A stretch of DNA of 64,000 bases from Acidobacteriota bacterium (lineage in GTDB: Bacteria; Acidobacteriota; Thermoanaerobaculia; Multivoradales; Multivoraceae). The position numbers and the translations under genes were made by a program. The stretch lies in assembly GCA_028875725.1 (NCBI GenBank), contig JAPPCR010000009.1, forward strand, positions 124,001 through 188,000, in the 5' to 3' direction. The notes beneath the pieces were generated by a model, which worked only from the letters and a program-made list of their open reading frames with translations, was not told where the DNA came from and did no database searches. Positions 1-64,000 of the stretch are shown here, piece after piece. Each line of letters starts with the position of its first letter. The stretch's first letter is position 1.

Positions 1-545
1 TCCATCTTCGGGGCGTTCGCCAGGCCGTTGCGCATCTCCTGGAAGCCGAGGTCAAGCGTCACCGGATCGCCGACCCGCACCGCGCTCTTCGCGTCGTCGC
101 CATCCGTCGCGCCGATGTCGAGCCAGAGGTTCTCCATCTTGACCACCCGCTTGCGTTCCTCCATGTCGAGCAGGTGGATCGGCTTGCGGGCGATGACCGC
201 CGGAACCGGACCGTCCTTCGACCACACGGTCATCCGCTGGCCGATGAGCTGTTGCGGATCCCAGCCGCCGATCGGCTGCACCCACAGGAAGCCCTTGTCA
301 TCGATGTAGCTGACGATCAGGCCGATCTGGTCGCAGTGGCCCGCGAACAGCACGCGGCGACCGTCCGGCTTCTCGCCGGCCTCGACGTTCACCGCCGCGA
401 TCACGTTGCCGTGAACGTCGGTCGAAACGTCGTCGGCGAACTTGCCCGCGTAGGCGCGCACGACTTCCTGTACCGGCTCCTCGTGGCCCGAGGGGCTCGG
501 CGCGGCCAACAGATCAGTAAAGAACTTGCGTGCTGTCTTGTTCAC
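1..545 (-). CDS. M42 family metallopeptidase (aminopeptidase/endoglucanase-like), 3' part cut by window edge
   Basis: M42 enzymes are cytosolic, usually dodecameric, dinuclear-metal aminopeptidases that trim peptides. The 181 visible residues match the N-terminal part of the family: an SPSGHE segment near residue 17, a metal-site motif FAGHCDQIG (His70, Asp72) and the following VQPIGGWDPQQLIGQR segment where the PDZ-like insert begins. I place the start at GTG 545 because GGGAG lies just upstream on the minus strand and the reading begins NKTARKFF. The rest of the catalytic domain lies beyond base 1. It follows the cis-prenyltransferase gene on the same strand, separated by a strong hairpin. 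Family call is firm; the substrate is unknown. Confidence 0.88.
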   Translation of the reverse strand, partial: MNKTARKFFTDLLAAPSPSGHEEPVQEVVRAYAGKFADDVSTDVHGNVIAAVNVEAGEKPDGRRVLFAGHCDQIGLIVSYIDDKGFLWVQPIGGWDPQQLIGQRMTVWSKDGPVPAVIARKPIHLLDMEERKRVVKMENLWLDIGATDGDDAKSAVRVGDPVTLDLGFQEMRNGLANAPKM

Positions 546-567
546 TTGCTACTCCCAGTCGCTACTT

Positions 568-594
568 CGCCCGACCGCAGGTCACGGTCGGGCG
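568..594 (-). other. Perfect 10-bp hairpin between cis-prenyltransferase and M42 genes
   Basis: CGCCCGACCG (568-577) is the exact reverse complement of CGGTCGGGCG (585-594), with a 7-base loop. It lies after the prenyltransferase stop and just ahead of the M42 ribosome site. There is no T-tract, so it could be a factor-dependent terminator, an attenuator or an mRNA-stabilising stem. Confidence 0.5.
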
Positions 595-633
595 ACTACC
601 GCGGCTGTCCGGTGTTCCTGGTGTCTCCGACTC

Positions 634-1497
634 TCAACGTCCTCTGCGGCGCTGGCGGCTGCTGTACGACCTCAAGGCGCGCAGGAGGTCGATCTTACGC
701 AGAGCGGGCCAGTGCGTGTCGCAGAAGTAGTACTCCGAGTAGGTGCTCTGCCAGAGCAGGAAGCCGCTCAGGCGAACCTCGCCGCTGGTGCGGAGGATCA
801 GATCGGGCTCGGGCTGGCCGGAGGTGTAGAGGTAGCGCTCGATCGACGAGGCGCTGAACTCGTCCGCGACCTCGTCGAGTGATTTGCCGACCGCCGAGTT
901 GTCGAGCAGATAGTTGCGGAAGGCGCTCGCGATCTCCTCCCGGCCGCCGTAGGCCATCGCGATGTTCAGCCGGTAGCGGTCGTAGCCGCTGGTGGCCGCT
1001 TCCGCCTCCCGGATCGCGGTCTGGAGGCTCTCCGGCAGAAGTTCGACCTGTCCCAGGAACCGCACCCGGATGCCCTTCTGATGGACGTCGTCGTGGTTCG
1101 TGAGTTCCCGGGTCTTCTCCTCGAACAGATCGAACAGCGCCTGCACTTCCTTCGCGGAGCGATTGAAGTTGTCGAGCGACATGCTCCACACCGTGACGGT
1201 CGAGACGTCCGCCTCGTAGCACCAGTTGAGTACTTCCCACAGCTTCTCGGCGCCCCTGAAATGGCCCGCGCTGACGTTGCCCAGCCCCTGCTGGCGCGCA
1301 AAGCGCCGGTTGCCGTCCATGATCAGGCCGATGTGCTGGGGCAGGCGCCAGGTCCGCACCTTGGACTCGAGCCGACGCTGGTAGACGACGTAGAACGGCC
1401 ACTTGATCAGGGCCTTGACACGGCGCCAGAGTTCGCTCGCGGGCCGTGTTTCGCGCACAGGAACGGCGCCTGACGGGGCGGAATCGAAGACGCTCAC
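634..1497 (-). CDS. cis-prenyltransferase (undecaprenyl/Z-isoprenyl diphosphate synthase family)
   Basis: Cis-prenyltransferases condense isopentenyl diphosphate onto an allylic diphosphate to make lipid carriers for cell-wall and glycan synthesis. Visible signatures in the 287-aa product are HIGLIMDGNRRFA (P-loop with catalytic Asp, near residue 56), WSMSLDNFNR, and the C-terminal RTSGEVRLSGFLLWQ and YSEYYF segments. Start is GTG 1497, with GGGGAG seven bases upstream. The basic, Trp/Tyr-rich N-terminal extension (about 50 residues) and the SGQPEPDLILRTSGE.RLSGFLLWQ signature look more like the mycobacterial short-chain Z-farnesyl diphosphate synthase type than E. coli UppS, from memory of those sequences. 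Chain length therefore cannot be assigned; it could be the housekeeping UppS or a paralogue. Confidence 0.85.
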   Translation of the reverse strand: MSVFDSAPSGAVPVRETRPASELWRRVKALIKWPFYVVYQRRLESKVRTWRLPQHIGLIMDGNRRFARQQGLGNVSAGHFRGAEKLWEVLNWCYEADVSTVTVWSMSLDNFNRSAKEVQALFDLFEEKTRELTNHDDVHQKGIRVRFLGQVELLPESLQTAIREAEAATSGYDRYRLNIAMAYGGREEIASAFRNYLLDNSAVGKSLDEVADEFSASSIERYLYTSGQPEPDLILRTSGEVRLSGFLLWQSTYSEYYFCDTHWPALRKIDLLRALRSYSSRQRRRGR

Positions 1498-1643
1498 CGG
1501 GAATCTCCCCGCCGGTCGGACGGCTGGTCACACGGAAGCCGCTTCACGCCTGCAAGTCTCTCTCTTCGCTGTGTTACTTTCCACCGGCACTCAGCCGCCG
1601 CCCTTCGCCCAACCACCGAAGCCGCCACGAGGCCACGCAACAG

Positions 1644-3047
1644 ATGCCATCGCGGAAGCCACGGGAGTCGACCCGGCATCATAGCGACGTTGGAAGACAC
1701 CGGGGCGAGGCGTTTCGGAATCCGGTTCGGGATCGACAACGCCGCGCCTGGCGTTCGATCTTCCCGATCCTGTCACTTTTCGCTCTCGCCGGCCTGACCG
1801 GGCCCGCAAAGGCTGCGGCACCGGCACTCGAGACCACCGACGGCACGGAAGCACTGCGTCTCTACCTCGACTGCGACTGGGGCTGCGACTTCACGTTCCT
1901 GCGTACCCAGATCACCTACGTCAACTGGGTGCGCGATCGCCAGGACGCCGAAGTCCACGTCCTCGTGACCATCCAGGGCGGCGGCAACTCGCGCGAGTAC
2001 ACGTTCAACTTCATTGGTCTGGAGCGCTTCGAAGGCACCGATCAGAGGCTGATTCACGCGTCGTCGTACACCGACACGGACGACGAACGCCGGCGCGGCA
2101 TCCAGCGCCTCCTCGAACTGGGTCTGGTGCGCTACGTGCTGGAGACGCCGCAGGCCGCAGGACTCGTCGTGGAGTTCCAGAACGGGGAAGCGGAGGACGA
2201 GCCACACACCCTGGTGGTGGACGACCCCTGGAACCACTGGGTCTACCGCCTGCGCCTGAACACCGACTTCCGAAGCGAGGATCGCAGGGACTCGCAGTCC
2301 TACCAGACGAGCGCTTCGGCGGGCCGCACCACGGACTTGTGGCGGATGGGAATGGGCGTCTTCTACTCCTACCGGGAGAGCAACTTCGAGTTCGAGGACG
2401 GCAGCACCTTCAAGAACGTCTCCCGGAGCACGAGCTACTTCGGCCAGGTGATCCGTACCCTGGCCCCGCACTGGGGCGTGGGCGTCGGCGCCAGCAGCAG
2501 GCGCTCCACTTTCCTGAATCTGGACAACTCCTACCGCGCGGCAGCGGCCATCGAGTACAACTACTTCCCCTACAGCGAGTCGTCCGAACGCGAGTTCACC
2601 TTCGCCTACTTCATCGGGGGCACCCGTCTCGACTATGAGGAGGTCACGGTCTACGACAAGCTGGAGGAGACCTACACGGACCAGGGCGCGTACATCGCCT
2701 TCGGCATGGAACGGCCCTGGGGCGAGGCCCACCTCGACCTCCAGTACAGCCACTTCATCGACGACTTCGATCGCAGCCGGATCGAGCTCAGTACCGATAT
2801 CGAGTACCACATCGTGCGCGGGTTGAGCTTCGACGTCTACGCCGGCGTGTCGCGGATCCGGGATCAGATCTACCTGCCGAAGGGCGGCGCGACGGACGCC
2901 GAGGTCCTGGTCGCCAGACGGCAGTTGGAGACGGACCTCTCCTTCCGCGGCGGCATCCAGCTCCGGTACACCTTCGGCTCGATCTATAACAACGTCGTCA
3001 ACTCGAGGCTGAGCAGCGAGAGCGGCGGCTTCTCGCGCATCTTCTAG
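1644..3047 (+). CDS. Predicted outer-membrane beta-barrel protein
   Basis: I do not recognise a named family. The 467-aa product has a hydrophobic segment (SIFPILSLFALAGLTGPAKA, about residues 38-57) ending in an Ala-X-Ala-like site, then a mature part rich in alternating aromatic/polar strands (for example GMGVFYSYRES, YFGQVIRTLAP, AAIEYNYFPY, FTFAYFIGG, AYIAFGMERP, LDLQYSHFID). It ends in a strand-like FGSIYNN region and a terminal Phe, all typical of outer-membrane barrels. The N-terminal half (DCDWGCDFTFLRTQITYVNW) looks globular and may be periplasmic. ATG 1644 is the only in-frame conventional start close to the signal peptide, though it leaves a long basic n-region. trkA follows 46 bases downstream but has its own promoter-like element. 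Confidence 0.6.
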   Translation: MPSRKPRESTRHHSDVGRHRGEAFRNPVRDRQRRAWRSIFPILSLFALAGLTGPAKAAAPALETTDGTEALRLYLDCDWGCDFTFLRTQITYVNWVRDRQDAEVHVLVTIQGGGNSREYTFNFIGLERFEGTDQRLIHASSYTDTDDERRRGIQRLLELGLVRYVLETPQAAGLVVEFQNGEAEDEPHTLVVDDPWNHWVYRLRLNTDFRSEDRRDSQSYQTSASAGRTTDLWRMGMGVFYSYRESNFEFEDGSTFKNVSRSTSYFGQVIRTLAPHWGVGVGASSRRSTFLNLDNSYRAAAAIEYNYFPYSESSEREFTFAYFIGGTRLDYEEVTVYDKLEETYTDQGAYIAFGMERPWGEAHLDLQYSHFIDDFDRSRIELSTDIEYHIVRGLSFDVYAGVSRIRDQIYLPKGGATDAEVLVARRQLETDLSFRGGIQLRYTFGSIYNNVVNSRLSSESGGFSRIF

Positions 3048-3080
3048 ATCTCGCAACGCGGCCCGCGGGCGCCGCTCCGG

Positions 3081-3086
3081 TATCGT
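3081..3086 (+). promoter_or_regulatory. TANNNT -10-like element of a probable leaderless trkA
   Basis: TATCGT lies seven bases before GTG 3094, and no Shine-Dalgarno sequence is visible. Same arrangement as nine other genes in this window. Confidence 0.5.
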
Positions 3087-3093
3087 GGACCGC

Positions 3094-4446
3094 GTGGCTG
3101 TCGTCATCGCCGGTGGCGGCGACATCGCGTACCTGCTTGCGTCCTCCCTTGCGCGGGAGGAGGACGTCTTCGTCATCCTGCCGACGGAGGCCGCCCGCGA
3201 CCGGTTCGAGAACCTCGACCTGCAGATCACGGTGGGACCGGCGGCCAGCCGGTCCGTTCTCCAGCACGTAGGGCTCTCCGACCGCGACACCTTCGTCGCC
3301 TGCGCCGACTCCGACGAGCGCAACATCATCGCCTGTCTGGCGGCGCGCGGCCGGGCGCAATGCACCACGTACTGCTTCATCACGCAGGACGAGCACCACG
3401 AGAGCTTCAACGACCCTGAGCAGACCACTCTCGAGGAGGTCATCGACCACCTGATCTGGCCGCAGTGGTCGCTGGCCCGGGAGATCGGCCGCATCGTGCT
3501 CGAGCCTCGGGCCCTCGATGTCGAGAGCTTCCACCGCGGCCGCATCTGGCTCGTGGAGTACAGGCTGGAGGCCGACTCTCCGCTCTGCGGTCCCACCCTC
3601 GCCGAGGCGCCCCTGCCGCGCAACACCCTCATCGTGAGCCGGGTACGCGACGGCAAGCTGATCGTGCCACGCGGACTGGACCGCCTGGAAGCCGGCGACA
3701 AGGTGCTCTTCATGGGCCGGCGCACACCGCTTCGCCAGGTGGCGAAGCGCTTCTTCGCCGCTCCCGAAACCGTGGTCCGCAGCGTGACGATCGTCGGCGC
3801 CGGCCGCACCGGCCGACTCCTCGCGCGCGAACTCACCAGCGGCCTGTGGCCGGAAGTGAAGATCATCGAGTCCTCGCGACGGCGCTGCGAGGACATCGCC
3901 GACCAGGTGGGCCGGGCGATCGTCTTCCACGGCGACGGAACAGACCTGAGGCTGCTGGAGGAGATCGGCGTCGCCCGCAGCGATGCGCTGGTTGCCATGG
4001 CCGGCGACGACCAGACCAACCTGCTCTGCTCCCTGATCGCGAAGCAGCTCGGGATCCCGAAGGTGGTCACGGGCGTCAGCAACGAAACCAGCAGCGCCCT
4101 GTTCGAGCGGGTCGGCATCGACGTCACCCTGAACGCCCGATCCGCCGCGATCGCCGAGGTCCTCCACCAGATCCAGGCGCCCCGGCTGGAGTACCGCGCG
4201 ACGCTCGAGGACGGCCTCGCGGAAGTCGTCGAAGTCGTCGTTCCGGAGGACTTCGAGGCCCGTCGCCTGAAGGAGATGGACATGCCGAACGGCGTGATCG
4301 TCGGCGGAGTGCTGCGCCAGTACAACACCATCGTGCCCGGCGGCGAAGACGAGGTGCGGCCGGGCGACCGTCTCCTGATCGTGACCACGACGGAGAGTTC
4401 GGGACTCGTCGGACCGACCTTCGGCCTGACGCCCGGGGCGGCCTGA
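3094..4446 (+). CDS. trkA: Trk potassium uptake regulatory NAD-binding subunit TrkA
   Basis: TrkA is the cytosolic NAD(H)-gated ring that controls the TrkH potassium channel. The roughly 450-aa product has the expected duplicated layout: RCK-N 1 (AVVIAGGGDIAYLLA at the very N terminus), RCK-C 1, then RCK-N 2 with a clear Rossmann motif TIVGAGRTGRLLA and the DG-containing FHGDGTDLRLLEEIG, and a C-terminal RCK-C. The start is GTG 3094 rather than GTG 3085: the first beta strand then begins at once, and TATCGT sits seven bases upstream. trkH follows 18 bases after the stop, so the two are an operon. Osmotic/ionic homeostasis is the expected role. Confidence 0.92.
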   Translation: MAVVIAGGGDIAYLLASSLAREEDVFVILPTEAARDRFENLDLQITVGPAASRSVLQHVGLSDRDTFVACADSDERNIIACLAARGRAQCTTYCFITQDEHHESFNDPEQTTLEEVIDHLIWPQWSLAREIGRIVLEPRALDVESFHRGRIWLVEYRLEADSPLCGPTLAEAPLPRNTLIVSRVRDGKLIVPRGLDRLEAGDKVLFMGRRTPLRQVAKRFFAAPETVVRSVTIVGAGRTGRLLARELTSGLWPEVKIIESSRRRCEDIADQVGRAIVFHGDGTDLRLLEEIGVARSDALVAMAGDDQTNLLCSLIAKQLGIPKVVTGVSNETSSALFERVGIDVTLNARSAAIAEVLHQIQAPRLEYRATLEDGLAEVVEVVVPEDFEARRLKEMDMPNGVIVGGVLRQYNTIVPGGEDEVRPGDRLLIVTTTESSGLVGPTFGLTPGAA

Positions 4447-4464
4447 CGGGCGGCGCGAGCGAGC

Positions 4465-5943
4465 GTGCGCGGCTCACTGGTACTTCGCACGACCCTGGCC
4501 CTGGTCGGCTGCTTCGGCGTCGTCCTGCTCGCGCCCTCCGCGGTCGAAGCCGCCTATGGCAACGGCCGCAGCGCGACGGGTTTTCTCGGCGCCGCGGTCG
4601 TGGCCATCCTGCTCGGACTCGGGTCTCGCCTGTTGCCCGGGCGGGGCCTGGAGATGCGACGCATGGAAGGGCTCGCGACCGTCGGCATGTCCTGGCTGTT
4701 GCTGGTCCTGATCGGCGCCGCTCCCTACGTCGTGAACGGCTTCGATCCCGCCGATGCGCTGTTCGAGTCGATGTCCGGCCTGACCGGGACCGGCGCCACG
4801 ATCCTCACCGACTTCGACGCGGCCAGCGAGGGCGTGCTGCTGTGGCGCAGCCTGAGCGAGTGGGTGGGGAGCATGGGCATCATCGCCCTCTTCATCGCGG
4901 TCCTGCCCGCGCTCCGCATCGCCGGCCGCCAGATGTTCTTCGCCGAGGCTCCCGGTCCGACGGAGGAGCGACTCACGCCCCGCATTCGCAACACGGCCGT
5001 GGCCCTCTACACCCTCTACGTCGGCTTGACCGTCCTGGAGACCGGACTCCTCGTCCGTCTCGGCATGCCGCTCTTCGACGCCGTCTGCAACTCGCTCTCG
5101 ACCGTCTCGGCGGGCGGCTTCTCACCGCATCCGAGCAGTATCGCGGGGTACAGCAGCCCCGCGATCGAGTGGACGGTCATGGCGTTCATGCTCCTCGCCG
5201 GCGCCAACTACGCGTTCCAGTTCCAGGCCATCCGGGGGCGGCCGCTGACCCTGCTGCGCAGCGAGGAGTTCCGCCTCTACCTCCTGATCGTCCTCGTTGC
5301 GACCCTGCTCCTGGCGTGCACGCTGAAGAGCGACGAGGTAGCCCTGTGGGACTGGATCAGGGCCGGAGCGCTGTCCGAGGAGACTCTGAGGCGAGCGGGC
5401 TTCCAGGCGCTGACCCTCATCACCACGACCGGTTTCGCCACGGAGGACTTCGCGCTCTGGTCGGGAGCGAGCCAGACGATTCTCCTGCTGCTCATGTTCT
5501 GCGGCGGCTGCGGCGGTTCGGCAGCCGGCGGGCCGAAACTCGTGCGTATCTGGCTGATCGCCAAGTCATCTCTGCTCGAGCTGTTCCACACCGTCTTCCC
5601 GCGCGCGGTGCGGCCCCTGCGACTCGACGGCCGCCGGGTCCCGGAGGATGTGATCCACGCCATCGTCTCCTTCCTTCTGCTCTACCTCGTCCTGTTCGCC
5701 CTGAGCGTCGGAGTGGTCGGGCTGACCGGCGTGGGAATGGAGACCGCCGTGACCGCCAGCATCGCCACGCTCGGCAACATCGGCCCCGGGCTCGGGGATG
5801 TCGGCCCGTTCGACAACTACGCCCACTTCCCGGCGGGGATCAAGGTGTATCTCTCGCTCAACATGTGGATCGGGCGGCTCGAGATCATCACGGTCCTGAT
5901 CTTCCTGCACCCCGCCGCCTGGCTCGGCCTCCGCTGGCGCTAG
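4465..5943 (+). CDS. trkH: Trk potassium transporter membrane subunit TrkH
   Basis: TrkH forms the potassium-conducting pore in the inner membrane. The 492-aa product is strongly hydrophobic, and the four selectivity-filter loops are visible in order: SGLTGTGATI, STVSAGGFSP, TTTGFATED and ATLGNIGPGLG, each with its key Gly. The intramembrane gating-loop region includes FCGGCGGSAAGGPK. GTG 4465 is used as start; no good ribosome site is visible, so translation is probably coupled to trkA, 18 bases upstream. With TrkA it makes a complete uptake system. Confidence 0.93.
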   Translation: MRGSLVLRTTLALVGCFGVVLLAPSAVEAAYGNGRSATGFLGAAVVAILLGLGSRLLPGRGLEMRRMEGLATVGMSWLLLVLIGAAPYVVNGFDPADALFESMSGLTGTGATILTDFDAASEGVLLWRSLSEWVGSMGIIALFIAVLPALRIAGRQMFFAEAPGPTEERLTPRIRNTAVALYTLYVGLTVLETGLLVRLGMPLFDAVCNSLSTVSAGGFSPHPSSIAGYSSPAIEWTVMAFMLLAGANYAFQFQAIRGRPLTLLRSEEFRLYLLIVLVATLLLACTLKSDEVALWDWIRAGALSEETLRRAGFQALTLITTTGFATEDFALWSGASQTILLLLMFCGGCGGSAAGGPKLVRIWLIAKSSLLELFHTVFPRAVRPLRLDGRRVPEDVIHAIVSFLLLYLVLFALSVGVVGLTGVGMETAVTASIATLGNIGPGLGDVGPFDNYAHFPAGIKVYLSLNMWIGRLEIITVLIFLHPAAWLGLRWR

Positions 5944-6048
5944 CGCGGCCGAAGGTCCAGAAGCCAGCGCTTCGCGCCGGATGCCGGCGAGGACGCCGGC
6001 GCACCCAGTTTCTGCCGCGCAGGCTCCCAGGCGCGCTGAAGCCGCTGC

Positions 6049-6054
6049 TACAGT
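6049..6054 (+). promoter_or_regulatory. TACAGT -10-like element of a probable leaderless gene
   Basis: TACAGT is nine bases before ATG 6064, with no Shine-Dalgarno in between. The surrounding GCCGCTGCTACAGT is repeated exactly ahead of the aminotransferase gene (11074-11087). Confidence 0.5.
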
Positions 6055-6063
6055 GCCCGCCCC

Positions 6064-6891
6064 ATGGAACTCCTGGCATCCGGCTACACCCTGGTCGAAG
6101 GACCGCGAGTCGACGCGGAAGACCGCCTCTACTTCAGCGACGTCCACAACGGCGGCGTCTATCGCCGCAGCCCGAACGGCGAGATCGAAACCGTCGTGCC
6201 GAAGCGCCGCGGCGTCGGCGGCATCGCGCTCCACGCCGACGGCGGCATCGTGTGCTCCGGCCGCAACATCTGCCACGTCCGGGACGGCGTGACCCGGATC
6301 CTCTTCGACCCGCCTGACACGCCCGGCTTCAACGACCTGTTCGCCGACTCCCAGGGCCGCGTCATCTGCGGAACGATGCGCACGAGCCCGTTCACCGGCG
6401 AGAAGGAACGGACACCCGGTGAGTGCTGGCGGATCGAGGCGGAGGGTGAAGCGACCGAGCTCTACGGCGACATCAGCCTGACCAACGGCATCGGCTTCTC
6501 GCCGGACGGCCGCACCCTGTACCACGCCGACACCGCGCACAAGCATGTGGTCGCCCACGACGTCACGGACGACGGCCGGTGCGTCAATCGGCGAACAATC
6601 GCCGAGCCCGACCGCGGCCGCCCCGACGGCCTCGCCGTCGACGAGGAAGGCTGCCTCTGGGTCGCCTGCGTAGCCGGCGGCTGCGTCACCCGCTTCGATC
6701 CCGCGGGCCGGATCCTCAGCCACCTGGAGGTACCCACGAGGAACATCACCAGCGTCTGCTTCGGCGGCAGCGACCGGCGCGACCTCTACGTCGTCACGAC
6801 CGGCGACCCGGACGAGCCTGGAAGCAGCGGCTCGATCTTCCGGACGCGGTCGGCGGTGGCCGGGCTGCCGGTGCCGATGGCGACGATCTGA
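6064..6891 (+). CDS. SMP-30/gluconolactonase family protein
   Basis: The family comprises six-bladed beta-propeller lactonases using one divalent metal. In the 275-aa product the predicted metal ligands are visible: Glu12 in LVEGPR, Asn90 in FND, Asn141 in LTNGIGFSPDG and Asp188 in RPDGLAVD. No signal peptide is seen, so it is cytosolic. It probably opens a sugar-acid lactone, but neighbours (trkH upstream, a small unknown downstream) give no pathway. The start ATG is preceded by a TACAGT element and not by a ribosome site. Confidence 0.85.
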   Translation: MELLASGYTLVEGPRVDAEDRLYFSDVHNGGVYRRSPNGEIETVVPKRRGVGGIALHADGGIVCSGRNICHVRDGVTRILFDPPDTPGFNDLFADSQGRVICGTMRTSPFTGEKERTPGECWRIEAEGEATELYGDISLTNGIGFSPDGRTLYHADTAHKHVVAHDVTDDGRCVNRRTIAEPDRGRPDGLAVDEEGCLWVACVAGGCVTRFDPAGRILSHLEVPTRNITSVCFGGSDRRDLYVVTTGDPDEPGSSGSIFRTRSAVAGLPVPMATI

Positions 6892-6910
6892 GTCGCAACG
6901 GCTCCACGAC

Positions 6911-7135
6911 ATGCCAGAGAAACCGCCAACTTCAGCCCAGCCACGGCGACCCACCGCCGCTGGCGCGGCCCCAGACCCCACCCGTTCGGCGGCTCAGGAA
7001 GCCAAGACTCACCGACTCGCACCTGTGGAAGAGAGTCCCAGACCCGCCGACGACACCCGCGCCAAGCTCGCGGAACGCGGAATCTCAGAAGAAGACGTCG
7101 CCGACGCCATCCGCTGGGCCCGCTCCAACGAGTAG
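6911..7135 (+). CDS. Small protein, possible orphan antitoxin-like C terminus
   Basis: This 74-aa reading frame starts 20 bases after the SMP-30 stop. The first half is low complexity and Pro/Ala-rich. The last 25 residues, AKLAERGISEEDVADAIRWAR, form a plausible amphipathic helix pair and resemble C-terminal tails I associate with small type II antitoxins. No toxin gene follows on this strand; the next gene is convergent. Codon use fits the neighbours. It may be real and co-transcribed with the lactonase gene, but its function is unknown. Confidence 0.45.
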   Translation: MPEKPPTSAQPRRPTAAGAAPDPTRSAAQEAKTHRLAPVEESPRPADDTRAKLAERGISEEDVADAIRWARSNE

Positions 7136-7187
7136 CTAGCCACGTACCGGCCACTTTGAGGCAAAGGAGAAGGGGGAGGCGCCAACT

Positions 7188-7682
7188 CTACGGATCGAGA
7201 TCCGCCACCCACGTAAGCACTTCGCCCTCGCCGGCCAGCAGCACCGTCCCCGGCATGACGCGAAGCCGCCAGGGCGTCAGGCGCAACACGGCGAACCCCG
7301 GACTGTCGGGGCCGTCCCATCCGGGGATCATCGCCGGGTCGTAACCGACCGGTGGAGGCGTCGACTTGAAGAGGTTCCAGGTCCGCTCCCGCGTGGGCAG
7401 GTCGAACGCCCACTCCGCCCGGCATTCCGCCACGCATGTGTCGTGGTTCTCGGTCCAGTAGTTGCACGAGATGTAGGGACTGGTCTCGAGGTGTGCGCGC
7501 TTGGTTGCCGTCGGGCCGGTACCTATCCAGCCGGTGAGGACGCCGTCCTCCCACTCCCAAATGGGGTGCAGGACGCGTGAGCGGGGCCGGTTCGCCCGGT
7601 CCACAGTCGCGGCCGAACACCAGACGATCCGGTGAGCCATGTCGACGAACGCCGGGGCCACTTCGGACAAAGATGTGGACAA
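7188..7682 (-). CDS. Pyridoxamine 5'-phosphate oxidase-like flavin-binding protein
   Basis: The 164-aa product fits the split-barrel FMN/F420-binding superfamily: an early ATVDRANRPRSRVLHPIWEW segment (substrate/flavin strand), GWIGTGPTATKRAHLETSPYISCNYW (the phosphate-contacting Lys/His region) and a C-terminal RLTPWRLRVMPGT segment typical of general-stress-type members. The start is TTG 7682: an ideal AGGAGG (7691-7696) lies eight bases upstream, and the longer upstream reading frame is not conserved-looking. The reaction is unknown. Divergent from the MntA gene. Confidence 0.72.
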   Translation of the reverse strand: MSTSLSEVAPAFVDMAHRIVWCSAATVDRANRPRSRVLHPIWEWEDGVLTGWIGTGPTATKRAHLETSPYISCNYWTENHDTCVAECRAEWAFDLPTRERTWNLFKSTPPPVGYDPAMIPGWDGPDSPGFAVLRLTPWRLRVMPGTVLLAGEGEVLTWVADLDP

Positions 7683-7690
7683 CTTCGGTT

Positions 7691-7696
7691 CCTCCT
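7691..7696 (-). promoter_or_regulatory. Shine-Dalgarno AGGAGG that fixes a TTG start
   Basis: AGGAGG on the minus strand, eight bases before TTG 7682, decides the start of the PNPOx-like gene over longer upstream alternatives. Confidence 0.75.
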
Positions 7697-7812
7697 GATG
7701 CCGAGAGAGCGGCCGGACGTTAGCAGTGGACAGAATCCACAGGCCGACACGCGCATCGCTTGTACGATAGGCATCGGCAGAGTCGTGCCCTCCAATCCTG
7801 GAGATCCCGAAG

Positions 7813-8265
7813 ATGGGTAAAGAGCAGTCTGGTAGCGGGACCACCCACGGCACCGACCTTCAGGTCCGCTTGACCCGCGCCCTAGAGCCGCGGCCTGAGA
7901 TTCTCGACGCCTACCTCTTCGGTTCGCAGGCGCGGGGCGACGCGGGCACCCTGAGCGACATCGATGTCGCCGTGTACATCGACGAAGACCTGGCCGAGCC
8001 GGGGCCGTACGGCTACGACGCGGAACTCATCACCGACCTGATGACGGAGCTGGGAACGAACGCTATAGACGTCGTCCTCCTGAACCGGGCACCGCCACTG
8101 CTCTATCACCGCGTCCTGCGCGACGGGAAACTGCTGGTGACCCGCGACCTGAAGTCCACGACCACCCGCGCCGGCTACGCCCTTTCGCGCTACTTCGACT
8201 TCTTGCCGCAACTGAAGAAGCAGGCGGACGCACGCCGCTACGCGAACAGGAGCCGTCAGGAGTGA
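7813..8265 (+). CDS. mntA: MntA-type nucleotidyltransferase antitoxin
   Basis: Minimal nucleotidyltransferases of this type neutralise a HEPN toxin by adding AMP groups to it. The 150-aa product carries the catalytic signature GSQARGDAGTLSDIDVAV (Gly37-Ser38, Asp49 and Asp51) plus the third acidic residue Asp86 in NAIDVVLL. ATG 7813 has GGAG upstream. The gene overlaps the following HEPN gene by four bases (GTGA), so the two are translationally coupled. This is the standard antitoxin-then-toxin order of MntA/HepT loci. Confidence 0.88.
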   Translation: MGKEQSGSGTTHGTDLQVRLTRALEPRPEILDAYLFGSQARGDAGTLSDIDVAVYIDEDLAEPGPYGYDAELITDLMTELGTNAIDVVLLNRAPPLLYHRVLRDGKLLVTRDLKSTTTRAGYALSRYFDFLPQLKKQADARRYANRSRQE

Positions 8266-8690
8266 GCCCGGGCCAGGTCCAGCCGGAGATCATCGAGCGG
8301 CATCTCACCGCGCTGCGCGGGGCACTCGGAGAGCTCGAGCGGCACGCAGACGCCTCGGTGCGGTCACTGCGCACTGACACGAGCCTGCGCTGGGCGGTAG
8401 AACGGGGCCTGCTGCTCTGCATCCAGAACGCACTCGACATAGCCAGCCACGTTGCGTCGACCGAAGGTCACGACCCGCCGACCTACGGAGACTCCATCGA
8501 CTCCCTCGTCGCGTCAGGGGTGCTACCTGCGGAGTTCGGCGAGAACTTCCGCGCCGTGGCCGGCTTCCGGAACATCATCGTCCACGGCTATCTCGACCTC
8601 GATCTGAACCGCGTGGCCCGGTTCCTGGGTGACGATCTGAACGACTTCGAGGTTTTCGCTCAGCACATCGAGCGCTGGCTCGAGGGCTGA
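8262..8690 (+). CDS. hepT: HepT-like HEPN ribonuclease toxin
   Basis: HepT toxins are HEPN-fold endoribonucleases with an RX4HXY active site. That motif is intact in the 142-aa product: RNIIVHGY gives Arg103, His108 and Tyr110; the Tyr is the residue AMPylated by MntA in characterised systems. The N-terminal helices (EIIERHLTALRGALGELERHA) fit the four-helix HEPN bundle (DUF86). GTG start overlaps the MntA stop. Both partners look complete, so the module is probably functional. Confidence 0.88.
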   Translation: MSPGQVQPEIIERHLTALRGALGELERHADASVRSLRTDTSLRWAVERGLLLCIQNALDIASHVASTEGHDPPTYGDSIDSLVASGVLPAEFGENFRAVAGFRNIIVHGYLDLDLNRVARFLGDDLNDFEVFAQHIERWLEG

Positions 8691-8721
8691 CGCCGGGCCT
8701 GGGAGCGAACTCGCCCTTCAG

Positions 8722-10203
8722 CTACGAACCCAGCCGCTCGATCTCGTAGACCACCCGGCCGGACACGTCGCGGTGCCGCAGGACGATCCGCGGCTGCTCG
8801 TCAGTCCAATCGACATCGACACTGAGGAACCCGCCGCCGACGCGGTGGAAGCGGTGGTACCCGGGGTCTTCGCCCGGCGTGCCGCCGGCGTGGGCGTCGC
8901 TGGCCGGACCCACCGAGAACTCGTCCAGCCCCGTCTCCGGGTGGACCGAGTGGTACTGCCAGTGGCGGTCGCCGACGATGACGAGGAACCGCTCGTCCAG
9001 GTTCGCGCGAAACCACTCGCGGACTTCGTCGCCTTCGTGGCTGAAGGCGGCGTTGGCGTGGTTGTCGGCCTTGTTCGTCCGATCCGGACCGACGATCGGC
9101 GTGGGCGACACGAGGATCTTCCAGTCCGCGTCGCTCGCGAGCAGGGAGTCCCGAAGCCAGCGCCACTGTTCGGCACCCCAGATCGTCTTGCCGGGACCGT
9201 CCGGCATGTCGTTGGGTGAGCGGAAGTCGCGGCCTTCGACGAGCCAAAGCTGCAGGCCCTTGCCCCAGCGGACGGTCCGGTAGGGACGTTCCGGCGCCGG
9301 CATCTGCTCGACGAACACCGCAAGACCCTCCTCGAAGGTCATCGGCGCGGAAATGCCGGGTTCGATCGCCGGCCAGGAGTCGTTCAGGAGCAGATCGTGG
9401 TCGTCCTTGAGCCAGTAGCCCGGCACTGAGCGCAGGAAGGACGCGATCGCCGGCAGGGTGAACATCCGTTGCCAGTGGTAGCGCGCCAGCTCGACGGTGG
9501 TCGCCCGCGGCGACTCGTTGTCGTAGTACACGTTGTCGCCGATGGACAGGTAGAAGTCGGGCCGGCCGGCGGCCATCGACGGATAGATCTGGAAGCCGTC
9601 CGGCCGGTCGCGCCGCCCGTAGTACTGGCAGGTCATCGCCGCAAACCGTACGGGCAACCGCTGGTCAGCGGCCGGCGCGGTGCGGAAGGTCGCGGTCTCG
9701 ACCGCCGTCGCGGGCGCCTCCGCATTACCGCCCGCAGGCCGCGCCTCGACCGTAACCACGTAGCGAGTGTTCGGAGTCAGGCCGTGGAACGTCGCCTGGT
9801 GCGTGAAGTCGCGTTCGGCCCCGGTCGAGCGCCAGCCGGGGATCCGTCTCGCCGGGATGCCGTTTGCCTCGCCCGCCGGCACCGCCGGTCGCAGCACGAC
9901 CCGCACTTCGCCCGGTGCGCCGGGCACAGCGCCTTCGAGGGACGACACGTCGGTGCCCGGCGCCAGGGTGACGACCGGCCGGCCCGAGATCTCCCGGCCG
10001 GCGCGCCGTAACGGCTCGGCCGTCGTTCGCGTCCAGACGATCGCCGAGTCCACGCCGACTTCTCCCACGCGAACGCCGCTCGCGAGAAAGACCCCACCAG
10101 CCTGGGCTTTGACCGCGGTCGTGCCTGCGGCGGCGCCCACGAGGGCCAGGAGAACCACCGCTCCGAAGGCCGAGCGGCAACGCACACGAGGCCGGAACGA
10201 CAT
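8722..10203 (-). CDS. PhoD-like metallophosphatase, secreted
   Basis: PhoD-type alkaline phosphatases hydrolyse phosphodi- and monoesters outside the cytoplasm. The 493-aa product has an N-terminal signal (RCRSAFGAVVLLALVGAAAG), an N-terminal fibronectin-like PhoD_N domain (GVRVGEVGVDSAIVWTRTT, LTPNTRYVVTVEA) and a metallophosphatase core with SIGDNVYYDN, WLKDDHDLLLND and IVGDRHWQYHSVHP. The signal carries no obvious RR-FLK motif, so Sec export or a divergent Tat signal is possible. ATG 10203 has GGCGGAG upstream. One of several exported phosphate-releasing enzymes in this window. Confidence 0.87.
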   Translation of the reverse strand: MSFRPRVRCRSAFGAVVLLALVGAAAGTTAVKAQAGGVFLASGVRVGEVGVDSAIVWTRTTAEPLRRAGREISGRPVVTLAPGTDVSSLEGAVPGAPGEVRVVLRPAVPAGEANGIPARRIPGWRSTGAERDFTHQATFHGLTPNTRYVVTVEARPAGGNAEAPATAVETATFRTAPAADQRLPVRFAAMTCQYYGRRDRPDGFQIYPSMAAGRPDFYLSIGDNVYYDNESPRATTVELARYHWQRMFTLPAIASFLRSVPGYWLKDDHDLLLNDSWPAIEPGISAPMTFEEGLAVFVEQMPAPERPYRTVRWGKGLQLWLVEGRDFRSPNDMPDGPGKTIWGAEQWRWLRDSLLASDADWKILVSPTPIVGPDRTNKADNHANAAFSHEGDEVREWFRANLDERFLVIVGDRHWQYHSVHPETGLDEFSVGPASDAHAGGTPGEDPGYHRFHRVGGGFLSVDVDWTDEQPRIVLRHRDVSGRVVYEIERLGS

Positions 10204-10252
10204 GATCACTCCGCCGAACCGCCCAGGTCGAGCGCGCGAGGCTCCTCCACCC

Positions 10253-11020
10253 CTAACCGCAGCCCAGCACTCCGCCGTCGACGGTGAACGTCTGGCCCGT
10301 CGTCCACGAACCCGCACGCGAGGCGAGGTAGACCGCGATCCCCGCGCAGTCGACCGGCTCGCCGAGGCGCCGGAGCGGTGTTCGCCCGGCGACCGCCTGC
10401 TCCCGCTGCGGATCCTCCCACAACGCGCGGGCGAAGTCCGTCTTCACCAAACCGGGGCAGACGGCGTTCACACGGATGTTGTCGGGACCGAATTCTGCCG
10501 CGAGATTGCGCGCGAGCTGCATGTCCGCCGCCTTGGAGATCGCGTAGGCGCCGAGCACCGCGTTGCCCCGAAAGCCGCCGACCGAGGAGACGATGACGAT
10601 CGATCCGTCCTTGCGCTCCTGCATCTCGGGAATCACCATCTGGCACAGCCAGTGGACGCTCCTGATGTTGACCTCCATCACCTTGTCGAAAGCCGAGTCC
10701 GGAATGCCAAGGCTCGATCCGTAGTACGGATTGACCGCGGCGTTGACGACGAGATTGTCGATCTTCCCCCAGCGCTCGCGGGTCGCCGCGACCAACCGTT
10801 CCAACTGATCCTTGTGACCGACGTGACAGGGATGCGCGATCGCCTCGCCGCCGCTCTCATTGATCGCGGCCGCGACCGCCTCGCAGGCATCCGCTTTGCG
10901 GCTCGAGATGACGACCTTCGAGCCGAAGGCAGCCAGGGCTTCGGCCATCGCCTTGCCGATGCCCTTCGTCGATCCGGTGATGACGCTCACCCTGCCGGTG
11001 AGGTCGAAGAGATCCTTCAT
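10253..11020 (-). CDS. SDR family NAD(P)-dependent oxidoreductase
   Basis: A classical short-chain dehydrogenase/reductase of 255 aa. It shows the dinucleotide motif TGSTKGIG (15-22), the structural NAAV motif near residue 93, the catalytic Ser in IVIVSSVGG (145/146), Tyr159 and Lys163 in YAISK, and a C-terminal DGGVLGCG. SSRK after the second strand suggests NADP(H) preference. AAGGAG precedes ATG 11020. It is divergent from the aminotransferase gene and ends about 50 bases before the PhoD start. The substrate cannot be inferred. Confidence 0.9.
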   Translation of the reverse strand: MKDLFDLTGRVSVITGSTKGIGKAMAEALAAFGSKVVISSRKADACEAVAAAINESGGEAIAHPCHVGHKDQLERLVAATRERWGKIDNLVVNAAVNPYYGSSLGIPDSAFDKVMEVNIRSVHWLCQMVIPEMQERKDGSIVIVSSVGGFRGNAVLGAYAISKAADMQLARNLAAEFGPDNIRVNAVCPGLVKTDFARALWEDPQREQAVAGRTPLRRLGEPVDCAGIAVYLASRAGSWTTGQTFTVDGGVLGCG

Positions 11021-11081
11021 CGTACGCTTCTCCTTGGTCGAGGGTCGAGGGCCGCAGAGGGTAACAGCCCGCGGCCGCTGC

Positions 11082-11087
11082 TACAGT
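11082..11087 (+). promoter_or_regulatory. TACAGT -10-like element of a probable leaderless gene
   Basis: TACAGT ends ten bases before ATG 11098, and no ribosome site is present. Same sequence context as the element at 6049. Confidence 0.5.
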
Positions 11088-11097
11088 CCCCGCCGCG

Positions 11098-12273
11098 ATG
11101 ACAGACGCCCCACGCTCAAGCCACCCGCCTCTGAATCCGATCCCGATGCGGGTCGGCATGACCGCGCCCGAGGCCTTCCCGGCGGCCGAGATGGCCGAGG
11201 CGGCCGGCCGCGCGATCCTAGACATCGGCAAGGACTTCGCCTTCTACCCCGGCGACCTGGGTCATCCCGGTCTGCGCGAGGTGTTGGCCCGGCGCGAAGC
11301 GGATCGCGAGGGCACGGACTTCGACCCCGACGAGATCGCGCTGACCAACGGCTCCATGCAGGCGGTGACGCTGGTGGGCAGGGTGCTGATGGAAGAGCCG
11401 GGCGACATCGTGATCACCGAAGAGACGACCTATTCGGGCACTCTCGGCGCCTACCGGGGCCTCGGCTACCGCCTGGTCGGCGTGCCGCTCGACGAGCAGG
11501 GGATGGACATCGGCGCGCTCCGCCGGACACTGGAGAACCTGACCGCGGCCGGTGAAAAGCCGCGCTTCATCTACACGCTGCCGACCTACCACAACCCGAC
11601 GGGCGCCGTGATGCCCCGCCAGCGCCGACTCGAGATGATCGAGGCCGCGCGCGACTACGACGTCCTCCTGGTCGAGGACAATTGCTACGGCGACGTCCAC
11701 TACGACGACGCGCCGCGGCCGCCGCGGAGCCTCTACGCGCTGGCAAGCGGCGAGGGCGTCGTCTACATCGGCTCGCTGTCCAAGATCCTCGGCGCCGGCG
11801 TTCGCATCGGCTATCTCCTGGCCAGGCAGCCGCTGCAGCAGCGGTTTCTCGACGAGCGTTTCGACGCCGGCCAGAGCACGCTGTCATCCAGCATCGTGGC
11901 GGAACTGCTGCGCGGCCGCCTGCCCGCGCAGATCGAGCGCAACAACGCCGCCCTGCTGCCGAAACGTGACGCCTTGCTGGCCGCGCTCACCGAGCAGCTC
12001 GGCGGCATCTGCACCTGGCGAAAGCCGGCCGGGGCCATGTTCCTTTGGGTCGGCCTGCCCGAAGAGGTGGACCGCGAAGCGCTGTTCGCGCTGAGCGAGC
12101 AGCGCGGCCTCGAGTACGGCTACGGCGCCGCCTACCACGCAGGCGACGAAGACGTGCCGTTCCTGCGTCTGGCGTACGCCTGTCCCTCCGTCGGCAGGAT
12201 CCGGGAGGGAGTCGAGTTGCTGACCGGCTGCCTGCGGGAACTCGCGCCGGGGCGTTTTCCTCAATCCACGTAG
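11098..12273 (+). CDS. Fold-type I PLP-dependent aminotransferase
   Basis: The 391-aa product is a class I/II aminotransferase most like the 2-aminoadipate aminotransferase/MocR catalytic-domain group. Visible PLP contacts are Asn166 in YHNPTG, Asp194/Tyr197 in VEDNCYG, the Schiff-base Lys229 in GSLSKILGAGVRIGYL, and the C-terminal FLRLAYA region with the carboxylate-binding Arg. There is no N-terminal GntR-type DNA-binding domain, so it is an enzyme rather than a MocR regulator. Amino-acid substrate unknown. Its 3' end overlaps the convergent sulfatase-like gene by 13 bases. Confidence 0.88.
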   Translation: MTDAPRSSHPPLNPIPMRVGMTAPEAFPAAEMAEAAGRAILDIGKDFAFYPGDLGHPGLREVLARREADREGTDFDPDEIALTNGSMQAVTLVGRVLMEEPGDIVITEETTYSGTLGAYRGLGYRLVGVPLDEQGMDIGALRRTLENLTAAGEKPRFIYTLPTYHNPTGAVMPRQRRLEMIEAARDYDVLLVEDNCYGDVHYDDAPRPPRSLYALASGEGVVYIGSLSKILGAGVRIGYLLARQPLQQRFLDERFDAGQSTLSSSIVAELLRGRLPAQIERNNAALLPKRDALLAALTEQLGGICTWRKPAGAMFLWVGLPEEVDREALFALSEQRGLEYGYGAAYHAGDEDVPFLRLAYACPSVGRIREGVELLTGCLRELAPGRFPQST

Positions 12274-13670
12274 CCCAGCGCCCTGAGGCGCCGGCGCACG
12301 TCCTCGTCGAGTTGGTCGTCCTCGATCTCTTCCGCGGATTCGACTTCGTCGGCCAGGTTCCGCTCGGTCAACAGCCCGAGCATCCGTTCGACGATATCCG
12401 GCCGTTCGGAGGCCAGGTTCTCCAACTCGCCTGGATCCGCATCCAGGTCGAAGAGCATCGGCTTGGTTCCCTGGGAGGGTGACTGCGGCAGCACGAGCTT
12501 GTAGTGGCCGCGCATCACGGAGGCGGCACGGTGACCGTCGACGTCGAGGTGGGTGTAGACATCCGGCGGATCGTCGCCGCGGCGGCGCGCCGCCAGCAGA
12601 TTCCGCCCGTCGTTGGGCGGCGCCTCGATGCCGAGATAGCCGAGCAGCGTCGGCAGGACGTCGACGTGCTGCGCCGGCGCTTCCACGCGGCGCGGCGGCA
12701 CGCCGGGCAAGCGCATGACGAGCGGGACCCGCAGCACCTCCTCGTAAAGCGAAAGCCCGTGCTCCCAGCGGCCGTGCTCCGCGAACTCCTCGCCGTGGTC
12801 GGAGACGTAGATCACCGCCGTATCCTCGTCCAGGCCACGGACCGACAGTTCGTCCAGCAACTCGCCGAAGGCACGGTCGTTCTGGGCCACCTCGGCGTCG
12901 TACAGCCGCGAGAGGGCCTCGGCGGTCCCCGGCTCGGGCTCCACTTCGCCACGGTTCAACCCCAGCAGGTAACGGACCGTGCGGTAGTGCGCCGGCGCGC
13001 CGTCGGCCTCGAACATCTCCTCGAACTCCGGCGCCGGGTCGTAGGGGCCGTGGGGGTCGATCGCGTGCAGGAAGAGGAAGAACGGCCCGTCCGCGCTCTG
13101 CCGCTCATCGAGCCACAGGCGAACACGGTCCAGCATCGTCTCGTCGCGCTCGCGGTCCTCGCTGCGGAAGCGGGTGAAGCCCTGTGCGAAGCCGAACGCA
13201 CGGCCGACGTTCGGGTTGCGGACGAGCCCCAGGCCCTCGTAGCCGTTGGCGGCCAGGATCTCGGCCAGGGTATCCGCGTCCTCGGGCAGCACGGAACGCC
13301 GGCCGACGGTGCGATGCGCCGGCGGCAGCAGGCCGGTGAACAGGGACGCCACGGCCGGCCGGGTCCACGAAGACTGGGCGTAGGCGTTCTCGAACAGAAC
13401 GGCGCCAGCCGCGAACGCGTCGAGTCGCGGCGACGTCGGCTTCTCGTAACCGTAGACGCCGAGACGGTCCGCACGGACCGTGTCCACGACGTAGAGCACG
13501 ATGTTCGGCCGCCGCGGCTCGGACGTCCCGTCCGGCGGCCCGGCGCCGCAGGCGGCCAGCGCGACGGCCACCGCCGCTCCACCCACCAGGCGACAGACGG
13601 AACCGGCGGCGCCGCTCAGCGCAGCGAGCGCCAAACGTGAGTCGTGCAATGGCGAAGAGGATGGCGGCAT
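12261..13670 (-). CDS. Sulfatase-fold lipoprotein with Thr at the nucleophile position
   Basis: The 469-aa product belongs to the alkaline phosphatase/sulfatase superfamily: NIVLYVVDTVRADRL (metal Asp63), the active-site loop, HAIDPHGPYDP and YVSDHGEEFAEHG. The usual Cys-X-Pro-X-Arg signature is replaced by a SWTRPAVASLFTG loop, putting Thr103 where formylglycine would form and Val where the Arg would be. It cannot mature like a classical sulfatase and may be a phosphatase or transferase. A lipobox (VALAACGAG, Cys41) indicates a lipoprotein. ATG 13670 is chosen because it leaves a sensible signal; TTG 13709 is an alternative. Confidence 0.82.
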   Translation of the reverse strand: MPPSSSPLHDSRLALAALSGAAGSVCRLVGGAAVAVALAACGAGPPDGTSEPRRPNIVLYVVDTVRADRLGVYGYEKPTSPRLDAFAAGAVLFENAYAQSSWTRPAVASLFTGLLPPAHRTVGRRSVLPEDADTLAEILAANGYEGLGLVRNPNVGRAFGFAQGFTRFRSEDRERDETMLDRVRLWLDERQSADGPFFLFLHAIDPHGPYDPAPEFEEMFEADGAPAHYRTVRYLLGLNRGEVEPEPGTAEALSRLYDAEVAQNDRAFGELLDELSVRGLDEDTAVIYVSDHGEEFAEHGRWEHGLSLYEEVLRVPLVMRLPGVPPRRVEAPAQHVDVLPTLLGYLGIEAPPNDGRNLLAARRRGDDPPDVYTHLDVDGHRAASVMRGHYKLVLPQSPSQGTKPMLFDLDADPGELENLASERPDIVERMLGLLTERNLADEVESAEEIEDDQLDEDVRRRLRALGYVD

Positions 13671-13721
13671 GTCGACAGGAGGGAGCAGCGGCCGGCCCGA
13701 CCGTAGCAAGTCCCGGCCTGC

Positions 13722-13727
13722 TACCCT
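13722..13727 (+). promoter_or_regulatory. TACCCT -10-like element of a probable leaderless gene
   Basis: TACCCT lies eight bases before ATG 13736, without a Shine-Dalgarno sequence. Confidence 0.42.
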
Positions 13728-13735
13728 CCGCCGCG

Positions 13736-14470
13736 ATGAACTCCCTTACCGCTCTCGCTTCTCCGCTGATCTCGGCCACCGCGCTCGTGGTCGGTCTGAT
13801 CGGCGTGCTCGAGGCCCGGTTCGGCCTGGTTTCGCCCCTCCTCGGCTTCGCCCTGTTCTCCTTTCTGATGCCCCTGGGCGTCTTGTTCGGCCTGCTCCTC
13901 GGGTTGATCGGCCTGCTCCGGACCCGCCGCAACCAGCGCCGTGGCGGGGCGTCGCAGGCGTGGGCTGGAGCGCTCCTCTCCGTCGCGGTACTCGGCTGGG
14001 TGTTCGTGCTCGGCTACGCAACCGCGCAGGCGCCGCCGATCCACGACATCACGACGAACATCGACGACCCGCCGGCCTTCGAGGCCGCAGCCGCCCAGGA
14101 CAGCCGCGGCACCGGCTTCGCCTATCCGAGCGGCGGCGCCGCGGTACCCGATCAGCAGCGCCGGGCCTACCCCGACATCGACACGCTCCATCTCGCTATC
14201 TCAGGAGACGAAGCGGCGTGGCGGGTCCGCCACGCGGCCGAGGACCTCGGCTGGGCGCCGATCCTCGAAGACCCGCAGAACGGGCGCTTCGAGTTCTCGG
14301 ACGTCACGCCCTGGTTCCGTTTCATCGACTTCGTCGCCGTCCGCGTACGCCCCGAAGCCGCGGGCACGGCCATCGACGTACGCTCCGTGTCCCAGGTCGG
14401 AGTCGGCGACCTGGGTGAGAACGCGGCCCGGATCCGTCGGTTCCTGGACGTGCTTGGCCACGGCCACTGA
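13736..14470 (+). CDS. DUF1499 membrane-anchored protein
   Basis: The 244-aa product begins with three hydrophobic segments (about residues 8-30, 34-58, 75-97) separated by a basic RTRRNQRR loop. The C-terminal soluble part has the DUF1499 hallmarks: DDPPAFEAA, YPDIDTLHLAI, AAEDLGWAPILEDPQNGRFEFSD, and VAVRVRPEAAGTAIDVRSVSQVGVGDLGENAARIR. The family is widespread and its function is unknown. Divergent from the sulfatase-like gene; fadJ-like gene follows 80 bases later with its own ribosome site. Confidence 0.83.
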   Translation: MNSLTALASPLISATALVVGLIGVLEARFGLVSPLLGFALFSFLMPLGVLFGLLLGLIGLLRTRRNQRRGGASQAWAGALLSVAVLGWVFVLGYATAQAPPIHDITTNIDDPPAFEAAAAQDSRGTGFAYPSGGAAVPDQQRRAYPDIDTLHLAISGDEAAWRVRHAAEDLGWAPILEDPQNGRFEFSDVTPWFRFIDFVAVRVRPEAAGTAIDVRSVSQVGVGDLGENAARIRRFLDVLGHGH

Positions 14471-14550
14471 ACGGCTACGATACCGGCCCGTTTCACCAAC
14501 GATCCCCACGTCAACGCACCGGCGCGCCCGCGCCAGGAGACACCATCGAC

Positions 14551-16641
14551 ATGACTGCACTCACCGACATGGTCGACTACGAAGTCCGCGGCCAGGTCGC
14601 CCTGATCGTGATCGACAACCCGCCCGTCAACGCGCTCAGCCACGGTGTGCGCGCCGGCATGGTCCAGGGACTGGCGAAGGCCGAGGCCGATGAACAGGTG
14701 GCCGCGGTGCTCCTGGTCTGCAAGGGCCGTACGTTCATCGCCGGCGCCGACATCACCGAGTTCGGCAAGCCGATGAAGGAACCGGGGCTCAACGAGGCGA
14801 TCGAGGCGATGGAGAACGCGACCAAGCCCGTCGTGGCGGCGATCCACGGCACCGCCCTGGGCGGCGGCCTGGAGACGGCGATGGCCTGCCACTACCGGGT
14901 GGGTGTCGCATCGGCCCGCTTCGGCCAGCCCGAGGTCAAGCTGGGGATTCTGCCGGGCGCGGGCGGCACGCAGCGGCTGCCCCGGCTGGTCGGCTATCCG
15001 AAGGCGCTGGAGATGTGCGTGATCGGCAACCCGATCGGCGCCGCGGAGGCACTCGAGGGCGGCCTGATCGACGAGATCGTCGAGGACGTGTTCGAGGGCG
15101 GCGTCGCCTTCGCCGAGAAGCTGATCGCCGAAGACCGGCCGCTCAAGAAGATCCGCGACCTGGACGAGAAGGTCAACGAGGCGCGGGCCAACAGGGAGGA
15201 GATCTTCGACGGATTCCGCCGCAAGATCGCCCGCCGCACCCGCGGCTTCGAAGCGCCGGAGGCGAACGTGCGGGCGATCGAGGCCGGTCTCGACATGTCC
15301 TTCGACGAAGCGCTCGACTACGAAAGGAAGCTGTTCGGCGAGCTCATGTCCGGCAAGCAGTCGATCGCCCAGCGCTACTACTTCTTCGCCGAGCGCGAAG
15401 CGGCCAAGGTGCCCGACGTGCCGCGCGACACCCCGATGCGAAAGATCGAGAAGGTCGGCGTCCTCGGCTGCGGCACGATGGGCGGGGGCATCTCGATGAA
15501 CTTCGCCAACCGCGGCATCGGCGTGACGATCGTCGAGGCCGAGCAGAGCCGGCTCGACCACGGCTTCGGCGTCATCCGCAAGAACTACGAACGGACCGCC
15601 AGCCGCGGCCGGATGACGATGGAACAGGTCGACCAGTGCATGGGCCTGTTGAGCGGCGTGACCGAGCGCGAAGCGCTCGCCGACTGCGACCTGGTGATCG
15701 AAGCCGTGTTCGAGAACATGGATCTGAAGAAGGAGATCTTCGCCAGCCTCGACCGGATCGTGAAGCCGGGCGCGGTGCTGGCGACGAACACCTCGGCGCT
15801 CGACGTGAACGAGATCGCCGCCGCCACCAGCCGTCCCGAGGACGTGATCGGCATGCACTTCTTCTCGCCGGCCAACATCATGCGCCTGCTGGAGGTCGTG
15901 CGCGGCGAGAAGACGGCGAAAGACGTGATCCACACCGCGATGACGATCTCCAAGCAGATCGGCAAGGTGCCGGTGCTGGTCGGCGTGTGCCGCGGCTTCG
16001 TCGGCAACCGGATCCTGTTCCAGCGCCAGCAGCAGGCGCAGCAGATCATCCTGGAAGGCGCGAAGTACTACGACGTGGACCGCGTCCTGTACGACTTCGG
16101 CTTCCCGATGGGTCCGTTCGCGATGAGCGATCTGGCAGGCCTCGACATCGGCTGGAACGAGAAGGAGTCGGCATCCCGCGACATCCGCGACATCCTCTGC
16201 GAATCCGGCCGGCGCGGCCAGAAGAACGGCCGCGGCTACTACGTCTACGATCCGGAAACCCGCGCCTCGGCGCCCGATCCGGAAGTGCTGCAGATCATCA
16301 GCGACTTCGGCTCCGCCAAAGGCATCGCGCAGCGTGATGTCGGCGAGGAGGAGATCCTCGAACGCTGCCTCTACCCGATGGTCAACGAGGGCGCGAAGAT
16401 CCTGGAGGAAGGGATCGCGATCCGGCCGTCCGACGTCGACGTGATCTGGGTCAACGGCTACGGCTGGCCGGTCTACCGGGGCGGCCCGATGCACTGGGGC
16501 GACAGCGTGGGCCTCGGCAAGATCGCCGACCGGATGCGGGAGTTCGCGGACCAGACGGGCGACGACTTCTGGCAGCCCTCGGCCCTGTTGGCGGACCTCG
16601 CCTCGGAAGGCAAGAGCTTCAGCGACTGGAGAGCCGGCTGA
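14551..16641 (+). CDS. fadJ: Bifunctional enoyl-CoA hydratase/3-hydroxyacyl-CoA dehydrogenase
   Basis: This 696-aa fused enzyme does two steps of fatty-acid beta-oxidation. The N-terminal crotonase domain (1-190) has an oxyanion-hole GADITEF segment and catalytic Glu108 (GGGLETAMACHYR) and Glu128 (FGQPEVKLGILPGAGG). The central Rossmann domain starts with VGVLGCGTMGGGI and includes NTSALDVNEIA and the HFFSPANIMRLLEVV active-site segment. The C-terminal dehydrogenase domains end in a VNGYGWPVYRGGPM repeat. Length and order match FadJ/FadB and peroxisomal multifunctional enzyme. AGGAGA precedes ATG 14551. An LLM oxidoreductase follows directly. Confidence 0.93.
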   Translation: MTALTDMVDYEVRGQVALIVIDNPPVNALSHGVRAGMVQGLAKAEADEQVAAVLLVCKGRTFIAGADITEFGKPMKEPGLNEAIEAMENATKPVVAAIHGTALGGGLETAMACHYRVGVASARFGQPEVKLGILPGAGGTQRLPRLVGYPKALEMCVIGNPIGAAEALEGGLIDEIVEDVFEGGVAFAEKLIAEDRPLKKIRDLDEKVNEARANREEIFDGFRRKIARRTRGFEAPEANVRAIEAGLDMSFDEALDYERKLFGELMSGKQSIAQRYYFFAEREAAKVPDVPRDTPMRKIEKVGVLGCGTMGGGISMNFANRGIGVTIVEAEQSRLDHGFGVIRKNYERTASRGRMTMEQVDQCMGLLSGVTEREALADCDLVIEAVFENMDLKKEIFASLDRIVKPGAVLATNTSALDVNEIAAATSRPEDVIGMHFFSPANIMRLLEVVRGEKTAKDVIHTAMTISKQIGKVPVLVGVCRGFVGNRILFQRQQQAQQIILEGAKYYDVDRVLYDFGFPMGPFAMSDLAGLDIGWNEKESASRDIRDILCESGRRGQKNGRGYYVYDPETRASAPDPEVLQIISDFGSAKGIAQRDVGEEEILERCLYPMVNEGAKILEEGIAIRPSDVDVIWVNGYGWPVYRGGPMHWGDSVGLGKIADRMREFADQTGDDFWQPSALLADLASEGKSFSDWRAG

Positions 16642-16646
16642 AGGAG
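16641..16646 (+). promoter_or_regulatory. Shine-Dalgarno AAGGAG ahead of a possible ATC start
   Basis: AAGGAG is followed by six bases and then ATC 16653, which begins the conserved N terminus of the LLM oxidoreductase. No ATG, GTG or TTG is in frame nearby. Confidence 0.5.
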
Positions 16647-16652
16647 AGCCGC

Positions 16653-17597
16653 ATCGAGATCGGGCTGACCCCCTGGGTCAACTACCTGGGCGACGAGGCG
16701 GGGTCGATCGCCGACCAGGCGGAATTCGCCGACCGGCTCGGCTTCCACTCGCTGTTCCTGCCCGAAAGCCACTTCACAGGCGCCGCGGCGTGCCCCTCGC
16801 CCATCGTCGTTCTCGCTGCGGCAGCGGCACGAACGACGAACCTGCGGCTGGGCACCACCTCCTACCTCCTGCCGGTTCGCAACGCCTTCCAGGCGGCCGA
16901 GGAGGTCGCCGTCCTCGACCGCCTCTCTAACGGCCGCGTGATCCTCGGCCTGGGCCGCGGTTTCCGGCCGGCGCTGTTCGCGGCCTTCGGCGTTGATCCC
17001 CGCACCAAGCGCCAGCGTTTCCTCGAGTCGCTCGACCTGATGAAGCGGGCCTGGGTCGGCGAGGCGATCGAGGTCGGCGAACCCGGCACGCGTCAACCCG
17101 TGCGCATCGCGCCGCTGCCGGTGCAGCAGCCGCATCCGGAACTATGGGTGGCCGCATTCGGCCCGCTGGCGCTCAAGCAGGCCGGCGAACTCGGCCTGCC
17201 CTACCTGTCCTCTCCCCTCGAAACGATCGGCCGGCTCACGCGGAACCACGAGCTCCACCGTGAGGCCCTGCCGCAGGGTGCGCCGCGACCGATCGTTCCG
17301 GTCATGCGCACCGTCTTCATCTCGGAAGACCGGTCCACGTGCGAGCGCGTCGGCTCCGCCCTGACCGCGCAGGCGCTCAGGATGGCGCGCGCCGGCACCC
17401 GCCTCGTGCAGGAAGAGGAGCTCGCGGATATCGAGAACTGGGCGATCGTCGGCGGCCGCGATCAGGTTCGAGCCGGTCTCGACCGCTACCGTCAGCGCAT
17501 CGGCATGACCCACCTCATCGCCCGCTGCGGCGTTCCCGACGCGGCGCCGTGGGAGATCGAGGAGTCGATCCAGGCTCTGGCCCGGATCCACGCGTGA
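16653..17597 (+). CDS. LLM class flavin/F420-dependent oxidoreductase with non-canonical start
   Basis: A luciferase-like monooxygenase-fold oxidoreductase of about 314 aa: IEIGLTPWVNYLGDEAG, ADRLGFHSLFLPESHF, LGTTSYLLPVRNAF, DRLSNGRVILGLGRGF and PELWVAAFGP are all family hallmarks of this TIM-barrel group. The conserved N terminus starts with ATC (16653) after a good AAGGAG; CTG 16638 (overlapping the fadJ stop as CTGA) is the other candidate. The first conventional start, GTG 16938, would delete about 95 conserved residues. It is transcribed with fadJ. Cofactor (F420 or FMN) and substrate are not shown by the sequence. Confidence 0.8.
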   Translation: MEIGLTPWVNYLGDEAGSIADQAEFADRLGFHSLFLPESHFTGAAACPSPIVVLAAAAARTTNLRLGTTSYLLPVRNAFQAAEEVAVLDRLSNGRVILGLGRGFRPALFAAFGVDPRTKRQRFLESLDLMKRAWVGEAIEVGEPGTRQPVRIAPLPVQQPHPELWVAAFGPLALKQAGELGLPYLSSPLETIGRLTRNHELHREALPQGAPRPIVPVMRTVFISEDRSTCERVGSALTAQALRMARAGTRLVQEEELADIENWAIVGGRDQVRAGLDRYRQRIGMTHLIARCGVPDAAPWEIEESIQALARIHA

Positions 17598-17607
17598 TGG
17601 CGTCCGC

Positions 17608-18255
17608 TTAGCTGGTCGCCGGGCAGGCGTCGGGGAAGGCGCCGACTTCGGTCAGCGCCGGGTGGCCCTTCGCGAGGACGTTCTGCTCGTAGTCCTCGTC
17701 CGACTCGTCCGGGCCCTGAGGCCGCCTGGTGATAGGCGGGAACTCGTACATCCTCGAGTTGACGATCATGCCGCCGTCGGCATTCTGGTCCGGAAGAGTC
17801 GTGTCCCGAACGATCAGCCGGAGGCCAACGTCGCTCGCGGTGGCAGCGAACACCCAGTGATGCTGGTTGACCCCGCAGCCGTCGAGCACCTTGAGCAGCA
17901 TCTCCCAGTTGTTCCGCTCGAAGAAGTAGAACAGTCCAGAATCCCTTGTACGAGGCCTCGCCACCTTGGCGCGCATCGTCTCGCTGTTCACCGTGAACTC
18001 GACCGTAACCTCGTAGCGGCCTTCGTGCAGGCACAGGACGGTGTCGCCCTCGATGCAGCCGCCAGTCCCGCTGGCCGACAGAACCGAGTCGGTATCTGAT
18101 ACCGCCTCGGCTTCACTCGCGTTAACCGGCACTCCCTGCCACGCCAGGAGGAAGAGGCCGAAGCCGACACCGCCGAGCGACCGGATTCTCCACCCCCGGC
18201 TCGCCGCGATCAGCCGCGCGACAGGCTGTGACCCGGGACTCTGCGACTCGGACAT
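17608..18255 (-). CDS. Secreted protein with Cys-bounded domain shared with the divergent gene
   Basis: I do not recognise a named family. The 215-aa product has a signal anchor (LGGVGFGLFLLAWQGVPVNASE, about residues 27-48) and then a domain running from GGCIEGDTVLCLHEGRYEV through RDSGLFYFFERNNWEMLLKVLDGC and HHWVFAATASDVGLRL. The same pattern ends the 910-aa protein encoded divergently (DGETICLQDSRYQV, NDSALLWFHDPANWELLVKVLDGC, DWVFAASATTLGLEI). Cys positions suggest a disulfide. ATG 18255 has AGGAGAAGGGG upstream. Probably an extracytoplasmic domain; role unknown. Confidence 0.65.
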   Translation of the reverse strand: MSESQSPGSQPVARLIAASRGWRIRSLGGVGFGLFLLAWQGVPVNASEAEAVSDTDSVLSASGTGGCIEGDTVLCLHEGRYEVTVEFTVNSETMRAKVARPRTRDSGLFYFFERNNWEMLLKVLDGCGVNQHHWVFAATASDVGLRLIVRDTTLPDQNADGGMIVNSRMYEFPPITRRPQGPDESDEDYEQNVLAKGHPALTEVGAFPDACPATS

Positions 18256-18486
18256 GTTTCCCCTTCTCCTGATGTTGACTCTCGCCTAGACAGCGCTGCT
18301 CAGAAGAGCGTAACCGATACTAACAACGAGGAGCACGTAAGTCCAAGCTTCCCGCCCCATCCCACCGCGCTTCCCCTTTCCAGTACTCCGGGTTTCGTTC
18401 TCGGTCACCCCAAAACGGGATATCGCCACATCGTTTCTTTGTCAACGATTATCTGGTATCTCCCGCGGTCCTGAACCAGCCGGACA

Positions 18487-18504
18487 ACCTACCAAACGGT
18501 AGGT
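18487..18504. promoter_or_regulatory. 18-bp perfect dyad, candidate operator or hairpin
   Basis: ACCTACC-AAAC-GGTAGGT has seven-base perfect arms. The 18-bp dyad shape is compatible with a LuxR-type or other dimeric-regulator site, or with a small hairpin in the leader of the 910-aa protein gene. No cognate regulator is in the window. Confidence 0.4.
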
Positions 18505-18554
18505 GACAACTCCCGAAGTTCTGCTCAAACTTCCGGGATGGTCTCAGGCAATCG

Positions 18555-18568
18555 CCCCCCCCCCCCCC
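18555..18568 (+). repeat. Homopolymeric tract of 14 C
   Basis: Fourteen consecutive C lie between two upstream candidate starts (GTG 18503, ATG 18538) and the signal peptide of the 910-aa protein. A tract of 13 C would join GTG 18503 to the frame; 15 C would join ATG 18538. Either a slippage-prone switch or a sequencing-length error. Confidence 0.8.
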
Positions 18569-18596
18569 AAGGTGCCGGGGACGGTCGCGGTCGTGG

Positions 18597-21329
18597 GTGG
18601 CGTCCGCCTCCCTCATCTTTTTCCTGTACGGCGCCGGGGCCGCCGGGGCGCAACCAGTGACGGTTCTGGTCAGCAACTCCGACCAGACGAATGATGCCGC
18701 GTCCAATCTGTTCACAAAGGACTACGCCACGACGTTCACGACCGGCGGCAAGTCCGCCGGCTACTTACTGACCCAGATCGCCCTCTACCTCCGTCATCCG
18801 GCTGGAATCAAGTTACCGACCTACAGCCTGAAGATCTTCGAGGGTAGCTCGTTCGCCGTTTTTGCTGAGATGGAGGCTCCGGCCAGCTTGCCCACCTCAT
18901 TTGATCGCGTGGTCTTCGCGGTACCAGGGGAGGTCCTCCTGAAGGCCAACACGAGGTACTGGGTGACTATCGACGTCACATCGAGCAGCAACCGCACCGA
19001 GGTTCGCACGACATCGTCGGGTGCGGAGAATCCCGGCAGCGCGTTGGGCTGGAGCATTGCGGACACCGGCTTTTCGCGGTTCTTCCACTTCGGTAGTGAG
19101 TGGACCACCATATCCCCCTTGAAGCTCGAGGTCACCGGCCGCGAGAAGGACACACAACCTCCGGAGTTGATCGCAGGCACGATTGACGGAAAAGCCGTGG
19201 CTTTGTACTTCAATGAGCCTCTGGACACCTTCGGGACGTTGAATGCCAACCAGTTCACGGTCACCGGCAATCCGACCGACCTGGGAGCCGTCACCGGCCC
19301 GGCGATCGATGATAGCGAGAACAACAGGATCTCGATGACGATGACCAACGCCGCGACCGCGAGCGACCAGGTCACCGTCACGATTCCCACCACCACCAAC
19401 ATCCTGGACCGCCAGGAGAATCAGCTGGAGGCGATCACGTCGGCGTTCACGCTGACCAACACCGGGACCGGCGATCCCGGCGCCCCGACGCTCACTTCCG
19501 CGTCGGTCGATGGGCACACGCTGACGCTGACCTACGACCAGACGTTGCTGCCGAGATTCCCCGACAAGAGTGCCTTCACTGTCTCGCCGAGTGCGACGGC
19601 AACGGTCCTCCGCGACTACGCCATCAACCCCGGCGCGTCGAGTTCAACCGTGGTGCTGACCATGACTCCGGCGGTGAAGCACGGCGAGACGGTGACGGTG
19701 AGCTACAACGCTAGCTTCCCCCCCGCGATCCAGAACCCTTGGGGCGAAGCGGTGGCTGCGCTTTCCAATCACGCGGTGACCAACAGTACCGACCCGCCCG
19801 TGGCGAGCGTCTCGGGCGGCCGTGCGGTCGCCGAGGGCGGAAGTGCGGAGTTCACCGTGACCGTGGCGCCGACGCCCGCAACGAGTGCCATCGTCAATCT
19901 GACGATTACGGAGACAGGTGGCTTCGTGGAAACCGGTAACCTGGGCAAGAAGACCGTGACCGTGACGACCTCGGGCACTGCGACCTACTCCGTGCCCACC
20001 AGGGTGCTCCAAGGGACGACCACGATGGGCGGGTCGGTGACGGCGACGCTCAACGCGGGCACGGGCTACACGGTCACGACCACGACACAGAACACCGCCA
20101 CCGTGACCGTGACCGAGGCGGGCCCGCAGGTCACTGCGGTCGCCATCTCGTCGACGCCCCTTCACGACGCGGACAACAACGGCACGGCGGAGACCTACGG
20201 GCTGAACGAGAAGATTCGGGTGCAGCTCACCTTCAGCGAGGCGGTGACGGTGACAGGCACGCCGCGCCTGACAATCAAGATGGATCCGAACTACGGCGAG
20301 CTTCCGGCGAACTACGAACGCGGCAGTGGCAGCGCCAAGCTGACCTTCGCCCACACGGTGGTTTCGCCGAACCGCTCCGACCCGGGCGTTGCGGTGCTTG
20401 AGAACACTCTGGCTCTGAACGGCGGGACGATCAGGGCCGGGACCAGGAACGCGGAGCTCGGACATGTCGGGCTGGCCCACAACGCCGCTCACAAGGTGGA
20501 CCACACCCGCGGGGTGCCGGCGCCTCCCCCGCCGCCTGAGCCGGAGCCGGAACCTGAGCCGGAGCCTGAACCTGAGCCTGCGCCTCCCGGTGGCGGCGGT
20601 CCGCCGCCGCCCGAGCCGGAACCCGAACCCGAACCCGAGCCGGAACCCGAACCCGAACCCGAACCCGAACCTCCGCCTCCGCCGGTGCCGCCGGAGGCGG
20701 CCTTCACCGTCGACGCGCCGTGCGCGGAAGGCCTGTGCCGGGCGGTCACCGGCGATGAGGTGACCTTCAGGGACGCGAGTTCCGGCACGGTCGCCCGTCG
20801 CTCCTGGGACTTCGGCGTCCCTGCCCGCGGGTCGCCGTCCGCCGGAACGGTGCGGCACGCCTGGTCCTCGCCCGGCTTCTACGAGGTCACCCTGACCGTC
20901 AGCGGCGCCGGTCACGAGTCCATGGCGTCGCGCGTCTTCCTGGTCGAGGCCGCGAACCCCGCCGGAACCTGCGAGCCGGACGGCGAGACGATCTGCCTCC
21001 AGGACTCCCGCTACCAGGTGCGGGCCACCTGGAGCAACACGGACGGCGAGTCTCGTCCGGCGCGCGCGGCGCGGGCCGGCACGAACGACTCGGCCCTGCT
21101 CTGGTTCCACGACCCAGCGAACTGGGAGTTGCTTGTCAAGGTGCTGGACGGCTGTGCGATCAACGGCGCGGACTGGGTGTTCGCTGCCTCGGCGACCACG
21201 CTGGGATTGGAGATCGAGGTCACCGACACGGTGACCGGGGAGGTCAGGGCGTACGGCAACGAGCCCGGCCGCCAGGCGGACGCCGTCGCCGACACGGAGG
21301 CCTTCACGAACCGCTGCGGGAGTCAGTAG
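18597..21329 (+). CDS. Large secreted multidomain adhesin-like protein (SwmB-like, PKD, Pro-Glu linker)
   Basis: The 910-aa product starts with a signal peptide (ASLIFFLYGAGAAGAQ). Domains in rough order: a beta-sandwich of about 170 residues (fluid repeats such as GYLLTQIALYLRHP), two SwmB-like repeats (ELIAGTIDGKAVALYFNEPLD and TLTSASVDGHTLTLTYDQTL, about 185-400), a Calx-beta-like segment (GGSAEFTVTVAPTPATSAIV), a repeat starting VTAVAISSTP, a Pro-Glu repeat linker, a PKD domain (DEVTFRDASSGTVARRSWDF) and the Cys-bounded C-terminal domain shared with the divergent gene. GTG 18597 is the first usable start in frame but has no ribosome site; the true N terminus may lie across the poly-C tract. 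Likely a surface or secreted binding protein. Confidence 0.75.
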   Translation: MASASLIFFLYGAGAAGAQPVTVLVSNSDQTNDAASNLFTKDYATTFTTGGKSAGYLLTQIALYLRHPAGIKLPTYSLKIFEGSSFAVFAEMEAPASLPTSFDRVVFAVPGEVLLKANTRYWVTIDVTSSSNRTEVRTTSSGAENPGSALGWSIADTGFSRFFHFGSEWTTISPLKLEVTGREKDTQPPELIAGTIDGKAVALYFNEPLDTFGTLNANQFTVTGNPTDLGAVTGPAIDDSENNRISMTMTNAATASDQVTVTIPTTTNILDRQENQLEAITSAFTLTNTGTGDPGAPTLTSASVDGHTLTLTYDQTLLPRFPDKSAFTVSPSATATVLRDYAINPGASSSTVVLTMTPAVKHGETVTVSYNASFPPAIQNPWGEAVAALSNHAVTNSTDPPVASVSGGRAVAEGGSAEFTVTVAPTPATSAIVNLTITETGGFVETGNLGKKTVTVTTSGTATYSVPTRVLQGTTTMGGSVTATLNAGTGYTVTTTTQNTATVTVTEAGPQVTAVAISSTPLHDADNNGTAETYGLNEKIRVQLTFSEAVTVTGTPRLTIKMDPNYGELPANYERGSGSAKLTFAHTVVSPNRSDPGVAVLENTLALNGGTIRAGTRNAELGHVGLAHNAAHKVDHTRGVPAPPPPPEPEPEPEPEPEPEPAPPGGGGPPPPEPEPEPEPEPEPEPEPEPEPPPPPVPPEAAFTVDAPCAEGLCRAVTGDEVTFRDASSGTVARRSWDFGVPARGSPSAGTVRHAWSSPGFYEVTLTVSGAGHESMASRVFLVEAANPAGTCEPDGETICLQDSRYQVRATWSNTDGESRPARAARAGTNDSALLWFHDPANWELLVKVLDGCAINGADWVFAASATTLGLEIEVTDTVTGEVRAYGNEPGRQADAVADTEAFTNRCGSQ
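20522..20691 (+). repeat. Pro-Glu dipeptide repeat region
   Basis: Six-base units of the form GAGCCG/GAACCC, interrupted once by a Pro/Gly-rich stretch, encode two Pro-Glu runs inside the large secreted protein. They act as a stiff linker before the PKD domain and are likely length-variable. Confidence 0.85.
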
Positions 21330-21425
21330 AGCTTCGCGCAGCGCTACCACGGTTCCGGCCCGCCTGCGGGCGTGTAGAGTGAGCGGCCCGTCATTTGACA
21401 ACTGCACGCCACCTCTGGAGGAAAC

Positions 21426-23021
21426 ATGGCCAGGACTTGCCGCGGAACAGGTGTCCTTTCGAGCGCCGCCGCGACGGCGGCGCTGCTGTTCGCTAGCACA
21501 ACACCGGGCGCCAGCACGGACGCCGGCTCGGTCGGAATCGACTCCGGCAAGTTGCATGGCGAGGTGCTTGATACGAACACCGGCCTCACGGTCTACCGCG
21601 GCATTCCGTTCGCGGCAGCGCCGGTTGGCGAACTGCGCTGGAAGGCGCCGCAGCCGGTGGCGACGTGGAGCGGCGTGCGTGACGCGACGAAGTTCGGCGC
21701 GATCTGCCCGCAGGCGCCGGTTCTGGCGATGATGACCGGCGAGTCCCTGCCGGAGTCGTCCGAGGACTGCCTGTTCCTGAACGTATGGACGGCGGCTGGG
21801 GACGGCGACGATCCACGGCCGGTGATGGTCTGGATCCACGGGGGTGGCCTGAGCCTCGGCTGGAGCAACCAGATCGGCTATGACGGCGCCGCCTTCGCTG
21901 GCAAGGGCGTTGTCCTCGTTTCGATCAACTACCGGCTCGGGCCACTCGGTTACCTCGCGCACCCCGCACTGTCCAACGAGGCAGGCGGTGAATCCGGCAA
22001 CTACGGCTTCCTCGATCAGATCGCGGCGCTCCAGTGGGTCGAGCGGAACATCGCGCAGTTCGGCGGCGATCCGGACAACGTGACGATCTTCGGCGAGTCC
22101 GCGGGCGGGACAAGCGTTCACGCGTTGATGGCGAGTGCGCTGGCAGCGGGGCTCATCCATCGGGCGATCGCGGAAAGCCCGTGGGTCACCGACACGAACA
22201 TCCGCCCGCTCAGCGGCGCGAACGGCATGCACGCCAGCGCCGAGGACGTCGGCGTCGCCTGGGCAACGGCGATACTCGGTGACGGCGCCAAACAGACGGC
22301 AAAGGCGCTGCGGACCCTCGACGCGAAGACGATCATCACCGGAACCCCCCAGGCGGGCCAGCCCGGCGCCTACGAGCCGCACGTCACCTACGGCACGGCC
22401 TTCATGCCCGAGTCCAGCGAAGACCGCTACACGGCCGGGAAGCAGAACGACATCCCCCTGATCGCCGGCACGAACCGCAACGAGGGCACGATGTTCATGG
22501 CCTTCCAGCCGCTCACCGAGCGGGCGGAGTTCCTCAAGATGCTGAAGGGCGTCTACGGCGACCAGGCCGAGGAAGTGGCGAAGCTCTACCCGTCGTCGAA
22601 CACCGACGAACTCAGGGTGCAGCAGGACCGCTTCCTCACCGACACCTGGTTCCTGCGCGGCACGCGCCGGATGCTGCTCGGCATGGACAAGGTCTCCTCT
22701 CCCGCGTTCCAGTACTTCTTCACCCGGGTGAACCCGGAGAACCCGGCCTGGGGAGCGCATCACGCAGCCGAGTTGGGCTACGTCTTCAATACCCTTCAGG
22801 GCGAGAACTACGACGAGACGGACGATCGTCTCGCGGCGCTGATGATCGACTACTGGGTCCAGTTCGCCCACACCGGCGACCCGAACGGCGGCGGCAGGCC
22901 GGCCTGGCCGGAGTTCGATGGCGACAAGCAGGCGTATCTCGAACTCGGTGACGAGGTGAAGACGGGGGCGGCGCTGGAACGGGAGATCAACGACCGGCTC
23001 GAAGCGATCCGCGGTCAGTAG
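21426..23021 (+). CDS. Secreted type B carboxylesterase
   Basis: Type B carboxylesterases (para-nitrobenzyl esterase group) hydrolyse carboxylic esters with an alpha/beta fold. The 531-aa product has a signal peptide (residues 10-30), the early PVGELRWKAPQP and EDCLFLNVW segments, the oxyanion hole PVMVWIHGGG, the nucleophile elbow FGESAGG (Ser225), the acid in GTNRNEGTMF and a C-terminal catalytic His in WGAHHAAEL. GGAGG lies directly before ATG 21426. The MFS transporter and cupin genes follow with short gaps, suggesting a use-of-ester operon. Confidence 0.92.
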   Translation: MARTCRGTGVLSSAAATAALLFASTTPGASTDAGSVGIDSGKLHGEVLDTNTGLTVYRGIPFAAAPVGELRWKAPQPVATWSGVRDATKFGAICPQAPVLAMMTGESLPESSEDCLFLNVWTAAGDGDDPRPVMVWIHGGGLSLGWSNQIGYDGAAFAGKGVVLVSINYRLGPLGYLAHPALSNEAGGESGNYGFLDQIAALQWVERNIAQFGGDPDNVTIFGESAGGTSVHALMASALAAGLIHRAIAESPWVTDTNIRPLSGANGMHASAEDVGVAWATAILGDGAKQTAKALRTLDAKTIITGTPQAGQPGAYEPHVTYGTAFMPESSEDRYTAGKQNDIPLIAGTNRNEGTMFMAFQPLTERAEFLKMLKGVYGDQAEEVAKLYPSSNTDELRVQQDRFLTDTWFLRGTRRMLLGMDKVSSPAFQYFFTRVNPENPAWGAHHAAELGYVFNTLQGENYDETDDRLAALMIDYWVQFAHTGDPNGGGRPAWPEFDGDKQAYLELGDEVKTGAALEREINDRLEAIRGQ

Positions 23022-23063
23022 TCGGCGGCAACGGACACACGAGACGACACAGGCGAAGCGGGA

Positions 23064-24362
23064 ATGACGAGCAACCCGCCCCGCCGCTTCCTCGGATGGC
23101 AGATGGTCGGGCTCGGCTCGGTCTGCTACGGCTTCGGCATCTCGCCGATGTACTACAGCTGGGGCTTCTTCCTGCCCGAGATGCAGCAGGACCTCGGCTT
23201 GAACGACACCCAGTCGGGTCTGGTGTTCAGCGTCTTCAACTACCTCTACCATCTGCTCGGCCCCGTCGTCGGCATGGCGATGGCCAGGTACGGCATCCGC
23301 TCGGTGATGGGACTCGGTTCCGTCGTCGCGGTGCTGGCCTTCTGGCTGTTGAGCCGGGCGGATTCGTTTGTCGACTGCCTCCTTGCATACGGCGTCCTGG
23401 GCGGCGTCGCCATCGGTCTTTCGACGATCCTGCCTGCCCAGACTCTGGCCTCCAACTGGTTCGTGCGTTTCCGGTCGCGGGCGATCGGACTGGTGCTGGC
23501 CGGCGGCGCTGTCGTCGGCATCCCGGTGAACGCCTACTTCGCCCCAGGCATCCTGCGGGTGGCCGACTGGCGGGCCGGCTGGCTTGTGATCGCCGGAGTC
23601 TCCGCCGCGGTCGCGGTGATCGCGGTGCTCTTCGTTCGCGGCACCCCGGAAAAGGTCGGTCAGCAGCCGGATGGCGGCCCTGCACGGGGCGAGGCGGCCG
23701 GAGCGGCAGACGAAGAGGAGAGGTCGGGACCGTCAGGCCTCGGCGAGTGGACCGCGCCGCTGGCCATGCGCACCCATCAGTTCTATGTCCTCATTGCCCT
23801 GTCGATCGCCTACGGGGTGCCTTGGGGCATCATCACCGTCTACGGTCGCAAGCACCTGGAGGCCCTGGGCTTTACGACCGCCGTCGTAGGCGCGATCCTC
23901 GGCGTCCGCGTCGCGGTCAGCCTGCTGGGTCGCCTGAGCGCCTTCGTCGGTGACTACATGTCGCCCCAACGCCTGCTCGGCATCGTGCTCCTGGTCGAGG
24001 GAGTCGGTTGCGCCGGCCTCGTGAATGCGAACACGGCGCTCGTCGCCTACGCGTCCGTCGTACTCGTCGGCCTCGGTTTCGGCTGCGCCTACGTCTGTAT
24101 CCCGGTCGTGTACTCCTCCTTCTACGGGAGGCGCGCTTTCGGCACGATCATCGGTACCCGCTTCGCGATCACCGGCCTGATCTCGCCCGCGGCGCCGACC
24201 ATCGCCGGACTGCTCTCCGACTGGTCCGGCTCCCATACGCTGACCTTCTGGATCATGGCGGCCTGCTGCCTCGCCGGCGCCTTCGTCGCCTTCGGGCTGC
24301 ACGCGCCGGTGCTGGGAGCGCGACCGATCCAGCCAGTGGCCACGAGTTCTCCGGGCAGTTAG
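23064..24362 (+). CDS. MFS transporter (monocarboxylate/oxalate-formate antiporter-like)
   Basis: The 432-aa product has about 12 hydrophobic segments and the layout of the MFS OFA/monocarboxylate group: GSVCYGFGISPMYYSWGFFLPEMQ at helix 1, QSGLVFSVFNYLYHLLGPVVGM with the GxxxxRxG-like MARYGIRSVMGLG loop, a long cytosolic central loop (about residues 198-232, acidic and Ala/Gly-rich), and WFVRFRSRAIGLVLAGGAVVG. It lies in the inner membrane and likely moves a small carboxylate, perhaps a product of the esterase encoded 42 bases upstream. Confidence 0.85.
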   Translation: MTSNPPRRFLGWQMVGLGSVCYGFGISPMYYSWGFFLPEMQQDLGLNDTQSGLVFSVFNYLYHLLGPVVGMAMARYGIRSVMGLGSVVAVLAFWLLSRADSFVDCLLAYGVLGGVAIGLSTILPAQTLASNWFVRFRSRAIGLVLAGGAVVGIPVNAYFAPGILRVADWRAGWLVIAGVSAAVAVIAVLFVRGTPEKVGQQPDGGPARGEAAGAADEEERSGPSGLGEWTAPLAMRTHQFYVLIALSIAYGVPWGIITVYGRKHLEALGFTTAVVGAILGVRVAVSLLGRLSAFVGDYMSPQRLLGIVLLVEGVGCAGLVNANTALVAYASVVLVGLGFGCAYVCIPVVYSSFYGRRAFGTIIGTRFAITGLISPAAPTIAGLLSDWSGSHTLTFWIMAACCLAGAFVAFGLHAPVLGARPIQPVATSSPGS

Positions 24363-24370
24363 AAGTGCCT

Positions 24371-24763
24371 ATGCTCCAGCCCGTCATTGCCGACCAGGCG
24401 GACGTCGACTGGGAGTATTGGGCCGATCCGGCCAATACCTCCCCGAGCGCCATTCGCTGGAAGCTCCTGATCAGCCGCGAGCGCAGTACGAGCGGCGGGC
24501 TCGTCACCGGCGTGGCGAAGATCGAGCCGGGTGCCGCGCTTTCGCGGCACCACCACGAGCCGGAGGAGACCTACTACGTGCTCAGCGGCCGCGCTCTCAT
24601 CGAGATCGAGAACACGCGGGAAGAGATTGGCCCGGGCACGGCCATCTACATCCCACCAAACGCCAGACACGCCCTTCGCTGCATCGGCCCCGAACCGCTG
24701 GTCTTCATCTTCACGTTTCCACGCGACCGATTCGAGGACATCGACTACCACCTGGATCCGTAG
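24371..24763 (+). CDS. Single-domain cupin protein
   Basis: A 130-aa small beta-barrel. The metal-binding cupin motif is clear: SRHHHEPEETYYVLSG (His cluster and Glu) and, after the hairpin, IPPNARHALRC (second His). ATG 24371 is nine bases after the MFS stop, so it is translated from the same transcript. Could be a dioxygenase, isomerase or sensor-like domain; it is the last gene of the esterase-transporter unit. Confidence 0.85.
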   Translation: MLQPVIADQADVDWEYWADPANTSPSAIRWKLLISRERSTSGGLVTGVAKIEPGAALSRHHHEPEETYYVLSGRALIEIENTREEIGPGTAIYIPPNARHALRCIGPEPLVFIFTFPRDRFEDIDYHLDP

Positions 24764-24821
24764 TCGTCACGAGAACCCGCGCGTGGCCCGTGCGGTTCCG
24801 GTCGAGCTAGCTTCCTGGCAC

Positions 24822-25493
24822 TTACGACCTGAGGCCGGCGACCGTCGTCTGCCAGCGATGCTCGCCCCAGGACAGCTTGAGCGTCCCCGGGGTGTCGCCT
24901 TCGGGCGGCTCGATCTCGATCGTCAGGCGCGGCTTCCCGCCCTCCACGATCGCGTGCTCAAGCCGGATTTCGCCCAGGTCCTTCGCCGGATCGTGCATCG
25001 TGCCCCAGACGTCGGGCTCGTTGTTCACGATCAGCACCCACTGACCGTCGTCGTCGAGGCGGAGCCACAAGCTGTAGAGGCCGGCGAAACCGGGCGAGAC
25101 GTTGCCGGCCGGCACGACGAGGTCGCCGACCACGATGTCGGCCTCCGTGCGCAGCTTGATCGCGGCCGCGGTCTGAAACTCGAACAGGCCCTGTTCGTGC
25201 TTCTGCAACGCCTCCCAGTCCACGCCGAGGAGCGGCAGCCTTCCGGCGTTCACCTCGACCATGCCGCCGCCGATCTCGGCCCGGTCGATCGAACGGGTCG
25301 CGTTGACCAGTAGCGCGAAGGCGTTGGTCAGTCCGGACGCATCCAGCTTGCGACCCTCACCCTCCTTCGAGGGCTTCTCGATGACTTCGCGGGTCTCGGC
25401 AAACTGACCCGCCGCCGGTGCCGCGAACCCCGCTACCGAGAGCAGCAGAACGGCGGCGACCGGAGCCAGCCGCCGGCCGCACAGACCGGTCAT
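24822..25493 (-). CDS. Secreted DUF2911 protein
   Basis: The 223-aa product has a signal peptide (VAAVLLLSVAGFAAPAAG) and the DUF2911 core in its second half: LYSLWLRLDDDGQWVLIVNNEP followed by DVWGTMHDPAKDLGEIRL. The family is common in Bacteroidota and Acidobacteriota, and no function is established. Its start is only 10 bases after the stop of the cytochrome c/monooxygenase gene, so the two are an operon and may act together in the periplasm. Confidence 0.8.
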   Translation of the reverse strand: MTGLCGRRLAPVAAVLLLSVAGFAAPAAGQFAETREVIEKPSKEGEGRKLDASGLTNAFALLVNATRSIDRAEIGGGMVEVNAGRLPLLGVDWEALQKHEQGLFEFQTAAAIKLRTEADIVVGDLVVPAGNVSPGFAGLYSLWLRLDDDGQWVLIVNNEPDVWGTMHDPAKDLGEIRLEHAIVEGGKPRLTIEIEPPEGDTPGTLKLSWGEHRWQTTVAGLRS

Positions 25494-25503
25494 TCTCGCC
25501 TAC

Positions 25504-26835
25504 CTACTCCCCGCCGCCGGTGCTCTGAATCGAGGCGACTCCAAGCCGCAGCGCGATCGGATCGACCGGCTCGACCGGCGCCCAGGCGACGAAGCCGAGC
25601 ATCATCTCGTCGGTCGTGGCCGTACCGTTGACGACGTTGTCCGCCGGGTCGAAGCCTCGCTCCTCGCCGCGCTCGGGCGAGTTCTCGAACCACATCGACA
25701 CCTCGACCCGGGTGCCGGCGGGGATCGTCTTCGGCTTCTTGTACTGGTACGTCGTCTGCCACTCCTGGTCGTAGTTCGGCACGTCGAGAAGAACCTCGGT
25801 CGTGCCGTCGGGGTAGAAGGCGTCGTAGCGCACCGCGACCGACCGGAGGTGGGCGTGAGGCCACAGGGCCAGGATGTCAGTCTCGACCGGGAACACCCGC
25901 GCCGCGCCGACCTTCCAGCGGTCGTGGCCGGGCGGGATCTCGAAGGTCAGGTTGCCGATCGAGTCGAACTTGACCTCGCGCAGCTCGCTCTCGGGCGCGT
26001 CGGCGAAGACGAAGCCGATCTCGGAGCGGTCATGGAACCCGCTGCCTTCGCCGGCCTCCTTGTTGTAGTGCAGGGAGAACTCGATCGTCGAGCCGGGCTC
26101 GAGCTTCATCGCATAGCCGGGCTCCATCAGGTGGCTCTCGGCGCCGAGAGCGATACAGCCCAGGGAGCTGTCGCTGAACTTGCCGAGCGCCGTCGCGCCG
26201 CCAGGGGGCCGGATGCTGGCGCACATGTGATGAACGTCGCTGCCGCCGACCTTGAACTCGACGCCGCGCACCCAGACCGGCTCGGGGAGCATCTCCTCAG
26301 TCAGCTCGGTCTCGAAGTTGATGTTGATGTCCGCGATGTCGTCGGCCACCCAGTAATCCTCGGGCATCTGCACGACTAGATCGGGCCGGCCGAGCGACCA
26401 GCCGCCGGAGCCTTCCTCGACGAAGGTCTTCGGCGGCGGAGCATCCGCCGCGTCACCGGCCGGCGCGCCGCCGCGGGCCCAGGCCATGACCGTCTCGATT
26501 TCCTCGTCGGTCATCACCCGCTCGTGGTGAAACTGACCGCGGGTCGCCTCGGTGGCGAACCACGGCGGCATCGAGCGGTTCTCGACCGCCCGCGCGATTG
26601 ACCGCGCCCAGGGGCGCGTCTGCTGATACGTCATCAGCGGCATCGGCGCGATCATGCCGCCGATGTTCTCGCCCTCGCCTTCGGGCCGGTGACAGGTCTG
26701 GCAGTTCTGCTGGAGAACCGGCAACACGTCGGCGTAGAACGTCGGCGTATCCGCTTCGGCGGCCACGACCATGCCCGGGAGGACAAGGGCGGCAACGAGC
26801 ACGACGAGGACGGGGCGAGAGGTCGCGGTCTTCAT
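25504..26835 (-). CDS. Fusion of cytochrome c and type II copper (PHM-like) monooxygenase
   Basis: A 443-aa exported protein (signal VLVVLVAALVLPGMVVAAE). Residues 30-125 form a cytochrome c domain with one heme site NCQTCH (Cys45, Cys48, His49) and an axial-Met candidate around MIAPMPLM. Residues 150-440 resemble the ascorbate-dependent copper monooxygenase fold. All ligands expected by analogy with peptidylglycine monooxygenase are visible: His202-His203 and His256 for one copper; His327, His329 (PHAH) and Met411 or 412 for the other. The heme domain could deliver electrons in place of ascorbate. ATG 26835 is chosen because the longer frame lacks a signal. Confidence 0.82.
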   Translation of the reverse strand: MKTATSRPVLVVLVAALVLPGMVVAAEADTPTFYADVLPVLQQNCQTCHRPEGEGENIGGMIAPMPLMTYQQTRPWARSIARAVENRSMPPWFATEATRGQFHHERVMTDEEIETVMAWARGGAPAGDAADAPPPKTFVEEGSGGWSLGRPDLVVQMPEDYWVADDIADININFETELTEEMLPEPVWVRGVEFKVGGSDVHHMCASIRPPGGATALGKFSDSSLGCIALGAESHLMEPGYAMKLEPGSTIEFSLHYNKEAGEGSGFHDRSEIGFVFADAPESELREVKFDSIGNLTFEIPPGHDRWKVGAARVFPVETDILALWPHAHLRSVAVRYDAFYPDGTTEVLLDVPNYDQEWQTTYQYKKPKTIPAGTRVEVSMWFENSPERGEERGFDPADNVVNGTATTDEMMLGFVAWAPVEPVDPIALRLGVASIQSTGGGE

Positions 26836-26944
26836 GAGTCTGGTCTCCGGTTTGCCGCCAGCGGCGCCAGGGGCGGGCATGGAATCGAGCGCAGGCTCGG
26901 ATCCTAGGTCAGTGCTCAGCAAGTGTACTCCAACGGGCGGCTTG

Positions 26945-26950
26945 TATACT
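26945..26950 (+). promoter_or_regulatory. TATACT -10-like element ahead of porin gene
   Basis: TATACT sits 53 bases before ATG 27004 in the region divergent from the cytochrome c/monooxygenase gene. No convincing -35 is seen. Confidence 0.35.
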
Positions 26951-27003
26951 GCCGGCGGCCTCCGGTGACCCCACCTTCTTCTCCCCGAGTACGCAACCAG
27001 ATC

Positions 27004-28254
27004 ATGCGCAAGTGTCTGATTCCGCTAGCGCTGAGCATGGCCGTCGGCACGGCGCACGGTCTTGCGCAAGGCGACGAGGAGAACGCTCCTCAGGAGCCGG
27101 CGACGCTTGGACAGGCCATCCGCGACGCGGACGTTTCGCTCGGTCTCCGGTACCGGGTTGAGCAATCCGACGACGACGCGTTCGACGCCACGGCGCTCGC
27201 TTCGACCCTTCGCACGAGCCTCAAGCTGGAGACCAAGGCGTTCCGCGGCTTCTCCTTCCTGCTCGAGGCGGAGGAGGTGACGCCGGTCGGCAACGACGGC
27301 ACGTACCGCAACCTGGGCTACGGCGGACTCGACAACGGCGTACGCGATCGACCGGCCATAGCCGACCCGGCGCTGACCGCGATCAACCAGGCCGCGGCGA
27401 AGCTGGAGCGGGGGCCGGTCGCGTTCACGCTCGGCCGGACAGAGCTCCTGATCGGCGACCAGCGCTTCGTCGGAGCGGTCGGCTGGCGCCAGCATCACCA
27501 GGCCTTCGACGCGGCCGCGCTCGACGTGAAGCTGGCCTCGGACTGGTCTCTTCGCTACGCCTTCCTCGACCGCGCCCACCGGATCACCGGCGCCGAGGAG
27601 GCGATGGGTTCGCATCTGATCTACGTGTCCGGCCCGGCGGGCCCCGGCACTCTGGCCCTCTTCGGCTACCTGCTCGACTACGAACGGCCCGGCGCCGCGG
27701 CCAACTCCACGTCCAACTGGGGCGCCAGCTACAACGGTTCGCGCGACGCGGGCGCGGCCTCGGTTCTCTGGGAACTCCAGTACGCCGTGCAGTCGGACTG
27801 GGCGGACCATCCCGGCAGCGTTGACCTCGACTACCAGAAGACCGGCATCGGCTTCACCCGCGGCGACGTCAGCGTGCGGGCGGTGCGGGAGGCCCTGGAC
27901 GGCGACGGCACGTACGGTTTCCGCACGCCGCTGGCGACGCTGCACGGTTTCAACGGCTGGACCGACAAGTTCCTCGGGACGCCGGCCGACGGCCTGGTCG
28001 ACGTCTACCTTCGGCTCGACCACAACCTCGACAACTGGAACTGGACGGTCCGCTGGCACCAGTTCCGCTCCGCGGTCGGCAGCATGGACTACGGCACAGA
28101 GATCGACGCGATGGCGGTGTGGTCCACCGCGTGGAACCAGGACTTCGGCATCAAGCTGGCGCAGTACGATGCGGACGAGTTCGGCAGGGACACGTTCAAG
28201 GTCTGGATCTGGACGTCCTGGAACGTCAGCCTGCGATCCGCAGACGGCCGCTGA
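27004..28254 (+). CDS. Alginate-export-like outer-membrane porin
   Basis: A 416-aa exported barrel. Signal CLIPLALSMAVGTAHG, then a short acidic linker and regularly spaced beta strands: VSLGLRYRVEQSDDDAF, TSLKLETKAFRGFSFLLEAEEV, PVAFTLGRTELLIGDQRF, GWRQHHQAFDAAALD and a final Trp-rich strand region (FKVWIWTSWNVSLR). The pattern of GR-x-E/LLIGDQRFVGAVGWRQ is typical of the AlgE/alginate_exp group of porins. Substrate is unknown. ATG 27004 is the start next to the signal; GTG 26965 is a longer alternative. The 3' end overlaps the convergent AcnX small-subunit gene by 29 bases. Confidence 0.75.
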   Translation: MRKCLIPLALSMAVGTAHGLAQGDEENAPQEPATLGQAIRDADVSLGLRYRVEQSDDDAFDATALASTLRTSLKLETKAFRGFSFLLEAEEVTPVGNDGTYRNLGYGGLDNGVRDRPAIADPALTAINQAAAKLERGPVAFTLGRTELLIGDQRFVGAVGWRQHHQAFDAAALDVKLASDWSLRYAFLDRAHRITGAEEAMGSHLIYVSGPAGPGTLALFGYLLDYERPGAAANSTSNWGASYNGSRDAGAASVLWELQYAVQSDWADHPGSVDLDYQKTGIGFTRGDVSVRAVREALDGDGTYGFRTPLATLHGFNGWTDKFLGTPADGLVDVYLRLDHNLDNWNWTVRWHQFRSAVGSMDYGTEIDAMAVWSTAWNQDFGIKLAQYDADEFGRDTFKVWIWTSWNVSLRSADGR

Positions 28255-28648
28255 CGTCGACGGAAACCTCGGCGCCCTCGCCCAGAGCCTCCCAGTCCGC
28301 CGCTTCGAGCAGGACCACCGGCGGCGACCGTTCGTAGAGCTCGCGGGCCACCGCGGCGCCCAGCGCCAGAATGCCGTCGAGTTCGCGCAGCACGACGGCG
28401 GCCGGCGCCGTGCCGAGACGCACGCCTTCGAGAAGCACCGAACTCGAGCTGCTTGAGCCACGTCCGTAGGGCATGACGAGGACACGGCCGGCGACGCTCG
28501 CGCCGCAGCGCGGGTGACGCCGGTCGATGATCCGTCCGGTCACCGGATCGACGCCGCCCCAGAACGACAGCGGCTCGGCGAGCCGCAGCACGCAGCCCGC
28601 GCCGACGCCGCCGACCAGGACCCGGCCCTCGAGCTCCACGCCGGTCAC
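28226..28648 (-). CDS. Aconitase X swivel domain, small subunit (DUF126)
   Basis: The 140-aa product is the separate swivel subunit of an aconitase X enzyme: FWGGVDPVTGRIID, HPRCGASVAGRVLV, GRGSSSSSSVLLEG and GTAPAAVVLRELDGILALGAAVA are classic DUF126 segments. The start is GTG 28648, overlapping the large-subunit stop in GTGA, so the two chains are translationally coupled. In archaea the pair dehydrates mevalonate 5-phosphate; bacterial AcnX members include cis-3-hydroxy-L-proline dehydratases. The neighbours do not decide between these. Confidence 0.87.
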   Translation of the reverse strand: MTGVELEGRVLVGGVGAGCVLRLAEPLSFWGGVDPVTGRIIDRRHPRCGASVAGRVLVMPYGRGSSSSSSVLLEGVRLGTAPAAVVLRELDGILALGAAVARELYERSPPVVLLEAADWEALGEGAEVSVDVSGRLRIAG

Positions 28649-29967
28649 GGCCACAGCTCCCGGTCGCGCCACAGCCGGCCCGCCTGGGCAGAACGCACGC
28701 ACTCGGCCAGACTGCCGAAGACGACATCGAATCCGACGTTGCCGGGCGCGTAGTGCGCGAACTTCCCCGAGTTGGTCATCAGCACGCCGCCCGCGGCTGT
28801 ACGGAGGATCGGGGCCACGACGACGCAGGTGTCGACGACCACGCGCACGCCAAGCGCGCGCAGCCGCTCGAGGCCGCCGCTCTGTTCGAGATGGCCGAGC
28901 GAGAGGCGGTTCGTGCAGACCACGAACTCGACGCCAGCCGACGGCGGATGGCGCTCGACGAGCGGCAGCAGCTCGGCGAACTCGCGTGGCGAGAAGTGGG
29001 GGCTGCCGAGCGCGACGACGTCGATCGTCAATCCCTCGCCATTCGGACCACCGCCCGCAGCTTCGCCCGTGTTCGGCGTCGTCGACAGACTCCGCAGGCC
29101 GGCGCGCAGGTCGGAAACGCCGATCTCGATCCATTCCTCCGCGTCCTTGCCGCCCAGCGCCGCCTCCAGCGTCGGCGCCTCGGGCGTAACTCCGACCGCG
29201 TGGAACAGGGCGACGGCGCCGGAGGACGCCGCGGCCGCCCCCAGCGCCTTCAGGCCGTCCTCGTCCGCCTCCTCCAGGCCGAGCAGAACGGGCACCCGGT
29301 TGCCGCAGCGCTCCCCCACCAGGTAACCGATCGCCGGCAGCAACCAGGACGCGCTCCTGAGAGCGTGCGGCAGCGCCCGCAGGTCGAAGACGATCTGGCC
29401 ACGACGGTTCTCCTCCAGGTGCAGCCCCACCGCCGGCGCGCGACCGGTGATCGCCGCGCAGATGTCGATGAAGTCGCCGTAGCGGTGCGTGCGCGCGCCG
29501 AGGACCGAGTTCGCGAACACGATCGCGTTGCTCTCGGCCCAGGCCACCTGCTGCCCAAAGGCCGGCCGCGGCGTCGTCTGGTAAGGCGCACAGGTCCAGA
29601 TGGTCCGGCAGCCCATCTCGTCGTAGCACTCCATCAGCCGCAGCGCCTTCGCCCGGCGCTCCGCGGTGCCGGCGAACTCCTCCGGGTGAAGCAGGTCGAG
29701 GCCGCCGACGTTCAGGGTCGTCGGCACGCGGACGCGGGCGCCACCCGCGACCAGGAGCTCCGCGAAGTCGACGCCCGAGTCGCCGTGGTACAGGCAACCG
29801 TCGATGTGAGCGCCCTCGATGTCGAGCAGCCGCTCCGCGCCGTAGACGCCGGCCATCGTAACCAGGATGCGCATCGCGACCGCCGCGGCTTCACCGAAAT
29901 CTCCCTCAAGCATGGCCCGGTCACGCTCGGTCAGCTCGACCGTCTCGGGCGTGTTCGCGGCGGCCAT
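28645..29967 (-). CDS. Aconitase X catalytic large subunit
   Basis: A 440-aa aconitase X (DUF521) catalytic subunit. Recognisable segments are LTERDRAMLEGDFGEAAAVAMRIL, HIDGCLYHGDSGVDFAE, RVPTTLNVGGLDLLHPE, CAPYQTTPRPAFGQQVAWAESNAIVFANSVLGART (substrate/cluster region), and VVVDTCVVVAPILRTAAGGVLMTNSGKFAHYAP near the C terminus. Cys residues at CLYHG, the CAPY segment and DTCVVV are plausible iron or iron-sulfur ligands. The start ATG has a TACACT element eight bases upstream and no ribosome site. Divergent from the acyl-CoA synthetase operon. Confidence 0.88.
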   Translation of the reverse strand: MAAANTPETVELTERDRAMLEGDFGEAAAVAMRILVTMAGVYGAERLLDIEGAHIDGCLYHGDSGVDFAELLVAGGARVRVPTTLNVGGLDLLHPEEFAGTAERRAKALRLMECYDEMGCRTIWTCAPYQTTPRPAFGQQVAWAESNAIVFANSVLGARTHRYGDFIDICAAITGRAPAVGLHLEENRRGQIVFDLRALPHALRSASWLLPAIGYLVGERCGNRVPVLLGLEEADEDGLKALGAAAASSGAVALFHAVGVTPEAPTLEAALGGKDAEEWIEIGVSDLRAGLRSLSTTPNTGEAAGGGPNGEGLTIDVVALGSPHFSPREFAELLPLVERHPPSAGVEFVVCTNRLSLGHLEQSGGLERLRALGVRVVVDTCVVVAPILRTAAGGVLMTNSGKFAHYAPGNVGFDVVFGSLAECVRSAQAGRLWRDRELWP

Positions 29968-29975
29968 GGGCAGTC

Positions 29976-29981
29976 AGTGTA
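29976..29981 (-). promoter_or_regulatory. TACACT -10-like element of probable leaderless AcnX gene
   Basis: On the minus strand TACACT lies eight bases before ATG 29967, with no Shine-Dalgarno sequence. Confidence 0.5.
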
Positions 29982-30022
29982 GCTATGGGTACACTCGCGG
30001 CTCTTATCAGGAACACGGCTCC

Positions 30023-30054
30023 AGAAAACCAGAGCAAGGCAACGAGAAAACCAG
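30023..30054 (+). repeat. Two direct repeats AGAAAACCAG spaced 22 bases apart
   Basis: Identical 10-base copies at 30023-30032 and 30045-30054 start 22 bases apart, about two helical turns, in the leader of the acyl-CoA synthetase operon. Candidate binding sites for a regulator. Confidence 0.45.
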
Positions 30055-30077
30055 GGCGCCGGCCTCTTTCGGCGCCC
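30054..30077 (+). other. 8-bp perfect hairpin just upstream of the ribosome site
   Basis: GGGCGCCG (30054-30061) pairs with CGGCGCCC (30070-30077) across an 8-base loop. It ends three bases before GGAGAG and 15 bases before ATG 30092. Could influence translation or act as an attenuator. Confidence 0.5.
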
Positions 30078-30091
30078 GCGGAGAGGCCCGC

Positions 30092-31672
30092 ATGGCGATC
30101 GACGCAGCACTGCAGGAACGACTCATGGCCGCCGCGCCCCACGGCATGGGCATCGCGGTGCACGCGGAAGAAGCTCCCGAGCGAATGGCCGTGCTGTCGA
30201 AGTTCGGCGGCCGGACGCTCGGCGAACTGAACGCCAACGCCAATCGCCTGGCCCGCGTACTGCGGGCCCACGGCGTCGGTCCCGACGTCGGCGTCGCCCT
30301 GCTGTGCCGGAACCGGCCGGAGTTCATCGAAACGGTCGTGGCCTGCCAGCGATCCGGCGGACGCATGACGCCGATCAACTGGCACCTCGCGCCACCCGAG
30401 GTCGCCTACATCGCCGACAACTGCGAGGCCCTCGTGTTGATCACCGACGAGGCCTTCGCGCCGGCCGTCGCCGCGGCTCAGGCCGCCTCCAGCCACTTGC
30501 GCCTGACCCTGGCGATCGGCGGCGAGATCGAGGGCGCCGAGTCCTACGAGGAAGCGCTCGCGGCCGAGGAAGGTTCGAACATCGACAACCCGATTCTGGG
30601 CGCGCCGATGCTCTACACGTCCGGCACCACCGGCCACCCCAAGGGCGTCTACCGCAAGGCGGATCCGACGCCGACTCCGTTCCTGCTGGCGGTCCGCGAG
30701 TCGGGCGACTTCGAGCCGGACACGGACTGCTCGCTCGTCACCGGGCCGCTCTACCATGCCGCTCCGCTGGGTCTCAACCTGGCGATGCCGATGGGTGCCG
30801 GCGTCGGCTCCGTGCTCATGGACAGATGGGACGCCGAGGAAACGCTCGCCCTGATCGACAGGCACCGGATCACCCACACGCACATGGTGGCGACGATGTT
30901 CCACCGCATGCTCGCGCTGCCGCCGGAGGTCCGCGAGCGCTACGACGTCTCTTCGATGCGCTGGCTCTGCCATGGCGCGGCGCCGACGCCGGTCCACGTC
31001 AAGCACCAGATCATCGAGTGGTTCGGGCCGGTGGTGTGGGAGTACTACGCCGCCACCGAGGGCGGCACGTTCTGGGTCGACTCAAGCGAGTGGCTCGAGA
31101 AGCCCGGCAGCGTCGGCCGCACCGTGGAGGGAACGAGCTACAAGGTGCTCGACGACGACGGCGAACCGGTGGCGGCGGGAACCACCGGCACCGTCTACTT
31201 CGAGGCCGCCGAGAACCGCTTCGTGTACTTCAAGGCTCCCGACAAGACCGCCTCCGCCTACCGGGACGACTTCTTCACGATGGGCGACATGGGCTACGTC
31301 GACGAGGACGGCTACCTGTTCCTCACCGGCCGGTCGGCGGAGACGATCATCGCCGGCGGCGTCAACATCTACCCCCAGGAGATCGACGACGTGCTCCAGC
31401 AGCACCCCGCGGTCTACGAGGTGTGCACCGTCGGCGTGCCCCACGAGGAGTGGGGTGAGAGCGTCAAGTCGGTCGTCGAGGTAGGCGACGGCTACGAGGC
31501 GGGCGACGAACTGGCCGAGGAACTGCTGGCCTGGTGCCGCGAGAACCTGCCCGACTTCAAGCGTCCGCGCTCGATCGACTTCGCGACGGATCTGCCACGG
31601 ATGCCTACCGGCAAGATCCAGCGGGGCCTCGTCCGGGCGCCGTACTGGAAGGGCCGCGAGCGGCAGATCTGA
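30092..31672 (+). CDS. AMP-forming acyl-CoA synthetase
   Basis: A 526-aa ANL-superfamily ligase that activates a carboxylate as acyl-AMP and transfers it to CoA. Motifs in order: LYTSGTTGHPKGVY (phosphate-binding loop), the YYAATEGG motif, FFTMGDMGYVDEDGYLFLTGR (hinge region), GGVNIYPQEIDDVL and the catalytic Lys in RMPTGKIQRG. GGAGAG precedes ATG 30092. Three oxidoreductases follow in the same direction with gaps of 36, 25 and 5 bases, suggesting a catabolic operon for an aliphatic or aromatic acid. Confidence 0.92.
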   Translation: MAIDAALQERLMAAAPHGMGIAVHAEEAPERMAVLSKFGGRTLGELNANANRLARVLRAHGVGPDVGVALLCRNRPEFIETVVACQRSGGRMTPINWHLAPPEVAYIADNCEALVLITDEAFAPAVAAAQAASSHLRLTLAIGGEIEGAESYEEALAAEEGSNIDNPILGAPMLYTSGTTGHPKGVYRKADPTPTPFLLAVRESGDFEPDTDCSLVTGPLYHAAPLGLNLAMPMGAGVGSVLMDRWDAEETLALIDRHRITHTHMVATMFHRMLALPPEVRERYDVSSMRWLCHGAAPTPVHVKHQIIEWFGPVVWEYYAATEGGTFWVDSSEWLEKPGSVGRTVEGTSYKVLDDDGEPVAAGTTGTVYFEAAENRFVYFKAPDKTASAYRDDFFTMGDMGYVDEDGYLFLTGRSAETIIAGGVNIYPQEIDDVLQQHPAVYEVCTVGVPHEEWGESVKSVVEVGDGYEAGDELAEELLAWCRENLPDFKRPRSIDFATDLPRMPTGKIQRGLVRAPYWKGRERQI

Positions 31673-31708
31673 CCCACGATTCCAACCCACACCACGCGAG
31701 GCGAGAGC

Positions 31709-32686
31709 ATGAAGGCAGTCGTTTGCAGTGAATTCGGTCCCCCGGAGAACCTCACGATCGAGGAACGTCCCGATCCGGTCGCGGGGCCCGGCGAGGTCGT
31801 CGTCGACATCCACGCGGCGGCGATCACCTGGCCCGACACGCTGATCATCGAGAACCGGTACCAGTTCCGGGGAGAGCCGCCCTTCGTGGTCGGCGGCGAG
31901 GTAGGCGGCAAGGTCGCCGCGGTCGGCCCGGATGTCGACGGCCTTGCGGTCGGGGACGACGTTGTCGGCGGCGGCGGGACCGGCGGCTTCGCCGAGCAGA
32001 TACTGCTCAAGGCGTCCCAGGTGCGCAAGCTGCCACCGGGGCTCGGCCACGCGGAGGCCACGGGGTACGGCTACGCCTACGGCACGGGTCACTACGCCCT
32101 GAAGTACCGGGGCAATCTCAAGCCCGGGGAGACGCTGCTCGTGCTCGGCGCCGCCGGCGGAGTCGGCCTGGCAGCCCTGGAGCTCGGCAAGGTGATGGGC
32201 GCTCGCGTAATCGCCGCCGCTTCGAGCGAGGAGAAGCTGGCGCTCTGCCGCGAGCGCGGCGCGGACGAGACGATCAACTACTCCAGCGAGGATCTGAAGA
32301 ACCGCGCCAAGGAGCTGACCGGCGGCAAGGGCGTCGACCTCGTCTACGACGCGGTGGGCGGCGAGTACGCGGAGGCGGCGCTGCGGGCCACGAACTGGCG
32401 TGGCCGGTTCCTGGTCATCGGCTTCACCGCCGGTATCCCGCGCATGCCGCTCAACCTCACCCTGCTCAAGGGTTGCGACATCGTCGGCGTGTTCTGGGGC
32501 GCTTCCCGGATGCGCGAGCCGGAGATCTTCGAGGCGACGCGGGTCGAGACGGAGGCGCTCGCCGCCGAGGGCAAGATCCAGCCCTGGATCTCGCGCCGGT
32601 ATCCCCTGGAAGAGGTGCCGCAGGCGCTTCGCGACATGATGGACCGCAAGGTCATCGGCAAGATGGTCATGCAGCGGGGCGCCTAG
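31709..32686 (+). CDS. Zinc-free quinone oxidoreductase/alcohol dehydrogenase-like (MDR) protein
   Basis: A 325-aa medium-chain reductase of the NADPH:quinone oxidoreductase type: GPGEVVVDIHAAAITWPDTLI, FVVGGEVGGKVAAVGPDV, the Rossmann motif VLGAAGGVGLAALELGK, AASSEEKLALCRERGADETINY and the DLVYDAVGGEYAE segment. The catalytic and structural zinc Cys of zinc alcohol dehydrogenases are absent. It likely reduces an alpha,beta-unsaturated or quinone intermediate, perhaps an enoyl-CoA from the adjacent synthetase pathway. Confidence 0.9.
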   Translation: MKAVVCSEFGPPENLTIEERPDPVAGPGEVVVDIHAAAITWPDTLIIENRYQFRGEPPFVVGGEVGGKVAAVGPDVDGLAVGDDVVGGGGTGGFAEQILLKASQVRKLPPGLGHAEATGYGYAYGTGHYALKYRGNLKPGETLLVLGAAGGVGLAALELGKVMGARVIAAASSEEKLALCRERGADETINYSSEDLKNRAKELTGGKGVDLVYDAVGGEYAEAALRATNWRGRFLVIGFTAGIPRMPLNLTLLKGCDIVGVFWGASRMREPEIFEATRVETEALAAEGKIQPWISRRYPLEEVPQALRDMMDRKVIGKMVMQRGA

Positions 32687-32711
32687 CGTCGCAGCAGGAG
32701 AGGAGCACGAC

Positions 32712-33638
32712 ATGAAGTTCGGTGCGCAGGTCACCGTCTACCGCAACACCTGGGACAGCGTTCGGGAGGTGGCCGAGCTGCTCGACCAGGGCCCCTGGGA
32801 CAGCATCTGGTACGCCGACCACTACCTGCCGCCCCCGGGGCTCAAGGAAGAGGAACATCTCGCGGCGCAGGAAGCGTTCACCGTCGCCGCGGCGACCGCG
32901 AGCATCACGAGGAACCTGAAGATCGGCCACCTGGTTCTCGGCAACACGTACCGGAATCCCGGTCTGGTCGCCAAGATGGCGGGCACCCTGGACCACATCT
33001 CCCACGGCCGCTTCGTGCTCGGGATTGGCGCGGCCTGGTTCAAGCGGGAGCACGAGGCCTACGGCTGGACATTCCCTTCGATGAAGGAGCGCCAGGACCG
33101 CTTCGAGGAAGCGGTCGAACTGATCCGGGCCCTGTTCCGCTCGAACGAGCCAGTCGACTTCAAGGGCGAGTACTACGACCTCGACTCCGCGCCCCTCTCG
33201 CCCGGTTGTTACGGAGACCCCATACCCATCCTGATCGGTGGCACCGGCGAGAAGCGCACGCTGCGCACCCTGGCGCGCCACGGCGACGTGATGAACCTCG
33301 ATGGCTGGGCCCGTGGTCCGATGACCCGGGAGTACTTCCGGCACAAGGTATCCGTCGTCAACGGGCACTGCGAGGACGCCGGCCGCGACCCCGGCGAGAT
33401 CCGGCACACGGTGCTGATGCCGACCTTCGTGACGGACGACGAGGCCGCCGCCGGGCGGTTCATCGCGGCCCGCGGCCTCGGCGAGGGAACGGCGGCCGGC
33501 CCGAAGAGCTACGTCATCGACCGGATCGGCGAGATGATCGACGCCGGCGCCCACGAGATCATGATCGGCGGCATCCCCACCCAGAAGCTCGACCACTACC
33601 AGATGGTCGCGGAAGAGATCATTCCCGCCTTCGACTGA
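32712..33638 (+). CDS. LLM class flavin/F420-dependent oxidoreductase
   Basis: A 308-aa luciferase-like TIM-barrel enzyme: MKFGAQVTVYRNTWDSVREVAELLDQ, WYADHYLPP, IGHLVLGNTYRNPGLVAKMAGTLDHISHGRFVLGIGAAWF, KGEYYDLDSAPLSP and PIPILIGGTGEKRTLRTLARHGD are all conserved. It has a strong ribosome site (AGGAGAGGAG). Third gene of the acyl-CoA synthetase operon; one of three LLM paralogues in the window, which suggests an F420-using organism, though FMN is also possible. Confidence 0.9.
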   Translation: MKFGAQVTVYRNTWDSVREVAELLDQGPWDSIWYADHYLPPPGLKEEEHLAAQEAFTVAAATASITRNLKIGHLVLGNTYRNPGLVAKMAGTLDHISHGRFVLGIGAAWFKREHEAYGWTFPSMKERQDRFEEAVELIRALFRSNEPVDFKGEYYDLDSAPLSPGCYGDPIPILIGGTGEKRTLRTLARHGDVMNLDGWARGPMTREYFRHKVSVVNGHCEDAGRDPGEIRHTVLMPTFVTDDEAAAGRFIAARGLGEGTAAGPKSYVIDRIGEMIDAGAHEIMIGGIPTQKLDHYQMVAEEIIPAFD

Positions 33639-33643
33639 GGCGG

Positions 33644-35701
33644 ATGTCCGGCAGGGCCCAGTCGGCAATGGCGGCGCCCGCCGCCGCGCTCATGGCCGCC
33701 GGACTCGCTCTGCCCGGGGTCCTGCCGGCTCAGAACCGCGACACCGACTGGCCGACGATCACCGGCGGCAACGACGCAGGCCGCTACGCCGCGCTCGACC
33801 AGATCGACGCCGGCAACTTCGCGCGCCTCGAACCGGCCTGGCGCTGGCGCCTGGCGGACAACGACCTGATGGCGCACGACCCGCGTTTCGAGGACGCGTC
33901 GATGCAGCAGCGCACGCACGTGACGACGCCCATCAAGGTCGGCGACCGGCTCTACGTCGTCACGGGCTACGGCATCGCCGCCGCTATCGACCCGGCCGAA
34001 GGCACGACGATCTGGCAGCACGATCCGCAGAGCTACGGCCACGGCCGGCCGACGAACCACGGCTTCACCCACAAGGGTCCCAGCTTCTGGCACGACCCCG
34101 AGCGTCCCGAGGCGCCGGGCCGCCTGATCTACGCCAGCACGGATGCCATCCTGCGCGCCGTCTACGCCGACGAGGGCACGCCGGTGCGTTCCTTCGGCAA
34201 CCACGGCGGCGTCGATCTCACCACCGGCCTGCACCGGGCCGTAGAACGCCGCAAGTACACCGTCAGCTCGCCGGCGACCATCTGCCGCGACGTAGCGATC
34301 GTCGGCTCGTCCATCTCGGACGGTCCGCTCGGCCCCGAGGACGGGCCGCCGGGCGACGTGCGCGGCTTCGACGTGCGTACCGGCCGGCAGCTCTGGACCT
34401 TCCATACCGTGCCCCAGGAGGGCGAGCACGGCACGGACACATGGGAAGACGAGTCCTGGCGGATCACCGGCGGCGCCAACGTCTGGGGCCTGATGAGCGC
34501 CGACGAGGAACTCGGCATCGCCTACCTTCCGACCAGCACGCCGACCAACGACTGGTACGGCGGCCATCGTCGCGGCGACAACCTCTACGCGGAGAGCCTG
34601 GTCGCCGTCGACTGCGAGACCGGCGAGCGCCGCTGGCACTTCCAGGCGATCCACCACGGCCTCTGGGACTACGACTTCGCCGCGCCGGCCGTGCTGGGCG
34701 ACCTCGTCGTCGACGGTCGCGCCGTCAAGGCGGCGATGCTGCCCAGCAAGCAGGCCTTCCTCTACGTCTTCGACCGGGAGACCGGAGAGCCGATCTGGCC
34801 GATCGAGGAACGGCAGGTCCCCCAGACGGGCATCCCGGGCGAGCAGACGTCGCCCACCCAGCCCTTCCCGACCCGGCCGCCGCCGTTCGACCGCCAGGGC
34901 ATGCAGCTCGCCGACGTCATCGCCTTCACGCCCGAGATTCGCGCCGAGGCGGAGCGCATCCTGACCTCGCACCAGTACGGGCCGATGTACACGCCGCCCA
35001 CCGAGCGCGGCACCGTCGCCATGCCCGGCTTCGAGGGCGGCGCGAGCTGGCCCGGCGGCGCCTTCGACCCGGACACCGGCAAGCTCTACGTGCCTTCCTT
35101 CACGGCGCCGATCCTGATCACGCTGCGCAGGCCCGACCCGAACCGCTCGTCCTTCGACTTCGTGGCCAGGGTGTCGGCCTTTCACGGCCCCTTCGACCTG
35201 CCGATCTCGAAGCCGCCCTACTCGCGGGTCACCGCCTACGACATGAGCCGCGGCGACATCGCCTGGCAGATTCCGCTCGGCGAGGGGCCGCGGCGACACC
35301 CCAGGCTCGCCGGCCTCGACCTGCCGCTCCTGGGCTCAGGCGTTCGCGGCCACGCCCTCGTCACGAAGACCCTCCTGATCGTCAGCTCCGGCTACTCACG
35401 CTCGTTCCGCTCCCAGGAGGCGAAGGCGGAGCGCGAGTGGCGGGAGAGACCCGAGGAAGTGACCGGCGGCCTGGCCTGGACCAATCCGCAGTCGGCGGCG
35501 CGCGAAGACTGGCGCTACACGGTGCCGGCTGTCCGCGCCTTCGACAAGGCGACTGGCGAGCTGGTGGCCGAAGTCGAGCTGCCGGCCCACTCCGATGGCA
35601 GCCCGATCACCTACCTGCACCACGGCGTGCAGTACCTCGTCGTCTCCATCGGCGGCCGCGGCGAGCCGTTCGAGCTGATCGGGTACCGCCTGCCGGGCTA
35701 G
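33644..35701 (+). CDS. PQQ-dependent dehydrogenase, exported beta-propeller
   Basis: A 685-aa quinoprotein of the glucose/alcohol dehydrogenase superfamily. It has an N-terminal signal (AAPAAALMAAGLALPGVLPAQN) and then eight-bladed propeller motifs: DWPTITGGNDAGRYAALDQI, THVTTPIKVGDRLYVVTG, HGLWDYDFAAPAVLGDLVVDGR, GGASWPGGAFDPDTGKLYVPS and DIAWQIPLGEG. No heme motif is present, so electrons must leave to a separate acceptor. It begins five bases after the LLM gene and ends the operon; its stop overlaps that of the convergent NHL gene. Confidence 0.88.
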   Translation: MSGRAQSAMAAPAAALMAAGLALPGVLPAQNRDTDWPTITGGNDAGRYAALDQIDAGNFARLEPAWRWRLADNDLMAHDPRFEDASMQQRTHVTTPIKVGDRLYVVTGYGIAAAIDPAEGTTIWQHDPQSYGHGRPTNHGFTHKGPSFWHDPERPEAPGRLIYASTDAILRAVYADEGTPVRSFGNHGGVDLTTGLHRAVERRKYTVSSPATICRDVAIVGSSISDGPLGPEDGPPGDVRGFDVRTGRQLWTFHTVPQEGEHGTDTWEDESWRITGGANVWGLMSADEELGIAYLPTSTPTNDWYGGHRRGDNLYAESLVAVDCETGERRWHFQAIHHGLWDYDFAAPAVLGDLVVDGRAVKAAMLPSKQAFLYVFDRETGEPIWPIEERQVPQTGIPGEQTSPTQPFPTRPPPFDRQGMQLADVIAFTPEIRAEAERILTSHQYGPMYTPPTERGTVAMPGFEGGASWPGGAFDPDTGKLYVPSFTAPILITLRRPDPNRSSFDFVARVSAFHGPFDLPISKPPYSRVTAYDMSRGDIAWQIPLGEGPRRHPRLAGLDLPLLGSGVRGHALVTKTLLIVSSGYSRSFRSQEAKAEREWRERPEEVTGGLAWTNPQSAAREDWRYTVPAVRAFDKATGELVAEVELPAHSDGSPITYLHHGVQYLVVSIGGRGEPFELIGYRLPG

Positions 35702-36939
35702 CCCGAAGGCCAGGGCGTCCCCAGGTCCTCCTCCGGCACCGGCCACATCCCCAGGTTGACGAACTTCTGCAGCCGCTTCCCCTCGTAGGTCTCGGTCGTG
35801 TAGATGTTGCCCTTGGAGTCCGTGGCAATGCTGTGGACGGCGAAGAACTGGCCGGGCTGGCGGCCGCCGTCGCCGAAGGCGTAGAGCACCTCCATGCTCG
35901 CGCGCTCGATCACGTGGACCTTCATGTTCTGGCCGTCGGCCAGGTAGAGGAACTTCTGTTCGTCGTCCGGCGAGAAGGCGACGTCCCAGGTCGAACCCTG
36001 GGAGAGCGTCTCCGGCGCGATGAAGACTTCTTCGACGTAGGTGCCGTCGGCCTCGAAGACCTGAATGCGGTCGGCGGCCCGGTCACAGACGTAGAGCAGG
36101 CCGTCGGCCGCGATGTCGGCGCAATGGACCGGGCCGCGGAACTGGGTCGCCGGCGGATCCCCGGGGGCGTACTGGCCCAGATCCAGTTCGTCGTCCGGCG
36201 CCTCGCCGTAGGCGCCCCAAAAGCGCTTGAACTCGCCGGTGTCGGCATCGATCACGACGACCCGGCGGTTGAGATAGCCGTCGGCGACGTAGATCTCGTT
36301 CGCTTCCGGATCGACCGACAGCTTCGCCACCCGGCCGAAGTTCTCCATGTCGTGGCTGTTGCGCACGAACCGCGGCTCGTCCTCGCCGGCCCCTTCGTTG
36401 ACGAGGGCGTTCGCCTTGCCCACCTGCATCAGGAACTGGCCGTCGCGGGTGAACTTCAGGGTGTGGGAGTCGCCGCCGCCGTTGCCGCCGATCCAAACGT
36501 TGTCCATGTGGTCGACGAGGATGCCGTGGTTGGAAGTCGGCCATTCGTACTCGCCCGTCTCGCTCGGACCGCCCCAGTGCCCGACCAGGTTGCCGTCCGG
36601 GTCGAATTCCAGCACCGGCGGCGCCGGGATGCAGCACTCGGAGAGCGGCGGATCCTGCGCCGCGCCGATCTCGTTGATCGCGCCGAAGGCGCCCGGCGTG
36701 TTCCGGTGGACGATCCAGACGTGGTCGCGGGAGTCGACCGCGACGCCGATCGCCGGGCCGAGAATCCAGTGGTTCGGCAACGGCTGCGGCCAGAAGGGAT
36801 CGACCTCGAAGCGCGGCGCCATCGGGCCGTCGCCGGCTGCATCTTCGCCGCCGCCGTAGCCGCCGCCACCGCAGGCGGCGAGCAGGAGCAGGGAGGCCGC
36901 CGCGCAAGTCAAGACACAGGTCGAACGGTTCAATTTCAT
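35698..36939 (-). CDS. NHL-repeat lipoprotein, peptidyl-alpha-hydroxyglycine lyase (PAL)-like
   Basis: A 413-aa lipoprotein (lipobox LLLAACGGG after SLLLLAAC) with six NHL-type blades. Blades carry His at the positions that bind zinc in the lyase half of peptide-amidating enzymes: SNHGILVDHMDNVWIGG, PVHCADIAADGLLYVCD and AVHSIATDSKGNIYTTE. The family is common in environmental bacteria, where the substrate is unproven. ATG 36939 has GAGGAAGG upstream. Convergent with the PQQ dehydrogenase and divergent from the HupE-like gene. Confidence 0.78.
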   Translation of the reverse strand: MKLNRSTCVLTCAAASLLLLAACGGGGYGGGEDAAGDGPMAPRFEVDPFWPQPLPNHWILGPAIGVAVDSRDHVWIVHRNTPGAFGAINEIGAAQDPPLSECCIPAPPVLEFDPDGNLVGHWGGPSETGEYEWPTSNHGILVDHMDNVWIGGNGGGDSHTLKFTRDGQFLMQVGKANALVNEGAGEDEPRFVRNSHDMENFGRVAKLSVDPEANEIYVADGYLNRRVVVIDADTGEFKRFWGAYGEAPDDELDLGQYAPGDPPATQFRGPVHCADIAADGLLYVCDRAADRIQVFEADGTYVEEVFIAPETLSQGSTWDVAFSPDDEQKFLYLADGQNMKVHVIERASMEVLYAFGDGGRQPGQFFAVHSIATDSKGNIYTTETYEGKRLQKFVNLGMWPVPEEDLGTPWPSG

Positions 36940-37041
36940 CGGCGGCCTTCCTCGTGATTGGAGTCCGTCATGTTCCGCGGTTCTGCCGCGAGTCTGCTGC
37001 TGCCAAGGCGGAAAGCCAGTGTACAACGGGGCTCCGGCGGC

Positions 37042-37047
37042 TAGCAT
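37042..37047 (+). promoter_or_regulatory. TAGCAT -10-like element ahead of a possible CTG start
   Basis: TAGCAT lies exactly eight bases before CTG 37056, matching the spacing seen before conventional starts of nine other genes in the window. Confidence 0.42.
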
Positions 37048-37055
37048 CGACACCC

Positions 37056-38495
37056 CTGAGTCGTCTCCACGCCAACTACAACCGCCGACCCACGCACCTC
37101 GGCGCCCTTCTTGCCGCGGTCTTACTCTTCCTCGCCGGCGAGCCCGCCGCCGCCCACGAGGTGCCCGGCAGCGTCACGGTCCAGGTCCTCGTCAAACAGC
37201 AGGACGACCGGCTTCAGGTGCTCGTGCGCACGCCGCTCGAAGCGATGCAGGAGATGCAGTTCCCGGTCAACTATCGAGGCATCCTCGACCTCGAGGCGCT
37301 ACGCGCCAGCGGCCTGCTCGTGGAAGCCGCCAACCGCTGGATCACGCCCAACCTCGACCTGTACGCCGGCCGCGACCAACTGCCGACGACGACCGTCCAG
37401 GCGGTCCGGCTGTCGATCCCGTCCGACCGCTCCTTCGCCGACTTCGACCGCGCCCTTGCCCACATCCGCGAGCCACCCCTGCCGGCCACAACGCAGCTCG
37501 TCTGGCGGCAGGCGCTGCTCGATGTCCACCTGGAGACGCCGCTCGGCACTCATGGCGCCAGCGAACGACCCCGGTTCTCGATCGACCCCCGTTTCGGCCG
37601 CCTGGGCCTGCAGGTGCTCACGGTCATTCGCTACGAGTCGTCCGACGGCGATGCGCGAGCGCTTCAGCTCGCCGCCGAACCCGGCCGGGTCCGCCTCGAC
37701 CCGAACTGGGCGCAAGCCTCGATCCACTTCGTCGCGATGGGCTTCGAACACATCCTGAGCGGCCTCGACCACCTGCTCTTCCTGGTCTGCCTGGTGGCGC
37801 CGCTACGCCGCCTGCGCCAGCTCGTGCTCGTCGTGACCTCGTTCACGGTGGCCCACTCAATCACCCTGATCGCCTCGGCGGCTGGTCTAGCGCCACGCGC
37901 GCTCTGGTTCCCGACTCTGGTCGAGGTCCTGATCGCGCTCTCGATCGTCTACATGGCCTTCGAGAACATCCTCGGAGTGGGCCAGGACCGCCGCTGGACC
38001 GCCGCCTTCGGCTTCGGCCTCGTCCACGGCTTCGGCTTCTCATTCGCCCTCAGCGAGTCCCTCCAGTTCGCGGGCTCGCATCTCGTCACCTCGCTGCTCG
38101 CCTTCAACGTCGGCGTCGAACTCGGCCAGCTCCTGGTCCTGCTGCTGCTGATTCCCCTGCTGGACTTCGCCTTCCGCCGCCTGCCCAACGAGCGCCTCGG
38201 GATCATCCTCGTCTCGGCCCTCATCGTCCACACCGCCTGGCACTGGACCGGCGACCGGGGTTCAGACCTGCTGCAGTACCGCCCCCAAGCGCCGCTGCTG
38301 GATCGGATCCCCGACGGCGTCCTGCCCTGGGCTCTGGTGATCGCGGCGGCCGCGGTGCCCACCAGCCAGTGGTTGCGCCGACGACCCGCAAACGGTCATC
38401 GTTGCCCAAGCAACCTGCGACGATGGAGAAACGCGCTCCCCAAGCGGCGCAGAGAACGCGCTGCCCATTACCGCTCGCCTACCCGCGATCAGTGA
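37056..38495 (+). CDS. HupE/UreJ family membrane protein, possible CTG start
   Basis: The product (about 479 aa from CTG 37056) has a signal peptide (LGALLAAVLLFLAGEPAAAHE), a periplasmic domain of about 200 residues, then at least six membrane helices with HupE/UreJ hallmarks: SIHFVAMGFEHILSGLDHLLFLVCL, FTVAHSITLIASA, VEVLIALSIVYMAFENI, GFGLVHGFGFSFAL and FNVGVELGQL. His/Asp in helices (GFEHILSGLDHL) suggest metal handling. No ATG, GTG or TTG is in frame between GTG 36954 and the signal; GTG 36954 would put a 35-residue unlikely leader inside the divergent gene's control region. Function of this subgroup is unproven. Confidence 0.78.
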   Translation: MSRLHANYNRRPTHLGALLAAVLLFLAGEPAAAHEVPGSVTVQVLVKQQDDRLQVLVRTPLEAMQEMQFPVNYRGILDLEALRASGLLVEAANRWITPNLDLYAGRDQLPTTTVQAVRLSIPSDRSFADFDRALAHIREPPLPATTQLVWRQALLDVHLETPLGTHGASERPRFSIDPRFGRLGLQVLTVIRYESSDGDARALQLAAEPGRVRLDPNWAQASIHFVAMGFEHILSGLDHLLFLVCLVAPLRRLRQLVLVVTSFTVAHSITLIASAAGLAPRALWFPTLVEVLIALSIVYMAFENILGVGQDRRWTAAFGFGLVHGFGFSFALSESLQFAGSHLVTSLLAFNVGVELGQLLVLLLLIPLLDFAFRRLPNERLGIILVSALIVHTAWHWTGDRGSDLLQYRPQAPLLDRIPDGVLPWALVIAAAAVPTSQWLRRRPANGHRCPSNLRRWRNALPKRRRERAAHYRSPTRDQ

Positions 38496-38555
38496 CCGCG
38501 ATGTCCGACGGCGAGCCCATCAGCCTCCTCGCGGCGGCCCGTCGCCAGAGCCTGT

Positions 38556-40094
38556 CTACCTTCGCCATTCCTCGGTGTACACCCGTCCGAAACGATCTGT
38601 GGCTTCGACCAGGACGACTCGCTCACGGCCCGTCAACGCGACGCGGAAGAGATGATCCGTGGGGACCGGCTCGACCCACTCGCGCCGCGGCGGCAGGTCA
38701 GGCCCGGTGTGCAGCTCCACACTCAGGGGATCGAGTCTGCGGTGGCGCTCCATCTCGCCTCGAGGCTCGCCGTCGACGAACCAGCGGACCGTCCATTCGG
38801 GGTCCCAGTCCCAGATGTTGGCGATCAGCTCGCCGGGGGCGGCCGGATCGGACCCCGTGCGGTAGAGACGCATCTGGTGATCGGCGGGGTAGCCGGTGGC
38901 CTTGTAACGCCAACGCACCTCCTCGCCGCGGATCGAGTAGACGCAATAGCCGTTGGGGGTGCCGTCGTAGCAGATCGGGCCGCTCCACCAGGCGCCGCAG
39001 ACGGCCGCGGTGACGTGCTCGTGCGTGCCCTGCTCGAAGACGTGCTCGCTCTCGTGCGTGTGGCCCGTCAGGATGTGCGCGTTGAAGGGCTCGAGGAGGC
39101 GGTAGAGCGCGTCGCGGTTGACGACCGCAACGTTGGTGCGCGGCTTCTCGTCGCCCATGCGAGTGTGCCGGCTGCCCAGGACGGGAATGTGGGTGGCGAC
39201 GATCACGGTCGAGCCTGGTTCCACCCTCGCCAGGTCCTGCTCCAGCCAGGCCAGGACGTCGGCTCCGAGGTATCCCAGATATCCCTCGCCGTACCAGAAG
39301 ACGTCATCGAGCACCACGTAGTGGACGGCGCCCCGGTTGAAGGAGTACCACGTGGGCCCGAAGTGGTCGCTGAAGGTCTCGGCCGACGCGCGGTCCGTGA
39401 AGCTGTGGAAATCGAGGTCGTGATTGCCGACCACCTGGAAGAAGGGAACCTCCATCATGCGCACCCCGCGCTCGTAATCGGGATAGAGGTAGAGGTTGTC
39501 GTACATGATGTCGCCGCACGAGATGCCGAAAACGTGCTCGCCGCCGAGCCCGGCGATCGTTTCGCTGATATCGGGCACCGACTGGCCCAGGAAGAGGCCG
39601 ATCTCCCGCTCGTCCTGCGCCTGAATGTCGCCGAGGAGGAGCAGGGTGTGGTCGTCCTGGGGCACCGGGTCGGGTTCGAGGTCGAAGGTCGCTGTTTGCT
39701 GCTGCCGGCCCGACAGCGCCTGGTAGAAGCGGGCGGTCCCGGGGCGGTTGAGGGGGATGCGGTAGCCGGATGGCGGCGTGAACCACACGAACCCGCGCTC
39801 GGACCGGGTGAGGATCTCGAAGGCGCCATCTGCGTCAGTGTCCACGACCTGAACGCCGTCAGAGACCGGGACCCGGGGGATGCCGCGGCCGCGGGAGCGC
39901 ACCACGCCCTGAACGACGATGGGAGAGGAGCGGGTGGTCGGCGCGGCTGGCATGCCGGGCCGAGTCGGGGTCGGCTGGGAACCGAGCGGGGCGTAGGGAT
40001 CGGCGAGAAGCCCTTCCGGGCGGAGTGCCGCGCCGGCGAAGGCTGCGGCGCCGGTCCTGAGGAAGGTGCGGCGGGAGGTGGCGTGTCGGTTCAT
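38556..40094 (-). CDS. Tat-exported calcineurin-like phosphoesterase
   Basis: A 512-aa metallophosphoesterase with a twin-arginine signal (SRRTFLRTGAAAFAGAAL). After a small beta-rich N-terminal domain (GVVRSRGRGIPRVPVSDG) come the metal motifs LLLGDIQAQDE, FGISCGDIMYDN, QVVGNHDLDFH, VIVATHIPVLG and ILTGHTHESEH, and a C-terminal beta domain (YTEEWRR end). This N-core-C layout is that of the MetallophosN/MetallophosC family. Substrate unknown; the folded, metal-loaded enzyme is exported. It is downstream of the beta-lactamase-fold gene on the same strand (98-base gap). Confidence 0.88.
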   Translation of the reverse strand: MNRHATSRRTFLRTGAAAFAGAALRPEGLLADPYAPLGSQPTPTRPGMPAAPTTRSSPIVVQGVVRSRGRGIPRVPVSDGVQVVDTDADGAFEILTRSERGFVWFTPPSGYRIPLNRPGTARFYQALSGRQQQTATFDLEPDPVPQDDHTLLLLGDIQAQDEREIGLFLGQSVPDISETIAGLGGEHVFGISCGDIMYDNLYLYPDYERGVRMMEVPFFQVVGNHDLDFHSFTDRASAETFSDHFGPTWYSFNRGAVHYVVLDDVFWYGEGYLGYLGADVLAWLEQDLARVEPGSTVIVATHIPVLGSRHTRMGDEKPRTNVAVVNRDALYRLLEPFNAHILTGHTHESEHVFEQGTHEHVTAAVCGAWWSGPICYDGTPNGYCVYSIRGEEVRWRYKATGYPADHQMRLYRTGSDPAAPGELIANIWDWDPEWTVRWFVDGEPRGEMERHRRLDPLSVELHTGPDLPPRREWVEPVPTDHLFRVALTGRERVVLVEATDRFGRVYTEEWRR

Positions 40095-40192
40095 GGATCG
40101 AATCTGCTTTGCAACGCTACCACTGAGTCGTGGTGACCACCGGGCCAGGTGCGGAACGGCCGCCAGGCGAGTGCGGCGCCGCCGACGCGCCG

Positions 40193-41431
40193 CTACCGCA
40201 CGGCGTCGGCGAGCGCCGCGACCAGGGCCGCGCGGTGGCGGCTGTACTCCGCGTTCGTCGCGTATGGCCAGGCGCTGTGGGTCACGATCACGGTGTTCGA
40301 CGACGGGTCCATCCACAGGTACTGGCCGAAGATGCCGATGCCGGCGAAGACGCCGTCACCGACCAGCCACCAGAGGTAGCCGTAGCCGTCGTAGCCGCTG
40401 CTGGGGATGGTGGACTCCTCCATCCAGCCTTCGGGCAGCACCCGCGTACCGTCGCGCAGGACACCGCCGTTCATCGCGAAGATCCCGATCCGGGCGTAGT
40501 CGCGGAGCGTCGCGTTGATGCAGCAGCCGCCCAGTTCGCCGCCGCCCTCCTCGTGGAGCAGCCAGTTGGCGTCGGCCTCCATGCCGAACGGGCCCCAGAT
40601 CTTGTGCTCCAGGTAGGTCGAGAGGTTGTTGCCGATCGCCGCCCGCAGCACGGCGCCGGCCATGTTCGTCTCGCCGGTGTTGTAGTTGAAGACCTCGCCC
40701 GGAGCATGGAGCTCTTCGAGCCCCGCCATGTACTTCGTCTGCTCGACGATCGGCCCCGGCAACGTGGCCACGTCGGACTCGGGGTCCGCGTAGTCCTCGT
40801 TCCAGTCGACCCCTGAAGACATCTGCAGTACGTCCCTGATCGAGACGTCGTCGTAGCCGCCGCCCGCGAGCAGCGGCAGGTACTTCGTGACCGGGTCGTC
40901 GACGCTGCCGATGTAGCCGTCGGCGATCGCGGCGCCGTAGAGCATCGAGACGACCGACTTCGCGATCGAGAAGGAGATCCAGCGGCTGTGCTCGTCGTTG
41001 CCCAGGCCGTAGCGCTCGAACACGACCTCGTCGTCCTTGACCACGAGCAGGCCGGCGATCCGCCGGTCGCGGATGTAGTCCTCGACCGTGAAGGTCTCGC
41101 CCTCGACCTCGTAGGTCACCGACGACAGGTCCCGCGGCGCCGGCGTCAGCGGGTACGGATCGTCTGACGCCTCGAACCAGCGGGCGGCGCCGACGAGGTC
41201 GGCGTTCCGGTAACCCGCGATCTGCTGCTCCGGTGTCCAGAACAGCACCTGATCCCGCGGGCCCAGGTTTTCCAGATCGGGATTCACCGGCTCGGCCGCG
41301 CCGGCAGGCTCCGTGTCGGCCACAGGTCCGGCACACGCGGCGAACGCCAGCATCATCGCGACTGCGACGACCAACCACTGGTTACTCCGCTCTCGTGGAC
41401 TCCTCATCTGCTTTCCTCGCCTTCCAGACAT
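40193..41431 (-). CDS. Beta-lactamase-fold serine hydrolase lipoprotein
   Basis: A 412-aa class C beta-lactamase/6-aminohexanoate-dimer-hydrolase-like protein. Lipobox MLAFAACAG (Cys33) predicts membrane anchoring. Active-site Ser-X-X-Lys is in WISFSIAKSVVS; the Tyr motif is in FNYNTGETN; YGYLWWLVGDGVFAGIG and IVTHSAW fall in the third-motif region. Family members hydrolyse esters, amides or peptidoglycan fragments; real beta-lactam resistance is unlikely. Start ATG 41431 has GGAGG eight bases upstream; ATG 41407 with GAGG is nearly as good. Confidence 0.85.
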   Translation of the reverse strand: MSGRRGKQMRSPRERSNQWLVVAVAMMLAFAACAGPVADTEPAGAAEPVNPDLENLGPRDQVLFWTPEQQIAGYRNADLVGAARWFEASDDPYPLTPAPRDLSSVTYEVEGETFTVEDYIRDRRIAGLLVVKDDEVVFERYGLGNDEHSRWISFSIAKSVVSMLYGAAIADGYIGSVDDPVTKYLPLLAGGGYDDVSIRDVLQMSSGVDWNEDYADPESDVATLPGPIVEQTKYMAGLEELHAPGEVFNYNTGETNMAGAVLRAAIGNNLSTYLEHKIWGPFGMEADANWLLHEEGGGELGGCCINATLRDYARIGIFAMNGGVLRDGTRVLPEGWMEESTIPSSGYDGYGYLWWLVGDGVFAGIGIFGQYLWMDPSSNTVIVTHSAWPYATNAEYSRHRAALVAALADAVR

Positions 41432-41521
41432 CTCATCGTCCTCCCTCAGGTCCGAACGTCTGATCGTACCCCCCCGCTGGCCCTCTGAAGGCCGGTCCCG
41501 GTAGGCTGACCTCCGGTTGCC

Positions 41522-42598
41522 ATGAACGACGAACCATCCGCCGCCCGACCGGCCGCCGCCGCCCTCGCCGCGGTCCACTCGGCCGATGGTGACGATGGCG
41601 TCCACGAGCTGTTCGAGACCCGTGGCTGGACGGACGGGTTGCCGATCGTGCCGCCCACGCCGGAACGCGTGGCCGCGGCGCTCGAGGCCGCGCTCGTGGA
41701 GCCGGGCCAGGTGTTGGGCGTGGAGACGGTCCGCGGCCGGGCGATCACGGCCCAGAAGGCGGCGATCAACGCGGTGATGGCCGGCTGCCGGCCCCGCGAC
41801 TTCGCGGTCGTTGCCGGCGCCGTGGAAGCGATGTGCGACCCGGCGTTCCTGCTGCATGGCGCCACTTCGAGCACCGGCGGCTGCGCGGTGATGGTCATCG
41901 TGAACGGTCCGATCCGCCGCGAGCTCGGCATGACCGGGACGTTCAACGCGCTCGGCGGCGCCGACCGGGCCTCGCTGGCGATCGGCCGCGCCGTGCGGCT
42001 GATCCTCCGCAACCTGCTCGGCGTCAGGCCAGGGGAACTCGACCGCTCCACCCTGGGGCATCCCGGCAAGCTCAGCTACTGCCTGGCCGAGGACGAAGAA
42101 GGCTCGCCGTGGCCGTCGCTGGGAGCCGACCGCGGTGCACCCCACGGCAGTTCGACGGTGACCGTCTTCGCCGCCGGTTCGCCCCGGCAGATCATGAACG
42201 AGTGGACGACGGAACCGGAGGCGATCCTGGACACGATCGCGGCCGAGATGCGGGCGAATCTCCTCCACTACTCGATCTGGGCCGGCAATCACTGTCTCGT
42301 CCTGCCGCCGCAGTTGCGGGACCGCTTCGCCTCCGCCGGCTGGAGCAAGGCGGACATCCGGGACTACCTGCACCGGCACGCCCGGGTGCGGCGCGGCGAC
42401 TGGGAAGGGGTCGGCAAGGCGTCAGTGGTCAGCGACGCCAACCGGAACCAGGAGTACGCGGCGCTCCAGTCGCCAGACGACCTGCTGATCGTCGCCGGCG
42501 GCGGCCCGGCCGGAGGCTTCGCGGCGGTCATTCCGCCCTGGTTCGGCAACAAGTCCCGGGCGGTGACGGCCGGCGTCGGATTCTGTCTGGAGTGCTGA
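41522..42598 (+). CDS. Conserved protein of unknown function (GWTDGLPIVPPT family)
   Basis: The 358-aa product belongs to a family I know by pattern but not by function: ETRGWTDGLPIVPPTPERV, ITAQKAAINAVMAGCRPRDFAVV, FLLHGATSSTGGCAVMVIVNGPIRRELGMTG, GRAVRLILRNLLGVRPGELDRSTLGHPGK and EDEEGSPWPSL. Members often sit near UGSC-type proteins, none of which is seen here. No signal peptide or membrane segments; Cys residues are prominent and the protein ends in GFCLEC. A TAGGCT element lies 14 bases before the ATG. Divergent from the beta-lactamase-fold gene. Confidence 0.6.
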   Translation: MNDEPSAARPAAAALAAVHSADGDDGVHELFETRGWTDGLPIVPPTPERVAAALEAALVEPGQVLGVETVRGRAITAQKAAINAVMAGCRPRDFAVVAGAVEAMCDPAFLLHGATSSTGGCAVMVIVNGPIRRELGMTGTFNALGGADRASLAIGRAVRLILRNLLGVRPGELDRSTLGHPGKLSYCLAEDEEGSPWPSLGADRGAPHGSSTVTVFAAGSPRQIMNEWTTEPEAILDTIAAEMRANLLHYSIWAGNHCLVLPPQLRDRFASAGWSKADIRDYLHRHARVRRGDWEGVGKASVVSDANRNQEYAALQSPDDLLIVAGGGPAGGFAAVIPPWFGNKSRAVTAGVGFCLEC

Positions 42599-42608
42599 GG
42601 GCCTCAGC
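42594..42608. terminator. Palindrome spanning both convergent stop codons
   Basis: GCTGAG (42594-42599) pairs with CTCAGC (42603-42608); the TGA stops of both convergent genes lie inside the stem. No T-tract, so a weak or factor-assisted bidirectional terminator at most. Confidence 0.35.
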
Positions 42609-43122
42609 CCTCGCAGGACGCGCTGAGCAGTTCGCTCAGCGCCACTCCCGACACGAGGCCACGGTAGCGGGCGCAGATCTCACCGTCCTCCAGCCGGACC
42701 ACGAAGACCGCTTCCTCCTGATTCTCCTCTCCGCCGTTCGAGCCCGCCAGATCCCTCCAGGGCTGAGCGCCTTCCTCGACCACCAGGAACGAGTCCTGGC
42801 GCGCGGCGGGAACGTCGCCACGGAGCGCCCGAACCACCATCCGGCGGACGAATCCAGGCGCTCCTTCCAGCACGATAACGGTGTAGATCGACCAGCCCTC
42901 GACCCGCGGGTCGTCGTCGAGAACGCGCCGCCACTCCCGCGCGCTCCCGTTCGCGACGCGGTGGAAGCTGACGACGAGCAGCGATCGCGCGCCCAGGTCC
43001 TTCGTCGCCTCGACCTCGTTCCCGGCTAGCGTGACCGCCCGCGGAATCTCGCTGGACGCGCCAGCGCCGGCGGTGTTCAGCACCAGGCACAGGCCCAGAG
43101 CGGCGACGCACCGCCAGCGCAT
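42604..43122 (-). CDS. Secreted thioredoxin-fold-like protein
   Basis: The 172-aa product has a signal peptide (CVAALGLCLVLNTAGAGAS) and a soluble domain with alternating strand/helix character: SLLVVSFHRVANGSAREWRRVLDDD, GWSIYTVIVLEGAPGFVRRMVVRAL and EAVFVVRLEDGEICARYRG. This resembles thioredoxin-like ATP10-type domains but lacks a CXXC pair, so redox activity is doubtful. It begins five bases after the methyltransferase stop and is co-transcribed with it. Confidence 0.6.
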   Translation of the reverse strand: MRWRCVAALGLCLVLNTAGAGASSEIPRAVTLAGNEVEATKDLGARSLLVVSFHRVANGSAREWRRVLDDDPRVEGWSIYTVIVLEGAPGFVRRMVVRALRGDVPAARQDSFLVVEEGAQPWRDLAGSNGGEENQEEAVFVVRLEDGEICARYRGLVSGVALSELLSASCEG

Positions 43123-43127
43123 CCGCC

Positions 43128-44069
43128 CTAAGGCGCGCTTCGGAAACGCATGACCCGATAGCGCCTGGTCATCGCGAAGGCCTCCGGATCCAGCAACCGG
43201 TCGAGCCGGTCCAGGCGGCGGGTCACCGGCCCCGCCAGACGCCAGGCGGCGCCCGCCAGCCGTGGGAAGCGCGAAGTCGAGGCGTCGCGCAGCAGACTCA
43301 GGATGCCGTGGCCGAAGCGATCCACGATCATCTGCCCGAGCCGGAGCGTCGGTAGCACCGAGAGGGTGACGTCCTCGTCAATCTCCAGCACGAGGCCGGC
43401 CGCATCGGCCCGAGCCAGGAACTCGTCCAGCGGGTGACCACTCCTCGGCCTTCCCTGGTCGAACTCCACAGTGAAGTAGTCGCAGAGCAGGACGCTCCCT
43501 CCCGGCGCCAGAGATCGTTCGATCGCCTCGAAGAGATCCTCCAGCCAGACGTACTGCGCCGACTCGCACAGGAACAGGAGGTCGTACCGGCGATCCGGCT
43601 CGAACTCCTGGAACCGGCCCAGGTGGAAACGTCGCTCCGGGAGCCGCTCGGCGAACAGCCTGCCGTGATACGGATCGGGCGACAGGCCCTCGACGTCGTA
43701 GCCGAGGCCGGTCAGCCGCTCGCTGATCACGCCGGTGCCGCAGCCGACATCCAGCACGGAGGACACGCCTGGAGGCAGCAACTCGAGAAGTCGCGCCACC
43801 AGGCGTTCCTGGGCCCGGCGCAGGCCTGCCACGTCGAGCGGATCGTCCTCACTCCAGATCCCGAAGTTCAGGTGCTCCAGGCCGAGGATCCGGTGCAGGA
43901 ACTGAAGCGCGAAGCTCGTCTTCACCTGGCGCGGGCTGTTTCCGTCCGCAGCCTGCCTGAACAACTGCCGGCCCTGCGGCCCGGGCCAGCGTGGCGGCGC
44001 CGCCGGAGCCGGTGCGGGGACAGCAGCCACGCGCGAGCGCGGAGGCGGCGGGACGATGCGCAAACTCAC
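43128..44069 (-). CDS. SAM-dependent methyltransferase
   Basis: A class I Rossmann methyltransferase of about 313 aa. Motif I is VLDVGCGTGVISERL; the post-I acidic residue falls in the VEGLSPDPYH segment; motif II is YDLLFLCESAQYVWLEDLFEAIERSLAPGGSVLLCDYF. The N-terminal FLHRILGLEHLNFGIWSEDD segment is typical of small-molecule (sterol/phytyl-quinol/glycine sarcosine-type) methyltransferases. Start GTG 44069 is preferred over ATG 44132 because TACACT lies eight bases before it; the ATG would be upstream of that element. Substrate unknown. Confidence 0.82.
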   Translation of the reverse strand: MSLRIVPPPPRSRVAAVPAPAPAAPPRWPGPQGRQLFRQAADGNSPRQVKTSFALQFLHRILGLEHLNFGIWSEDDPLDVAGLRRAQERLVARLLELLPPGVSSVLDVGCGTGVISERLTGLGYDVEGLSPDPYHGRLFAERLPERRFHLGRFQEFEPDRRYDLLFLCESAQYVWLEDLFEAIERSLAPGGSVLLCDYFTVEFDQGRPRSGHPLDEFLARADAAGLVLEIDEDVTLSVLPTLRLGQMIVDRFGHGILSLLRDASTSRFPRLAGAAWRLAGPVTRRLDRLDRLLDPEAFAMTRRYRVMRFRSAP

Positions 44070-44077
44070 CGGAGGAG

Positions 44078-44083
44078 AGTGTA
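44078..44083 (-). promoter_or_regulatory. TACACT -10-like element of probable leaderless methyltransferase gene
   Basis: On the minus strand TACACT lies eight bases before GTG 44069, with no Shine-Dalgarno sequence. Confidence 0.48.
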
Positions 44084-44180
44084 CCGCCCCTGGCGCGCGA
44101 GATAGGGTCGCTTCATCGACCGGAAGAGTCATCGCGCCGGCCGACGCATCCCATCCGGCGGCGCGGTACAAGGAGCCGCC

Positions 44181-46166
44181 ATGCGCAAACCGCCGCTGAT
44201 CGTCCTCTTCGCCGCTGCCCTGAGCGCCGGGCTTCCCGCCCTGGCAGTGGATCATCCGCTGGATCCCCTGAGCCACCAGGAAGTCTGGCGCACACTGGTG
44301 CTCCTCCGTGACGCCGGCCATCTGGACAGAGACACGAAGTTCTCCCAGTTGACGCTCCAGGAGCCAGCCAAGCGGGACGTCCTGGCCTGGAAGGCTGGCG
44401 ATTCGATGCCCCGCCGTGCCTACGCACTGGTCCGCAGGGACAAGGACTCCTTCGAGGCGATCGTCGATCTGGCGGCGGATGAGGTCGTGTCCTGGGAACC
44501 GCTCGAGGGAGCCGAGCCGAACTGGCACGGCGGCGAGTACGGGTCGCTGACGGACAAGGTCCTGGAACACCCCGACTTCCTCGCCGGCCTCGAGGCGCGC
44601 GGCATCACCGATCTGACGTTCGTCGATTGCAGCGCCGGGCCGCGCGGCTACTTCGGGACGGAGGAGGAGCAGGGCCGGCGCATCGCGCACGTGAGCTGCG
44701 ACGAGCCCGGCGGCGTCAGCCGGCAGGCGGTCGAGGGCCTGGTCGCGGTCGTGGACCTCGAGTCCGAGGAGGTGCTCCGCGTCGTCGACGAGGGCCCCGG
44801 TCCGATTCGCGCCGTCCCGACGGACTTCCGCGACATGCTCGGGGAAGCGAGGGAGATCACCGGCCCGCTCGAGATCCGCCAACCGCTTGGCCACGGATTC
44901 GAAGTCGACGGCTACCGGGTGAGCTGGCAGAACTGGAGCTTCCACCTCCGCCCCGACCAGCGCACGGGCCTCGTCGTGTCGCTGGTCGACTACCACGAGC
45001 ATCCCGAAGCCGCGGCGCGCCGGGTGCTCTACCAGGGGCATCTGTCCGAGATCTTCGTGCCCTACATGGACCCCAGGTTCGGCTGGTACACGCTGAACTT
45101 CATCGATGCCGGCGAGTTCGTCGCGGGTGGCCTGGGCAAGCCGCTGATGCCTGGAGACGACTGCCCGGATCACGCCCTGTACGTCGATTCGACAAAGACC
45201 GGCGCCAACGGCTATCCCCGGACCGTGCCGGGCACGATCTGCGTCTACGAGCGTGAGACCGGCGACCCTTCCTGGCGGCACTTCTCCGGCGAGCGGCCGG
45301 AGAGCCGGAAGAGCAGGGACCTGGTCGTACGGGTCGGAGGCAACGTCGGCAACTACGACTACCTGCTGGACTGGATCTTCCGGCAGGACGGTTCGATCGA
45401 GGTCCGCGTCGGTGCAACCGGCATCCTGGCGTACGAGACCACGGTCGCCGCCTCCGCCGACAGGCCCACGCCCGCCGCCGGACCGGTGAACGCCGGCGCC
45501 GCGGACGCCCTCCTCCAGAAGGCCTCCGCCGACGCCTACGGACGCTTCGTGCAAGAGAACGTCGTGGCGATCAACCACGATCACTACTTCAGCTTCCGGC
45601 TCGACATCGACGTCGACGGCACGGACAATCGCTTCGTCGCCGACCGCCTGGTCGCCCGCACCCTCCCCGACGGCCATCCCCGGCGCAGTCTGTGGGTCCA
45701 GGAACCTCGAATCGCTTCGAGCGAACACGAGGCCCGGCTGAACATCGACCTGAACCGGCCCACGCTGTGGCGCGTGCAGAGCACCAGCCGTCGGAACGCC
45801 GTCGGCTACCCCACCAGCTTCCAGGTGATGCCCGGGCGGAACACGAACACGCTGCTGTCGGCGGACGACTATCCACGGCGTCGCGCCGGCTTCATCGACC
45901 ACCACCTCTGGGTGACGCCGCAGCGCGACGCTGAACGCTTCGCCGCCGGCGACCACCCGACCCTCAGCGAGCCGGGCATGGGGCTGCCGGAATGGACGGA
46001 GGCCGACCGGGCGATCCAGGACACCGACATCGTCCTCTGGCACACGGTCGGCATGCTCCACCTGCCGCGTGCCGAAGACTGGCCCGTCATGCCCACGCTC
46101 TGGCACGGCTTCGAGTTGCGGCCGTTCGACTTCTTCGACCGCAACCCGGCGCTCGACCTGCCCTGA
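44181..46166 (+). CDS. Copper amine oxidase, exported (copy 1)
   Basis: Copper amine oxidases oxidise primary amines to aldehydes with release of ammonia and peroxide. The 661-aa product has a signal peptide and the full catalytic set: catalytic base Asp309 in NFIDAGEF, the TPQ-forming Tyr392 in GNYDYLLDW (spacing 83, as expected), copper His466 and His468 in INHDHYF, and the third His in HTVGMLHLPRAEDWPVMP. AAGGAG precedes ATG 44181. It is followed by a close paralogue; amines would supply ammonia for the adjacent amtB-glnK system. Confidence 0.93.
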   Translation: MRKPPLIVLFAAALSAGLPALAVDHPLDPLSHQEVWRTLVLLRDAGHLDRDTKFSQLTLQEPAKRDVLAWKAGDSMPRRAYALVRRDKDSFEAIVDLAADEVVSWEPLEGAEPNWHGGEYGSLTDKVLEHPDFLAGLEARGITDLTFVDCSAGPRGYFGTEEEQGRRIAHVSCDEPGGVSRQAVEGLVAVVDLESEEVLRVVDEGPGPIRAVPTDFRDMLGEAREITGPLEIRQPLGHGFEVDGYRVSWQNWSFHLRPDQRTGLVVSLVDYHEHPEAAARRVLYQGHLSEIFVPYMDPRFGWYTLNFIDAGEFVAGGLGKPLMPGDDCPDHALYVDSTKTGANGYPRTVPGTICVYERETGDPSWRHFSGERPESRKSRDLVVRVGGNVGNYDYLLDWIFRQDGSIEVRVGATGILAYETTVAASADRPTPAAGPVNAGAADALLQKASADAYGRFVQENVVAINHDHYFSFRLDIDVDGTDNRFVADRLVARTLPDGHPRRSLWVQEPRIASSEHEARLNIDLNRPTLWRVQSTSRRNAVGYPTSFQVMPGRNTNTLLSADDYPRRRAGFIDHHLWVTPQRDAERFAAGDHPTLSEPGMGLPEWTEADRAIQDTDIVLWHTVGMLHLPRAEDWPVMPTLWHGFELRPFDFFDRNPALDLP

Positions 46167-46243
46167 CCATTAGACTGCCGGGGCCCGGACCCTGGGGCAG
46201 CCACCGACCAGGCCTCAGCGTCCGGGACCTCAAGGGAGCAACC

Positions 46244-48241
46244 ATGCGCAAGCCGACCGTCCGCCTGACTCTCTGTCTTCTCGCCGCCGCAGCCGTCCCC
46301 GCGGCGGCAGCGAACCATCCACTCGATCAGCTCAGCTACCAGGAAGTGTGGCGGGCGCTCGTGATCCTGCGCGACGCGGGGCGGCTCGACGCTGAAACGA
46401 CCTTCTCGCAACTCACGCTGAGCGAGCCGGCCAAGAACGTCGTCCGCGGCTGGCGGGAGGGTGACGAACCGCCGAGGGCCGCCTACGCTCTCGTGCGCCA
46501 GGGCGAGGACACGTTCGAGGCGACGGTCGACCTCGTCGCAGGACAGATCTCCGCCTGGACGCAGCTCACCGGCGTTCAGCCGAACTGGAGCCTCGGAGAA
46601 TTCGGCGCGGTGGTCGGCAAGGTGCTCGAACATCCCGATTTCATCGCGGGGCTCGAGAAGCGGGGCATCACCGATACGAGCTTCCTGGACTGCACGACCA
46701 TCCCGCCCGGCTACTTCGGTACCGAGGAAGAGAAGGGACGGCGGCTCGGACACGTCCGTTGCTCCGAGCCTCGCGGCGCCAGGAACACCTGGGCGCGCCA
46801 GGTCGAAGGCCTGACCGCGGTGGTCGACCTGACCGCCGGCGAGGTGCTCAGGGTCGTCGACGACGGCGTGGCGCCGATCCCGGACGTGGACGCCGACTAC
46901 GACCGGACCACGCTCGACGATCCGCGCGAGATCGCGGGCCCCTTCGAACTGGACCTGCCCGAGGGCGTCGGCTTCGACATGAACGGCTACCAGGTGAGCT
47001 GGCAGAACTGGAGCTTTCACCTGCGGCCCGATCAGCGCACCGGCCTCGTCGTATCCCTCGTCGACTACCGCGAGAGCTCCGACGCCAGTCCGCGCTCGGT
47101 CATGTACCAGGGCCAGTTGTCTGAGATCTACGTGCCCTACATGGACCCGGCGTTCGCCTGGTACGCCCGCAACTTCATCGATGCCGGCGAGTTCCCGGCC
47201 GGCGGCCTGGCCAAGCCCCTGCTGCGCGGCCGGGACTGCCCGGATCACGCGGTCTACATCGACTCGATCAACACGAACGCCCAGGGCCGGCCGCGCACAG
47301 TGCCCCGGACCACCTGCATCTACGAGCGGGAGACCGGAGACCCGTCCTGGCGGCACTACGAGGACGAACAGCCGGACAGTCGAAAGAGCCGCGACCTCGT
47401 CGTCCGCACCGCCGCCGTGGTCGGCAACTACGACTACCTGCTTGACTGGATCTTCCGCCAGGACGGCTCGATCGAGGCCCGCGTCGGCGCCACCGGCCTC
47501 CTCGAAGTCAAGGCAACGAGCGCCGTGTCGGCCATCCCGCCGACTCCGGCGGCCGGGCCCGCGAACGCAACCGCCGTCGACGCCCTGCAGGCGGGGACGG
47601 CCGCCGACGCCTACGGCCGCTTTCTCGACCGCAACGTCATCGGCGTAAACCACGACCACTACTTCAGCTACCGCCTCGATCTCGACGTCGACGGGGCGGA
47701 CAACCGCTTCGTGGCGGACCGCCTGGTCACGCACAAGCTGCCAGCCGACCATCCCCGCCGCAGCCTCTGGGTTCAGGAGCCCCACGCCGCCCAGACCGAG
47801 CAGGACGCCCAGCTCGACATCAACCTCGCGCAGCCCGCGCTGTGGCGGATTCTGAGCACGAGCCGCCGGAACGCGGTCGGCTACCCCACCAGCTACCAGT
47901 TGATGCCGGGGCGCAACGCCAACCACCTGTTCGTGGCCGACGACTACTCGCTCCGCCGCGCCGGGTTCATCGATCATCACCTCTGGGTGACGCCATACGA
48001 TCCGGACGAACGTTTCGCCGCCGGCGACCATCCCACCCTGAGTGAGCCGGGAATGGGTCTGCCGGCGTGGACCGAAGCGAACCGGTCGATCAGCGACGAG
48101 GACCTCGTGATCTGGCACACGGTCGGCATGCACCACCTGCCCCGGGCCGAGGACTGGCCAGTGATGCCGGTCATGTGGCACGGCTTCGAACTGCGGCCGT
48201 TCGACTTCTTCGACCGCAACCCGGCGCTCGATCTCCCCTGA
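46244..48241 (+). CDS. Copper amine oxidase, exported (copy 2)
   Basis: A 665-aa paralogue of the preceding gene with all catalytic residues: Asp313 (NFIDAGEF), TPQ Tyr396 (GNYDYLLDW), copper ligands in VNHDHYF and GMHHLPRAEDWPVMP. Signal peptide LTLCLLAAAAVPAAAA. AAGGGAG precedes ATG 46244; the longer frame upstream reads back into copy 1 and is not the start. Differences from copy 1 cluster in the linker before the copper site and in the middle Cys-containing region (DCTTIPPGYFGTEEE against DCSAGPRGYFGTEEE). Confidence 0.93.
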   Translation: MRKPTVRLTLCLLAAAAVPAAAANHPLDQLSYQEVWRALVILRDAGRLDAETTFSQLTLSEPAKNVVRGWREGDEPPRAAYALVRQGEDTFEATVDLVAGQISAWTQLTGVQPNWSLGEFGAVVGKVLEHPDFIAGLEKRGITDTSFLDCTTIPPGYFGTEEEKGRRLGHVRCSEPRGARNTWARQVEGLTAVVDLTAGEVLRVVDDGVAPIPDVDADYDRTTLDDPREIAGPFELDLPEGVGFDMNGYQVSWQNWSFHLRPDQRTGLVVSLVDYRESSDASPRSVMYQGQLSEIYVPYMDPAFAWYARNFIDAGEFPAGGLAKPLLRGRDCPDHAVYIDSINTNAQGRPRTVPRTTCIYERETGDPSWRHYEDEQPDSRKSRDLVVRTAAVVGNYDYLLDWIFRQDGSIEARVGATGLLEVKATSAVSAIPPTPAAGPANATAVDALQAGTAADAYGRFLDRNVIGVNHDHYFSYRLDLDVDGADNRFVADRLVTHKLPADHPRRSLWVQEPHAAQTEQDAQLDINLAQPALWRILSTSRRNAVGYPTSYQLMPGRNANHLFVADDYSLRRAGFIDHHLWVTPYDPDERFAAGDHPTLSEPGMGLPAWTEANRSISDEDLVIWHTVGMHHLPRAEDWPVMPVMWHGFELRPFDFFDRNPALDLP

Positions 48242-48288
48242 AACGGGGCGCAGAGCGGGCGAGACAAATCTGTCGCGCTCAAACACTG

Positions 48289-48308
48289 GCCGCACATTCC
48301 TGTGCGGC
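48289..48308 (+). terminator. 8-bp hairpin downstream of amine oxidase copy 2
   Basis: GCCGCACA and TGTGCGGC pair perfectly around a TTCC loop, 48 bases after the stop. No U-run follows, so termination strength is uncertain. Confidence 0.45.
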
Positions 48309-48469
48309 AACGTGGCTTCGAGCGTCTCGCCGAGCTCGGCGCCGAGCCGGTTCGAGGGGACTCCGGAACATCCCGTGACCGGGCCTAAACCCCACTGAAC
48401 CGGGGGTTTCCGGCTCCTCGTCGGGTTAGCGGCCATACCGGCGACCGCGACCGGCGCCAACGCGCGCCG

Positions 48470-48486
48470 TTGGCACGATTCTCGAT
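48470..48486 (+). promoter_or_regulatory. Sigma-54-like promoter element upstream of amtB
   Basis: TTGGCACG is a perfect -24 box. The -12 region at the right spacing reads TCGAT, with GA where GC is expected, so the match is incomplete. Its place ahead of nitrogen genes supports it. Confidence 0.35.
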
Positions 48487-48601
48487 ACGTACGGGGGCAC
48501 ACCCGGCCGTCAGTTCCGGAACCTGACCTCGGCTGAGACCCCAAAGGGGGCGACAACCGAGACGCTCGGCCGGGCCAACCGAACTACGAGGAGGTACTCG
48601 A

Positions 48602-49942
48602 ATGAGCTTCAGAACGCGAGGCCGGACGTTTCGTCTGGTTCCGGCCCTGGGACTGACGTTGCTCCTGGCCCTGCTGGCCGCTTCGCCGGCAGCAGCCCAG
48701 GACGGCGTGGACAGCGGCGACACGGCCTGGATGCTGACGGCCAGCGCCCTGGTGCTGCTGATGACGCCGGGACTGGCGTTCTTCTACGGCGGGCTGGTCC
48801 GCCGCAAGAATGTCCTCTCGATCCTCATGCAGTGCTTCCTCTGCATGGGAATCATGACGGTGCTCTGGGTCATCGTCGGCTTCAGCCTCGCTTTCGGTTC
48901 CGACGCCCTGGGCGGCGTGATCGGAGGCGGCGACTACTTCCTGCTGGGGGGCCTCGGCTATGACGCCTGGGACGGCACCGGCATCCCGGCGCCGCTGTTC
49001 ATGATCTTCCAGGGCATGTTCGCGATCATCACGCCCGCTCTCATGATCGGCGCCTTCGCCGAACGAATGAAGTTCAGCGCCATCTGCCTGTTCATGAGCG
49101 CCTGGCTGCTGGTCGTCTACGCTCCGGTCTGCCACTGGGTCTGGGGCGGTTCGGAAGGCTTCTTCGGCCTCGGCGGCGACGGCGCCCTCGACTTCGCGGG
49201 CGGCACCGTGGTCCACATCAACGCGGGCGTCTCCGCCTTGGTCGCGGCGATCGTCCTCGGCCGGCGGCGCGGCTATCCCGTGCATACCTCCCCGCCCCAC
49301 AACCTGCCCTTTGCCGTCCTCGGCACCGGCCTCCTCTGGTTCGGCTGGTTCGGCTTCAACGCGGGGAGCGCAGTCGCGGCCAACGGCTCGGCCGCCAACG
49401 CCTTCGTCGTCACCCAGGTCGCCACGGCCACTGCCGCAGCCGCCTGGGGCCTGATCGACTGGATCCGCGACTCGAAGCCGACGCTTCTGGGCGTCATCAC
49501 CGGCGCCGTCGCCGGACTGGTAGCGATCACGCCGGCCTGCGGCTCGGTCAGCGCGATCGGCGCGATCGGCGTCGGCGCGGGCGCTTCCGTGTTCGCCTAC
49601 CTCGCCGTCACCTGGCTGAAGTCCAAGCTCGGCTACGACGACTCGCTGGACGTCTTCGGCGTCCACGGCGTCGCCGGCATGTGGGGCGCGGTCGCGGCAG
49701 GCCTCTGGGCCACCGATGTCGTGCCCGGCAACGACGCGAACGGCCTGTTCTACGGCAACGCCGCACAGGTCGCGATTCAACTCAAGGCGGTCGCCTACAC
49801 GATCGTCTGGGCCGCGGTCGTCTCCTTCATCCTGCTCAAGATCGTCGATCTGATCGTCGGTCTGCGCGTCAGCGATGACGAGGAGCGGATCGGTCTCGAC
49901 CTCACCGACCACCGCGAAAACGCCTACACCCTGGTTGACTAG
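48602..49942 (+). CDS. amtB: Ammonium transporter AmtB
   Basis: A 446-aa ammonium channel with a cleavable signal (LGLTLLLALLAASPAAAQ) and 11 membrane segments. Hallmarks: DTAWMLTASALVLLMTPGLAFFYGGLVRRKN, FQGMFAIITPALMIGAFAERMKF, WLLVVYAPVCHWVWGG, DFAGGTVVHINAGVSALVAA (first pore His), GFNAGSAVAANGSAANAF and DVFGVHGVAGMWGAVAAG (second pore His). GAGGAGG precedes the ATG. glnK follows after 18 bases, the usual amtB-glnK pairing, so uptake is likely blocked by the PII protein when nitrogen is plentiful. Confidence 0.96.
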   Translation: MSFRTRGRTFRLVPALGLTLLLALLAASPAAAQDGVDSGDTAWMLTASALVLLMTPGLAFFYGGLVRRKNVLSILMQCFLCMGIMTVLWVIVGFSLAFGSDALGGVIGGGDYFLLGGLGYDAWDGTGIPAPLFMIFQGMFAIITPALMIGAFAERMKFSAICLFMSAWLLVVYAPVCHWVWGGSEGFFGLGGDGALDFAGGTVVHINAGVSALVAAIVLGRRRGYPVHTSPPHNLPFAVLGTGLLWFGWFGFNAGSAVAANGSAANAFVVTQVATATAAAAWGLIDWIRDSKPTLLGVITGAVAGLVAITPACGSVSAIGAIGVGAGASVFAYLAVTWLKSKLGYDDSLDVFGVHGVAGMWGAVAAGLWATDVVPGNDANGLFYGNAAQVAIQLKAVAYTIVWAAVVSFILLKIVDLIVGLRVSDDEERIGLDLTDHRENAYTLVD

Positions 49943-49960
49943 GGCCGAAGGAGGAATGAC

Positions 49961-50302
49961 ATGAAGTACATCGTGGCGATTGTTCAGCCCGACCGGATGC
50001 AGGAGGTCCTCGACCTCCTGGAACAGAAGGAGATTCACCTGCTGACCGTGACCAACGTGATGGGACGCGGTCGCCAGCGGGGCGTCGCCGAGGTCTATCG
50101 GGGGCACAAGGAAGCGGGCGCGCTGCTGCGCAAGCTCAAAATCGAGATCGCGGTCAACGACGACTACGTCGACGTCGTGATCGACGCCATCTCGAGGGGC
50201 GCCAAGACCGGCAGGGTCGGCGACGGCAAGATCTTCGTGATGCCGCTCGACGAGACGATCCGCATTCGCACGGGCGAAACGGGCAACGTCGCGATCGGCT
50301 AG
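49961..50302 (+). CDS. glnK: PII signalling protein (GlnK type) lacking Tyr51
   Basis: A 113-aa PII trimer protein that senses ATP/ADP and 2-oxoglutarate and plugs AmtB. It aligns without gaps to E. coli PII: MKYIVAIVQPDR, the T-loop GRGRQRGVAEVYRGHKEAGALLRK, B-loop TGRVGDGKIFV and C-loop RIRTGE. Tyr46 is kept but residue 51, the uridylylated Tyr in E. coli, is Glu. Control by uridylylation is therefore unlikely; direct ligand sensing remains. AGGAGG-like GAAGGAGG precedes ATG. A strong terminator follows. Confidence 0.93.
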   Translation: MKYIVAIVQPDRMQEVLDLLEQKEIHLLTVTNVMGRGRQRGVAEVYRGHKEAGALLRKLKIEIAVNDDYVDVVIDAISRGAKTGRVGDGKIFVMPLDETIRIRTGETGNVAIG

Positions 50303-50326
50303 TTCTGCCGCATCGCATCTGCGGAG

Positions 50327-50368
50327 AACGCGCCGCGGGAGCTTTCGCTCCCCGGCGCGTTTCTTCGT
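50327..50368 (+). terminator. Rho-independent terminator after glnK
   Basis: AACGCGCCGCGGGAGC pairs with GCTCCCCGGCGCGTT with one bulge and a TTTC loop, then a T-rich run. Placed 25 bases after the glnK stop; glnE converges from the other side and may share it. Confidence 0.8.
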
Positions 50369-50421
50369 CTGGCTTCCGCTGGGTGCGCGGGTCTGACATC
50401 CGACCGCCCGCGAACGGGCGC

Positions 50422-53400
50422 TCAGTCCGAGAGACCGTCGAACAGCCGCTCGAGAGCCGCCATCCGCTCGGCGATGCGGTCCCAGGCGCCCTCCTCGTCC
50501 GGCAACTGGCCGAGGCTGACGAGCCGCCTCGCGAGGAAGCGGAACTCGCTCGTGTCCGCGGCGGGAATGACGAGGTCCTTGCTGTGGCCGCGGACGATCC
50601 GCAGGCAGTTGATCACCGCGCGCAGGAGCCGGTAGCCCTCGCCGATCTGCTCAAACTCCTCGTCCGCCAGGTGGCCGCGCTCGTGGAGCGCGCCGAGCGC
50701 GTCGAGGGTGTTCGTCTGGCGCACCTCCGGGTCGCCGGCGCCTGCCGCGATCTGCCGCACCTGGACAAAGTACTCGGCGTCCAGCAGACCGCCGGCGCTG
50801 AACTTTGCGTTCGTCGTGCCGCGGGTCACGAGTTCCGAGCGTTGACGGTTCCTCAGATGCCGGATCCGTGCGACGTCGTGCGGCCGCGGATCGAAGACGA
50901 ACTCCTGCCGGTGCGTCTCGACGCGGGCGGCCAGGTCCGGATCGCCGGCCACGGTGCGAAGCCGCACCAGCGCCTGGCGCTCGTACGGATCCGCCTCGCC
51001 GTCGACGCTGTAGTACGAGACAAAGCGCTGAAACGAGGCGGCGAGCGGCGACGAAGCGCCGCCCGGCCGCAACCGCCAGTCGAGTTCGAAGATCCCGTCG
51101 CGCTTGGCGCGGATCAGACGTGCCAGCCGCTGCGCCGCCCGCTCGTAGAACTCGCCGGCCCGGGCCAGCCGAGACCGTTCGGCGTCCCAGACGAACATCA
51201 ACTCGACGTCCGATGCGTACCCCAGATCGCGTCCGCCCCACTTCCCGAGCGCGCAGAGGCACCAGACTCCAGGCTCCGCCCCGTCTCCGGCGGTTTCCCC
51301 GACGGCTTCGGTCGCCGCCCGCGTGAGCACGACGTCGGAAAGCGTCGAGAGTTCTTCGCCGAAATCGCTGAATCGCTCGATGCGTCGCGTCAGATGCCGC
51401 ATGTCGATCCGCCCGATCTCGTCGTCCTTGAAGCGGTTGAGCGCCTCGTCCGGCGCCTGCTGCGCTCCGAGCGCGGCACCGAGACGGCGCTCCAGATCTC
51501 CTCGCCCGGCGCCCAGGTCGAGATCGGCCATGCCTTCGAGCAGCGGCATCAGGTTCTCGTGCTGACGGCGCAGGAACTCCTCCCAGAGCCAGGTGCCGGC
51601 ACCCAGCACGCGCGCCAGTTCGTCAAGTGACGAGGCGAGGGCCTGCGTCGGATCGGCGACCTGCTTGCACGCCGCGTCGATCAGCGCCCCGAACTGCCGC
51701 AGCGCGAGCTGCGGGTTCGGCGCCACCGCCAGCCGCCGCGCGAACTGCTTCATCAGCGTCACCGTCAGCCGCAGGTGGTCGACGCCGATGCGATCCTCGA
51801 TCTTTCCGCCGCTCCGCGTCGTCACGAACAGCCGGTCGCGCACCTCGCCTTCGACCGTGTCGAACTCCACCTTGTCGATCCAGTAGTCGCGGGTCGAGAG
51901 GACGTTGGAGAACTCGAACAGGAACATGAAGCTGTCGGGACTTCGGATCTCCAGGATCGTGCAGTGCTCGTCCGACTCGTTGTCGACCGAAATCGAGATG
52001 GGCGGCATGACCTGTTCCGCATCGACGCCCGCATCGGTCAGACGGGCGGTCTCCATCACGCGCAGGGTCAGCTCCTCGTTGGCGCGTTGCGCGTCACCCC
52101 TGGCCAGGAGTCCGAGAAGCCTGTTCAGGTCCCGCTCGAAGTCCGCCCAGGAGAAGACACGGGAGGCATGGGCCGGCGCCGGCTGAACCTCCGCCGAGTA
52201 CACGATGCGCGTGGGGCCATGCCTCGAGTGCCGCGACCTCTGGTCCCTGCGCCGGCCTTGGCGGCCGCGGCGGCCGCCGGGCCGCGTCGAACGACGCCCC
52301 TTCGCCCTTCCGGGCCGCCGGTAGAACTCCATGTCGCCCGCATCCTGGTAGGTGTAGGAGCTGCCGCTCAGGATCGACTGACCGTAGGCCGCCAGCAGGC
52401 CGCAGATCTTCGCGAACTCTCCCTGGTAGTCGTTGGCTACCACCGTCACCCGGCGAGTCGAGCCGACGTGCCGCACGTCGACCCGGCACAGTCGCTCGCC
52501 GTCGAGTTCGTGAATCAGTTCGACGTGGCGCGCCACCTCCTCCACCGGGTGGGCGAGAAAGTAGGCGCTCTCGAGGCGCCGGAAGTGCTCGTCGATGACG
52601 TCCGCGGGCAGATCCGGGCAGCGTTCCCGCACCTGGTGCTTGCGTTCCAGGAACTCGATCGTCTCGTCGAAGAACTCACCAAAGATGCGGCGCACCTCCG
52701 CCGACGTCTCTTCGTAGCGGCCACCCAGATCGAGGGTGTCAAGCGGCTGGCGCAGTGCGAAAGCAACCCGCCACTGGAATGTCGCCCACTGTTTCGGCTC
52801 TCGCGGAAGCTGGCGTACCGGCAGATCGCGTTCCAACTGCAACACGTGCTCGACGACGCGCAGGAAGATGTAGGCCTCGCGCAACCGGTCGTACTCGTCC
52901 TGGGTGATCACGCGGTGCGCCCGCAGCCGCGACATCGCCTGCAACGTGTTCGGTGAGCGCAGGCTCTTGTTGGCGGCGCCGTGGTAGAGCTGCAGCAGTT
53001 GGACGATGAACTCGATGTCCCGGATGCTGCCGGCGCCGAGCTTGACGTTGCCGACCTCGGTGCCCTTGGAGCGGAGCGACTTCTCGATCATCTGCTTCAT
53101 CTCGAAGACCTCGCGCAGCAGGGTCTCCGGCGACCTCTCCGGGTCGAAGACGAAGCGCCGCGTGCCGTCGATCAGCGCCCTGGCGGCGGCCGCGTCGCCG
53201 CCGGCGAACCGCGCCTTGATCAGCGCCTGGAACGTCCAGTTCATTCCGTAGCGCTCGTAGAAGCGGAGGTACTGGCTCACCGTCCGCACCAGGGGGCCCA
53301 TCTTGCCCTCGGGCCGCAGCCGCATGTCGACGCGGAAGACGAAACCGTCGCCCGTGTTGTCGGAGATCAGACGGATGAACTTCGGCGCCTGCCGCTGGAG

Positions 53401-53919
53401 TCGGTGAAGCGCCTCCTGGTCGACATCGTCCGAGGCGACGAAAAGCGCGTCGATGTCCGAGCTGTAGTTGACCTCCAGGCCGCCCCACTTGCCCATCGCG
53501 ATGACCGCGAACGGTTCCTCGGCGAGGCCTGTCGCATCGAGCGCACGCTGGACGCAGACATCCGCGACCTGGGAGATCTTCTGCGTCGTCGCGGCGAAGT
53601 CGTCGAGGCCGCTGAAGTCGGCGACCGCAACCCGGATCAGCTCCCGATAACGCAGGATGCGGAGCCAGCGGCGAATGTCCTCGTCCGGTGCCGGCCGGAG
53701 CGCGGCCATGCGCTCGCGCTGCTCGTCCACCGACTCCTGCTCGACGGGGAAGAGCCCCTCGTCCGCCTCCGGATGGGCGTCGAGCCACCGGGCGTAGGCC
53801 GGCGCGTACTCCCGCAGGATGTCGCGCTGCGAGAGCGCGAGCGTCTCCCGCGGATCCTCGGCGTCCTCGATGTCCATGGCCGCGAAGGCCTCGATCGCTT
53901 GCTCAAGGCGCGAGTTCAC
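50422..53919 (-). CDS. glnE: GlnE-type adenylyltransferase with inserted GlnD-like ACT domains
   Basis: The 1165-aa product has two GlnE nucleotidyltransferase domains. The first is near 143-157 (GKWGGLEVNYSSDIDALF) with its helical partner through about 420. The second is near 892-906 (GKWGGRDLGYASDVELMF), where the last acidic residue is Glu rather than Asp. Between them is an ACT domain (about 488-528: RRVTVVANDYQGEFAKICGLL), an Arg-rich linker (about 535-571) and a second ACT-like domain (about 640-708: EHCTILEIRSPDSFMFLFEFSNVL). Such ACT pairs sense glutamine in GlnD. It likely adenylylates/deadenylylates glutamine synthetase. GTG 53919 has AGGAGG seven bases upstream. Confidence 0.85.
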   Translation of the reverse strand: MNSRLEQAIEAFAAMDIEDAEDPRETLALSQRDILREYAPAYARWLDAHPEADEGLFPVEQESVDEQRERMAALRPAPDEDIRRWLRILRYRELIRVAVADFSGLDDFAATTQKISQVADVCVQRALDATGLAEEPFAVIAMGKWGGLEVNYSSDIDALFVASDDVDQEALHRLQRQAPKFIRLISDNTGDGFVFRVDMRLRPEGKMGPLVRTVSQYLRFYERYGMNWTFQALIKARFAGGDAAAARALIDGTRRFVFDPERSPETLLREVFEMKQMIEKSLRSKGTEVGNVKLGAGSIRDIEFIVQLLQLYHGAANKSLRSPNTLQAMSRLRAHRVITQDEYDRLREAYIFLRVVEHVLQLERDLPVRQLPREPKQWATFQWRVAFALRQPLDTLDLGGRYEETSAEVRRIFGEFFDETIEFLERKHQVRERCPDLPADVIDEHFRRLESAYFLAHPVEEVARHVELIHELDGERLCRVDVRHVGSTRRVTVVANDYQGEFAKICGLLAAYGQSILSGSSYTYQDAGDMEFYRRPGRAKGRRSTRPGGRRGRQGRRRDQRSRHSRHGPTRIVYSAEVQPAPAHASRVFSWADFERDLNRLLGLLARGDAQRANEELTLRVMETARLTDAGVDAEQVMPPISISVDNESDEHCTILEIRSPDSFMFLFEFSNVLSTRDYWIDKVEFDTVEGEVRDRLFVTTRSGGKIEDRIGVDHLRLTVTLMKQFARRLAVAPNPQLALRQFGALIDAACKQVADPTQALASSLDELARVLGAGTWLWEEFLRRQHENLMPLLEGMADLDLGAGRGDLERRLGAALGAQQAPDEALNRFKDDEIGRIDMRHLTRRIERFSDFGEELSTLSDVVLTRAATEAVGETAGDGAEPGVWCLCALGKWGGRDLGYASDVELMFVWDAERSRLARAGEFYERAAQRLARLIRAKRDGIFELDWRLRPGGASSPLAASFQRFVSYYSVDGEADPYERQALVRLRTVAGDPDLAARVETHRQEFVFDPRPHDVARIRHLRNRQRSELVTRGTTNAKFSAGGLLDAEYFVQVRQIAAGAGDPEVRQTNTLDALGALHERGHLADEEFEQIGEGYRLLRAVINCLRIVRGHSKDLVIPAADTSEFRFLARRLVSLGQLPDEEGAWDRIAERMAALERLFDGLSD

Positions 53920-54038
53920 GGTGTCGCCTCCTCGTCGCTGGCCCGCCGACAGCGGCGGAGGCAAGATGCTAGCGAACCGTGCGTCCCTGAATCCGACCGC
54001 ACCGATAGGGTTCACGAAGTCCAGCCGAGGAGTTCGCC

Positions 54039-56459
54039 ATGAGACCAGCTATCGCCATCACCAGCCTTCTACTCGCTGCCGGCCTCGCCGGCGCGGCCAC
54101 GGCACAGTTCCATCCAGGCTCTGCAGGCGGCTATCTCACTCCGCCGCAGGAGATCGTCGACATCCTCGACGCGCCGCCGACTCCCGGCGTGCTCGTGAGC
54201 CCGAACCGGGACGTCATCGTGCTGACTGAGCGACGGAGCATGCCGCCGATCTCCTGGCAGGCGCGGCCGCTGGAGCGTCTGGCGGGCTACCGGATCGACC
54301 CGCGCAACAGCGGGCCCTGGCGGGCACCGGAGACCTCCGCGCTGACGATTCGCCGGGTCGAAGAGGACGCGAGTACCGAAGGCATCCGCATCGACGCGCC
54401 CCACGGAACGACGCTCGGCTGGCCGCAGTTCTCGCCCGACAGCTCACACCTCTCCTACGCCGTCCTCCGCGACACGGGGATCGAGCTCTGGGTCATCGAC
54501 ATTGGGAGCGGCAAGCAGCGAGCGCTGACTTCGGCGTCGCTCAACGCGACGTGGGGGAACCCGTGCCAGTGGCTGTTCGACTCGAGCGGCGTGCTCTGCC
54601 GCTTCCGAATGCCCGGAAGGGGCGCGCCACCTTCGCCGCCGCGGCAGCCCGACGGGCCGAACATCCAGGAACACGACGGCCGCCTGTCACCGGTGCGCAC
54701 CTATCAGGACCTGCTCGCGAACGCCTACGACGAGGCGCTGTTCGAGTACCACTTCACGAGCCGGATCGAAACCGTCGACCTGGCCACCGGGAAGCGGAAC
54801 CAGATCGGCGAACCCGGGCTCTTCATGCGCGTTTCCGGCGCTCCCGACAGCCGCCATGTGCTCGTGGAGCGGCTCCAGCGTCCCTTCTCCTGGCTGCATC
54901 CGGCGAGCCGCTTCCCGCGTGCGGTCGAAGTATGGGCCCGGGACGTCGGCAAGGTCGCGACGGTGGCGAACCTGTCGCTGGCCGACGCCGTGCCGATCGG
55001 CGGCGTTCCGACCGGACCACGCAGCCATCGCTGGAATCCAACGAAGCCGGCGGCGCTGGTCTGGAGCGAGGCGCAGGACGGCGGCGACCCGAAGGCCGAG
55101 GTGCCGCACCGCGACCATGTGTTCTCGCTTGACGCGCCGTTCGACGGCGAACCGCGGGAGCTGACCCGCACGGAACACCGCTTCACGGGGATCCGCTGGA
55201 CAGCCGACGGCACCGCCCTGGTCAACGAGTACGACCGCGAGACCCGCTGGTTCCGCACGTCCTTGCTCGATGTGGGCGGCGACGAGCCGAGGACGCTGTT
55301 CGACCGAAGCGCCGAGGACAGCTACGGCGATCCGGGCTTCCCGTGGCAGCGGCCCGGAGGCGGTACGGCCAGTTCCGTCGTCTTCCAGGACGGCGACAGC
55401 ATCTACCTCGTGGGCCGCGGCGCCTCGCCCGAGGGCGACCTGCCCTTCGTCGACCGGCTGAATCTCGACACCCTGGCCACCGAGCGCCTGTTCCGCAGCG
55501 AATCCGGGACCTACGAAACGGCGGTTGCCGTGCTGGCGGCGGACGGCGGCTCGCTCCTTACCCGCCGCGAGAGCACGACCGAGCCGCCCAACTACTTCGC
55601 GACGAACCTCTCGACAGGCGGCCGGCGCGCCCTGACCGACTTCAGCGACCCGGCGCCGATCCTCCGCCAGGTCGAGAAGCGGCTCCTGACCTACGAGCGG
55701 GAGGACGGTGTCGGCCTGTCGGCGACTCTCTACCTGCCGCCCGGTTACCGGGAGGGCGACCGGCCACCGATGCTGCTTTGGGCCTATCCCCGCGAGTACA
55801 CGAACGTCAACGCGGCGAGCCAGGTGACCGGCTCCCCCCACCGTTTCACCACCCTGCGCGGCGCCTCTCACCTGCTGCTGCTGACCCAGGGCTACGCGAT
55901 CCTCGACGGGCCGGCGATGCCGATCGTCGGCAAGGGCGAGACGGCGAACGACAGCTACGTCGAGCAGCTCGTCTCGAGCGCGCAGGCGGCGATCGACAAG
56001 GTCGTCGAGCTTGGCGTCGCCGACCCCGACCGGATCGCCATCGGCGGCCACAGCTACGGCGCCTTCATGACCGCCAACCTGCTCGCCCACTCCGACCTGT
56101 TCGCGGCCGGCATCGCCCGCAGCGGCGCCTACAACCGGTCACTCACGCCGTTCGGCTTCCAGAACGAACGCCGCACCTTCTGGGAAGCCCAGCACATCTA
56201 CGCAGCCATGTCGCCGTTCTTCCACGCCGAGAAGGTGAACGAGCCGATCCTGCTCACCCACGGCGAGATCGACAACAACTCCGGCACCTTCCCGATCCAG
56301 TCCGAGCGCTTCTACCAGGCCCTGAAGGGCCACGGCGCCACGGTGCGCTACGTCACGATGCCCCACGAGTCCCACGGCTACGCAGCCCGGGAGTCGGTGC
56401 TACATGTCGTAGCCGAAATGCTGAACTGGTGCGACCGCTACCTGCGTAAGGGGCAGTGA
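54039..56459 (+). CDS. Secreted S9 family peptidase (glutamyl endopeptidase/prolyl oligopeptidase-like)
   Basis: An 806-aa exported serine peptidase: signal ITSLLLAAGLAGAATAQ, a seven-bladed propeller region (DSSHLSYAVLRDTGIELWVIDI, RHVLVERLQRPFSWLHP), then a C-terminal alpha/beta hydrolase with Ser672 (GGHSYGAF), Asp745 (THGEIDNNSG) and His779 (PHESHGY). The N-terminal PPQEIVDILDAPPTPGVLVSPNRD and the PAMPIVGKGE and NDSYVEQL segments match the plant-type glutamyl endopeptidase group. GAGGAG lies eight bases before ATG. Its last 60 bases overlap the convergent phosphatase gene. Confidence 0.92.
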   Translation: MRPAIAITSLLLAAGLAGAATAQFHPGSAGGYLTPPQEIVDILDAPPTPGVLVSPNRDVIVLTERRSMPPISWQARPLERLAGYRIDPRNSGPWRAPETSALTIRRVEEDASTEGIRIDAPHGTTLGWPQFSPDSSHLSYAVLRDTGIELWVIDIGSGKQRALTSASLNATWGNPCQWLFDSSGVLCRFRMPGRGAPPSPPRQPDGPNIQEHDGRLSPVRTYQDLLANAYDEALFEYHFTSRIETVDLATGKRNQIGEPGLFMRVSGAPDSRHVLVERLQRPFSWLHPASRFPRAVEVWARDVGKVATVANLSLADAVPIGGVPTGPRSHRWNPTKPAALVWSEAQDGGDPKAEVPHRDHVFSLDAPFDGEPRELTRTEHRFTGIRWTADGTALVNEYDRETRWFRTSLLDVGGDEPRTLFDRSAEDSYGDPGFPWQRPGGGTASSVVFQDGDSIYLVGRGASPEGDLPFVDRLNLDTLATERLFRSESGTYETAVAVLAADGGSLLTRRESTTEPPNYFATNLSTGGRRALTDFSDPAPILRQVEKRLLTYEREDGVGLSATLYLPPGYREGDRPPMLLWAYPREYTNVNAASQVTGSPHRFTTLRGASHLLLLTQGYAILDGPAMPIVGKGETANDSYVEQLVSSAQAAIDKVVELGVADPDRIAIGGHSYGAFMTANLLAHSDLFAAGIARSGAYNRSLTPFGFQNERRTFWEAQHIYAAMSPFFHAEKVNEPILLTHGEIDNNSGTFPIQSERFYQALKGHGATVRYVTMPHESHGYAARESVLHVVAEMLNWCDRYLRKGQ

Positions 56460-57854
56460 AGCAGGGCTGGTGAGCGCGGCCGCGTCGGCGGATTCCTCGA
56501 TGACCCGGTCGAGCTCCAGCTCGACACTCCCGGCGTCGGACGGCGTCTCGACGTCGCCCGTCGTTACGAGGTCGAGCAACCGACCGTCCTCGTCGAAGGC
56601 GCGGAAGATCGATCCCTCGTCGGACAGCTCGGCCATCCAGAAGTGGGGCTCGCTCGCCGAGCGGGCGATGTACCAGCGTTCCTCGAGGTCGACGGTCCGC
56701 GCGTCCATGCCCATGCAGCCGTCGCCGAGATAGAGCACGCCCTCGCCCTCCCCAACGACTTCGCCGAGCCGGATCGGATGGCTCCGCTTGAGGACGTGGT
56801 CGTGGTTCTCCAGCGCCACCGTCAACCGGCCCCGATGGAAGACCTCCTCCCAGGCGGCCCGACCCTCGGCCGAACCCTCGTACGAACGGTGAGCCGGATA
56901 GAGGGGGACGTGGTGGAGCGCGAGCCTGTTCGGCAGGTCCGCGTCGGCCTCCATGTGCGCCGCGAGCCACGCCGCCTGATCCTGGTGAGACACCAGGTGA
57001 CCGCTGTCAAGCACGTATAGGGCCCCGACCGAGCCCAGACCACGCCGGAAGTACGTTGCTCCACCGTCCTCCGGCGCGCCTCCGACGCCCTGGTTCTGGG
57101 CGAACAGCGCGAAGAAGAACGGAGCCTTCTGCTCCGGCGGTGAAGACGCGGGCACGCCGCCCTCGCGGCCGACGTTCACTTCGTGGTTGCCAATCGCCAG
57201 CACCAGGGGAACCGTGTGGCCTTCCGGCGTGACCAGTGCTTCGGTGACGTACTCGAGCCACGTCCGCCAGCGCGGCCACCTCGAAACGAGCCCGTTCGCG
57301 TAGGCCAGGTCGCCGCCGATGACGAGCATGTGCGGCGACCGCCGCCCCGCCTCGGTCAACAGTGCAAGCGAGAGGGGCTCAGCGCCCACGTCGCCGCCCG
57401 CCGCCAACCGCACGGGACCCTCCGCCGGCACCGTACGGAAGCTGCGGACGGGTCCGGCGGAGCGTCCGTCGAGCAGAATCTCGAAGTCGTAGCCGGCCCC
57501 GGGCTCCAGACCCCGTATCGGGAACCGGTACACGCGGACATCCGGGACTCCGCCGATCTCCAGCGGTTCGCTCGAAATCGCCACCGGCTCATCCTCGGAC
57601 CCGGACGGCCGCCATTCGACGCTTGCAGACCGTGGAAGCCGCTCGCCGATTCCATCCGCCTCGACGACCAGGTTGACGGTCATCGTCGTCGACGTGTCGC
57701 CCTGCCAGGTCAGGTGGACCGAGTGCCACGGCGGTTCGCCGCCGGGAGCGGAACACCCCGCAACGAGGAGCGCCGCGAGAACAACGCTCGATGGCGTAGA
57801 GAATCGCAAACGACGAACACTAGCGCGGAAAAAGCTACGGTGAGGCTTCATCAA
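56400..57854 (-). CDS. Purple acid phosphatase-like metallophosphoesterase lipoprotein
   Basis: A 484-aa lipoprotein (LAALLVAGCSAPG). A fibronectin-like domain (SVHLTWQGDTSTTMTVNLVVE to YDFEILLDGRSAGPVRSFRT) is followed by a metallophosphatase core: RLAAGGDVGAE, VIGGDLAYANG, LAIGNHEVNVG, LALHHVPLYP and ENHDHVLKRSHP. The layout is that of purple acid phosphatases. It starts inside the end of the LLM gene (20-base overlap), so translation is coupled. The C terminus overlaps the S9 peptidase gene on the opposite strand for 60 bases, and its last about 20 residues are poorly constrained. Confidence 0.85.
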   Translation of the reverse strand: MMKPHRSFFRASVRRLRFSTPSSVVLAALLVAGCSAPGGEPPWHSVHLTWQGDTSTTMTVNLVVEADGIGERLPRSASVEWRPSGSEDEPVAISSEPLEIGGVPDVRVYRFPIRGLEPGAGYDFEILLDGRSAGPVRSFRTVPAEGPVRLAAGGDVGAEPLSLALLTEAGRRSPHMLVIGGDLAYANGLVSRWPRWRTWLEYVTEALVTPEGHTVPLVLAIGNHEVNVGREGGVPASSPPEQKAPFFFALFAQNQGVGGAPEDGGATYFRRGLGSVGALYVLDSGHLVSHQDQAAWLAAHMEADADLPNRLALHHVPLYPAHRSYEGSAEGRAAWEEVFHRGRLTVALENHDHVLKRSHPIRLGEVVGEGEGVLYLGDGCMGMDARTVDLEERWYIARSASEPHFWMAELSDEGSIFRAFDEDGRLLDLVTTGDVETPSDAGSVELELDRVIEESADAAALTSPASLPLTQVAVAPVQHFGYDM

Positions 57855-58701
57855 GTTGCTCCATCAAGGTCTGCGCGTTCTCCGGTCGTCCGAGATGCAG
57901 TCCCATCCCGGGCATCGGCGCCACCGGTACCAGGACGCGGGCGACGCCCAACTCGGCAAGCGACTGCAGGCTCGACAGATCTTCGCCGATGCCGGTGGTG
58001 ATCTCGACCGCATCCGGGTCGCGGCCGTGCTCGGCGGCGACCCTCCGCGCGAGGCCGATCAGTTCGGCCGAGGCGCCGCGCGCGGGGAAGAACCCGTCAC
58101 CGAGCCGGCCGGCGCGCCGCGCCGCCGGCTTCGAGTGGCCGCCGACGATGATCGGAACGCTACCGCTGACCGGTTGCGGGCGGCAGTAGGCGGCGTCGAA
58201 GTGAACGTACTCACCGTGGTAGGTCGGACGTTCGGCGCCCCAGAGCTCACGCATCGCCTCAATGTACTCATCAGTCCGGCGCCCTCGATCGGCAAACGGC
58301 GCGCCGATCGCGTCGAACTCCTCCTTCAACCAGCCGACGCCGATGCCTAGCAGCAGACGTCCCCCGGTCAGATGATCGAACGTGGCGATCTGCTTGGCCG
58401 CCACGACCGGGTTGTGCTGGGGCACGATCAGGATGCCCGTCGCGAGCCGGATCCGCCGCGTCTGCGAAGCGACGTAGGCCATCCAGATCAACGGATCGGG
58501 CAGGTCGAAATCGTCGCGCCCGCCGGCCATCTTGCCGTCGGGCGAGTAGGGATACGCCGACTCGTAGCCGCCCGGAACGACCGTGTGTTCGACCGTCCAG
58601 ATCGACTCGAAGCCGGCCTCGTCCGCGGCAACCGCCAACTCCACCGCCAGGCCCGGATCGACGAAGCGGCCCGTGTTGCAGTACCTGAGTCCGAACTTCA
58701 T
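57835..58701 (-). CDS. LLM class F420-dependent oxidoreductase
   Basis: A 288-aa luciferase-like enzyme: MKFGLRYCNTGRFVDPGLAVELAVAADEAGFESIWTVEHTV, RIRLATGILIVPQHNPVVAAKQIATFDHLTGGRLLLGIGVGWL, PIIVGGHSKPAARRAGRLGDGFFP. The WTVEHTVVP and PQHNPVVAAKQ signatures resemble the F420-dependent Rv2161c-like group. The start ATG has TAGACT nine bases upstream and no ribosome site. The phosphatase gene follows with overlap, an unexpected pairing. Confidence 0.9.
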   Translation of the reverse strand: MKFGLRYCNTGRFVDPGLAVELAVAADEAGFESIWTVEHTVVPGGYESAYPYSPDGKMAGGRDDFDLPDPLIWMAYVASQTRRIRLATGILIVPQHNPVVAAKQIATFDHLTGGRLLLGIGVGWLKEEFDAIGAPFADRGRRTDEYIEAMRELWGAERPTYHGEYVHFDAAYCRPQPVSGSVPIIVGGHSKPAARRAGRLGDGFFPARGASAELIGLARRVAAEHGRDPDAVEITTGIGEDLSSLQSLAELGVARVLVPVAPMPGMGLHLGRPENAQTLMEQLDEASP

Positions 58702-58710
58702 AGGCCGCGC

Positions 58711-58716
58711 AGTCTA
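58711..58716 (-). promoter_or_regulatory. TAGACT -10-like element of probable leaderless LLM gene
   Basis: On the minus strand TAGACT is nine bases before ATG 58701, with no Shine-Dalgarno sequence. Confidence 0.48.
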
Positions 58717-58757
58717 CGGTACGTGCCGAAGGCCGAACCGCTCCTCCACTCCTCCGC

Positions 58758-58763
58758 TACGAT
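58758..58763 (+). promoter_or_regulatory. TACGAT -10-like element of probable leaderless NUDIX gene
   Basis: TACGAT is seven bases before GTG 58771 and overlaps ATG 58762, which argues for the GTG as start. Confidence 0.45.
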
Positions 58764-58770
58764 GCCCGCG

Positions 58771-59319
58771 GTGCGCGAGGCAGCAGGCAAGACGAAGGTC
58801 GCCGACATCAATTGGCGATCGTGGCGCGCCGTTGACAAGGCGACTCTGACCTTCGTCCTCGATGAGGAACGCGTCCTGCTGATCCGCAAGAAGCGAGGTC
58901 TAGGCGCCGGCAAGGTCAACGGACCCGGTGGCCGCCTCGAACCCGGCGAAGAACCGATCGTCTGCGCGGTCCGCGAAGTCGAGGAAGAGGTCGGCATCAC
59001 GCCACTCGGCCTCGAGTATCGGGGCGAGAACCTGTTCCAGTTCGTCGACGGTTACTCCATCCACGTCTACGCGTTCACGGCCTCCAGGTACCGGGGTGAA
59101 CTCCGCGAAACCGAGGAAGCCACGCCCCTGTGGACGGACCTGGACTCCATCCCCTATGACGAGATGTGGGAGGACGACCGGCTCTGGCTACCCCACTCCC
59201 TCGGCGGCCTGACACCCCAGGGCCGCTACATCTTCGACGGCGACCGCATGCTGGACTGGGAACTCGAAGTCGACGGCGAGCTCTACCGGCCTGAACGGCA
59301 GCAGCCGGCGCCTCCCTAG
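58771..59319 (+). CDS. NUDIX hydrolase, MTH1/8-oxo-dGTP diphosphatase-like
   Basis: A small (about 182 aa) NUDIX enzyme that removes damaged or surplus nucleotides. The Nudix box is intact: GGRLEPGEEPIVCAVREVEEEVGI. TLTFVLDEERVLLIRKKRGLGAGKVNGPGG before it and FVDGYSIHVYAFTASRYRGELRETEEATPLWTDL after it match the MTH1-like group with the KxxGxGKWNGxGGK pattern. Start is GTG 58771 (TACGAT seven bases upstream); ATG 58762 is three residues longer. Divergent from the LLM gene. Confidence 0.88.
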   Translation: MREAAGKTKVADINWRSWRAVDKATLTFVLDEERVLLIRKKRGLGAGKVNGPGGRLEPGEEPIVCAVREVEEEVGITPLGLEYRGENLFQFVDGYSIHVYAFTASRYRGELRETEEATPLWTDLDSIPYDEMWEDDRLWLPHSLGGLTPQGRYIFDGDRMLDWELEVDGELYRPERQQPAPP

Positions 59320-59378
59320 CGGAACGAGAACGTCCCGGCGGCCGGGCGGGTACCTGAGTTCCCGTGCCCAGAGGACGC

Positions 59379-59406
59379 TTGAAGATAACTGAGAATCGAA
59401 TATCAT
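59379..59406 (+). promoter_or_regulatory. Promoter with overlapping Fur/Zur-type operator
   Basis: TTGAAG (59379-59384), 16 bases, TATCAT (59401-59406): the -10 ends seven bases before ATG, so the mRNA is probably leaderless. GATAACTGAG at 59384 and GAATATC ending at 59404 form an imperfect, AT-rich dyad resembling Fur-family boxes, covering the promoter. Likely autoregulation. Confidence 0.5.
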
Positions 59407-59413
59407 CTCTCCC

Positions 59414-59782
59414 ATGGAGAGAGCCAAGCAGCAACTGGCAGTCCTGCGAGCCCTTGCCGAGGCGGACGGCCCCCTGTCCGCCAGGGAACTGTGGAGCCGC
59501 CTGAGCGGAACGGGTGTCGGTCTTGCCACAGTCTACCGCGCCCTCCAGCGGGGTGTCGAGGAAGGCATGCTGGAGTCGGTCGAGCTGTTGGGCGGCGGCG
59601 TTCGGTACGAGCCCAAGGACCGCGAACATCACCACTACTTTCTTTGCTCGACCTGCGACCACGCGTTCGACCTCTACGGCTGCGTCGACGGCCTCGAGTC
59701 CCTGGTTCCCGACGGGTTTCGGCTGACGGGACACGAAGTGGTCCTGCTCGGAACCTGCGATGCGTGCGGCGATGCGGCATGA
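59414..59782 (+). CDS. zur: Fur family transcriptional regulator, probably Zur
   Basis: A 122-aa Fur-family repressor. The winged-helix part (QLAVLRALAEADGPLSARELWSRLSGTGVGLATVYRALQRGVEEGML) precedes the dimer/metal domain with EHHHYFLCSTCDHAF (His72-74, Cys78, Cys81) and CDACG (Cys115, Cys118), the structural zinc pairs. It is short at the N terminus and lacks the HQRR helix of iron Fur. Its position at the head of an ECF transporter/COG0523 operon argues for zinc sensing; nickel or cobalt cannot be excluded. Promoter carries a Fur-type dyad. Confidence 0.83.
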   Translation: MERAKQQLAVLRALAEADGPLSARELWSRLSGTGVGLATVYRALQRGVEEGMLESVELLGGGVRYEPKDREHHHYFLCSTCDHAFDLYGCVDGLESLVPDGFRLTGHEVVLLGTCDACGDAA

Positions 59783-59809
59783 CGGTCGCCCACGCCGGGG
59801 AGGGCGCTG

Positions 59810-60733
59810 ATGCACCTGGCGGAAGGCGTGCTGCCGCTGAACCACGCTGTGGCCTGGAGTGCCCTGGCCACACCCGCCGTGGTCTGGAGCCTTCGTGACG
59901 AACAACGAACGCGACGCGAGAGACCGTCGTCTTCGGTCATCATGGCGGGAACCGCGAGCCTGCTCTTCGCCGGCACTCTGCTGCCACTGCCGGTCCCCGT
60001 CGCAGGCGTAACCAGCCACATCTGCCTTACGCCGGTGCTCGCCCTGATCGTGGGCGTTCCCCGCATCGTGTGGCCCACGTTCTTCGTGCTCCTGCTGCAG
60101 GCGGTCTTCTTCGCTCACGGCGGACTGACGACGCTGGGAGTCAACGTCCTGACCCTCGGACTGCTGGGGCCTCTGGCGACCGTTGGGCTCTGGGCTTTGC
60201 TCCGCCGGCTCGGTGTCGGCGGGGCCTTCGGCCTCGGTCTCGCATGCGGCGTCGGTGGCCTGAGCGTGTACGTGGCGGACGCCGTGGTGCTCGCCGCGGC
60301 GTTGTCCGATGTGGCGGCGCCTGCAACGACCTTCGGCGCGGTGCTCGTCGGGTTGGCTCCGGTCCAGGTCCCCCTGGCGGCGCTTGAAGCTGTCGCCTCC
60401 GTCGGCATCGTGCGGCTGTTGGCCACACGCCGGCCGGACCTCCTGCCGAACTCGCTGAGAAGAGGCTCTCGCACCATGTCCGCGCCCGTTGCGTCCGTGG
60501 GCCTCCTGCTCCTGCTCGGCCTGTCGGGATGTGCCTATGAGGGTGTCGACGGAACCGTGTTCGGTGCGACCGCGGAGGGGGCCGGGCGACCGCCTACAGA
60601 GAGCATCGTGGACCTGAGCCAGGGGGAGATCGGGCTCGCGATGTCGATCCTCATCCTCTTCGGGCTGGGATTCGTCGCGGGGCGCAGTTGGGAACGACTT
60701 CTCGGAAGGCGGCGAGATGCACTTCCACGCTGA
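59810..60733 (+). CDS. ECF metal transporter S component, CbiM-like with CbiN-like C terminus
   Basis: A 307-aa membrane protein. The N terminus MHLAEGVLP provides the Met1-His2 metal-binding end used by CbiM/NikM. Family core: GVTSHICLTPVLALIVGV, FFVLLLQAVFFAHGGLTTLGVNVLTLGLLGPLATVGLWALLRR. After the CbiM part comes a second region (about 220-307) with a lipoprotein-like LLLLLGLSGCAYEG segment and a final helix (IGLAMSILILFGLGFVAG), in the place of CbiN. GGGGAGGG precedes ATG. Metal is probably zinc given the regulator; homologues move cobalt or nickel. Confidence 0.8.
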   Translation: MHLAEGVLPLNHAVAWSALATPAVVWSLRDEQRTRRERPSSSVIMAGTASLLFAGTLLPLPVPVAGVTSHICLTPVLALIVGVPRIVWPTFFVLLLQAVFFAHGGLTTLGVNVLTLGLLGPLATVGLWALLRRLGVGGAFGLGLACGVGGLSVYVADAVVLAAALSDVAAPATTFGAVLVGLAPVQVPLAALEAVASVGIVRLLATRRPDLLPNSLRRGSRTMSAPVASVGLLLLLGLSGCAYEGVDGTVFGATAEGAGRPPTESIVDLSQGEIGLAMSILILFGLGFVAGRSWERLLGRRRDALPR

Positions 60734-62159
60734 GCACTCCCTGTTCTTTGAGCGCCCTCAACCCCCATGGGTTGCGCCATTGGGTATCGCGCTGACCGGC
60801 AGCGTGCTGATCGTCAACGCGGGCGCGCACAGTACCGCCCTCTCGCTGACCGGCTCCGGGATCGGCGCGGTGCTTCTGCTGGTCGCACATGTCCATGGAC
60901 GCCGCAGGATCAAGCCTGCCCTCGCGTGGACCCTGGCGGTCGTGGCGCTCGCACTGCTCGGTGGGGTCGCCCTGGATGCCAACGCGGACGTCATCGCCCA
61001 AACCAGCGCCAGGGTCCTGTGCGGTGCCATCTGGATCCTCTGGCTGGGCACTCAGGTGGACTGGGCGTCGCTGCGACAACTCCTGCTTCGGCTTCGGATT
61101 CCCGAAGGCGTCGTGGCCAGCCTCGACCACGCGCTCATGCACGGTGTTCTCGCCCAGCGTGAGTGGGTCCAGCGGCGTGACGCGGCCCGTCTCCGCCTGG
61201 GGTCACCGCGTTTGCCCTTGGCCGCCTGGGGACCGTTGCTCGGCGAAGGCGCCCTGCATGCATTCGCGCGGCTCGAACGCGCCGAGGAGAACGCACTGCT
61301 GCGTAGTGCCTCCAGCGAAGACCGCCGGGTTCATGACGGTGTGCACCTCGATGGCATCGATGTCGAACGCGGTGGGCAGCTCGTGCTCCAGCAGCTCGAA
61401 CTTCGCCTGGCAAGGGCGGAGTGGCTGCTCGTGCTCGGACCAAGTGGGGCCGGGAAGTCGAGCTTGCTGCGCCTGCTCGCGGGGCTCGACGGACCCGCGC
61501 AAGGGACCATGACGCGCTTGGGAAACCACGTGTCGCCCGATACGACGCTTCGCTCCCGGCTCCACGGGCGCGTGGCCCTTCTCTGCCAGAACCCGGAGCA
61601 CCACTTCATCGCAAGCACGGTTGCCGAGGACATTGCCTGGGGCCTGCTTCGCCGTGGCGTCGAGCCGGACGAAGCGCGATGTCGATCCCGCGAGGTAGCG
61701 ATGGCCTTACGCATCGACCATCTGCTGCAGCGTCCGTGTCATCAGCTCAGTTTCGGGGAGCAGCGTCGCGTTGCGCTCGCCGGTCTCCTCGTTCTCGAGC
61801 CCGAGCTGCTGCTCCTCGACGAGCCCACGGCCGGGCTCGATCCCGTCGCGGCCCTTGAGCTGCGCACGCTCGTTGCTGAAGCCGTTCGCCGAACGAACGC
61901 TACGTGCGTCTGGGCAACCCACTGTCTTCACTCACTGCCGTCCCAGGCAACGCGCGCCATCCTGCTGCGAGACCGGCGGGTGCTCTTCGATGGGTCTACG
62001 GCAGAGGGGCTGTCGAAGCCGTGGCTCATCCAGGCCGGTCTCGCCGTCTGGAGGGAGAACAGAGCGTATGTTGATCAGGACATCACCACGCAACCCGAAC
62101 CTCGAACAGGCTCGACGCATCAAGAGAGCACTGCGCGAAGCGCTGGGGCTTTCCGATGA
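60717..62159 (+). CDS. Fused ECF T component and ATPase (CbiQ-CbiO-like)
   Basis: A 480-aa fusion. Residues 1-200 are an EcfT/CbiQ-like membrane unit (GIALTGSVLIVNAGAHSTALSLTGSGIGAVLLLVAHVHG; coupling region QREWVQRRDAARLRLGS) beginning with a His-rich MHFHAEH. Residues 205-440 are an ABC ATPase: Walker A GPSGAGKSS (241-249), Q-loop LCQNPEHHF (Gln291), signature LSFGEQRRVALAG (344-356), Walker B LLLLDEP (364-370) and switch His in WATHCLHS. One ATPase with two fused chains would dimerise. Starts 17 bases inside the cbiM-like gene, so it is coupled. Confidence 0.82.
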   Translation: MHFHAEHSLFFERPQPPWVAPLGIALTGSVLIVNAGAHSTALSLTGSGIGAVLLLVAHVHGRRRIKPALAWTLAVVALALLGGVALDANADVIAQTSARVLCGAIWILWLGTQVDWASLRQLLLRLRIPEGVVASLDHALMHGVLAQREWVQRRDAARLRLGSPRLPLAAWGPLLGEGALHAFARLERAEENALLRSASSEDRRVHDGVHLDGIDVERGGQLVLQQLELRLARAEWLLVLGPSGAGKSSLLRLLAGLDGPAQGTMTRLGNHVSPDTTLRSRLHGRVALLCQNPEHHFIASTVAEDIAWGLLRRGVEPDEARCRSREVAMALRIDHLLQRPCHQLSFGEQRRVALAGLLVLEPELLLLDEPTAGLDPVAALELRTLVAEAVRRTNATCVWATHCLHSLPSQATRAILLRDRRVLFDGSTAEGLSKPWLIQAGLAVWRENRAYVDQDITTQPEPRTGSTHQESTARSAGAFR

Positions 62160-62376
62160 CATGACGGTCACGGTCACCGAACTGGCTTGTCTCGAAGAAG
62201 ACTGCGCCCCCCTCGAAACCGCGATTGGCCTGCTTCGGCCCGATGCGCCACAGCTTCAGCACAAGCTGCACAAACCCATGGATTCCGTTGACGCCAGGGA
62301 CCTGATCGAGGTCTGCACGGCGTGGGGATTCGACGTAGAGATTCCGGTGCTCGCACCGGTGCTTCAGGAGGACTAG
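62068..62376 (+). CDS. Small conserved Cys-containing protein linked to metal-GTPase gene
   Basis: A 102-aa protein with a helical start (NLEQARRIKRALREALGLSDD), then TVTVTELACLEEDCAPLETAIGLL with a Cys-X5-Cys pair, and QLQHKLHKPMDSVDARDLIEVC. I have seen this pattern beside COG0523 GTPases but know no function; the Cys pair with nearby acidic residues and His could bind metal. It overlaps the fusion gene's end by 92 bases in another frame (ATG 62068 with GGAGGGAG upstream) and abuts the GTPase start. Confidence 0.7.
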   Translation: MLIRTSPRNPNLEQARRIKRALREALGLSDDMTVTVTELACLEEDCAPLETAIGLLRPDAPQLQHKLHKPMDSVDARDLIEVCTAWGFDVEIPVLAPVLQED

Positions 62377-63798
62377 ATGAACGTACCCCAGAAAATCCCC
62401 GTCACGATCCTCACCGGCTTCCTCGGCTCCGGCAAGACGACCCTGCTGAACCGGATCCTGAGGGAGGAACACGGCAAACGCATCGCCGTGATCGAAAATG
62501 AGTTCGGAGAGGTCGGCATCGACCAGGCGCTCGTCATCAACGCTGACGAGGAGATCTTCGAGATGTCTAACGGCTGCATCTGCTGCACGGTGCGTGGAGA
62601 CCTGATTCGCGTGCTCGGCAACCTCATGAAGCGCAGGGACAAGTTCGACTACGTGCTGGTGGAAACCACGGGGCTCGCTGATCCCGGTCCGGTGGCCCAG
62701 ACCTTCTTCATGGACGACGAGATTCGCGCGGAGTTCGAGCTGGACGGGATCGTCACGCTTGTCGACGCAGCCCACATCGAGCAGCAACTCGGCCGAAGCG
62801 ACGAGAGCACGGAACAGGTCGCGTTCGCGGACGTCCTCGTTCTCAACAAGACGGATCTCGTCGTCGACGACGCGCTCGACAAGATCGAGGTCCGGCTCCG
62901 GGAAATGAACCGAATGGCGCGAGTCATCCGCAGCGAGATGGCGGACGTCTCCGTCGAGACGGTGCTCAACCTCGCCGCCTTCGACCTGGACCAGGCGCTC
63001 GAGCGTCGTCCCACCTTTCTCGAGCCGGAGTACCCGTTCGAATGGACTGGCGTCTATTCGCTCGACACCGGCCGCTACGAACTCAGCCTGGCCGAGGGAC
63101 CTGATCCGGCGATGTCTCTCGTCATCGTGCCGGACCTGGGCACGGATGACTCCGCACTTCGTGAAGGTGCCGAGTGGTGTGTGCGTCGGTACGCCGAACC
63201 CGCGGACGACATTCGTCCGGGGGACGAGATTCCGGTCGGAAAGCACCTGAACCTCCTGCTTGACTCCCCGGGACGCAAGTCGTTCTTCCTGGAAGTCGAT
63301 ACGCAGGTGAGGGTCGGGCTCTACGCCCAGCACACCGCGGAGGAGTTCGACCTGCAACTGAGGAGTGCGAATGGAGCGGCAGTCGGGCCAAACGGCAGTC
63401 CGCCCTCCGGGCCGGCGACCCCCACGGGGAACGGCGCCCCCCACCTCAACGGAGTGATTCCCCCCGAGGTCGAGCGAACCTGGGTCGCGCAGCATGAGCA
63501 CGACGACGAAGTGGGCTCGATCGCAATCGAGACGGAGGGCGACGTCGACCCCGGCAGGCTCAACGCGTGGCTTGGCCAACTGCTCCGCGAACGCGGGGTG
63601 GACATCTTTCGAATGAAGGGGTTCATCAGCCTGGCAGGCGAGTCGCGTCGCTTCGTCTTCCAGGGAGTTCACATGCTCTTCGACGGACAGCCAGATCGTC
63701 CATGGGGTGACACGCCCCGCCGCAATCAGCTCATCTTCATTGGCCGCAACCTCGACGAGCGGTCGATGCGGCTGGGATTCGAGGCATGCCTGATCTGA
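62377..63798 (+). CDS. COG0523 (CobW/ZigA-type) metal GTPase
   Basis: COG0523 GTPases deliver or allocate metals to client proteins. The 473-aa product has Walker [10 protein letters not shown] (14-22), the metal-binding CXCC motif GCICCT (Cys67, Cys69, Cys70), Walker [15 protein letters not shown] for guanine and a CobW C-terminal domain ([22 protein letters not shown]). An extra middle segment (about 220-345: [35 protein letters not shown]) and a Pro/Gly linker before HEHDDE make it longer than ordinary members, like the Zur-regulated cyanobacterial group. ATG directly follows the upstream stop; AGGAGG is inside it. Confidence 0.9.
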
Positions 63799-64000
63799 AT
63801 GACGGCAGCCCGAAGGGCGTTCTTCGCCCGGGTTGGGCCGCCGAGGTCGGTGACTACGCCATCGCCGGTGGGTGGACCCCACGCGGTGAGGCGCTGGTGG
63901 TCGGAGATGCCGCGGGTGGCGTCTACGCGTTCGACGGCAGGTCCGGCGCCACCATCTGGGCGCAGCGCGAAGCCCATGAAGGTGGACTGCTCGCGCTGGC
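63786..64000 (+). CDS. WD40-type beta-propeller protein, cut by window edge
   Basis: The 71 visible residues ([20 protein letters not shown], then [35 protein letters not shown] and HEGGLLALA) form one and a half WD40-like repeats. ATG 63786 lies 13 bases inside the GTPase gene, so it is coupled to it. WD40 proteins are often found beside COG0523 genes in zinc clusters, role unproven. The rest lies beyond base 64000. Confidence 0.7.

Follow-up and report, generated by a model that had tools for sequence, protein, structure and literature searches.

Can a nitrogen sensor and the enzyme at the far end of its cascade be carried on one polypeptide, and can the relay between them then be dispensed with? 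The GlnD-PII-GlnE-GS (glutamine synthetase) cascade is a textbook two-cycle covalent signalling system. GlnD is the glutamine sensor, and its ACT domains are believed to be the sensing part (PMC3173338, PMC4285133). In E. coli, PII and PII-UMP decide which of GlnE's two activities prevails (PMC12409994). The locus that raises our question lies in the window, by which we mean the whole stretch of 64,000 nucleotides that was analysed. The window comes from a genome of 4.5 Mb that is 98% complete. The genomes closest to it were assembled from metagenomes and bear the titles Thermoanaerobaculia, Holophagales, Acidobacteria and 'Candidatus Multivorans'; we take them to be sponge symbionts.

A genuine GlnE with an insertion

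The gene is an open reading frame of 1165 aa at 50422-53919 on the minus strand, just as an earlier note on this DNA had placed it, and it encodes a two-headed glutamine synthetase adenylyltransferase. The stop codon is at 50422-50424. The start is a GTG at 53919, preceded by a GAGGAGG ribosome-binding site, and relatives show an ATG at the same position. From the N-terminus onwards the protein reads as follows.

53185..53832, minus strand: N-terminal nucleotidyltransferase, residues 30-245 (Pfam GlnE, match to 1v4a, motif alignment)
52669..53100, minus strand: first GlnD_UR_UTase helical domain, residues 274-417 (Pfam)
52489..52668, minus strand: helical linker, residues 418-477, homologous to the stretch before ACT1 of GlnD
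52084..52488, minus strand: ACT-a, residues 478-612 (GlnD profiles, profile-profile comparison, AlphaFold)
52213..52314, minus strand: Arg-rich disordered loop in the beta2-beta3 hairpin of ACT-a, residues 536-569 (pLDDT below 50)
51715..52002, minus strand: ACT-b, residues 640-735 (GlnD profiles, profile-profile comparison, AlphaFold)
51280..51714, minus strand: helical region preceding the C-terminal catalytic domain, residues 736-880
50515..51279, minus strand: C-terminal nucleotidyltransferase and UR_UTase half, residues 881-1135

This protein is a genuine GlnE with a GlnD-type ACT-ACT module inserted between its halves. In Pfam both GlnE and GlnD_UR_UTase match at two places, each GlnE nucleotidyltransferase being followed by a UR_UTase domain. 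Among the NCBIfam models those for GlnE score highest, and those for GlnD match parts only, including residues 425-527 and 624-710. Over its whole length the protein falls below both GlnE equivalog cut-offs (395 against 625, and 352 against 487); its relatives L104 (566) and L105 (510) are above the second. The nucleotidyltransferase motifs are 736-762 residues apart in the fused proteins, as against 439-609 in 20 canonical GlnEs (528 in E. coli), and residues 736-880 occupy the position of the canonical inter-half region. By homology with E. coli the N half would be the deadenylylating one, and the C half, again by homology, would be the adenylylating one.

The idea that this is a GlnD misread as GlnE is excluded, since the HD domain is absent and both halves are GlnE-type. 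No HD match was obtained in the window protein or in L104 and L105; the separate GlnD of G270, a genome that also has a fused GlnE, shows one. An assembly or frame artefact is excluded by 17 further loci with the same full-length frame, together with purifying selection.

The inserted ACT domains

An HMM built from residues 420-734 picks up many GlnDs of Acidobacteriota at their C-termini, with both ACT positions aligning collinearly, and none of the canonical GlnEs searched. Comparing a profile of the fused segment with one of GlnD C-termini yields 99.7% (E 1.1e-25). In the relative L104, Pfam ACT_ACR9_3rd is above its cut-off, and a GlnD model matches at E 1.5e-34, best over the ACT region. 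Among the families searched, the ACT pair is closest to the GlnD module. Judged by these profiles the ACT domains are of GlnD type.

The structure prediction says the same. A full-length AlphaFold model was good for the halves and poor for the ACT region, which was solved by a run on residues 469-735 with a better alignment of fused and GlnD sequences. This model (mean pLDDT 77.8, pTM 0.77, and pLDDT mostly 80-95 outside the loop) has two beta-beta-alpha-beta-beta-alpha units, which is the ACT topology, and is disordered at 537-565. Foldseek searches with it return ACT-like and amino-acid-binding ACT domains among the matches at modest E-values; against the PDB the scores are moderate, with ACT-like matches at E about 1e-2 and prob 1.00.

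The central claim of the earlier note, a GlnE with GlnD-like ACT domains between its halves, is therefore borne out by domain profiles, profile-profile comparison and AlphaFold together, and the ACT fold that it proposed looking for is present in the model of residues 469-735. It was right that there are two such domains and wrong about their extents: it gave 488-528 and 640-708, and we find 478 to about 612 and 640 to about 735. Its Arg-rich linker between the domains has to be abandoned. The predicted topology makes this stretch a loop within the first ACT hairpin, one that varies in length among relatives. Chance similarity caused by a low-complexity Arg stretch is excluded, since the signal sits in the ACT cores that flank it.

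The ligand loop of ACT-a, DYQG, keeps its Asp and Gly and is conserved across the window's genus. In ACT-b the loop reads DSFM in this genus, the usual Gly being replaced; the Gly is present in L104-L106. We measured selection by pooling pN/pS within the genus. The values are 0.088 for the N half, 0.18 for the C half, 0.16 for ACT-a and 0.079 for ACT-b, so purifying selection on the ACT cores is as strong as on the catalytic halves. The Arg-rich loop, at 0.66, is under little purifying selection.

Distribution and a probable single origin

Within the class, 24 of 149 genomes have a GlnE. The window's genus accounts for 21 of these, counting the window genome, and another family for the other three. 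Every one of the 21 genomes searched in the genus has it, one as a fragment, and the full fused sequence was read at 17 loci. The other three (G270, G275 and G276) represent three genera, and their full-length homologues, at about 600 bits, have the same insertion. GlnE is absent from all three other genomes searched in the window's own family. Among 217 Acidobacteriota genomes, no GlnE frame outside the class exceeds 1121 aa. The viral contigs searched gave no fused GlnE, and matches in a plasmid collection covered the two halves alone, never 80% of the query.

In a midpoint-rooted tree built from the catalytic halves, all fused proteins compared form one clade (support 100/100), and the canonical Acidobacteriota GlnEs are separate from it (98/97). 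The simplest reading of this tree is that the fusion originated once. No paper was found in the open-access literature that joins an ACT domain with glutamine synthetase adenylyltransferase, and none that combines GlnE, GlnD and the ACT domain.

Two further observations belong here. In L014, a contig labelled Vicinamibacteraceae, there is a fused GlnE with 93% identity to that of the window, and either the label or the binning is probably wrong. Most canonical GlnEs have about 500-530 residues between motifs, and those of two other Acidobacteriota families are longer (609 in L069:5908-9270 and 579 in L071:745-3969), with no ACT domain detected.

The catalytic halves and their target

Both halves of the fused GlnE have three acidic metal-site residues. 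In the N half these are D155, D157 and D198, all retained; in the C half they are D904, E906 and D947, with one Asp changed to Glu, so that the motif there is D-x-E. All 20 canonical GlnEs compared have D-x-D here, and every fused protein checked, in both families, has D-x-E. Such a change of metal ligand could weaken the adenylylating half.

The main (class I) glutamine synthetase of the window genome keeps the adenylylation Tyr (DIYDLSPEE, compared with NLYDLPPEE in E. coli), which the earlier note had recommended checking. The gene of the cognate enzyme is at C9:16502-17596 of the genome. A second glutamine synthetase is without the motif. The Tyr is likewise retained in the main enzymes of G270, G275 and G276. 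In G275, as in G276, a glutamine synthetase gene is the direct convergent neighbour of the fused glnE. A single gene separates the two in G270, where glnD, PII, amt and glutamine synthetase are clustered with the fused glnE; the intervening gene (L106:10536-15083, plus strand) encodes a large hybrid sensor kinase with MASE1, CHASE, PAS, GAF, HisKA and receiver domains.

The D-x-E motif that every fused protein checked has in its adenylylating half invites the argument that the protein acts on some other target, or that just one of its halves is active, and that it is no bidirectional regulator of glutamine synthetase at all. We consider this highly improbable. The remaining metal-site positions are kept, and Glu is accepted at this position in the wider nucleotidyltransferase superfamily. 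Glutamine synthetase, moreover, retains its Tyr, and the fused glnE lies near its gene in three genera.

GlnD and PII

A search of the window genome turned up neither a separate glnD nor a second, normal glnE, the two genes that the earlier note suggested looking for. There is no other UR_UTase protein in it and therefore no detectable GlnD. Six further genomes of the genus were searched and glnD was found in none of them. The sole PII gene of the genome lies next to the fused glnE.

48602..49942, plus strand: amt (ammonium transporter), with 18 bases between it and the glnK that follows
49961..50302, plus strand: glnK (PII), with the codon for the Glu at position 51 at 50111-50113

The T-loop of this PII has Glu at position 51 and not the modifiable Tyr51. 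PII with Tyr51 is present in each of ten examined genomes that have GlnD (G008, G009, G023, G067, G076, G084, G091, G116, G139 and G270), and no Tyr51 PII occurs in the GlnD-negative Acidobacteriota examined (the window's genus, G276, G128, G050 and G028). G275 is the exception: it has a GlnD, 55% identical to that of G270 over 867 aa, and Tyr51 PII was not found in it. The loss of a GlnD from view through incomplete assembly is unlikely, given six more genomes of the genus without glnD and a PII without Tyr51.

Since the only PII has Glu51, a GlnD-to-PII relay is unlikely in the window organism, and on the sequences PII-UMP cannot form in the usual way in its genus. The absence of GlnD and of Tyr51 suggests that the covalent relay has been replaced there. 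To this extent the earlier note's suggestion that no GlnD-to-PII relay is needed holds up for the window genome. It does not extend to G270 and G275, which have the fused GlnE and keep a complete GlnD (G270 with Tyr51 PII as well). The fusion alone therefore does not replace GlnD; since the two coexist, it either preceded the loss of GlnD or has some further role.

In the window genome glnE is convergent with amt-glnK, an order kept wherever the relatives' contigs reach far enough. Because the PII gene adjoins glnE, direct binding by unmodified PII is possible. One can go further and argue that the ACT pair chiefly serves structure or dimerisation, or gives unmodified PII a place to dock, with the signal coming from PII's ADP/ATP/2-oxoglutarate state. 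ACT domains often dimerise, and ACT-b is the most constrained part of the protein despite its changed ligand loop; both this and the position of glnK fit such a role. We think it doubtful all the same, because ACT-a retains the Asp and Gly of its ligand loop and a search of 19 kb around the fused glnE, in G275 and in G276, showed no PII gene.

The surroundings of amt-glnK deserve a brief description. The 50303-50421 interval between the convergent glnK and glnE holds a GC-rich hairpin and then T-rich sequence, probably a shared terminator. Directly upstream of amt-glnK are tandem copper amine oxidase genes (44181-46166 and 45992-48241, plus strand; Pfam). Copper amine oxidases act on amines and set ammonia free, so these genes may together form a cluster for scavenging ammonium. 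Elsewhere in the class (L121, L122, L124, L129, L134, L135 and L136) there are PII-like proteins with T-loops of the form HGGE...YRGTTV or YRGHPL; these have Val or Leu at position 51 and are a distinct PII group.

A shortened cascade?

The account that we think is probably correct is a GlnD-free circuit in which the ACT pair senses in cis and shifts the balance between the GlnE halves. The fused GlnE would adenylylate and deadenylylate glutamine synthetase from separate halves. ACT-a would bind glutamine or another amino acid that signals nitrogen status, and ACT-b, having lost the ligand-loop Gly in the window's genus, is probably its structural or dimerising partner. Placed between halves that are normally switched by PII-UMP, the pair would supply that switch itself. 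High glutamine at ACT-a would favour adenylylation and lower glutamine synthetase activity; low glutamine would favour deadenylylation. The ligand, the direction of the effect and the activity of both halves are things that we infer.

This circuit can be put in a stronger and more historical form: GlnE acquired the sensor domains of GlnD, the cycle of PII modification by GlnD disappeared, and glutamine now controls the adenylylation of glutamine synthetase in cis. We are evenly divided on this form. If it is right, the relatives would preserve the stages, from the canonical set, through G270, which combines the fused GlnE with GlnD and Tyr51 PII, to G276 and the window's genus, in which the fused GlnE is accompanied by neither.

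The canonical E. coli ATase has its own site for allosteric regulation by glutamine (PMC5448240), which means that the ACT pair could be sensing something else. It might respond to another amino acid as feedback, perhaps an end product of the metabolism of glutamine, leaving glutamine itself to the ordinary GlnE site. G270 and G275, with both GlnD and fused GlnE, would otherwise sense glutamine twice, and in the window's genus the ligand loop of ACT-b differs from that of GlnD. This seems to us unlikely nonetheless, because the pair is collinear with and closest to the module of GlnD, and GlnD senses glutamine (PMC4285133). Of the earlier note's proposal that one protein reads glutamine and controls glutamine synthetase, the second half gains from the retained Tyr; the first cannot count as a novelty, given the site already described (PMC5448240).

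If the cis-sensing circuit is real, sensor and effector share a polypeptide in it and the middle cycle is gone. It would then show how cascades can shorten, and would make the added value of the PII relay directly testable. The protein is also a natural fusion in which to study how a signal passes from GlnD's ACT domains to a nucleotidyltransferase.

Comparison with known systems

What appears to be new here is the embedded GlnD-type ACT pair; the glutamine response of GlnE was known already. Like the GlnE of E. coli (PDB 1v4a, 3k7d), the fused protein has two halves of nucleotidyltransferase and UR_UTase in the same order, with the same N-half motifs, and a glutamine synthetase with the target Tyr is encoded in its genome. 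It differs in having about 220 more residues between the halves, which are the two ACT domains, and D-x-E in place of D-x-D in the C half.

With GlnD it shares a homologous and collinear ACT-ACT module, including the helical stretch that precedes it. In GlnD this module is C-terminal, whereas here it is internal; the fused protein also lacks the HD domain and has a second catalytic half, both halves being GlnE-type, and the window genome is without the Tyr51 PII.

The fused GlnEs of G270, G275 and G276 agree with the window's in domain order, in D-x-E and in having a loop at the same place in ACT-a. They differ in keeping the ligand-loop Gly of ACT-b and in lying near glnA rather than amt-glnK, and G270 and G275 have a separate GlnD. 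The plant ACR proteins (ACR11/ACR12) also have a GlnD-type ACT pair apart from the catalytic domains of GlnD. In the plant proteins, however, the catalytic domain is absent; in the fused GlnE the pair sits between two.
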